Assembly (NCBI GenBank): GCA_003247225.1
Contig: QKAK01000024.1
Coordinates: 1 to 32,996, forward strand
Reading direction: 5' to 3'
DNA from: Spirochaetota bacterium
GTDB lineage: Bacteria > Spirochaetota > Spirochaetia > Treponematales > UBA12059
DNA: 32,996 nucleotides
Under the pieces are notes generated by a model. That model had not been told where the DNA came from and did no database searches. It saw only the letters and a program-made list of their open reading frames with translations. This document shows, piece after piece, positions 1-32,996 of this stretch; position 1 is the first letter of the stretch, and each line of letters begins with the position of its first letter. The position numbers were made by a program, and so were the translations under genes.

Positions 1-55
1 CAAGCGCTATCGATCATAGAATCGGATACCCCCGCCGTCCGGCTTCAAGCTCCGC

Positions 56-84
56 TTGCATCGTAGCCGGCGGCCAGATAGTAT
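56..84 (+). promoter_or_regulatory. Sigma-70-type promoter for the small membrane protein gene
   Basis: TTGCAT (56-61) and TAGTAT (79-84) are separated by exactly 17 bases, placing the start of transcription near 91, about 40 bases before the ATG at 132. Both boxes were read by eye; no start-site data are available. Confidence 0.5.
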
Positions 85-131
85 CGTCCTAGGCTCGCGG
101 ACGCCCGGGAGTACGGCCTGGAGGGGACTGC

Positions 132-590
132 ATGAAGATCAGGAAAATCGCCGGTATCGTGTGCATCGCGTTCGGGGCCTTGAACATCGTCGACTTCATG
201 GCGCCGATGCCGGTGCCGACGGTCGGACTCGGCGCGTTCATAGTCGGCGTCGCGTTCATCGGGCTGGGACTGTTCCTGCGGCTGTCCGGAGGCGCATCGG
301 CGTCCCAGGATGGCGCGCGGCTCGAGTGGACGCCGAAGTCGGTCCAAGCGGCCAGGGACGCCGCCCATGGAGCTACCGACCCGCTCCTACCGACCCGCGC
401 GCTGCGCCTCGCCTCCGAGTCGAAGGGGGTGCTGACCGTGTCCCAGACGGCGATGAAGCTGAACGTCACCCTGGACGAGGCCACGGCCGCGCTCGACGAA
501 TGCGCGCTGAAGGGCGCGGCGTACATCAGCGTCGACGATTCGACGGGTATATCGAGCTACTGCTTTCCTGAATTCATGCCCAAGGATTGA
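132..590 (+). CDS. Small membrane protein with C-terminal winged-helix-like domain, function unknown
   Basis: I do not recognise this 152-residue protein as a named family. It begins at the ATG at 132, with a purine-rich GAGGGG stretch just upstream. Two hydrophobic segments (about residues 7-24 and 30-50) form a probable helical hairpin in the inner membrane. A soluble part of roughly 100 residues follows. Its second half (about 80-150) alternates short helices in a pattern resembling a winged helix: a 'TVSQTAMKLNVT' helix-turn-helix-like stretch, then 'LDEATAALDECALKG'. This domain could sense or bind a partner; DNA binding is only inferred. The gene has its own promoter and ends before a strong bidirectional terminator, so it appears monocistronic. 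Confidence 0.75.
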   Translation: MKIRKIAGIVCIAFGALNIVDFMAPMPVPTVGLGAFIVGVAFIGLGLFLRLSGGASASQDGARLEWTPKSVQAARDAAHGATDPLLPTRALRLASESKGVLTVSQTAMKLNVTLDEATAALDECALKGAAYISVDDSTGISSYCFPEFMPKD

Positions 591-626
591 CGGAGGGCAG
601 GCCTGGCGGTATATCGGACCACATAA

Positions 627-660
627 AAACGGCCGCCCCGCGGAGCGAGGGCGGCCGTTT
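627..660. terminator. Bidirectional intrinsic terminator
   Basis: Perfect 11-bp stem: AAACGGCCGCC (627-637) pairs with GGCGGCCGTTT (650-660), with a 12-base loop. A-rich sequence on the left and TTT on the right let it serve both the rightward gene ending at 590 and the leftward helicase gene ending at 689. Confidence 0.85.
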
Positions 661-688
661 CATATTCTAGCGCTGCCTAGGGGAAAGC

Positions 689-2230
689 CTACGATCGCCG
701 GCCGGTGATCTCGTCGATGACCGAGCGCACGTCGCGCGACGAGCGCGCCGGCGGCTCGTACCGGGGGGCGTCGCGCCTCGGGGCGGGCCTGGCCGAGGCC
801 GGGCTTCCCTGCCCCTGGCGATTCCCGGAGCCGTCGCGGCGATCGGGCTGTCCGCGGCCGCGCTGGCCGTCCTGCCTCGCCTGGCCGCCTCGGGGCGGCT
901 GCCGTCCGTCGCGACGCTGGCCGCCGGCCGGCGCGGGCTGCTGTCGCGGCGATTGCGCCTGCCCGCCGCGCGGGGCGCCCAAAGGGGAGCCCTGCCGTCC
1001 GCGGCCCTGGCCGCGGGCGCGCATCCGCTCCTTCGACCGAGCCTCGAACATCGCGTCGCGCAGGTCCTCCTCGGTCGGCGCCGGCTTGACGCCGGCGTAG
1101 GGGTGCTGCTTGACCACCGGGATGGCCGTGCCGAGCAGGCGCTCGACCTGCTTGAGCAGGCGCTTCTCCTCGGTATCGCAGAACGATACGGCCGAGCCCG
1201 AGGCGCCGGCCCTGGCGGTCCGGCCGATGCGGTGCACGTAGGTCTCGGGCTCGGTCGGCATGTCGAAGTTGAACACGTGCGATATGTCGTCGACGTCGAT
1301 GCCGCGGGCCGCGAGGTCGGTGGCGACAAGGACGGGCGTCTCGCCGGCGCGGAACGCGTCCATCGTCTTCGTCCGGTTGCCCTGCCCCTTGTTGGCGTGG
1401 ATGACGCCGGCGGGTATGCCGGCCAGGTGGAGGGTCTTGGCGATGCGGTCGGCGCCGTGCTTGGTCCTCGAGAACACGACGGCCCTGGAAACGCCGAGCT
1501 CCTTGATCAGGTGGACGAGCAGGTCGCGCTTGCAGCCCTTCTCGACGTAGTACAGGCTCTGCGCTATCAGCTCGACGGCCGGCTTCTCCGGCTCTATGTC
1601 GACGCGGACCGGGTTATCGAGCAGGCTGCGGGCCAGCGACTCGATCTCGGCCGGCATGGTCGCCGAGAACAGCAGGGTCTGGCGCTTGGGCGGCAGGAGG
1701 GCGATGATCTTGCGCACGTCGTGGATGAAGCCCATGTCGAGCATGCGGTCCGCCTCGTCGAACACGACGATCTCGACGGCCGACAGGTCGATGGCGCCGT
1801 CGTTCTTGAGGTCGAGGAGGCGGCCCGGCGTAGCCACGAGCACGTCGACGCCTCGCTCCATCGCCTTGATCTGGGGCACCTTGCCGACGCCGCCGTAGAC
1901 GCAGGCGCGCTTGAGCTCGGTCTTGCGGCCGTACGCGGCGAAGCTGGCGTCGATCTGGATGGCCAGCTCGCGGGTCGGCGCCACGACGAGCGACCGGGCC
2001 TTGCGCGGCTGCCGCTTGTTCGCGGCGGTCGTCAGGCGCTGGATGGTCGGTAGCGCGAACGCGGCGGTCTTGCCGGTGCCGGTCTGGGCGCAGCCGAGCA
2101 GGTCGCGACCGGCCAGGAGGCTCGGGATCGAGGCGCTCTGGATCGGCGTCGGCTTCTCGTAGCCTTCGTGGCGCAAGGCCTCCAGGCAGGCGGGCATGAG
2201 GCCGAGGGATTCGAATTCTGAATGAAGCAT
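689..2230 (-). CDS. rhlE: DEAD-box ATP-dependent RNA helicase, RhlE type
   Basis: This cytoplasmic helicase unwinds short RNA duplexes using ATP, typically during ribosome assembly, RNA decay or cold adaptation. All core motifs are visible: Q-motif GYEKPTPIQ (23-31), Walker A AQTGTGKT (48-55), PTREL (85-89), TPGR (134-137), DEAD (158-161), SAT (189-191), the helicase-C stretch [10 protein letters not shown] (303-312) and [10 protein letters not shown] (333-342). From about residue 400 the protein becomes a low-complexity Arg/Gly/Gln/Pro tail of about 110 residues, typical of RNA-binding RhlE extensions. The final 15 residues ([15 protein letters not shown]) look ordered and may be a short docking peptide. 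The ATG at 2230 is preceded by AAGGA. The leader up to about 2340 is AT-rich in its distal part, consistent with a long 5' untranslated region, but I could not pick a single promoter. Confidence 0.95.
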
Positions 2231-2366
2231 GTATGTCCTTAAGGCGAGAAGGAAGGTTTCGGTCGATGGAACGCGTCTATCGCTACCGGTCCGCGTACGT
2301 TCCTTTTACGGGGCCGCGGATATTCTCGTCTGTATGAATATAGCAGAAAATATCGCGAAGGGATAG

Positions 2367-2383
2367 CCCGGCGGCGCGCCGGG
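2367..2383 (-). terminator. GC-rich hairpin after the adenylate cyclase gene
   Basis: CCCGGCG (2367-2373) and CGCCGGG (2377-2383) can pair around a 3-base loop just after the cyclase stop codon. No U-tract follows on the minus strand, so any terminator function is weak or factor-assisted. Confidence 0.3.
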
Positions 2384-2390
2384 CCCCCGG

Positions 2391-4511
2391 CTACTTAACC
2401 GTCATCCTGAATACGCCGTCCCAGTCCGCCGGCGGAGGCGCCGCCTCGAAGACCTCGACGCGGCGCAAGAACACCTCGCTCGCCTCGTCGCCGTAGGCTT
2501 CGCTCACCTTGGCGAATATCTTCTTCGCCGCGGCCCAGCGCTTCGAGCGGTACGCCGCCAGCCCGGCCTCGAATCCCTCTTTAATATGGACGAGCTTCTG
2601 GGAGGCCTTGTCCCTTTCCTGGAGCACCTCGTATATCCTGGCCGGCACGTTCTTGCCCTTGACAGCGAGCAGGTCCACCTCCCTGCACAGGAAGTCGTCC
2701 TTGACCCTATCGTAGACCGCCTCGGTGACGAGGGACTTGGTGCCGTAGGTCTTGTTCGCTCCCTCGAGCCTGGCCGCGAGGTTGACCGTGTCGCCGATGC
2801 TGGTGAAGTCCATGCGCTCCCGCGCGCCCACGGAGCCGAAGACGACCGGGCCCGAGTTGATGCCGATGCCGATCGATACGACGGCGCCCGCTTCCTTTCG
2901 CGCCTTTTCCTGCGCCTCGGCCATCGCCTTGCGTATGGCCATGCCGGCGCGGCAGGCCTGCAGCTCCTTCTCCGGGCCGTCGAACACGGCCATCACCTCG
3001 TCGCCGACGAACTTATCGATGTCGCCGCCGGCGGCGACGATGGCCTCGGTCTGGATATCGAGGTAATGGTTGAGCATCGCGACGACCTCCTCCGGGGAGA
3101 GGCCCTCGCAGATGGTCGTGAAGCCGCGGATATCGGTGAACAGGAAGGCCAGCTCGCGGCGCTCGGTAGTCGGCGTCTCGCGCTCGGAATGCCTGAGCGT
3201 CGACGCCGAGATATACGGCACGACGCCGCGTATGACCGCGGCCATGTTGCCGATCTCGAGCGACAGCTTCTTGATCTCGTCCTTGGTGGCGACGCGGTCG
3301 TCGTAGCGCAGGCCGTCGGCCGATACGCGCTCGGAGCCCTTGACCATCGACGACAGCCTCGTCGCTATGGCGTTGACGCTCATGCGAAGGAACAGGATCG
3401 GGAACACGATGCCCCGCCCGAACAGGTAGGTGACGAAGACCGACGCGTACAGGAACAGGAACGATATGATCACGGTCTTGACGGTCGTCAGGTAGTAGGG
3501 GCCGTAGATGGTCTGGCGGTCGTAGACGACCGATACGAAGCCGAGGTCGACGCCGGAGAGCACGACCGGCGCCCTGAATTCTATCGTCTCCGGCTCCTCG
3601 ATCACCCCGGCGGACCCGACGGCATCCGCCGAGGACGCGGGCGCCTTCCCGACGACGGCTGGGTCGGTCGAGGCGCGGGCGGCGTAGGCCCCGCTCTTCG
3701 GGTCTCGGCGGTAGTACGTCACGCTCGCGAACGGGAACGCCGCTCCGTCGTTCTTAGCCGCCTCGATGGCCAGGTAGTCGTCTATGGCGATCTTGTCGCT
3801 GATGTTCGTCTTGACGATGCTCGCCCCCCGATCGGCGAGGGAGCGGCCGTTGTCCATGATGGCGCGGAGCAGGGTCGAGCCGAAGTCGCGCAGGAGCGAG
3901 GTCGCCAGCACGACGATGATCAGCAGTATCAGGCCGGTGAACAGGACGGTCAGCCTCCCCTGTATCCCCCGCGCCCGCCCGAGCTTGGAGCGCAGGCTGC
4001 CGGGCTCCTCGGTGGAGCTTCGGAAGGCCGAGTACTCGCGGTAGCCCGAGTCCTTCTCGCTGAGCGAGCGTATCAGGCGCGCGATCGAGTACGCGTTCCA
4101 CGCGAGCGCCGCGGCCGCCATCGCCCAGTCCCACCACGGTATCGAGCGGAAGTAGTCCGGCCTGGTCGCCAGGCTCATCGCGGAGGCGGCCGGTATGAGC
4201 GCGGCGCAGGCCGACGAGACGGCGTGGATCGCCGCCGCGATCGGCGAGCCGGGATCGGCGACGATCGGGAGCCTGCCGCGTAGGAAATAGGCGGCGATCT
4301 CCCATAGCGCTATGGCGACGAGCAGCCAGGCGGCTACGCCGGCGGCGACGGCGTAGCCGCCGGCCCCGGCCGCGGCGAGCGCGGCGCCGGCCGAGAACGC
4401 CGAGGGCCGCGACGCGGCGAGCGGGACGACGAGCCAGGCCGCCACCATGGCGGTCCAGGCCCAGCCGGGCAGGAAGCGGAGCGCGTCGTTAGGGCCGCGT
4501 CGTTCGTTCAT
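2391..4511 (-). CDS. Membrane-bound class III adenylate cyclase with extracytoplasmic sensor
   Basis: Converts ATP to cyclic AMP. The 706-residue protein starts with a hydrophobic region of several membrane spans (about 15-145). A span at 187-207, an extracytoplasmic sensor of about 130 residues (208-340) and a span at 345-368 follow. A HAMP-like linker comes next, then the cyclase domain (about 450-635). Metal-binding aspartates are visible at LFTDIRGF (D460) and VGDEVMAVF (D504). K500 and T570 occupy the base-recognition positions, the Lys/Thr pair typical of bacterial class IIIb adenylate cyclases, and N577 and R581 are the transition-state residues. A short TPR-like tail ends PPPADWDGVF, a tail I associate with spirochaete cyclases. 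The gene lies 22 bases after the lipoprotein gene and is probably co-transcribed. GGAGGA precedes the ATG. What the sensor detects is unknown. Confidence 0.92.
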   Translation of the reverse strand: MNERRGPNDALRFLPGWAWTAMVAAWLVVPLAASRPSAFSAGAALAAAGAGGYAVAAGVAAWLLVAIALWEIAAYFLRGRLPIVADPGSPIAAAIHAVSSACAALIPAASAMSLATRPDYFRSIPWWDWAMAAAALAWNAYSIARLIRSLSEKDSGYREYSAFRSSTEEPGSLRSKLGRARGIQGRLTVLFTGLILLIIVVLATSLLRDFGSTLLRAIMDNGRSLADRGASIVKTNISDKIAIDDYLAIEAAKNDGAAFPFASVTYYRRDPKSGAYAARASTDPAVVGKAPASSADAVGSAGVIEEPETIEFRAPVVLSGVDLGFVSVVYDRQTIYGPYYLTTVKTVIISFLFLYASVFVTYLFGRGIVFPILFLRMSVNAIATRLSSMVKGSERVSADGLRYDDRVATKDEIKKLSLEIGNMAAVIRGVVPYISASTLRHSERETPTTERRELAFLFTDIRGFTTICEGLSPEEVVAMLNHYLDIQTEAIVAAGGDIDKFVGDEVMAVFDGPEKELQACRAGMAIRKAMAEAQEKARKEAGAVVSIGIGINSGPVVFGSVGARERMDFTSIGDTVNLAARLEGANKTYGTKSLVTEAVYDRVKDDFLCREVDLLAVKGKNVPARIYEVLQERDKASQKLVHIKEGFEAGLAAYRSKRWAAAKKIFAKVSEAYGDEASEVFLRRVEVFEAAPPPADWDGVFRMTVK

Positions 4512-4533
4512 AGAGTCTCCTCCGTCGTCGGTC

Positions 4534-5790
4534 TCAGTACTGGTCGAGCAGCTTCTGCTTGTCGCGGGCCTTCTCGAGGTACCCGGACGCGTCCTCGTAG
4601 GCCGGGTCGACGGCCACGATCACCTCGAAGGCGGCGACCGCGTCCTTGAAACGCTCCTCGCGGTAGGCCTTGACGCCGGATTCGTAGATCGGCGGCAGGG
4701 CGGCTCGTATCTTCTTGCGCCGCTGGTCGAGGGAGCCTCGCTGCGACGAGGTCGCCGCGGTCCTGGACAGCGACGCGACGAGGCGCTGGGCGCGCGCCAG
4801 GTCGCCCTTGGCTATGTAGGCGTCGAGGTTCTTGAGCCCGGCCTCGAAGCTGGCGCCCCGCTCCTCGGCCTCGACGGCGTCCTTGATGCGCTTCTGCAGC
4901 GCCGCGGCGTCCGCGCCCTTCTGGACGGCCAGCGCCTTCCTGACCCGGGCCTCGGCCTTGCTCCATTCCTTGCGCGACTCGTGGTACCGGGCCCAGGCCA
5001 GGTTGAGCGAGTACTCCGCCTTGCCGATATCCGAGGAGAAGGTCCGCCCGATCTTCGAGTCCAGCTCCTTGACCACGGCCAGCACCGATTCCGCCTCGTC
5101 GAACCGGCCTTCCGCCGAGAGCTCCTCGACGCCCCCGAGCCGCTTCTCGACGATGCGCGCTATGTCCGATCGCAGCTGGCGATAGGCCCTCGTCCCCTCG
5201 ACGTCGCGAGGCTCGACGTCCGTGGCCCTGGCTACCAGGTTGAAGGCCTGGATGTAGGCCTTCTCCTTCTTCGCGTCGGGGGCGTCGGCCGGGACGCCGA
5301 CGCGGACGGCTTCCGCCTCCGTCAGCCTGGCCGCGACGAACGCGGCCCTGGCGTCGGCCGTCGACTTGTGGAGCTTCTTCGCGCCGTCGTCCCGGGGATA
5401 GATGTCGAGCGCCCGCCTGACCGCCAGGAGCATCGCGTACTCGTCGTCGGGGCTGCGCTTGGGCTTGGCGAGCAGGCCCTCGGCCTTGGCCATCGAGCTC
5501 GAGAAGCGGCTGGCCCTGAAGTCCTCGACGAGCGCCAGGTACCTCGCGGCCTCGGCGTTGCCCGGATCGTAGCGCAGGGCGGCCTCGAACAGGCGCTGGA
5601 CCGACGCCGCGGCCGCGACGTCGCCCTGGGCGATCAGGCGCTCTCGGTACTCGTCGACGCCCGACGCGGTCAGGGCCTCCGACTGGTACGACGAATCGAC
5701 GCTGAACGCGACGAGGAAGGGGTCGCCCAGCGAGGCGCACGAGGCGCCGAGGATACAGGCCGCCGAGGCGGCTAACAACGTTCTACGCAT
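4534..5790 (-). CDS. TPR-like lipoprotein paired with adenylate cyclase
   Basis: A 418-residue envelope lipoprotein. I chose the ATG at 5790 because it opens a signal peptide (MRRTLLAASAACILGASC) with a relaxed lipobox ending at Cys18 and has GGAG upstream; the reading frame stays open further upstream but without a signal sequence. The mature part is almost entirely charged helical repeats (Ala, Arg, Glu, Lys rich) with TPR-style signatures such as 'YDPGNAEAARYLALVEDF' near residue 70 and 'VDPAYEDASGYLEKA' near the C-terminus. It is probably a scaffold in the periplasm or at the membrane surface. It precedes the adenylate cyclase by 22 bases, so the two are likely one transcript, and the repeats could present a ligand or partner to the cyclase sensor. 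That functional link is inference. No enzymatic motif is visible. Confidence 0.85.
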   Translation of the reverse strand: MRRTLLAASAACILGASCASLGDPFLVAFSVDSSYQSEALTASGVDEYRERLIAQGDVAAAASVQRLFEAALRYDPGNAEAARYLALVEDFRASRFSSSMAKAEGLLAKPKRSPDDEYAMLLAVRRALDIYPRDDGAKKLHKSTADARAAFVAARLTEAEAVRVGVPADAPDAKKEKAYIQAFNLVARATDVEPRDVEGTRAYRQLRSDIARIVEKRLGGVEELSAEGRFDEAESVLAVVKELDSKIGRTFSSDIGKAEYSLNLAWARYHESRKEWSKAEARVRKALAVQKGADAAALQKRIKDAVEAEERGASFEAGLKNLDAYIAKGDLARAQRLVASLSRTAATSSQRGSLDQRRKKIRAALPPIYESGVKAYREERFKDAVAAFEVIVAVDPAYEDASGYLEKARDKQKLLDQY

Positions 5791-5802
5791 GGTTCGCTCC
5801 GG

Positions 5803-5859
5803 GTAGCGCGCTAACGCTACGGTATTCCATATAGTATCGTGCGCGGAGGGCGATTCCAA
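5803..5859 (-). promoter_or_regulatory. Promoter and leader hairpin of the lipoprotein-cyclase operon
   Basis: On the minus strand TTGGAA (5859-5854) and TACTAT (5836-5831) are separated by 17 bases, a good sigma-70 match, giving a start near 5824. The leader contains an inverted repeat, GTAGCG (5803-5808) with CGCTAC (5815-5820), ahead of the ribosome-binding site. Confidence 0.55.
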
Positions 5860-5922
5860 CAGCCCCGATCCATAAGCGCTCGTAACGCCGGGCATCCATT
5901 CCCTTCGAGGCCTGAATTTGTG

Positions 5923-5934
5923 TACACTAATCGC
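5923..5934 (+). promoter_or_regulatory. -10 element for a possibly leaderless activator mRNA
   Basis: TACACT (5923-5928) lies six bases before the ATG at 5935. There is no Shine-Dalgarno sequence upstream of that ATG and no convincing -35 box. If this is the -10 element, transcription would begin at or next to the start codon. Confidence 0.35.
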
Positions 5935-7497
<1,563 letters not shown>

Positions 7498-7513
7498 GAT
7501 CGAGGAGGACATA

Positions 7514-8407
7514 ATGGGAAACGGCGCGACGATGGACGCGGCCCTGGCCAAGAAGGTATCCGGCTTCCAGCGAGACGAGATCACCGGCTTCATCCTGTAC
7601 GGCAAGCTGTCCAAGGTCATCAAGGACGCGAACAACGCCAAGGTCCTGGCCGACATGGCCCAGGCCGAGAAGCAGCATTACGAGTTCTGGAAGTCGCTGT
7701 CCGGCAGGGACGAGGCGCCGTACCGCGGGCTCGTCTTCTTCTATTACTGGTGCGCCCGGATCCTCGGGCTGACCTTCGCGCTCAAGCTGATGGAGAAGGG
7801 CGAGAAGGCCGCGATAGACGGCTATCGGGCCGTCTCCCACCTCGTGCCCGAGGCCGAGCGCATCGGCCGGGACGAGGAGGAGCACGAGGACTCGCTGATG
7901 GCCCTGATCGACGAGGAACGCCTGGCCTACATGGGCTCCATAGTGCTCGGCCTCAACGACGCCCTCGTCGAGCTGACCGGGACCCTGGCGGGCCTGACCT
8001 TCGCGCTGCGCAACGGCCCGCTCGTCGCGATCTCGGGCATCATCACCGGCATCGCCGCGGCCTTCTCGATGGCGGCGTCCGACTATCTCGCGAGCAAGGC
8101 CGACGAGGACCCGAGGGCCGGCAAGTCGGCCCTGTATACCGGCGTCGCCTACCTCGTCACGGTGGTGCTCCTCGTCCTGCCCTACCTCGTGCTGCCGCGG
8201 AGCGGTTCGTGGATATTCATCAGCCTGGCGATCACGCTCGCGATAGCCGTCGCCATCATCGCGGCGTTCAACTTCTACCTGGCCGTCGCCAAGGACCTGA
8301 ACTTCAAGCGCCGCTTCGGCGAGATGGCCGGCATCAGCATGGGCGTCTCGGCGTTCTCGTTCGGCGTCGGCCTCATCGTCAGGGCCGTCTTCGGAATAGA
8401 CGTCTAG
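7514..8407 (+). CDS. Ferritin-like/VIT1 membrane iron transporter (MbfA-like)
   Basis: A 297-residue fusion of a cytoplasmic diiron ferritin-like domain (about 15-130) and a VIT1/CCC1 membrane domain (about 135-297). The first domain shows two ExxH motifs expected of diiron ligands, E52-H55 (AEKQH) and E121-H124 (DEEEH), plus E22 and E97 on neighbouring helices. The membrane part contains 'GLNDALVELTGTLAGLTFAL', a typical VIT1 first helix, and about five hydrophobic spans. Related proteins (MbfA) export ferrous iron or manganese and protect against metal or peroxide stress; the direction here is inferred from that family. The start at 7514 has GAGGAGG upstream. It follows the sigma-54 activator by 16 bases, an unusual partner for such a transporter. 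Confidence 0.88.
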   Translation: MGNGATMDAALAKKVSGFQRDEITGFILYGKLSKVIKDANNAKVLADMAQAEKQHYEFWKSLSGRDEAPYRGLVFFYYWCARILGLTFALKLMEKGEKAAIDGYRAVSHLVPEAERIGRDEEEHEDSLMALIDEERLAYMGSIVLGLNDALVELTGTLAGLTFALRNGPLVAISGIITGIAAAFSMAASDYLASKADEDPRAGKSALYTGVAYLVTVVLLVLPYLVLPRSGSWIFISLAITLAIAVAIIAAFNFYLAVAKDLNFKRRFGEMAGISMGVSAFSFGVGLIVRAVFGIDV

Positions 8408-8414
8408 GATTACG

Positions 8415-8444
8415 TTGACAGCGGCGCGGTTCAGCGTCGACAAT
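8415..8444 (+). promoter_or_regulatory. Sigma-70-type promoter for the AcoR-like activator
   Basis: A perfect TTGACA (8415-8420) and GACAAT (8439-8444) are separated by 18 bases, placing the start near 8451, about 20 bases before the ATG at 8471. The activator can thus be transcribed independently of the upstream iron gene. Confidence 0.6.
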
Positions 8445-8470
8445 CGTAGTATCAAGCCGTGGAGATCGCT

Positions 8471-10393
<1,923 letters not shown>

Positions 10394-10427
10394 CGACCCG
10401 CCATACGCCGCCGACGCGCTCCATATC

Positions 10428-10484
10428 GGAACAGTGTACCATAATAGAACAATCATATCCATTGATTCTATTCCATTTTGGAAC
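10428..10484 (+). promoter_or_regulatory. Candidate upstream activator sites for the aldehyde oxidoreductase operon
   Basis: This AT-rich region holds stacked inverted repeats: GGAACAGTGTACC (10428-10440, one mismatch from symmetry), TAGAACAAT (10445-10453) facing ATTGATTCTA (10461-10470), and the perfect TTCCATTTTGGAA (10471-10483). GAACA recurs in all three. They lie about 80-140 bases before the predicted sigma-54 start, the usual distance for enhancer-binding proteins. Binding by the adjacent activator is inferred. Confidence 0.5.
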
Positions 10485-10537
10485 ACCCATCGAATAACGC
10501 TATATCTATCTCGTTATCAAGAATATAATTACCATAC

Positions 10538-10556
10538 TTGGCACGCTCCCTGCTTA
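10538..10556 (+). promoter_or_regulatory. Sigma-54 (-24/-12) promoter of the aldehyde oxidoreductase operon
   Basis: TTGGCACGCTCCCTGCTTA contains the invariant GG (10540-10541) and GC (10552-10553) with exactly 10 bases between, in a near-consensus context. The predicted start is near 10565, about 27 bases before the ATG at 10592. The adjacent sigma-54 activator gene supports the call. Confidence 0.85.
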
Positions 10557-10591
10557 ATACTAAGCAACAAATCCTGAACGAGGGGGCAACC

Positions 10592-12385
10592 ATGTACGGT
10601 TACAACGGCAAGATACTACGGGTCAACCTGACCGATCGCTCGATCAAGGTGGAGGCGTTGGACGAGGCTAAGGCTCGGAAGTATATCGGCGGACGAGGCC
10701 TTGGCACCAGGATGATGATGGACGAAGTCGACCCGTCGGTCGACGCGCTATCGCCGGCGAACAAGCTGATGATCGTTACCGGCCCGTTGACCGGCACGGC
10801 GACGCCGACCGGCGGCCGGTACATGGCCGTGACCAAGTCGCCGCTGACCGGTACCATCGCCAGCTCCAACTCGGGAGGGTACTTCGGCGCCGAGCTGAAG
10901 TTCGCCGGCTGGGACGCGATAATACTCGAGGGCAAGGCCAGCGCGCCCGTATACATGAACGTCGTCGACGATACGGTCGAGCTGCTCGACGCCGCGCCGC
11001 TATGGGGCAAGGCGCTATCGGAGACGACCGACGCGCTCGAGGCCGCGCACGGCGCGAAGGCCCGCATCCTCGCGATCGGCCCCGCGGGCGAGCGGCTCTC
11101 GCTGCTCGCCGCGATCATGAACGACCGCTGGCGCGCCGCGGGGCGCTCCGGCGTCGGCGCGGTGATGGGCTCTAAGAACCTCAAGGCCATCGTCGTCAAG
11201 GGCTCGGGCAAGGTCGCCGTCGCGGACGAGGCCGCCCTCAAGGACGCCTTCGCCGTCTGCATGCGGAAGATCAAGGATAACGGCGTCACCGGAACAGGCC
11301 TCCCGACCTACGGTACCGCCGTGCTCGTCAACATAATCAACGAGAACGGCGTGTTCCCGACCAACAACTTCCAGGAAGCCGTCTTCGACAAGGCCGAGGA
11401 CATCTCGGGCGAGGCCCTGGCCGAGAAGTACCTGAAGAAGAAGGACCCGTGCTTCCGGTGCCCGATAGCCTGCGGCCGGTACTGCGAGGTCGACGACGTC
11501 AAGGGCGGCGGGCCCGAGTACGAGACGATATGGGCGTTCGGCGGCGACTGCGGCGTCTCGTCGCTCGGCGAGATCATCAAGGCGAACTACTGGTGCAACG
11601 AGTACGGCCTCGACACCATCTCCGCGGGGGCGACGCTCGCGGCGGCGATGGAGCTGTACCAGCGGGGCCTGGTCAAGAAGGCCGACTTCGGCGACGGCCC
11701 CGCGCTTGAGTTCGGCAACGCGGACTCGATCGTCGAGTGGACCAAGCGCATGGGCAGGGTCGAGGGCTTCGGCGCCAAGCTGGCCCAGGGCTCGTATCGC
11801 CTCTGCGAATCGTACGGCGTCCCCGAGCTGTCGATGACCGTCAAGAAGCAGGAACTACCCGCCTACGACCCGCGCGGCATCATGGGCCACGGCGTCCAGT
11901 ACGCGACGAGCAACCGAGGCGGCTGCCACGTGCGCGGCTACATGATCTCCCCCGAGATACTCGGCCTCCCTGAGAAGCTCGACCGCCTTGAGACCGCCGG
12001 CAAGCCCGGCTGGGCCAAGGTATTCCAGGACTTCACCGCGGCCATCGACTCGGTCGGGCTCTGCCTCTTCACGTCGTTCGCCATGGGCGCGGACGACTAC
12101 GCCGCCCTGTACAACGCCGTCTGCGGCGGCGGGATCACGGGGGCAGACTTCGTCACGGCCGGCGAGCGGATCTGGAACCTGGAGAAGCGGTACAACCTGG
12201 CCGCGGGCATCGGCCCCGACCAGGACACCCTGCCCCCGAGGCTGCTCGAGGAGCCAGTGCCGGCCGGCCCGTCCAAGGGCCTGGTGCACCCGCTGGCCAA
12301 GATGCTGCCCGAGTACTACTCGCTGCGCGGATGGGACGCGAAGGGCGTACCGACCGAGGCCAAGCTGAAGGCCCTCGGCCTGTAG
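10592..12385 (+). CDS. aor: Tungsten-type aldehyde:ferredoxin oxidoreductase
   Basis: Oxidises an aldehyde to a carboxylic acid with ferredoxin as electron acceptor, or the reverse, using a bis-pterin tungsten (or molybdenum) centre and one [4Fe-4S] cluster. The 597-residue length is normal for the family. The N-terminal signature GYNGKILRVNLT and the 'GPLTGTATPTGGRYMAVTKSPLTG' region are AOR hallmarks. Cluster ligands are C287, C290 and C294 (CFRCPIAC) plus C491 in DSVGLC, matching the spacing in the archaeal enzyme. The ATG at 10592 lies after AGGGGG (10581-10586); upstream in-frame codons fall across the predicted transcription start. It heads an operon with a radical SAM maturase and a MoaD-like carrier. 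The substrate cannot be read from the sequence; the AcoR-like regulator hints at a metabolic aldehyde. Confidence 0.95.
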   Translation: MYGYNGKILRVNLTDRSIKVEALDEAKARKYIGGRGLGTRMMMDEVDPSVDALSPANKLMIVTGPLTGTATPTGGRYMAVTKSPLTGTIASSNSGGYFGAELKFAGWDAIILEGKASAPVYMNVVDDTVELLDAAPLWGKALSETTDALEAAHGAKARILAIGPAGERLSLLAAIMNDRWRAAGRSGVGAVMGSKNLKAIVVKGSGKVAVADEAALKDAFAVCMRKIKDNGVTGTGLPTYGTAVLVNIINENGVFPTNNFQEAVFDKAEDISGEALAEKYLKKKDPCFRCPIACGRYCEVDDVKGGGPEYETIWAFGGDCGVSSLGEIIKANYWCNEYGLDTISAGATLAAAMELYQRGLVKKADFGDGPALEFGNADSIVEWTKRMGRVEGFGAKLAQGSYRLCESYGVPELSMTVKKQELPAYDPRGIMGHGVQYATSNRGGCHVRGYMISPEILGLPEKLDRLETAGKPGWAKVFQDFTAAIDSVGLCLFTSFAMGADDYAALYNAVCGGGITGADFVTAGERIWNLEKRYNLAAGIGPDQDTLPPRLLEEPVPAGPSKGLVHPLAKMLPEYYSLRGWDAKGVPTEAKLKALGL

Positions 12386-12396
12386 CCGCGAGCCCG

Positions 12397-13437
12397 ATGC
12401 CGCTACGGAAGCTGTACCTCGAGCTGACGAGCCGGTGCAACCTCGACTGCTCCATGTGCTATCGCGGCACGTGGAGCGACGCCGAGGCCGACATGGCCCC
12501 GGAGCTCTACGAGTCCATCAAGGCCCAGGCGCTCGGCTCGCCGGAGCCCGGCGCCGTCGTGCTCGGCGGCATCGGCGAGCCGAGCGCCTCGCCCCTGTTC
12601 GCCGACGCCCTGGAATCCTTCGGCGGGCGGCGGCTCGTCGTGACGAGCAACGGCGTCGGCTACGGCGACGGGCTCGTGGAGGCGGTCGCCCGCCGCGCCG
12701 AGCTCTTCATGGTGTCAGTCGACGGGCTCGAGGATACCTATCGCCGGATCAGGGGCGCGGCGCTCGGCGAGGCGACCTCGACGATGGCCCGCGTGCTCGA
12801 TACGCGGAGGCGCGCGGGGCTGCCTGGCTCGAACGTAGGCGTGCAGTTCGTACTGTCCAGGGACAACGCCGCGGACGCGGAGGGCGTGATCGGGCTGGCC
12901 GCCAGCCTACGCGCCAGGCTCGTCGTCGTGTCCCACATATTGCCGCAGACGCCGGAGCAGGACGCGTCGGCGATGTACGGCCGCGTCGCCCCCGACGACG
13001 CCAAGAGGCTCTTCGCGGCGCTCCGCGCCAAGGCGATGCGCCTCGGCGTAGCGCTGACGCTGCCGAACCTCGAGCCGAGGACGGAGCGACGCTGCGCGTT
13101 CATCGAGGACGACGCGGCGGTCGTCACCGCGGACGGCCGCGTGGCGCCGTGCTACCGCCTCGCCCACGGCTACCCCGAGTACGTCCTCGGCCGCCGCAAG
13201 GACGTGCTCGCCCATTCCTTCGGCGACGCGGCGAAGGCTAGCCTCGCCTCCGTATGGGCCGACCGGGCGTACGAGGACTTCAGGCGTACCATATACGCCA
13301 ACCGCTATCCGTCATGCATCGACTGCGACCTCGTGGACGGCTGCGACCTGTGCCGCGACACGAGCTCGGACTGCCATTCGGGCCAGCCGTCCTGCGCCGA
13401 TTGCCCTTGGAGCAGGGGCTTCACCCTATGCCCCTGA
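12397..13437 (+). CDS. Radical SAM/SPASM protein, probable tungsten-oxidoreductase maturase
   Basis: A 346-residue radical SAM enzyme with the canonical cluster motif CNLDCSMC (C14, C18, C21) right at the N-terminus. 'LGGIGEPSASPL' (glycine-rich SAM region) and 'VTSNGVGY' follow. The C-terminal third is cysteine-rich, with CAFIED, VAPCYR, YPSCIDCDLVDGCDLC and later SCADCPW, i.e. a SPASM-like domain for extra iron-sulfur clusters. Radical SAM proteins beside AOR-family genes are described as tungsten cofactor oxidoreductase maturases, and this fits by position and architecture; the reaction is not known to me. The ATG at 12397 is 11 bases after the oxidoreductase stop and lacks a clear ribosome-binding site, so translation is probably coupled. 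A longer in-frame start would overlap the oxidoreductase. Confidence 0.85.
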   Translation: MPLRKLYLELTSRCNLDCSMCYRGTWSDAEADMAPELYESIKAQALGSPEPGAVVLGGIGEPSASPLFADALESFGGRRLVVTSNGVGYGDGLVEAVARRAELFMVSVDGLEDTYRRIRGAALGEATSTMARVLDTRRRAGLPGSNVGVQFVLSRDNAADAEGVIGLAASLRARLVVVSHILPQTPEQDASAMYGRVAPDDAKRLFAALRAKAMRLGVALTLPNLEPRTERRCAFIEDDAAVVTADGRVAPCYRLAHGYPEYVLGRRKDVLAHSFGDAAKASLASVWADRAYEDFRRTIYANRYPSCIDCDLVDGCDLCRDTSSDCHSGQPSCADCPWSRGFTLCP

Positions 13438-13453
13438 TCGCCGGGAGGTGGAT

Positions 13454-13678
13454 ATGAAGGTAGAGGCGAGGCTATTCGCGACGCTGCGGGAGGGCCGCGG
13501 CAAGGTACTCGGAATCGAGCTGCCCGAGGGGGCGACGGTAGCCGACCTGGCCGCTCGGCTGACGATCGGCCGAAAGGACATCGCGATCCTGCTCGTCGGG
13601 GGCCGCGACGCCGCGCTGGATAAGCCGCTCTCGGACGGGGACGTCGTGTCGATCTTCCCGCCGGTGGGAGGAGGCTGA
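13454..13678 (+). CDS. MoaD/ThiS-family sulfur carrier for pterin cofactor
   Basis: A 74-residue ubiquitin-fold protein of the MoaD/ThiS family. The C-terminus 'DGDVVSIFPPVGGG' matches the MoaD end, where the terminal glycine becomes a thiocarboxylate that donates sulfur to the dithiolene of molybdopterin. One glycine follows the usual GG pair, so trimming or use of the final Gly would be needed. The ATG at 13454 follows GGGAGG (13443-13448) with good spacing and is preferred over the GTG at 13448. It closes the aldehyde oxidoreductase operon, 16 bases after the radical SAM gene. A pterin carrier dedicated to the tungsten enzyme is the likely role. No MoaE or activating enzyme is in the window. 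Confidence 0.85.
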   Translation: MKVEARLFATLREGRGKVLGIELPEGATVADLAARLTIGRKDIAILLVGGRDAALDKPLSDGDVVSIFPPVGGG

Positions 13679-13711
13679 ACGCCGCGCGGGGGCCGCGACG
13701 GCGGGGCGCCA

Positions 13712-13740
13712 TTGACAGGCGGCCGTAGCGTTGGTAGCCT
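13712..13740 (+). promoter_or_regulatory. Sigma-70-type promoter of purine nucleoside phosphorylase
   Basis: A perfect TTGACA (13712-13717), a 17-base spacer and TAGCCT (13735-13740) place the start near 13747, 27 bases before the ATG. This separates the phosphorylase from the preceding sigma-54 operon. Confidence 0.6.
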
Positions 13741-13773
13741 GTCTCCCCACTATTGCCACTTGAGGAGGGCGAC

Positions 13774-14598
13774 ATGGACGCCAGAACGCAGGTACGAGAA
13801 GCCGCCGAGTATATAGCCGCGAGGATGCGGGTCAAGCCGACGATAGCGCTGGTGCTCGGCTCCGGCCTCGGCAGCCTGGCCGACGAGGTCGAGGACGCCG
13901 TCGCCCTGCCCTACGGCGAGATACCGCATTTCCCGTCGTCGACCGCGCCGGGCCACGCCGGACGCCTCGTCGTCGGCACGATCGCGGGCAAGGCCGTGCT
14001 CGTGATGCAGGGCCGCTTCCACTACTACGAGGGCCATCCGCTCGAGCGCATCGCGTTCCCGGTGCGCGTCTTCAAGGCGCTCGGGATAGATACGCTGTTC
14101 CTGACCAACGCCGCCGGCGGCGCGAACGAGGGCTACGAGCCCGGCGACTTCATGATCATCCGCGACCACATCAATATCATGGGCCAGAACCCGCTCATAG
14201 GGCCGAACGACGACGGGCTCGGCCCGCGATTCCCCGACATGTCGACGACCTGGACGCCCGAGCTGGCCGACGCCGCCAGGCGGGCGGCCGCGGACGTGGG
14301 CGTCGGCGCTCGCGAGGGCGTCTACATGTGGTTCACCGGGCCGAGCTTCGAGACGCCGGCCGAGGTCAGGCTCGCGCGCATGCTCGGAGCCGACGCCGTC
14401 GGCATGTCCACCGTGCCCGAGGCCACCGTCGCCCGCCACTGCGGCATGCGTATCGTCGGCATATCGTGCATCACCAACATGGCCGCCGGCATCCTGCCCC
14501 AGCCCATCACCGGCGAGGAGGTGATCGAGATCGCCAACCGGCGCCGGCCCCAGTTCGTCGCCCTGGTCAAGCGGACGATAGAGCTGATCAGGGATTGA
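13774..14598 (+). CDS. punA: Purine nucleoside phosphorylase, trimeric class
   Basis: Cleaves purine (deoxy)ribonucleosides with phosphate to the free base and (deoxy)ribose-1-phosphate, in purine salvage. At 274 residues it has the usual length of the trimeric PNP family. Visible signatures include the phosphate-binding 'LGSGLG' near residue 30, 'GRFHYYEGH', 'LTNAAGG', the purine-site 'GPSFETPAE', 'DAVGMSTVPE' and 'SCITNMAAGI'. The Asn in this last motif is the residue that usually selects 6-oxopurines (guanosine, inosine). The ATG at 13774 follows GAGGAGG with correct spacing and is chosen over an upstream in-frame TTG. It has its own promoter and terminator, so it stands alone between two operons and need not be functionally tied to either. 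Confidence 0.93.
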   Translation: MDARTQVREAAEYIAARMRVKPTIALVLGSGLGSLADEVEDAVALPYGEIPHFPSSTAPGHAGRLVVGTIAGKAVLVMQGRFHYYEGHPLERIAFPVRVFKALGIDTLFLTNAAGGANEGYEPGDFMIIRDHINIMGQNPLIGPNDDGLGPRFPDMSTTWTPELADAARRAAADVGVGAREGVYMWFTGPSFETPAEVRLARMLGADAVGMSTVPEATVARHCGMRIVGISCITNMAAGILPQPITGEEVIEIANRRRPQFVALVKRTIELIRD

Positions 14599-14622
14599 GC
14601 CCGCCTGCTACCTAGTACCGTA

Positions 14623-14657
14623 CCGACCCGGAAGGCCCCGCCGTCCGGGTCGGTTTT
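14623..14657 (+). terminator. Intrinsic terminator of the nucleoside phosphorylase gene
   Basis: Perfect 10-bp stem CCGACCCGGA (14623-14632) with TCCGGGTCGG (14644-14653), 11-base loop, followed by TTTT. It lies 25 bases after the stop codon. Confidence 0.92.
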
Positions 14658-14660
14658 CTA

Positions 14661-14688
14661 TTGACATATCGCCTATACGGGGTACACT
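14661..14688 (+). promoter_or_regulatory. Sigma-70-type promoter of the aminotransferase-aldolase-kinase operon
   Basis: TTGACA (14661-14666), 16-base spacer, TACACT (14683-14688). The predicted start near 14695 falls on the first base of the palindromic operator. Confidence 0.65.
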
Positions 14689-14694
14689 GCATAC

Positions 14695-14716
14695 AAAGTG
14701 AGTGATCGCTCACTTT
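14695..14716. promoter_or_regulatory. TetR-style palindromic operator
   Basis: A 22-bp palindrome with half-sites AAAGTGAG and CTCACTTT around a TGATCG centre; only one symmetric base pair deviates. Length and sequence (GTGAG...CTCAC) resemble TetR-family operators, and a TetR gene lies at the end of this gene group (18562-19233). It overlaps the predicted transcription start, so bound protein would block initiation. Assignment to that TetR protein is inferred; I see no second copy at the regulator's own promoter. Confidence 0.7.
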
Positions 14717-14726
14717 ATGCTATGAC

Positions 14727-14744
14727 GCGCGCCTAACGGCGCGC
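14727..14744 (+). promoter_or_regulatory. Leader hairpin upstream of the aminotransferase ribosome-binding site
   Basis: GCGCGCC (14727-14733), loop TAAC, GGCGCGC (14738-14744), a perfect 7-bp stem in the leader. It ends six bases before AAGGAG (14751-14756). It has no U-tract and is not a known riboswitch; it may stabilise the mRNA 5' end. Confidence 0.4.
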
Positions 14745-14762
14745 CGCCCTAAGGAGAGCCAT

Positions 14763-16235
14763 ATGTCATTCGCTATCAGCTCGTACGATAAGCCCGACGA
14801 GATATACTCCGCCCTGGACGCCCTCGTCTCGCGGCCGCCGGTGCCGCTCAAGAAGGAGGCGCTCGAGCGCTACCTGGACTTCTACGAGACCGGCTGCCCG
14901 GTCTCCAAGGCCACGGTGACCGAGGCCAAGCGCTACATACCCGGCGGCGTGCAGCACAACCTCGCCTTCAACTACCCCTTCCCGCTGGTGATAGACCGGG
15001 CCGAGGGCGCCTACCTCCACGACGCCGACGGCCACCGCTACATCGACTTCCTGCAGGCCGGCGGCCCGACGATACTGGGCAGCAACGACCCTGTCGTCCG
15101 CGACCAGGTCATCGACGTGCTCAGGCGCGTCGGCCCGTCGACCGGCTTGTTCCACGAGTTCGAGCTCAAGCTGGCCAAGGAGATATGCTCGCACATGCCG
15201 GCCGTCGAGATGTTCAGGATGCTCGGCTCCGGCACCGAGGCGGTGATGGCCGCGATCCGCGTGGCCAGGCTGGCGACCGGCAAGAGGCGGGTGATCAAGG
15301 TCGGCGGCGCCTACCACGGCTGGAGCGACCAGCTGGTCTACAGCCTCAAGATCCCGAAGACCGGGCGCTTCGAGGCCCACGGCATCCCCGGCAGCGCCCA
15401 GCGGCTGACCGACGAGGTCGCGCCGAACGACCTAGGCTCGCTCGAGCGCAAGCTCGCCGCCAACCGCCTGCGCGGAGGCACCGCCTGCGTGCTGATCGAG
15501 CCGGTCGGCCCGGAGTCCGGCACCCGTCCCGTCGCGTTCGACTACAACAAGGGCGTGCGCGCGCTGTGCGACAAGTACGGCGCCCTGCTCGTGTTCGACG
15601 AGGTGGTCACCGCGTTCCGCGTCGGCCTCGAGGGCGCCCAGGGCTACTTCGGCGTGCGGCCGGACCTGACCACCTTCGGCAAGATCGTCGCCGGCGGCTA
15701 CCCGTCGGCCGGCGGCCTCGGCGGTCGCAAGGACCTGATACTGATGATGGCCGCCGGGCTCGAGAGCGGTAAGAAGCGGGCCTACGTCGGCGGTACCATG
15801 GCCGCGAACCCGCTGTCGTCGGCCGCCGGCTACTTCACGATCAAGGAGATCGAGAAGCGCGACGCCTGCGCCGTAGCCGGGCGCGCCGGCGACAGGCTGA
15901 CCGCCGGCCTCAAGAAGATGATAGCCGATCGCGGCCTGCCCTTCGTAGCGTACAACCAGGGCTCCATCTGCCATCTCGAGACGGTCGGCGCGATGTTCAT
16001 CAAGATGGACTATCTCAAGATCGTGCGCGTCCTCAAGGAAATAAAGATCCGCAAGAAGATGATGGAGACCTACGGAGCGGCCTACGCGGCCGAGGGCATC
16101 GTGACGCTCGCGGGCAGCCGCATGTACACGAGCGGGGCCGACGACGACGCGGTCATCGACGACGCGCTCGCCAGGTTCGGCCGGGTCTTCGACAACGTCG
16201 ACGTAGAGGCGATGAGGAACGGGGCCGCCGAATGA
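14763..16235 (+). CDS. Class III PLP aminotransferase, glutamate-1-semialdehyde aminomutase-like
   Basis: A 490-residue fold-type I PLP enzyme. The closest recognisable family is glutamate-1-semialdehyde aminomutase-like class III aminotransferases: 'GSGTEAVMAAIRVAR' (155-169) binds the cofactor phosphate, 'AYHGW' (183-187) stacks on PLP, 'LLVFDEVVTAFRVG' (275-288) holds the pyridine-binding Asp279, and 'TFGKIVAGGYPSAGG' (304-318) carries the Schiff-base Lys307. It is longer than HemL (about 430 residues) because of an N-terminal extension of about 50 residues. It heads an operon with a sugar-phosphate aldolase and an FGGY kinase rather than heme genes, so a catabolic transamination is more likely than tetrapyrrole synthesis. 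AAGGAGA supports the ATG at 14763. The substrate is not identifiable. Confidence 0.85.
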   Translation: MSFAISSYDKPDEIYSALDALVSRPPVPLKKEALERYLDFYETGCPVSKATVTEAKRYIPGGVQHNLAFNYPFPLVIDRAEGAYLHDADGHRYIDFLQAGGPTILGSNDPVVRDQVIDVLRRVGPSTGLFHEFELKLAKEICSHMPAVEMFRMLGSGTEAVMAAIRVARLATGKRRVIKVGGAYHGWSDQLVYSLKIPKTGRFEAHGIPGSAQRLTDEVAPNDLGSLERKLAANRLRGGTACVLIEPVGPESGTRPVAFDYNKGVRALCDKYGALLVFDEVVTAFRVGLEGAQGYFGVRPDLTTFGKIVAGGYPSAGGLGGRKDLILMMAAGLESGKKRAYVGGTMAANPLSSAAGYFTIKEIEKRDACAVAGRAGDRLTAGLKKMIADRGLPFVAYNQGSICHLETVGAMFIKMDYLKIVRVLKEIKIRKKMMETYGAAYAAEGIVTLAGSRMYTSGADDDAVIDDALARFGRVFDNVDVEAMRNGAAE

Positions 16236-16885
16236 CCGAGGCCGAGGCGAGGGAGGCGGTCCGCGCGGCGGGCGTCCGCCTGGTCGAGGAGGGCCTGGTC
16301 GCCGGCACCTGGGGCAACGTGTCGCTGCGCTTCTCCGACGACGAGATAGCCATAACGCCGACCGGCACCGACTACATGGCCATGAAGGCCGAGGATATCG
16401 TCATCGTCAGCCTTCGGACAGGGGCGGCCCGCGGCGGCAAGCCGTCGAGCGAGCTCCATATGCACGAGGCCGTCTACGCCGCGAGGCCCGAGATCCGGGC
16501 CGTCGTCCACACCCACTCGATGAGCGCGTCGACCGTCGCGGCCGCCAGGCGCGAGGTGCCGCCGGTGCTCGACGACCTGGCGCAGATCGTCGGCCCGACC
16601 CTGCGCGTGGCCGACTACTCGCTGCCGGGCTCCAAGAGGATGGGCAAGGCGGTGGTCAGGGCGATGGCGGGGCGGATGGCGGCGCTGATGGCAAACCACG
16701 GACTCGTCGCCTGCGGCCGCGACCTCAAAGAGGCGGTACTCTGCGCCCAGATAGCGGAGAAGGGCTGCCGCGCCTTCGTCGAGGCCGAGTTCCTCGGCGG
16801 CGCCGAGAGCGTCGGCCGCTTCGAGGCCGCGGTGATGCACCAGGTCTACCTGAAGAAATACTCGAAAGGCAAGGGCGAGCGATGA
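16232..16885 (+). CDS. Class II aldolase/adducin-family sugar-phosphate aldolase
   Basis: A 217-residue zinc aldolase of the FucA/AraD family, which performs (retro-)aldol cleavage or epimerisation of phosphorylated sugars. The metal-site residues are all in place: E74 (SSELHMH), H93 and H95 (VVHTHS) and H156 (ANHGL). 'GTWGNVSLR' (26-34) and 'TPTGTDY' (42-48) are the usual phosphate-binding loops. FucA-type enzymes release DHAP from ketose-1-phosphates. The start codon overlaps the aminotransferase stop (ATGA at 16232-16235), and the same 4-base overlap occurs with the kinase, so the three proteins are translationally coupled and likely act on one pathway. Relatives without phosphate act as dehydratases or decarboxylating aldolases, so the exact reaction remains open. 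Confidence 0.88.
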   Translation: MTEAEAREAVRAAGVRLVEEGLVAGTWGNVSLRFSDDEIAITPTGTDYMAMKAEDIVIVSLRTGAARGGKPSSELHMHEAVYAARPEIRAVVHTHSMSASTVAAARREVPPVLDDLAQIVGPTLRVADYSLPGSKRMGKAVVRAMAGRMAALMANHGLVACGRDLKEAVLCAQIAEKGCRAFVEAEFLGGAESVGRFEAAVMHQVYLKKYSKGKGER

Positions 16886-18528
16886 AGGGCGACGAGCTGC
16901 TCGTCGTCGCCTACGACATAGGAACGACCGGCGCCAAGACCTGCCTCTACCGCTTCGACCGGGCCGGCGTCTCGCTCGCGGCGGCCGCGTCGTCAGAGTA
17001 CGGCATTCGCTTCCTGCCGAACGGCGGCGTCGAGCAGGATCCCGACGACTGGTGGAAGGCGATCTGCGCCGGTACCCGCGAGGTGCTGTCGCGCTCCGGC
17101 CGCCGCGCCGACGAGGTCAGGGCCGCGGCGTTCTGCTGCCAGATGCAGGGCCTCGTGCTGGTGGACGGCTCCGGCCGCGCGGTGCGGCCGGCGATGAGCT
17201 ACATGGACCAGCGCGGCGCCGAGCAGAAGAAGCGCGGGCTCGAGGACGCCGCGCTCAAGATAGCCGGCATGGACGCGCGCAAGCTGCTGCCGTCGCTCGC
17301 GGTCACCGGCGGCGTGTCGGCCAGCGCGAAGGACCCGGTCTGGAAGTACCACTGGGTCAGGGAAAACGAGCCCGAGGCCTTCGCCCGCGCCGAGCGCTGG
17401 CTCGACGTCAAGGAGTACCTCGTGGCCAAGGCCACCGGCCGCTTCGCGATGACGCCGGACTCGGCCAACGCCACCTTCATGTACGACACGCGGCCGTCCA
17501 GGCTCGACGGGCGGGGCCTGGGCTCCTGGAGCGACGCGATGTGCCGCCTGTTCGACGTCGAGCGCTCGATGCTGCCGGAGGTGGTGGCGCCGACCGAGGT
17601 GGTCGGGCCGGCGCTGCCGGCGGCGGCGGCCGAGCTCGGCCTCGCGGCGGGCACGCCGGTCTTCGGCGGCGGCGGCGACCTGTCCCTCGTCGGGCTGGGT
17701 TCCGGCGCCGTGGAGCCCGGCGAGGTCCACGTGTACATGGGCACCTCCGGCTGGGTATCGGCCGTCACCGACCGCCGCGTCGTCGACACGGACGCGATGA
17801 TAGCGTCGGTCATGGGCGCACGCGCCGGCCTGTACAACTACATGTCGGAGCAGGAGACCTCGGGCAAGTGCGTCGAATGGGTACGCGACCACCTGGTGCT
17901 CGACGAGGTCGGCGCCTACCTCGGCGCCAGGAACGCCGCCCAGGACCCGGACGCCCGCTACGCGTCGCTCTACGAGCTGCTCGACGAGACGATAGAGTCG
18001 GTCGCGCCCGGCTCCGACGGCGTGATGTTCGCGCCGTGGCTCCACGGCAACCGCTCGCCGTTCGAGGACCCGGCCGCGCGCGGCGCGTTCTTCAATATCG
18101 GCCTCGGCGCCGGCAAGCGCTCGCTCGTGCGCTCGGTGGCGGAGGGCGTCGCGATGCATAACCGCTGGCAGCTCGAGTCGATACGGCGGAAGACCGCCGC
18201 GCGCGGCCCGATACGCTTCGTGGGCGGCGGGGCGCGGTCGCGGGCCGAGGCTAGGATCATGGCGGACGTGCTCGGCGAGACGATCGAGACGGTCGACTCG
18301 CCGCAGAACTCGGGCGCGCTCGGCGCGGCGATGCTGTGCGCCTACGGGCTCGGCATGATGGCGTCGCTCGCCGACGCGAGGACGATGGTGCGTCCCAAGG
18401 AGGTATTCGAGCCGGACGCCTCGCTGGCGGGGCTGTACGCCGAGCGCTTCGCGGTGTTCAAGCGTTTCTATTATAGGAACAAGCCGCTCTTCGCGGCGCT
18501 CAACGGCCCCGGGGCCCGTCCGGCGTAG
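16882..18528 (+). CDS. FGGY-family carbohydrate kinase, unknown substrate
   Basis: A 548-residue ATP-dependent kinase of the FGGY family (xylulokinase, fuculokinase, glycerol kinase relatives). The N-terminal ATPase-fold domain begins 'VVAYDIGTTGAKT' (phosphate loop, D12). 'SYMDQRG' (106-112) lies in the substrate cleft, and D266 in 'FGGGGDLSLVG' is the expected catalytic base. 'YMGTSGW' (285-291) and, near residue 450, 'FVGGGARS' mark the C-terminal ATP-binding domain. It is somewhat longer than xylulokinase (about 500). It overlaps the aldolase gene by four bases (ATGA). In known routes an FGGY kinase makes the ketose-1-phosphate that a class II aldolase then splits, so this pair mirrors FucK-FucA. 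The sugar or polyol used here is not known. Confidence 0.88.
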   Translation: MKGDELLVVAYDIGTTGAKTCLYRFDRAGVSLAAAASSEYGIRFLPNGGVEQDPDDWWKAICAGTREVLSRSGRRADEVRAAAFCCQMQGLVLVDGSGRAVRPAMSYMDQRGAEQKKRGLEDAALKIAGMDARKLLPSLAVTGGVSASAKDPVWKYHWVRENEPEAFARAERWLDVKEYLVAKATGRFAMTPDSANATFMYDTRPSRLDGRGLGSWSDAMCRLFDVERSMLPEVVAPTEVVGPALPAAAAELGLAAGTPVFGGGGDLSLVGLGSGAVEPGEVHVYMGTSGWVSAVTDRRVVDTDAMIASVMGARAGLYNYMSEQETSGKCVEWVRDHLVLDEVGAYLGARNAAQDPDARYASLYELLDETIESVAPGSDGVMFAPWLHGNRSPFEDPAARGAFFNIGLGAGKRSLVRSVAEGVAMHNRWQLESIRRKTAARGPIRFVGGGARSRAEARIMADVLGETIETVDSPQNSGALGAAMLCAYGLGMMASLADARTMVRPKEVFEPDASLAGLYAERFAVFKRFYYRNKPLFAALNGPGARPA

Positions 18529-18532
18529 GCGT

Positions 18533-18553
18533 CGCGCCCGTACGTCGGGCGCG
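18533..18553. terminator. Hairpin between convergent kinase and TetR genes
   Basis: Perfect 8-bp stem CGCGCCCG (18533-18540) with CGGGCGCG (18546-18553), loop TACGT. No U-tract on either side, so termination would be weak; its place between convergent genes supports the call. Confidence 0.45.
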
Positions 18554-18561
18554 TCGCGCCG

Positions 18562-19233
18562 TTACGACGGGCGCTTCTCGAGGGCGCGCCTGATGAAGGC
18601 GAGCGCCGCGGCGACGATGGCCTCGTCGTCGTCCGCGGCCTCCCCGACGAACAGGCGCAGGCGGTCGCGGTAATAGGTGGAGGCGAACGAGAACTGGATC
18701 ATCAGGAAGACGTCGTCGAGCAGGAAGGCGGTGACCGCGGGGTCGACGTCGGGGGCTATCTCGCCGGAGGCGGCGGCCTCGGCCACCATGCGGCTGTACT
18801 GCGTGGCGGAGATCGTCTCGATGCTGCCGGACAGCCGTTCGGCCAGCGGCGACAGCTCCTCGGTGGTGCAGGCCACGTAGATGCGCACCAGCTCGGGGTC
18901 GTCGCGAGACGAGCTTATCGCGGCGCGCAGGATGGCCTCCACCCTGCCGAAGAAGCTCGGCTCGGCCGCGAAGATACGGGCCAGGGTCGATTCGATCAGG
19001 GCGTGCGATTCCTCGATGATCGCGAGGAAGAGGTCGTCCTTGGTCCTGAAGTACTTATAGAGCGCCCCGACCGAGATGTCGGCGGCGGCGGCGACGCGGT
19101 TGACGTTGGTGCCGGCGAAACCGTCGCGCGCGAACGCCGCCTTGGCGCTCTCGAGCACGCGGCGGCGCTTGTCGTCGGATATGCGTTCGAAGACCGGCGT
19201 CCACCGGGGCGCCGGAGCGTTTGTTCCTGCCAT
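18562..19233 (-). CDS. TetR-family transcriptional regulator
   Basis: A 223-residue TetR regulator. The DNA-binding domain (about 20-70) shows the standard pattern 'RRVLESAKAAFARDGFAGTNVNRVAAAADISVGALYKYF' in pieces, with recognition helix VGALYKYF. The rest is a helical ligand-binding domain with many acidic residues. No Shine-Dalgarno sequence is seen before the ATG at 19233; a TATAGT hexamer ends six bases before it, suggesting a leaderless mRNA. It is convergent with the aminotransferase-aldolase-kinase operon and divergent from the MFS transporter (55 bases apart). The natural target is the palindrome at 14695-14716. Regulation of the transporter is plausible but no matching operator is visible in the divergent gap. 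Ligand unknown, presumably a pathway substrate or intermediate. Confidence 0.9.
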   Translation of the reverse strand: MAGTNAPAPRWTPVFERISDDKRRRVLESAKAAFARDGFAGTNVNRVAAAADISVGALYKYFRTKDDLFLAIIEESHALIESTLARIFAAEPSFFGRVEAILRAAISSSRDDPELVRIYVACTTEELSPLAERLSGSIETISATQYSRMVAEAAASGEIAPDVDPAVTAFLLDDVFLMIQFSFASTYYRDRLRLFVGEAADDDEAIVAAALAFIRRALEKRPS

Positions 19234-19288
19234 GGATGCACTATAGCGCGGGATGGCCCGCCACGTCGATATTAACGCGGAGGAAACG
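19234..19288. promoter_or_regulatory. Divergent promoter region between TetR and MFS genes
   Basis: On the minus strand TATAGT (19246-19241) ends six bases before the regulator's ATG; no good -35 box is present. For the transporter, TATTAA (19270-19275) is the only -10-like hexamer, followed by GGAGG before the ATG at 19289. No copy of the 14695 palindrome is found here. Confidence 0.35.
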
Positions 19289-20548
19289 ATGGATAGCGCG
19301 AAGACGAGGGTCTACGGGTACCGATGGGTCGTGCTCGGCGCCTTCATGATGGTCAACCTGGCCATCCAGCTCCTATGGATCTCGTACGCCCCGGTCACCG
19401 GGCAGGCGGCCGCGCTGTACGGGGTCACCGACCTGAAGATAGGCATGTTCTCGATGCTGTTCATGCTCGCGTTCATACCCCTGTCCATTCCGGTGTCGTG
19501 GGCGATCGACACGCTCGGCTTCAGGATTACCGTCGGCGCCGGCTCCGCGCTGATGGGCGCGTTCGGCGTGATGCGAGGCCTGGCGGGCGACAGCTACGGC
19601 ATGGCCTTCGCCGCCACCGTCGGCTTGGCCGCGGCCCAGCCCTTCCTGCTCAACGCCTGGACCAAGGTACCGGCGCTGTGGTTCCCCCCGACCGAGAGGG
19701 CTACCGCGGTCGGCCTCGTGACGCTGGCCAACCTGGTCGGCACAGCCCTCGGCATGGTGCTCACGCCGGCCCTGGCGGAGCGCCTGCCCATACCGACGAT
19801 ACAGCTGTACTACGGCGCCTTCTCGGCGGCCTGCGCCGCCGTCTTCATACTGGCGGCCAGGGAGAAACCGGCCACGCCGCCGAGCGACGACGCCGGCCAG
19901 GCGCGGTCGCTGATGCTCGACGGCCTCAAGCACGCCTTCACCGTGCCGAGCTTCAGGCGCTACCTCGTACTGTCCTTCGTCGGCCTCGGCATCTTCAACG
20001 GCGTGACCACCTGGATAGAGGCGATCGTGCGCCCGCGCGGCTTCGGCCCGTCCGAGGCCGGCGCCCTCGGCGCGGCGATGCTCGTCGCCGGCGTCGTCGG
20101 CGCGGTGATCCTCCCGGCGTGGTCCGATAAGACCGGCAGGCGCAAGCCGTTCATCGGCCTCGGCCTAGCCCTCGCCATCCCCGGCCTCGCCGGCATCGCG
20201 CTCGCGCAGAGCTTCGCGCTCCTATGCGCCTCTGCCGCGGCGCTCGGCTTCTTCCTGACCAGCGTGATGCCGACCGGCATGCAGTACGCGTCCGAGGTGA
20301 CCCGCCCCACCCCCGAGGGCACCTCGAACGGGCTGATCCAGCTATTCGGCCAGGCCTCGGTCGCGTTCGTCTACCTGATGGAGGCGCTGCGCGGGGACGA
20401 CGGGTCCTTCACCCTGGCGCTCGTCGCCGCCTGCGCCCTGCTCGCCGTGAGCGCCCTCGTGAGCGTAAGCCTCAAGGAGCCGTCGCCGCTGGCCGCGTCC
20501 GCGGACCCCGCGCGGATCGAGGTTGACGAATCGATAAAAATGGACTAA
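19289..20548 (+). CDS. MFS transporter resembling the FLVCR family
   Basis: A 419-residue, probably 12-span major facilitator. The opening 'YGYRWVVLGAFMMVNLAIQLLWISYAPV', the 'YGVTDLKIGMFSMLFMLAFIP' stretch and 'VSWAIDTLGFR' after the second span follow the pattern of eukaryotic FLVCR proteins (RWV..., YGV..., W...G.R), carriers now linked to choline and ethanolamine. A central cytoplasmic loop (about 195-225) separates the two six-helix halves; 'SDKTGRRKP' near residue 285 is the second-half loop 2-3 motif. GGAGG supports the ATG at 19289. It is divergent from the TetR gene and follows the aminotransferase-aldolase-kinase operon, so it is the likely importer for that pathway; an amine-containing substrate would fit both family and enzymes, but this is inference. 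It ends at a strong terminator. Confidence 0.82.
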   Translation: MDSAKTRVYGYRWVVLGAFMMVNLAIQLLWISYAPVTGQAAALYGVTDLKIGMFSMLFMLAFIPLSIPVSWAIDTLGFRITVGAGSALMGAFGVMRGLAGDSYGMAFAATVGLAAAQPFLLNAWTKVPALWFPPTERATAVGLVTLANLVGTALGMVLTPALAERLPIPTIQLYYGAFSAACAAVFILAAREKPATPPSDDAGQARSLMLDGLKHAFTVPSFRRYLVLSFVGLGIFNGVTTWIEAIVRPRGFGPSEAGALGAAMLVAGVVGAVILPAWSDKTGRRKPFIGLGLALAIPGLAGIALAQSFALLCASAAALGFFLTSVMPTGMQYASEVTRPTPEGTSNGLIQLFGQASVAFVYLMEALRGDDGSFTLALVAACALLAVSALVSVSLKEPSPLAASADPARIEVDESIKMD

Positions 20549-20566
20549 TAATGGTCGACCAAGGCC

Positions 20567-20638
20567 GTCGGGCCGTCTCTCGCGGAATCCCGCGCTAAAC
20601 CGGGATTCCGCGGGCGAGAGCTTCGGACGACTTTTTTT
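20567..20638 (+). terminator. Intrinsic terminator after the MFS gene
   Basis: CTCTCGC plus GGAATCCCG (20577-20592) pairs with CGGGATTCC plus GCGAGAG (20601-20620), with a four-base bulge on the right arm. Outer GTCG...CGAC pairs (20567-20570 with 20628-20631) extend the stem to a run of seven Ts (20632-20638). Confidence 0.88.
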
Positions 20639-20649
20639 ATATACGTTTA

Positions 20650-20679
20650 TCGACATTACTGTCGGTAATAATATATCTT
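20650..20679 (+). promoter_or_regulatory. Promoter with spacer palindrome upstream of hypB
   Basis: TCGACA (20650-20655) and ATATCT (20673-20678) are 17 bases apart. The spacer contains ATTACTGTCGGTAAT (20655-20669), a palindrome with one mismatched pair, in the position of an operator that blocks RNA polymerase. I do not recognise the cognate regulator. Confidence 0.45.
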
Positions 20680-20707
20680 ATCCTACCAGGCAGGAGGGAC
20701 GCGGCGC

Positions 20708-21379
20708 ATGGACGCTTTCAAGGTGCTCGAGATCAAGAAGAACGTCTACGACGGCAACGACAGGCGGGCGGAGTCGCTCCGGGGCTCGCTCAGGCGCGAC
20801 GGCGTATTCATGCTCAACCTGATGTCGTCGCCCGGCTCCGGGAAGACGACCACGGTGATGCGCACCATCGAGGCGCTGCGCGGGGAGCTGCGCCTGGGCG
20901 TGCTCGAGGCGGACATCGACTCCGACGTCGACGCGCGCACCGTCGCGGGGAGCGGAACCCGCGTCATCCAGCTGCACTCCGGCGGCATGTGCCACCTGAC
21001 CGCGGACATGGCGCGCCAGGGACTCGACGGCCTCGGCACGGACGGCCTCGACCTGGTCATCCTCGAGAACATCGGCAACCTGATCTGCACCGCCGAGGTC
21101 GACGTCGGCGCCTCGAGGAGCGCGATGATCCTGTCGGTGCCCGAGGGCGACGACAAGCCGCTCAAGTACCCGATGATGTTCGAGCGGGTCGACGCGCTGC
21201 TGATCAACAAGATCGACGCGCTGAGCCTCTTCGACTTCGATATAGAGGCCGTCAAGGAGCGCGTCACCGCGATGAACCCGAAGGCGCGGATATTCCCGAT
21301 ATCCGCCAAGACCGGCGAGGGAGTGGCCGAATGGGCCGACTGGCTCCGCTCTGCCGTACGCGACTGGAAGCGGGCGTAG
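20708..21379 (+). CDS. hypB: Hydrogenase nickel-incorporation GTPase HypB
   Basis: A 223-residue GTPase that delivers nickel, with HypA, to [NiFe] hydrogenase or another nickel enzyme. Walker A is SSPGSGKTT (40-48) and the guanine-specificity motif is NKID (167-170). The metal site between GTPase subunits is complete: C95 and H96 in GGMCHLT, and C127 in NIGNLICTAE. The protein lacks both the N-terminal CxxCGC nickel site of the E. coli form and the His-rich stretch of rhizobial forms, so it is the minimal type. AGGAGGG precedes the ATG at 20708. It leads an operon with a large iron-sulfur oxidoreductase and HypA, but no hydrogenase subunit is present in the window. Confidence 0.93.
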   Translation: MDAFKVLEIKKNVYDGNDRRAESLRGSLRRDGVFMLNLMSSPGSGKTTTVMRTIEALRGELRLGVLEADIDSDVDARTVAGSGTRVIQLHSGGMCHLTADMARQGLDGLGTDGLDLVILENIGNLICTAEVDVGASRSAMILSVPEGDDKPLKYPMMFERVDALLINKIDALSLFDFDIEAVKERVTAMNPKARIFPISAKTGEGVAEWADWLRSAVRDWKRA

Positions 21380-21417
21380 CCGCGGCTGCCGGCCCGTACG
21401 ATACCAAGGAGGCGAAC

Positions 21418-24135
21418 ATGGTCAAAGAGAGAGTCCTGGATCTTGCGAACAAGATCAGCAACAAGCAGCGCGGCGCCAAGAACGAGATCAAGCCGACCGA
21501 CCCGGAGTACATGATCCTCGAGCCGATAGTCAGCGAGGAGATGGCCGAGGTAGCCCTGCAGCTGGGGTTCCGCACCCCCAAGAGCGCCGAGGACGTCGCG
21601 CCGCTGTGCGGCAAGACGGTCGAGCGGACGCGGGAGCTGCTCCTCGAGCTGGCCGACGCGGGCGTATGCTTCGTCAACGTCAAGGACGGCGTCGACAAAT
21701 TCTGGTACGACACCTGGATCCCCGGCATCATGGAGATGATGGTCAACAAGTACTCCAACGTGGAGAAGTACCCGCAGATAGGCCGCGCCATGGAGGCCTA
21801 CGGCCGCGTCCGCGGGCCGATGACCTCGGGCGTCTTCCCGGTGGGCACAGGGCTGATGCGCGTCATCCCCATCGAGAAGGCCATCATGGGCGAGACCAGG
21901 CGGGCCTCGTACGAGGAGATATCCAAGTACCTCGACGAGAACGACCTGTTCTCCGTCTCCAACTGCTCGTGCCGCTCGACCCGCGAGATCATGGGCGAGG
22001 GCTGCGGCCACCTGAAGGAAGACATGTGCATCCAGATGGGCCACGCCGCGGAATACTATATACGCACCGGCCGCGGCCGCGAGGTCAAGCGCGACGAGGT
22101 GGACGCCATACTCCGCAAGGCCGAGGAGAACGGCCTGATGCACCAGATACCCAATATCGACGGCAACGGCAAGACCCACGCCGTCTGCAACTGCTGCGGC
22201 TGCGGCTGCCTGTCGCTTAGGACCGCGGAGATGTTCCACAACACCAACATGGTCCGCTCCAACTACGTCGCGTCGGTGGACGCCGAGAAGTGCATGGCCT
22301 GCGGCGAATGCGTCGAGAACTGCCCCGTCGGGGCGCTCAAGCTCGGCCAGAAGATCCATACCAAGAAGCCGCTGCCTAAGCTCAGGAAGCCGGACCTGCC
22401 CGAATTCACCGACTGGACGCCCGAGCACTGGAACCCCGACTACCGCACGAACCGCGAGGTGTCATTCCAGACGGGCACGAGCCCCTGCAAGGCCGAGTGC
22501 CCCGCGCATATAGGCATCCAGGGCTATATAAAGCTGGCGTCCGAGGGCAAGTACCGCGACGCGCTCGAGCTCATCAAGCGCGAGAACCCGTTCCCGGCCG
22601 TCTGCGGCCGCGTCTGCTCCAAGCGCTGCGAGGCCGGCTGCACGCGCAACGGCCTGGACGAGCCGGTAGCGATAGACGACATCAAGAAGTTCATAGCCGA
22701 GCGGGACCTGAGCGCCGAGCATCGCTTCGTGCCGGTCAAGCGCCACGATTATAGCGACAAGAAGATCGCCGTGGTCGGCGCCGGCCCCGCGGGCCTGTCC
22801 TGCGCGTACTACCTCGCGCTGGACGGCTACTCGGTCACCGTCTTCGAGCGGGAGGAGAAGCTCGGCGGCATGCTGACGCTCGGCATACCGAGCTTCCGGC
22901 TCGGTAAGGACGTCATAAACGCCGAGATCGACGTACTGCGCGAGCTCGGCGTCGAGTTCCGGACCGGCGTGGAGGTCGGCTCCGACGTGACCATGGCCGA
23001 GCTGCGCGCCCGGGGCTACAAGGGCTTCTACCTGGCGATAGGCGCCCAGGCCGGGCGCAGGATGGGCCTCGACGGCGAGGACGCCGAGGGAGTGATGACC
23101 GGCGTCGACTTCATGCGCGCGGTCAACCTGGGCGAGAAGGTCGGCCTGACGGGCAAGGTCGTCGTCATCGGCGGCGGCAACGTAGCCGTCGACGTGGCGC
23201 GCACCGCGGCCCGCCTCGTCGCCGCCCCCGGCGTCGTCGCCGCCCCGGGCGTCGTCGCCATGTACTGCCTGGAGGGCCGCGCGGAGATGCCCGCCGCCCT
23301 CGACGAGCTGGCCGAGGCCGAGGAAGAGAATATCGGCATCGAGAACGGCTGGGGGCCGAAGCGCATAGTCACCGAGAACGGCCGCGTCAAGGCCGTCGAA
23401 TTCAAGCGCTGCGTATCCGTCTTCGACGAGAACGGCCGCTTCGCCCCGAGGTACGACGAGAACGATACGAGGACGGTCGAGGCCGACTACGTGCTGTCGT
23501 CGATCGGGCAGGCCATAGACTGGGGCAAGCTGCTCGACGGCTCCAAGGTGGAGCTGAAGCCGAACAAGGGCCCGGTCGCCGACGGGCTGACCTACCAGAC
23601 CGCGGAGCCGGACGTCTTCGTCGGCGGCGACGTCTTCACCGGCCCCCGCTTCGCGATAGACGCGATAGCCGCCGGCAAGGAAGGCGCGATATCGCTGCAC
23701 CGCTACGTGCAGAACGGCCAGAGCCTCGTGATGGGTCGCCTGAAGAGGAACTACGTGCCCCTCAACAAGGATAACGTCGACCTCGACGGGTACGACAATA
23801 TCCCGCGTCAGCGCGCGGGCCACGTACACGCCAAGGACGCCTTCAAGGACGCCCGCGGCGTCTTCACGCCCGAGCAGATCAAGAAGGAAGCGGAGCGTTG
23901 CCTGAGCTGCGGCGCGAGCTTCGTCGACGAGACCATGTGCGTCGGCTGCGGGCTATGCACGACCAAGTGCAAGTTCGACGCCATCGGCCTCGTACGGAAG
24001 TTCGACGGCCACGGCGAGGACTACCGCGACCTCAAGCCCATCCTGGTCAAGAGCGTCATCAAGCGCAAGCTCAGGATAGCCGTCAGGAAGCCGGGGCGGC
24101 TGCTCCAGTCGGCGTTCGCGCCCAAGAAGGACTAG
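21418..24135 (+). CDS. Multi-cluster iron-sulfur FAD/NAD(P)H oxidoreductase (GltD/NfnB-like)
   Basis: A 905-residue electron-transfer protein. Residues 1-280 form a cysteine-rich module (C183, C185, C196, C204, then CNCCGCGC at 257-264) of a type I cannot name. A ferredoxin-like cluster site (CMACGECVENCP, 292-303) follows. Next is a glutamate synthase small-subunit-like core: C357, C361, C396, C400, C404, C408 for clusters, FAD site GAGPAGLSC (454-462) and NAD(P)-binding GGGNVAVDVA (585-594). A C-terminal site has CLSC (828-831) and CVGCGLCTTKC (841-851). The ATG at 21418 has AAGGAGG upstream; the open frame extends further but into hypB. Placement between hypB and hypA suggests electron exchange with a nickel enzyme such as hydrogenase, by inference. 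A tandem 6-residue duplication lies at 601-612. The native partner and direction of electron flow are unknown. Confidence 0.9.
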   Translation: MVKERVLDLANKISNKQRGAKNEIKPTDPEYMILEPIVSEEMAEVALQLGFRTPKSAEDVAPLCGKTVERTRELLLELADAGVCFVNVKDGVDKFWYDTWIPGIMEMMVNKYSNVEKYPQIGRAMEAYGRVRGPMTSGVFPVGTGLMRVIPIEKAIMGETRRASYEEISKYLDENDLFSVSNCSCRSTREIMGEGCGHLKEDMCIQMGHAAEYYIRTGRGREVKRDEVDAILRKAEENGLMHQIPNIDGNGKTHAVCNCCGCGCLSLRTAEMFHNTNMVRSNYVASVDAEKCMACGECVENCPVGALKLGQKIHTKKPLPKLRKPDLPEFTDWTPEHWNPDYRTNREVSFQTGTSPCKAECPAHIGIQGYIKLASEGKYRDALELIKRENPFPAVCGRVCSKRCEAGCTRNGLDEPVAIDDIKKFIAERDLSAEHRFVPVKRHDYSDKKIAVVGAGPAGLSCAYYLALDGYSVTVFEREEKLGGMLTLGIPSFRLGKDVINAEIDVLRELGVEFRTGVEVGSDVTMAELRARGYKGFYLAIGAQAGRRMGLDGEDAEGVMTGVDFMRAVNLGEKVGLTGKVVVIGGGNVAVDVARTAARLVAAPGVVAAPGVVAMYCLEGRAEMPAALDELAEAEEENIGIENGWGPKRIVTENGRVKAVEFKRCVSVFDENGRFAPRYDENDTRTVEADYVLSSIGQAIDWGKLLDGSKVELKPNKGPVADGLTYQTAEPDVFVGGDVFTGPRFAIDAIAAGKEGAISLHRYVQNGQSLVMGRLKRNYVPLNKDNVDLDGYDNIPRQRAGHVHAKDAFKDARGVFTPEQIKKEAERCLSCGASFVDETMCVGCGLCTTKCKFDAIGLVRKFDGHGEDYRDLKPILVKSVIKRKLRIAVRKPGRLLQSAFAPKKD
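23218..23253 (+). repeat. 18-bp tandem duplication inside the oxidoreductase gene
   Basis: Two copies of an 18-base unit (23218-23235 and 23236-23253), differing at one base, encode VAAPGV twice, followed by a partial third copy (GTCGCC). It lies just after the NAD(P)-binding GGGNVA helix, where relatives have a shorter link to the next strand (MYCLE). Confidence 0.85.
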
Positions 24136-24216
24136 CCCCCGCAGGCGGATAGCGGCAGCCGCGACGGGGGAACGCGCGTTCCCCCGCCGCGCGCGCCGAC
24201 GGAAGAGGTGGAGCCA

Positions 24217-24558
24217 TTGCACGAGCTGAGCGTGGTGATCGAGGTCGTCAAGACCGTCGAGGAATTCGCCAGGGAGAACGGCGTGACGAGGATCGGCAAG
24301 CTGGTCCTGCAGATAGGCGAGCTATCGTCGATGATCCCCAAGTACATAGAGGACTGCTTCCCGTGCGCCGTGGACGGCACGTCCATGGCCGACACGAAGC
24401 TGGAGATAGAGATCCTGCCCGGAAACGGGCGGTGCAGGCCATGCGGCGAGGTATTCAACATGGTCGCGAACCGCGGCGCCTGCCCGGCCTGCGGCGCCAA
24501 GGACGCCGAGATCCTGTCGGGCAGGGAGTTCATGATCAAGGAAATCGTCGCCTGCTAG
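24217..24558 (+). CDS. hypA: Hydrogenase nickel metallochaperone HypA
   Basis: A 113-residue nickel-binding protein that works with HypB. I place the start at the TTG at 24217, not the GTG at 24208, because HypA proteins begin Met-His-Glu and the N-terminal amine and His2 bind nickel; the TTG gives exactly MHELSVV and has GAGG at a suitable distance. The structural zinc site is formed by CRPC and CPAC (CxxC pairs around residues 74-96). Length matches the family (113-118). It closes the hypB-oxidoreductase-hypA operon, 81 bases after the oxidoreductase. Its stop codon lies inside the left arm of a terminator hairpin. Other maturation genes (hypC-F) are absent here. Confidence 0.93.
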   Translation: MHELSVVIEVVKTVEEFARENGVTRIGKLVLQIGELSSMIPKYIEDCFPCAVDGTSMADTKLEIEILPGNGRCRPCGEVFNMVANRGACPACGAKDAEILSGREFMIKEIVAC

Positions 24559-24584
24559 GCGGCGAGCCGTCCCGTCCTAGCAGG
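24551..24584. terminator. Bidirectional hairpin between hypA and the YdcZ-type transporter
   Basis: Perfect 9-bp arms CCTGCTAGG (24551-24559) and CCTAGCAGG (24576-24584), with an inner CGGC-GA-GCCG hairpin between. The left arm contains the hypA stop codon. There is no U-tract, but convergent placement supports termination. Confidence 0.6.
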
Positions 24585-24591
24585 TTCCCGC

Positions 24592-25527
24592 CTACGGCCT
24601 CGCCTGCGCGCTGATAGCCTTCCCGGCCTTCCCGGCCTTCCCGGCGGCCCCGAACGCGCCGTCGAGCGCGAGCCCGGCTACCACGACGGCCGTGCCGACG
24701 AGCTTGCGCGGGTCGAAGGCCCCGGAGACCGCGGCGTCCATGACCACGCCGGACAGCGCCTGCCCCGAGAACAGGAGCAGGGTCGCCCTGAACGCCGGCA
24801 GCCTGGCGAACACGAGGTTCATCGACATGACGATCATCACGCCCAGCGAGGCGCCGCCCGTCGCGAGGAAGGGTCCGGCCTCGGCCACCGAGGCGGCGGC
24901 GGAGCGCCAATCCGGCCTCATCGCCGCTACGATGACCAGCGTCACGGACAGGCCGCTAATATAATTCCAGCGCGCGCTCCTGAGCGTGCCGTTCCGCCGG
25001 CCGTGCTCCGCGTTGAGGAGCGCGTTGAGGCCGGTGCAGAGGCCGCTGCCGAGGGCTATCAGCATGGCCGCGCCGTCGGATCGCCAGTTCCTGGCTATCA
25101 CGACGGCCCCGATCACGGCGAGCGCCATGCCCGGCAGCCGCCTGGCCGAGACGGGGCGCCGCTCGCGGCCCAGGAAGCCCGTCGCGTCCGCGATAATCGA
25201 GAAGACCGTCTGCCCTATCAGCCCGAGCGCCACCGCGAGCGAGGCGTCCAGTACGGTGTACGCGTAGTTGCACGAGAAGACGGTACCGACCCCGACCACG
25301 CCGCCGAGGTACAGATAGAACGGCAGCCGGGTCGCCTCGCCGAGCGGCTTGCCCGCGGCCCGGCCGTAGGCGGCGCGCGCCGCCAGGACGCCGTGGATGA
25401 TAACGATGCCCGCGACGTGGATGGTCAAGGCGGCGGTCAGGGCGCCGACCGCGGACGACAGGCGGCTATTGACGCCGTTCATCATGGTGATGAGCACCCC
25501 GATGAAGGGCGCCGCGATACCGTACAT
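24592..25527 (-). CDS. YdcZ-type (DUF606) DMT-superfamily transporter
   Basis: A 311-residue inner-membrane protein with about ten hydrophobic spans arranged as two YdcZ/DUF606 repeats. The first starts 'FIGVLITMMNGVNSRLSSAVG' and 'FYLYLGGVVGVGTVFSCNYAY'; the second includes 'GASLGVMIVMSMNLVFARLPAFRATLLLFSGQALSGVVMD'. The pattern of small residues followed by 'LG...Q' is typical of this family. Substrates are mostly unknown. AGGAGGA precedes the ATG at 25527. It is divergent from a YeiL-like Crp/Fnr regulator; a perfect palindrome lies between them. The C-terminus ends in a charged GKAGKAGKA stretch encoded by a 9-bp tandem repeat. It is convergent with hypA and so separate from that operon. 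Confidence 0.85.
   Translation of the reverse strand: MYGIAAPFIGVLITMMNGVNSRLSSAVGALTAALTIHVAGIVIIHGVLAARAAYGRAAGKPLGEATRLPFYLYLGGVVGVGTVFSCNYAYTVLDASLAVALGLIGQTVFSIIADATGFLGRERRPVSARRLPGMALAVIGAVVIARNWRSDGAAMLIALGSGLCTGLNALLNAEHGRRNGTLRSARWNYISGLSVTLVIVAAMRPDWRSAAASVAEAGPFLATGGASLGVMIVMSMNLVFARLPAFRATLLLFSGQALSGVVMDAAVSGAFDPRKLVGTAVVVAGLALDGAFGAAGKAGKAGKAISAQARP
24617..24643 (-). repeat. 9-bp tandem repeat in the transporter C-terminus
   Basis: Three perfect copies of GCCTTCCCG on the + strand, encoding GKA repeats in the cytoplasmic tail on the minus strand. Copy number could vary without breaking the frame. Confidence 0.8.
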
Positions 25528-25550
25528 GGTTCCTCCTAAGAACGATGACG

Positions 25551-25596
25551 ATTATGGCGCGCGGGCCTTGCGCGCGATAGGACATATGTCCTATCG
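25551..25596. promoter_or_regulatory. Perfect palindromic operator with a class II-like promoter
   Basis: GATAGGACATATGTCCTATC is the core of a 22-bp perfect palindrome (25575-25596). On the minus strand CATAAT (25556-25551) is the best -10 for the transporter, with no -35 box. The palindrome centre lies about 41.5 bases before the start this implies, the classic position of a Crp/Fnr activator site. On the other side it overlaps the likely promoter of the regulator gene. Confidence 0.7.
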
Positions 25597-25614
25597 TCGA
25601 TCAAAAGGAACGCA

Positions 25615-26346
25615 ATGGAACCAACGGAACGATACGTCGCCCGGTACCGGCTCGACCGGATCTTCAGCCCGGACCTGCTCGCGTCGCTGAGGCCCCGTCG
25701 TTTCGGCCCGGGCGAGATCATCATACGCTCGGGGGACCCCGTCGACGAGGTGCTCTTCTTCGTCGACGGGCGGGCCAAGGCCTATAGCACCATGGACAAC
25801 GGCCAGCGCGTGCTCGCCTCGTTCTACCTGCCGTTCGACGCGTTTGGCGAGGCCGAGCTGTTCTCGTCCGAGCGCTACGCGCTGACGATCGAGGCGATGG
25901 CCGAGTCGGCCTGCCTCTGCCTGTCAGCCGACGCCCTGATCCGGGCCGCGCCGAGGAACCACCGGCTGCTCGCCTACCTCTGCGGCCGGCTCGGCGCCAA
26001 GCTGAACGACCGCTTCGCGGCCGAGTCGATCAACCTGCGCTACCCGGTCGAGCGCCGGCTCGCCAGCTACCTGCTCGCCGCGGGCGACGACGGCGGCATC
26101 ATCGCGGCCGACGACCTCGGCGACCTCGCCGACTATATCGGCTGCAGCTACCGCCAGCTGTCCCGCGTCGTCAGGGACTTCCGCGCCAGGGGCATCCTGG
26201 CCGGCGGGCGCGGCAGGCTGGTCGTGGCCGACCGCGCCGCGCTCGAGCCGTTCGCCGGCGACCTGTACACCCGGTCCGCGTCGCTCCCGCCGTCGGCCCG
26301 GGCCGCGCGGCCGTTCGGCGGCTCCGAACGGTTCGACGAACGATAA
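25615..26346 (+). CDS. Crp/Fnr-family transcriptional regulator, YeiL-like
   Basis: A 243-residue regulator with an N-terminal cyclic-nucleotide-binding-type beta barrel (about 15-125, with 'PGEIIIRSGDPVDEVLFFVDGRAKAY' and 'AFGEAELFSSERYALTIEAM') and a C-terminal winged helix (about 140-215). The recognition region 'LADYIGCSYRQLSRVVRDFRARGIL' closely follows the pattern of E. coli YeiL. The residues expected for cAMP binding are not all present, and there is no FNR-type cysteine cluster at the N-terminus, so its signal is unclear. A low-complexity tail (about 220-243) extends past the usual end. AAAAGGAA supports the ATG at 25615. It is divergent from the YdcZ-type transporter and probably acts at the shared palindrome. 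Confidence 0.9.
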   Translation: MEPTERYVARYRLDRIFSPDLLASLRPRRFGPGEIIIRSGDPVDEVLFFVDGRAKAYSTMDNGQRVLASFYLPFDAFGEAELFSSERYALTIEAMAESACLCLSADALIRAAPRNHRLLAYLCGRLGAKLNDRFAAESINLRYPVERRLASYLLAAGDDGGIIAADDLGDLADYIGCSYRQLSRVVRDFRARGILAGGRGRLVVADRAALEPFAGDLYTRSASLPPSARAARPFGGSERFDER

Positions 26347-26374
26347 AAAACCCGCCGTCGCGGGCGACGGCGGG
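26345..26374 (-). terminator. Intrinsic terminator of the opp operon
   Basis: Stem CCCGCCGTCG (26351-26360) with CGACGGCGGG (26365-26374), loop CGGG. On the minus strand it is followed by six Us (complement of 26345-26350). It ends the leftward ABC-transporter operon and overlaps the regulator gene's stop codon. Confidence 0.9.
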
Positions 26375-26400
26375 TAATCGTAGCGTTCCGGCGAGTTCTA

Positions 26401-27398
26401 TCAGTCGCCGTACAGGAAGCAGGCCACCTGGTGGCCCGAACCGGCGTCCTTGAGCTTGGGCACGCAGTTGGCGCACTTGTCCATGCGCTTGGAGCAGCGG
26501 TCGTAGAAGTAGCAGCCGGTCCTGGCCTTGTCGGGCGACGGCACGTCGCCGGTCAGGATGATGCGCTGCCGCTTGCGCTCGACCTCGGGGTCCGGGATCG
26601 GCGCGGCCGACAGCAGGGCCTGGGTGTACGGGTGCAGCGGCTTCTTGTACAGCTCCGCCGAGTCCGACAGCTCGACGATGACGCCCAGGTACATCACCGC
26701 TATGCGGTTCGAGATGTACTGGATCACCGCCAGGTCGTGCGCGATGAACATGTACGTCAGGCCGAACTCCTCCTGGAGGTCCTTGAACAGGTTCAGGATC
26801 TGGGCCTGGATCGACACGTCGAGCGCGGAGACCGGCTCGTCGCAGAGCACCAGGTCCGGCTTGAGGGCCAGGGCCCTCGCGATGCCGATGCGCTGGCGCT
26901 GGCCGCCGGAGAATTCGTGCGGGTAGCGGTTCTTGAAGAAGCGCGACAGTCCGACGCGCTCCATCAGCTGCTCGACGCGCTCGTCGATCTCGGTCTTCGT
27001 CAGCGACAGGATCTTGGCCTTGGTGAAGATCCTCATCGGCTCGGAGACGATGTCGCGGGTGGTCATGCGCGGGTTGAGCGACGCGTACGGGTCCTGGAAC
27101 ACGATCTGCATGTCCTTGCGGGCGCGCATGATCTCCTGGTTCGTCGCGGTGGTCAGCTCCTGGCCCTTGAGCTTGACCGAGCCGGCCGTCGGCCGGTACA
27201 GCTGGGCCACGGCGCGGAGCGTGGTCGACTTGCCGCATCCGGACTCGCCGACGAGGCCCAGGGTCTCGCCCTTCTTGATCGCCAGGTCCACGCCGTCGAC
27301 GGCGTAGATCAGGCCCTTCTTCCCCCCGCCCGAATGGTACGGGAAGTGCATCTTGAGCCCGGATACCTCGAGGAGGTTCTCGTTCTTGTTCTCGGCCA

Positions 27399-27399
<1 letters not shown>
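26401..27399 (-). CDS. oppF: Oligopeptide ABC transporter ATP-binding protein OppF
   Basis: A 332-residue ATPase subunit that powers peptide import with OppD. Walker A GESGCGKST (51-59), the ABC signature FSGGQRQRIG (near 168-177), Walker B LVLCDEPVSALD and the switch His in MFIAHDL are all present. The C-terminal oligopeptide/dipeptide domain holds the conserved cysteines (GCYFYDRCSKRMDKC and ACFLYGD) known in this family to bind an iron-sulfur cluster in some members. I placed the start at the ATG at 27399: the longer open frame upstream lies inside oppD, and this ATG overlaps the oppD stop by one base (TAATG), the sign of translational coupling. GGGGA lies upstream. It is the last gene of the operon and ends before a strong terminator. 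Confidence 0.95.
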
Positions 27400-28382
<983 letters not shown>

Positions 28383-28395
28383 TCTAGTGGTCTCC

Positions 28396-29481
28396 TTAGT
28401 TTCGGTTCTTGCTCTGCGGATCCAGGGCGTCGCGCAGGCCGTCGCCGAGGAAGTTCATCGCGAAGAGGAACACCGTCATCGCGACGGCCGGCACGAGCAG
28501 GCGCCACGGATAGAGCTGCATGCCCTGGACGCCCTCGCTGACGAGGGTTCCCCACGAGGCTCGCGGCGCCGAGACGCCGAGGCCGAGGAACGACAGGAAG
28601 CTCTCGTTCATGATGAAGCTCGGGAACTGCAGCGTCGAGTAGATGATGATGATGCCGAGCGAGTTCGGCAGGAGGTGCCTGAAGATGATGCGGCCGGAGC
28701 CGGCGCCCATCGACCTGGCCGCCTCGACGAACTCGGAATTCTTGAGGCTGATGATCTGGCCGCGCACGACGCGGGAGATGGTCAGCCAGGATATCATCGC
28801 GATGGCTATGTACAGCACGAAGATGCTGTTCGACCCGGTCGGTAGCATCGACATGATGATGATGACGACGAGCATGTACGGCAGGCTGTACATCAGGTCG
28901 ACGAAGCGGCCTATCAGGTTGTCTATCCAGCCGCCCAGGTAGCCGCCGAGCGAGCCCAGCACGATGCCTATCATAGCCGCGGTCAGCGTGCCGATGAGGC
29001 CTATCATGATCGATATCTGCCCGCCGTAGATGGTCCTGGCGAGCATGTCGCGGCCGAGGTAGTCGGTGCCCAGGATGTAGACCCGCTTATGCTTGGGGTC
29101 GGTGTCGATCTCTCCCTTGAGCTGGACTATCTCGTTCTCGATGCGCTCGAGGTCCTGCTTCAGGTCGGGTCGGCCGCTCTTGACGATGGCCGCCTCGAGG
29201 TCGGCCTTGCGGCCCTCGAGCTGCCCGAGGGCGACGACGCCGGCCGGCTTGAAGGACGGCGGCAGGTTGATGTGGAGCATCTCCTGCTCGGTGTAGCTCT
29301 TGAACGGCAGCAGCGCCGCGCCGAAGGTGACCACCATGTATATACCGACGATCCACATGCCGAGCACGGCCATCTTGTTGCGGCGCAGGCGCTTCCACGC
29401 GTCCGCCCACAGCGAGACCGGCTTCACGTACTGGTTGAATTCGTTGGTAGCCCTATCGTTGTTCTTGTCGTTTAACGGCAT
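28396..29481 (-). CDS. oppC: Oligopeptide ABC transporter permease OppC with coiled-coil insertion
   Basis: A 361-residue permease subunit. The N-terminal cytoplasmic part and first membrane span (about 36-60) are standard. The core permease domain follows 'ILGTDYLGRDMLARTIYGG' (about 136-154), with the EAA loop 'EAARSMGAGSGRIIFRHLLPNS' that docks the ATPases. Between the first span and the GTDYLGRD motif, in the extracytoplasmic loop, lies a highly charged helical stretch (about 83-127: LEGRKADLEAAIVKS, then LKQDLERIENEIVQLKGEID) that looks like a coiled-coil hairpin. It makes the protein about 50 residues longer than usual. It may contact the substrate-binding lipoprotein, by inference. AAGGAG precedes the ATG at 29481. 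Confidence 0.93.
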   Translation of the reverse strand: MPLNDKNNDRATNEFNQYVKPVSLWADAWKRLRRNKMAVLGMWIVGIYMVVTFGAALLPFKSYTEQEMLHINLPPSFKPAGVVALGQLEGRKADLEAAIVKSGRPDLKQDLERIENEIVQLKGEIDTDPKHKRVYILGTDYLGRDMLARTIYGGQISIMIGLIGTLTAAMIGIVLGSLGGYLGGWIDNLIGRFVDLMYSLPYMLVVIIIMSMLPTGSNSIFVLYIAIAMISWLTISRVVRGQIISLKNSEFVEAARSMGAGSGRIIFRHLLPNSLGIIIIYSTLQFPSFIMNESFLSFLGLGVSAPRASWGTLVSEGVQGMQLYPWRLLVPAVAMTVFLFAMNFLGDGLRDALDPQSKNRN

Positions 29482-29494
29482 ATCCGATGGCTCC

Positions 29495-30424
29495 TTATTT
29501 GTACGAGATGCGCGGGTCGAGGAGGCCGTACAGGATATCCACGACGAAGTTGGCCGCGATCAGGATGATCGAGTAGACGATGACGTCGCCCATGATCACC
29601 GTATAGTCGCGGTTCAGCGCGGACTGCACGAAGATTCGGCCGATACCCGGTATGACGAAGATCTGCTCGACGACGACCGATCCGGTGATGATGCCGGAGA
29701 AGGCCGGCCCGAGGTAGGTCACGATCGGCAGCATCGCGCCCTTGAGCACGTGCTTGCGGATGACCACGCCTTCCTTGAGGCCCTTGGCGCGGGCGGTGCG
29801 CACGTAGTCGGAGCGCATCACCTCGATCAGCGATCCGCGCGACATCCTCGCGATATAGGCGAAATAGGGCATCATCAGGGTGATGATCGGCATGATCAGG
29901 GTCAGGGCGCCGGCCCGGCTCGAGAGCCAGCCGGAGGTCGGGAGCCATTTTAACTTGAGCGCGAATATAAGCATCAGTATCGGTCCGACGACGAAGGCCG
30001 GCACCGATATGCCGAGCACGGCTACCGACATCGCCGCGTAGTCCTGCCACTTATTCTGCTTGAGCGCCGAGGTGATCCCGACGATGGTGCCGAGCACCAG
30101 CGCCGTCCCGAGCGCCAGGGTACCGAGCAGGATCGATACCGGGAACGCGTTGCCGATCAGGTCGTTTACGGTCTGATCCTTGTATCGGTAGGACGGCCCC
30201 AGGTCGAAGTGCAGCACGTCGCCGATATAGCGGAAGTACTGGTTCACGAGCGGCTCGTCCATGTGGTATTTCCGCATGATGTTCGCCATGATTTCCGGCG
30301 GCAGTTTTTTCTCGCCGGAGAAGGGCCCGCCCGGGGCGAGCCTGATCAGGAAGAAGCTGAGCGTCACGATGATGAACAGGGTCGGTATGACGCTCAGGAA
30401 TCTTCGGACGATGAATCTAGACAT
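29495..30424 (-). CDS. oppB: Oligopeptide ABC transporter permease OppB
   Basis: A 309-residue inner-membrane permease pairing with OppC. The opening 'FIVRRFLSVIPTLFIIVTLSFFLIRLAPGGPF' is the family hallmark, followed by the extracytoplasmic loop with 'YHMDEPLVNQYFRYIGDVLHFDLGPSY'. The EAA loop 'DYVRTARAKGLKEGVVIRKHVLKGAMLP' contacts the ATPases, and 'VVEQIFVIPGIGRIFVQSALNRDY' precedes the last span. Length is typical (about 306). GAGG lies upstream of the ATG at 30424. It starts the B-C-D-F part of the operon, 241 bases after oppA, beyond a terminator and with a candidate promoter of its own. Confidence 0.95.
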   Translation of the reverse strand: MSRFIVRRFLSVIPTLFIIVTLSFFLIRLAPGGPFSGEKKLPPEIMANIMRKYHMDEPLVNQYFRYIGDVLHFDLGPSYRYKDQTVNDLIGNAFPVSILLGTLALGTALVLGTIVGITSALKQNKWQDYAAMSVAVLGISVPAFVVGPILMLIFALKLKWLPTSGWLSSRAGALTLIMPIITLMMPYFAYIARMSRGSLIEVMRSDYVRTARAKGLKEGVVIRKHVLKGAMLPIVTYLGPAFSGIITGSVVVEQIFVIPGIGRIFVQSALNRDYTVIMGDVIVYSIILIAANFVVDILYGLLDPRISYK

Positions 30425-30448
30425 CGTTGCCTCGCTTGCAAAGGGTAC

Positions 30449-30527
30449 AGGTCGTTCGCAGATATCGTACGACCTACCGCGGCGCCCCTATCCGGTAGGA
30501 CGGCTACGCCGCGAGGAAGCCAGTATA
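30449..30527 (-). promoter_or_regulatory. Candidate oppB promoter and double-hairpin leader
   Basis: On the minus strand TATACT (30527-30522) is a good -10 box without a clear -35. Directly downstream, CGCGGCG (30478-30484) pairs with CGCCGCG (30507-30513), enclosing CCTA...TAGG, and then AGGTCGT (30449-30455) pairs with ACGACCT (30469-30475). The leader of about 90 nt thus carries two hairpins before the oppB ribosome-binding site. Confidence 0.45.
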
Positions 30528-30621
30528 CACCCATATACATGGAATTGCTAGAAAATTCGTATGTTTCTGCGATTATTTGAAATGGCGTTTTAATATATGA
30601 AAGGCGAGAGAGGGCCGACCG

Positions 30622-30650
30622 AAAAAGGCCCGGCGCCTAAGCGCCGGGCC
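30622..30650 (-). terminator. Intrinsic terminator between oppA and oppB
   Basis: Perfect 10-bp stem GGCCCGGCGC (30627-30636) with GCGCCGGGCC (30641-30650), loop CTAA, followed on the minus strand by five Us. It should end most oppA transcripts, allowing the binding protein to be made in excess of the membrane components. Confidence 0.9.
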
Positions 30651-30665
30651 AATTAGCTCAGAACC

Positions 30666-32246
30666 TTAGTTCTTAGGACCGATGTACTTCCAGTCGTGCA
30701 CGCCGAGCGGGTTGGCGAACCAGCCGTCCCACTTGGTCGTGTCGATCAGGTCCTGCTCTACGTAGTGGTAGAACGGGATGACCGCCTGATCCTTGGTGAT
30801 CAGCAGGGCCTCGGCCGCCTGGAGGGTAGCCATGCGCTCGGGACCGGCCTTCATCGTACCGGCCTTCTTCACGAGGGCGTCGTACTCGGGGTTCGCGTAC
30901 AGGCCGTCGTTGTTGCCGGAGCCGATGATGAACATGTCGAGGAAGGTGTTCGGGTCGAGGTAGTCGCCTACCCAGCCGGCGCGCGCGATGTCGAAATCGT
31001 GGGCGTTCGAGCGGGTGTCGAGGAAGGTCTTCCACTCCTGGTTGACCAGGGAGACCTCGATGTTCAGGTTCTTCTTCCAGGACTCCTGCACCCACTCGGC
31101 GATGATCTTGTGACCGTCGCTGGTGTTATACAGGATCGGGGTCTTCGGGAAGCCCTTGCCGTCCGGGAAACCGGCCTCGGCGAGGAGCTTGCGGGCCTCT
31201 TCCACGTTGAAGGCCGGGCCCTTGGCGGGCGTGTAGCCTTCCATGGCCGGGACCATCGAGGAGGTAGCCAGCTGGCCGCCCTTGGTTACCTTGTCGACGA
31301 GCTCCTGCATGTCGAGGGCCATCGTCAGCGCCTTGCGGACGCGGATGTCGGTGAACGGCTTGCGGGTCATGTTGAACAGGTAGTAGTAGGTGGCGACCTG
31401 CGGGGCGACCTGGTAGTCCGGGCGGAGCTTGATCTCGTCGACCAGGCTGAGCGGGATACCGTGGGCCCAGTCGACCTCGCCGGCCTTGAACTTGTTATAG
31501 GCGGTGAGGTTGTCGTCGATCGGGAGGAAGGTGATCTTGGAGAGCCTGACGGTCTTGGCGTCCCAGTACTTCTCGTTCGGGACGACCGTGAGGGACTCCT
31601 GGGGCTTCCACTCGGCGAGCTTGAACGGACCGTTGCCGACGATGTTCTCGACCTTGATCCAGTCGTCGCCCTTGGCGTTGATCACGTGCATCGGGAGGAT
31701 GGCGAACGTGTAGTGGGCCATCATGTCGACGGCGTAGGGCATCGGGCCGAGCAGGTCGACCTGGAAGGTGTAGTCGTCGAGCGCGCGGATCTGCACGGCT
31801 TCCTTGCCGGCCTCGCCCGCGTTGTACTCGTTGGCGCCCTTGACGACCATGCCGGCCATGTACGCGTACTCGGACGCGGTGGCGGGGTCGAGGGTGCGCA
31901 GCCAGCTGTCGACCACGGTCTGGGCCGTGATCTTGACGCCGTCGGACCAGGTGGTCTTGCGGAGCTTGAAGGTAACCTGGGTGCCGTCCGGGCTGACGGT
32001 CCAGCTCTCGGCTACGCCGGGCGTGGCGAGCGAGGTCTTGGGATCGTACCCGACGAGGCCTTCGAACAGGGCCATATAGATCTTATGCTCGGGAACGCCC
32101 TGGATCTTGGAAGGATCGAGCGTCTGGGGTTCCGCGCCGTTATTCATAATGAACTCGACGCCTTTGGCCGGGCCCTTTCCACCGCAGGAGACGATCAGGG
32201 TCGCCGCCATAACGATGAGGAGCAGGCCTGAGAGAACACGTTTCAT
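30666..32246 (-). CDS. oppA: Oligopeptide-binding lipoprotein OppA
   Basis: A 526-residue substrate-binding lipoprotein that captures peptides outside the inner membrane and delivers them to OppBC. I chose the ATG at 32246, which has AAGGAGGA upstream and opens a lipoprotein signal peptide (MKRVLSGLLLIVMAATLIVSC, cleavage before Cys21). The SBP-family 5 pattern is clear: 'NNGAEPQTLDPSKIQGVPEHKIY' near the start, 'GLVGYDP', 'VTFKLRKTTWSDG', 'VGNGPFKLAEWKP', 'RKALTMALDMQELVDKV' and near the end 'WDGWFANPLGVHDWKYIGPKN'. Overall the segments resemble E. coli OppA. It is separated from oppB by a terminator. The substrate could be peptides or another oligomer; peptides are the default for the family. 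Confidence 0.94.
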   Translation of the reverse strand: MKRVLSGLLLIVMAATLIVSCGGKGPAKGVEFIMNNGAEPQTLDPSKIQGVPEHKIYMALFEGLVGYDPKTSLATPGVAESWTVSPDGTQVTFKLRKTTWSDGVKITAQTVVDSWLRTLDPATASEYAYMAGMVVKGANEYNAGEAGKEAVQIRALDDYTFQVDLLGPMPYAVDMMAHYTFAILPMHVINAKGDDWIKVENIVGNGPFKLAEWKPQESLTVVPNEKYWDAKTVRLSKITFLPIDDNLTAYNKFKAGEVDWAHGIPLSLVDEIKLRPDYQVAPQVATYYYLFNMTRKPFTDIRVRKALTMALDMQELVDKVTKGGQLATSSMVPAMEGYTPAKGPAFNVEEARKLLAEAGFPDGKGFPKTPILYNTSDGHKIIAEWVQESWKKNLNIEVSLVNQEWKTFLDTRSNAHDFDIARAGWVGDYLDPNTFLDMFIIGSGNNDGLYANPEYDALVKKAGTMKAGPERMATLQAAEALLITKDQAVIPFYHYVEQDLIDTTKWDGWFANPLGVHDWKYIGPKN

Positions 32247-32269
32247 GGTTCCTCCTTGTATGGAACTTG

Positions 32270-32289
32270 TGGGGCTATTGTATGCCCCA
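32270..32289 (-). promoter_or_regulatory. oppA promoter -10 box enclosed in an inverted repeat
   Basis: On the minus strand TACAAT (32282-32277) with a poor -35 (TTGCGT, 17 bases upstream) is the best oppA promoter. The -10 box sits in the 8-base centre of an inverted repeat, TGGGGC (32270-32275) and GCCCCA (32284-32289), suggesting an operator, or a hairpin that includes the start site. Confidence 0.5.
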
Positions 32290-32372
32290 GAAATCAAGAA
32301 CGCAAGCATGTTTTTACACGAGTTCGCACCGAATAGCCAGAAACCGCGTAAAACCGCACGAGATTACTATAC

Positions 32373-32405
32373 AAAAGAACGGGCCATCGTGTCGATGGCC
32401 CGTTC
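32373..32405 (-). terminator. Intrinsic terminator of the hsp20 gene
   Basis: Perfect 13-bp stem GAACGGGCCATCG (32377-32389) with CGATGGCCCGTTC (32393-32405), loop TGT, followed by UUUU on the minus strand. Confidence 0.92.
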
Positions 32406-32444
32406 CGGGACGCCGCGAAGGCGGCGCGAGAGGTTAAGCTAGCG

Positions 32445-32888
32445 TTACGCGCGAGAGATCTGGACCGTCTTCTCCCTGGCCTCGGGGCGCTTGGGCATGG
32501 TGACCGACAGCAGTCCGTCCTTGAAGACGGCCTTGATGCCGTCCAGGTCCACGTCGCGCGGCATGCTGAACGAGCGGCGGAAGGTCCTGACGCCGCGCTC
32601 GCGGATCAGCCATACGCCGTCCCGCTCGGACTTCTTCTCCTCTTCCTTGGACGAGGCGATGGTCAGCACGCGGTCGTTCACCTTGATGTCCACGTCCTTC
32701 TCGGCGAAGCCCGGGAGCTCGGCCTCGAGCAGGTAGCGCTCCTTCTCCTCGCTGATGTCGACGGCGGGATAGCCCCTGGTGCCGGCGCTGTACTGGTAGT
32801 CGCGGCCGAAGAAGTCGCCGACCATCTTGTCCCAGTCGTCGAGGGCCGAAAGCACGGAAGCCGGATTGTAGGTGATGACGCTCTTCAT
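32445..32888 (-). CDS. hsp20: Hsp20/alpha-crystallin small heat-shock protein
   Basis: A 147-residue ATP-independent chaperone that binds unfolding proteins. The alpha-crystallin domain spans about residues 40-135, with 'VDISEEKERYLLEAELPGFAEKDVDIKV' at its start and the hallmark 'KDGLLSVTMPK' (the DGxLxV motif) near its end. 'FRRSFSMPRDVD' is the usual segment before that motif. The C-terminal VQI provides the V/I-x-I anchor used for oligomer assembly. GAGGAGG supports the ATG at 32888. It is monocistronic, ending at its own terminator. Upstream there is a sigma-54 promoter instead of a heat-shock sigma or CIRCE-type element, an unusual control for this family. Confidence 0.94.
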   Translation of the reverse strand: MKSVITYNPASVLSALDDWDKMVGDFFGRDYQYSAGTRGYPAVDISEEKERYLLEAELPGFAEKDVDIKVNDRVLTIASSKEEEKKSERDGVWLIRERGVRTFRRSFSMPRDVDLDGIKAVFKDGLLSVTMPKRPEAREKTVQISRA

Positions 32889-32969
32889 GATAAACCTCCT
32901 CGGAAGGTGTGGTATAAGGTATCGGCGCGGAGGGGCGACCTACGGTCGATCACCGCGTCCACCTACTAT

Positions 32970-32988
32970 TAAGCAAGAGTCGTGCCAA
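32970..32988 (-). promoter_or_regulatory. Sigma-54 (-24/-12) promoter of hsp20
   Basis: On the minus strand TTGGCACGACTCTTGCTTA has the invariant GG (32986-32985) and GC (32974-32973) with 10 bases between, essentially the consensus TTGGCACG-N4-TTGCT. The predicted start is near 32962, about 74 bases before the ATG. Any activator site would lie beyond the window edge. Confidence 0.85.
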
Positions 32989-32996
32989 TTAATAAA

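Follow-up and report, generated by a model that had tools for sequence, protein, structure and literature searches.

The small heat-shock gene hsp20 of this spirochaete appears to belong to a conserved sigma-54 regulon of its order and to be controlled by the mechanism proposed below, a reading to which we assign a probability of roughly 0.72. The gene lies in the stretch of 32,996 nucleotides analysed here (the window), which is the entire contig C94. Comparison among relatives brings out a sigma-54 promoter, a tandem enhancer upstream of it, a second target gene with the same layout and a hairpin in the predicted hsp20 leader. At the hsp20 locus the window contains the following features.

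32967 to 32988, minus strand: predicted sigma-54 (-24/-12) promoter of hsp20, TTGGCACGACTCTTGCTTAATA, an exact match that is kept at the hsp20 loci of the order
32445 to 32888, minus strand: hsp20, encoding a small heat-shock protein of 147 amino acids, by match to PF00011
32895 to 32900, minus strand: ribosome-binding site AGGAGG of hsp20, from the sequence
32924 to 32961, minus strand: hairpin in the 5' leader of the predicted hsp20 mRNA, from the predicted transcription start, with 11 pairs, by RNAalifold

The hsp20 product carries an HSP20 domain (85.3 bits against PF00011, cut-off 20.8), and its gene carries a predicted sigma-54 promoter, spelled TTGGCACG-ACTC-TTGC-TTAATA, in which the -24 GG and the -12 GC stand at the fixed spacing of such promoters (TTGGCACG-N4-TTGC). 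The site lies 100 bp from the hsp20 ATG (32888) on the same strand, and the objection that it might belong to a divergent arrangement fails, as the promoter reads into hsp20. When up to three mismatches were allowed, the only matches in the window were this promoter and that of an aldehyde oxidoreductase gene, compared with a chance expectation of 0.01. A sequence-only reading of the same DNA had already proposed the promoter and placed it at 32970-32988; the site is real, while these coordinates leave out the last three bases of the string that it quoted.

The strongest evidence for a working hsp20 promoter is its conservation throughout the order. Relatives of hsp20 are present in 56 of 59 genomes, mostly metagenome assemblies, and an upstream sigma-54 site scoring at least 12 of 15 was found at 48 of 50 hsp20 loci (14 or 15 at 36 of these; one of the 48, in G052, is doubtful because it has no GG), whereas shuffled upstream regions reached a score of 12 in only 39 of 2400 cases. 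The site is still conserved where the proteins share no more than 36-45% identity.

A further element emerged from the regions upstream of these promoters. When spaced trinucleotide pairs were counted without bias in the hsp20 upstream regions, TGT-N11-ACA ranked first. This pair proved to belong to a 17-bp palindrome, TGTWTCA-N3-TGAWACA (bases were counted over 87 sites), which lies some 100-300 bp above the -24 box and often occurs in pairs, most of them clustering at 40-45 bp apart and a minority at 23 bp. At 30 of 47 hsp20 loci the best palindrome match had p<=0.05 against dinucleotide shuffles of the same region, giving a combined Fisher value of about 1e-25, a figure that is partly circular since the motif was derived from some of these loci, while the sigma-factor loci described below are independent of it. 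The same test was null in the coding region (0.99) and in DNA 400-720 bp upstream (0.97), neither of which contained pairs, and the exact pattern occurs at 21 sites in the 59 genomes compared with a single site for the reversed pattern. An upstream enhancer (UAS) within a few hundred bp, as belongs to sigma-54 control, was thus found at the hsp20 loci tested; no clear enhancer was seen in three promoter-bearing relatives (G037, G049 and G040). A further genus (G015, G022, G020) has tandem hsp20 genes that belong to another subtype, and these too come with a sigma-54 site and with enhancer-like pairs spaced by 41 bp.

Several exact palindrome matches have no good sigma-54 site within 420 bp. 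In G026, two exact palindromes stand 43 bp apart at each of two places (on its contigs C32 and C150) with no recognisable sigma-54 site within 420 bp. Another exact copy is found at the start of murG in G024, G055 and G027, in the first of these a few kb upstream of a kinase-regulator gene pair, and this murG-start palindrome reflects either chance or autoregulation.

The absence of the palindrome from the window itself is explained entirely by the contig end, which falls 8 bp above the -24 box of hsp20 and leaves everything above the promoter out of sight. However, a perfect copy, TGTTTCATTATGAAACA, is present at positions 6505-6521 of another contig of the same genome, C203, at 106 bp from the contig end. 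In G005, the DNA upstream of hsp20 matches the main blocks of C203 at 86-90%, the hsp20 block matches C94 at 93%, and the two lie about 260 bp apart on the G005 contig. On the strength of these alignments, C203 is very probably the missing upstream neighbour of C94, with the junction placed by synteny. The suggestion of the sequence-only reading that an enhancer-binding protein (EBP) controls hsp20 gains support from the order-wide promoter and the conserved tandem enhancer.

The same layout was found at a second gene. On contig C42 of the same genome the pair TGTTTCGAAACGATACA and CGTTTCATAACGACACA, 41 bp apart, lies above a sigma-54 promoter of a gene for a 288-aa sigma70-family factor. Relatives of this factor occur in 51 of the 59 genomes; a sigma-54 site lies about 40 bp before the start codon at 28 of 30 loci, and the enhancer test at 28 loci gave a Fisher value of 7e-17, with pairs at 40-41 bp. 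The predicted C42 product, which scores 274.6 bits against the RpoD model and 258.4 bits against the RpoS model (both below cut-off), is a group-2 sigma70-family factor whose gene has the enhancer pair and sigma-54 promoter arranged as at hsp20. When eleven other sigma-54-like sites of the genome were scanned, a pair of the hsp20 type was found only at this C42 site, and the palindrome therefore marks a subset of sigma-54 promoters.

The near-identity of the two promoters in the window, which had first drawn attention to hsp20, turned out to carry little meaning. The oxidoreductase region contains the following features.

10538 to 10559, plus strand: predicted sigma-54 promoter of the aldehyde oxidoreductase gene, the twin noted by the earlier reader, sharing its core with the hsp20 promoter though not its enhancer
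10435 to 10485, plus strand: probable enhancer pair of the oxidoreductase gene, TGTACCATAATAGAACA (10435) and TATTCCATTTTGGAACA (10469), each matching TGTWCCA-N3-TGGWACA at 13 of 14 positions
8459 to 10393, plus strand: EBP gene directly upstream of the oxidoreductase gene, best NCBIfam models DhaR and PrdR, below cut-off
5839 to 7497, plus strand: gene of a NorR-like EBP (NorR model 383.6 bits, cut-off 476)

The genome-wide scan for TTGGCACGN4YTGCTTAATA that had been suggested as a check returned two exact matches and three with one mismatch, and with up to three mismatches 10 matches compared with 2 for the reversed pattern. The five genome copies of the promoter 22-mer with no or one mismatch precede different genes, two of which encode sigma70-family factors. 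The likeness is that of the sigma-54 core with its A/T-rich tail and no private signature, and shared control of the two window promoters, as deduced from it, was rejected since the core recurs genome-wide and the enhancers differ. The oxidoreductase palindromes, known from this single genome, lie 103 and 69 bp above the -24 box and 34 bp from each other; they resemble the hsp20 palindrome in length and spacing but have a TCC instead of a TTC core, and the pair is probably the enhancer for the EBP encoded at 8459-10393. Elsewhere in the genome, a second sigma70-family factor gene (280 aa, C29:19991) has a sigma-54 promoter and lacks the hsp20-type enhancer, and sigma-54-like sites without this enhancer also precede genes for a ferritin-like protein (C119:27131) and a peroxiredoxin (C31:27671), functions that were judged from sequence only.

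Which protein acts on the hsp20 enhancer was approached through the distribution of EBPs, of which the genome has 14 clear ones. The sequence-only reading had suggested one of the two activators encoded in the window. These two do share a contig with hsp20, and the oxidoreductase sites have the length and spacing of the hsp20 palindrome, although with a TCC core. However, the NorR-like protein is patchy in relatives, with no full-length match in the nearest one, G005, whose hsp20 is 97% identical, and on this distribution it was rejected as the hsp20 activator. The other EBP gene immediately precedes the oxidoreductase gene, whose different enhancer the protein would fit, and it is not favoured for hsp20. 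Moreover, the proposed search for an activator gene neighbouring hsp20 found no EBP gene in the hsp20 regions of 20 relatives (10.8-19.9 kb each). Activation of hsp20 by either window EBP would, on this evidence, come as a considerable surprise.

Two EBPs of the genome are widespread: a GAF-AAA-HTH protein on contig C23 (C23:16843-18351) and a response regulator with REC-AAA-HTH architecture on C84 (approximately C84:89535-90887), the gene of which adjoins that of a PAS histidine kinase, so that kinase and activator genes stand side by side as in an Rrp2-type system. The regulon might operate as described with the GAF-type protein as its activator, given that 43 of 48 good genomes encode this protein and that its helix-turn-helix is conserved. 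However, it was not found in G045, where the response regulator is the sole EBP and hsp20 nevertheless has a sigma-54 site and two enhancer sites matching at 12 of 14 positions; as G045 is 94% complete, a second EBP could have been missed there. Likewise, G026, which is 99% complete, has the response regulator and no GAF-type protein, and its hsp20 gene has a weaker sigma-54 site (11 of 15) and a variant palindrome. Recovery of the response regulator succeeded in 11 genomes, among them all eight that are poor in EBPs. A PAS-type histidine kinase gene lies just upstream of the regulator in five of six genomes inspected (none was seen in G042), and in three of those five a block of murG, CvpA-like and polymerase-subunit genes precedes the kinase. 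These patterns of presence and absence make the GAF-type protein a rather unlikely activator and favour, with somewhat better than even odds, the C84 REC-AAA-HTH protein as the activator of hsp20. In the smallest genome of the order, G032 (1.1 Mb), neither hsp20 nor the sigma factor nor the GAF-type EBP finds a match, so the circuit seems to have disappeared along with its targets.

Between the promoter and the gene, the leader of the predicted mRNA forms a hairpin of two helices with the predicted mRNA start at its base. Among 12 family members, changes on both sides were found in all seven outer pairs and in two of the four inner ones, and the whole hairpin has 23 double-change cells, where shuffles gave 8.2 and sliding the partners gave no more than 9; the pairs behind these counts were picked by eye on the same alignment, and RNAalifold independently gave the same 11 pairs in two main helices. 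This hairpin may shield the 5' end or serve as the binding site of a factor. Most members of the genus also have a short ACCTT..GGAGGT pairing, which raises the further thought that the leader acts as an RNA thermometer as well, hiding the ribosome site when the temperature is low. However, a masking thermometer of the ROSE or fourU type was not supported: in 27 leaders the accessibility of the ribosome site was not below that of shuffled leaders (median p 0.67; p<=0.1 in three of the 27), the modelled accessibility was nearly constant from 15 to 50 C in most leaders, and about 25 nt separate the ribosome site from the covarying hairpin upstream of it. An Rfam search of the leaders gave no relevant match, and a thermometer at this position is quite improbable.

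It is also very improbable that hsp20 is transcribed mainly from another promoter, with the sigma-54 site playing a minor part. Two weak sigma-70-like matches are found just upstream of hsp20 in G005, but their score is only 9 of 12 and they run into the leader and the start region, whereas the sigma-54 site is conserved across the order. The window has no CIRCE element either, as a search for the HrcA/CIRCE operator TTAGCACTC-N9-GAGTGCTAA with up to three mismatches found no match in it.

In the mechanism that we propose, a response-regulator EBP would bind the tandem TGTWTCA-N3-TGAWACA sites about 100-300 bp upstream and loop to the sigma-54 RNA polymerase at the -24/-12 site of hsp20. The resulting mRNA would begin with its 5' end folded into the conserved hairpin, ahead of the ribosome site, and the same EBP would turn on the group-2 sigma70-family factor gene through the same kind of layout. 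The operation of this circuit in the cell, its signal and the identity of its activator are what we infer. In this scheme hsp20 would be a heat-shock gene apparently under an enhancer-binding protein and not under HrcA or a heat-shock sigma factor, and the order-wide sigma-54 stress circuit gains a concrete enhancer sequence, two conserved targets and a named candidate activator.

In the distant lineage of Escherichia coli, the small heat-shock gene ibpB has a sigma-54 promoter too, which operates alongside sigma-32. For spirochaetes, our literature search, outside most subscription journals, found no report of sigma-54 at an hsp20 gene and nothing that links small heat-shock genes to RpoN or to RNA thermometers. 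In Bacteroidota and Planctomycetota, heat-shock genes have been predicted to carry upstream sigma-54 promoters (PMC12316311); the passages of that paper on these promoters describe an enrichment in those two phyla, name Spirochaetia only with a COG0533 cluster and give neither enhancer nor activator. In Chlamydia trachomatis, heat shock raises the sigma-54 activator pair AtoS-AtoC, the hrcA-grpE operon has a sigma-54 promoter (PMC8762339), and the activator CtcC has no DNA-binding domain (PMC1976401). In contrast to the circuit described here, hsp20 is not among the reported AtoS-AtoC targets.

The closest working parallel is the HK2-Rrp2-RpoN-RpoS cascade of Borrelia burgdorferi. There, as here, the gene of a REC-AAA-HTH activator lies next to a histidine kinase gene, the Rrp2 gene being directly downstream of it (PMC1976401) and the kinase having a putative PAS domain (PMC7649798), and both systems have a sigma-54 promoter on an alternative sigma-factor gene (here at 28 of 30 loci). 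Gene adjacency is no more than a lead to a possible kinship of the two activators. Taken together, the enhancers of hsp20 and of the sigma-factor gene point to one stress circuit that would resemble the Borrelia cascade. The two differ in that hsp20 is a second target here and in that a conserved tandem enhancer is present, whereas the action of Rrp2 on rpoS needs no enhancer, and Rrp2 did not bind the 238 bp upstream of that gene (PMC1976401). If the activator is a relative of Rrp2, it would have a DNA site of a kind not found in Borrelia, and the evolution of the cascade would become directly testable. Tentatively, and at a little less than even odds, the order might keep an enhancer-dependent, possibly older form of the HK2-Rrp2-RpoN-sigma cascade, in which a response regulator at tandem sites drives both a sigma factor and hsp20, and from which the enhancer-independent version of the Lyme spirochaete would be derived.
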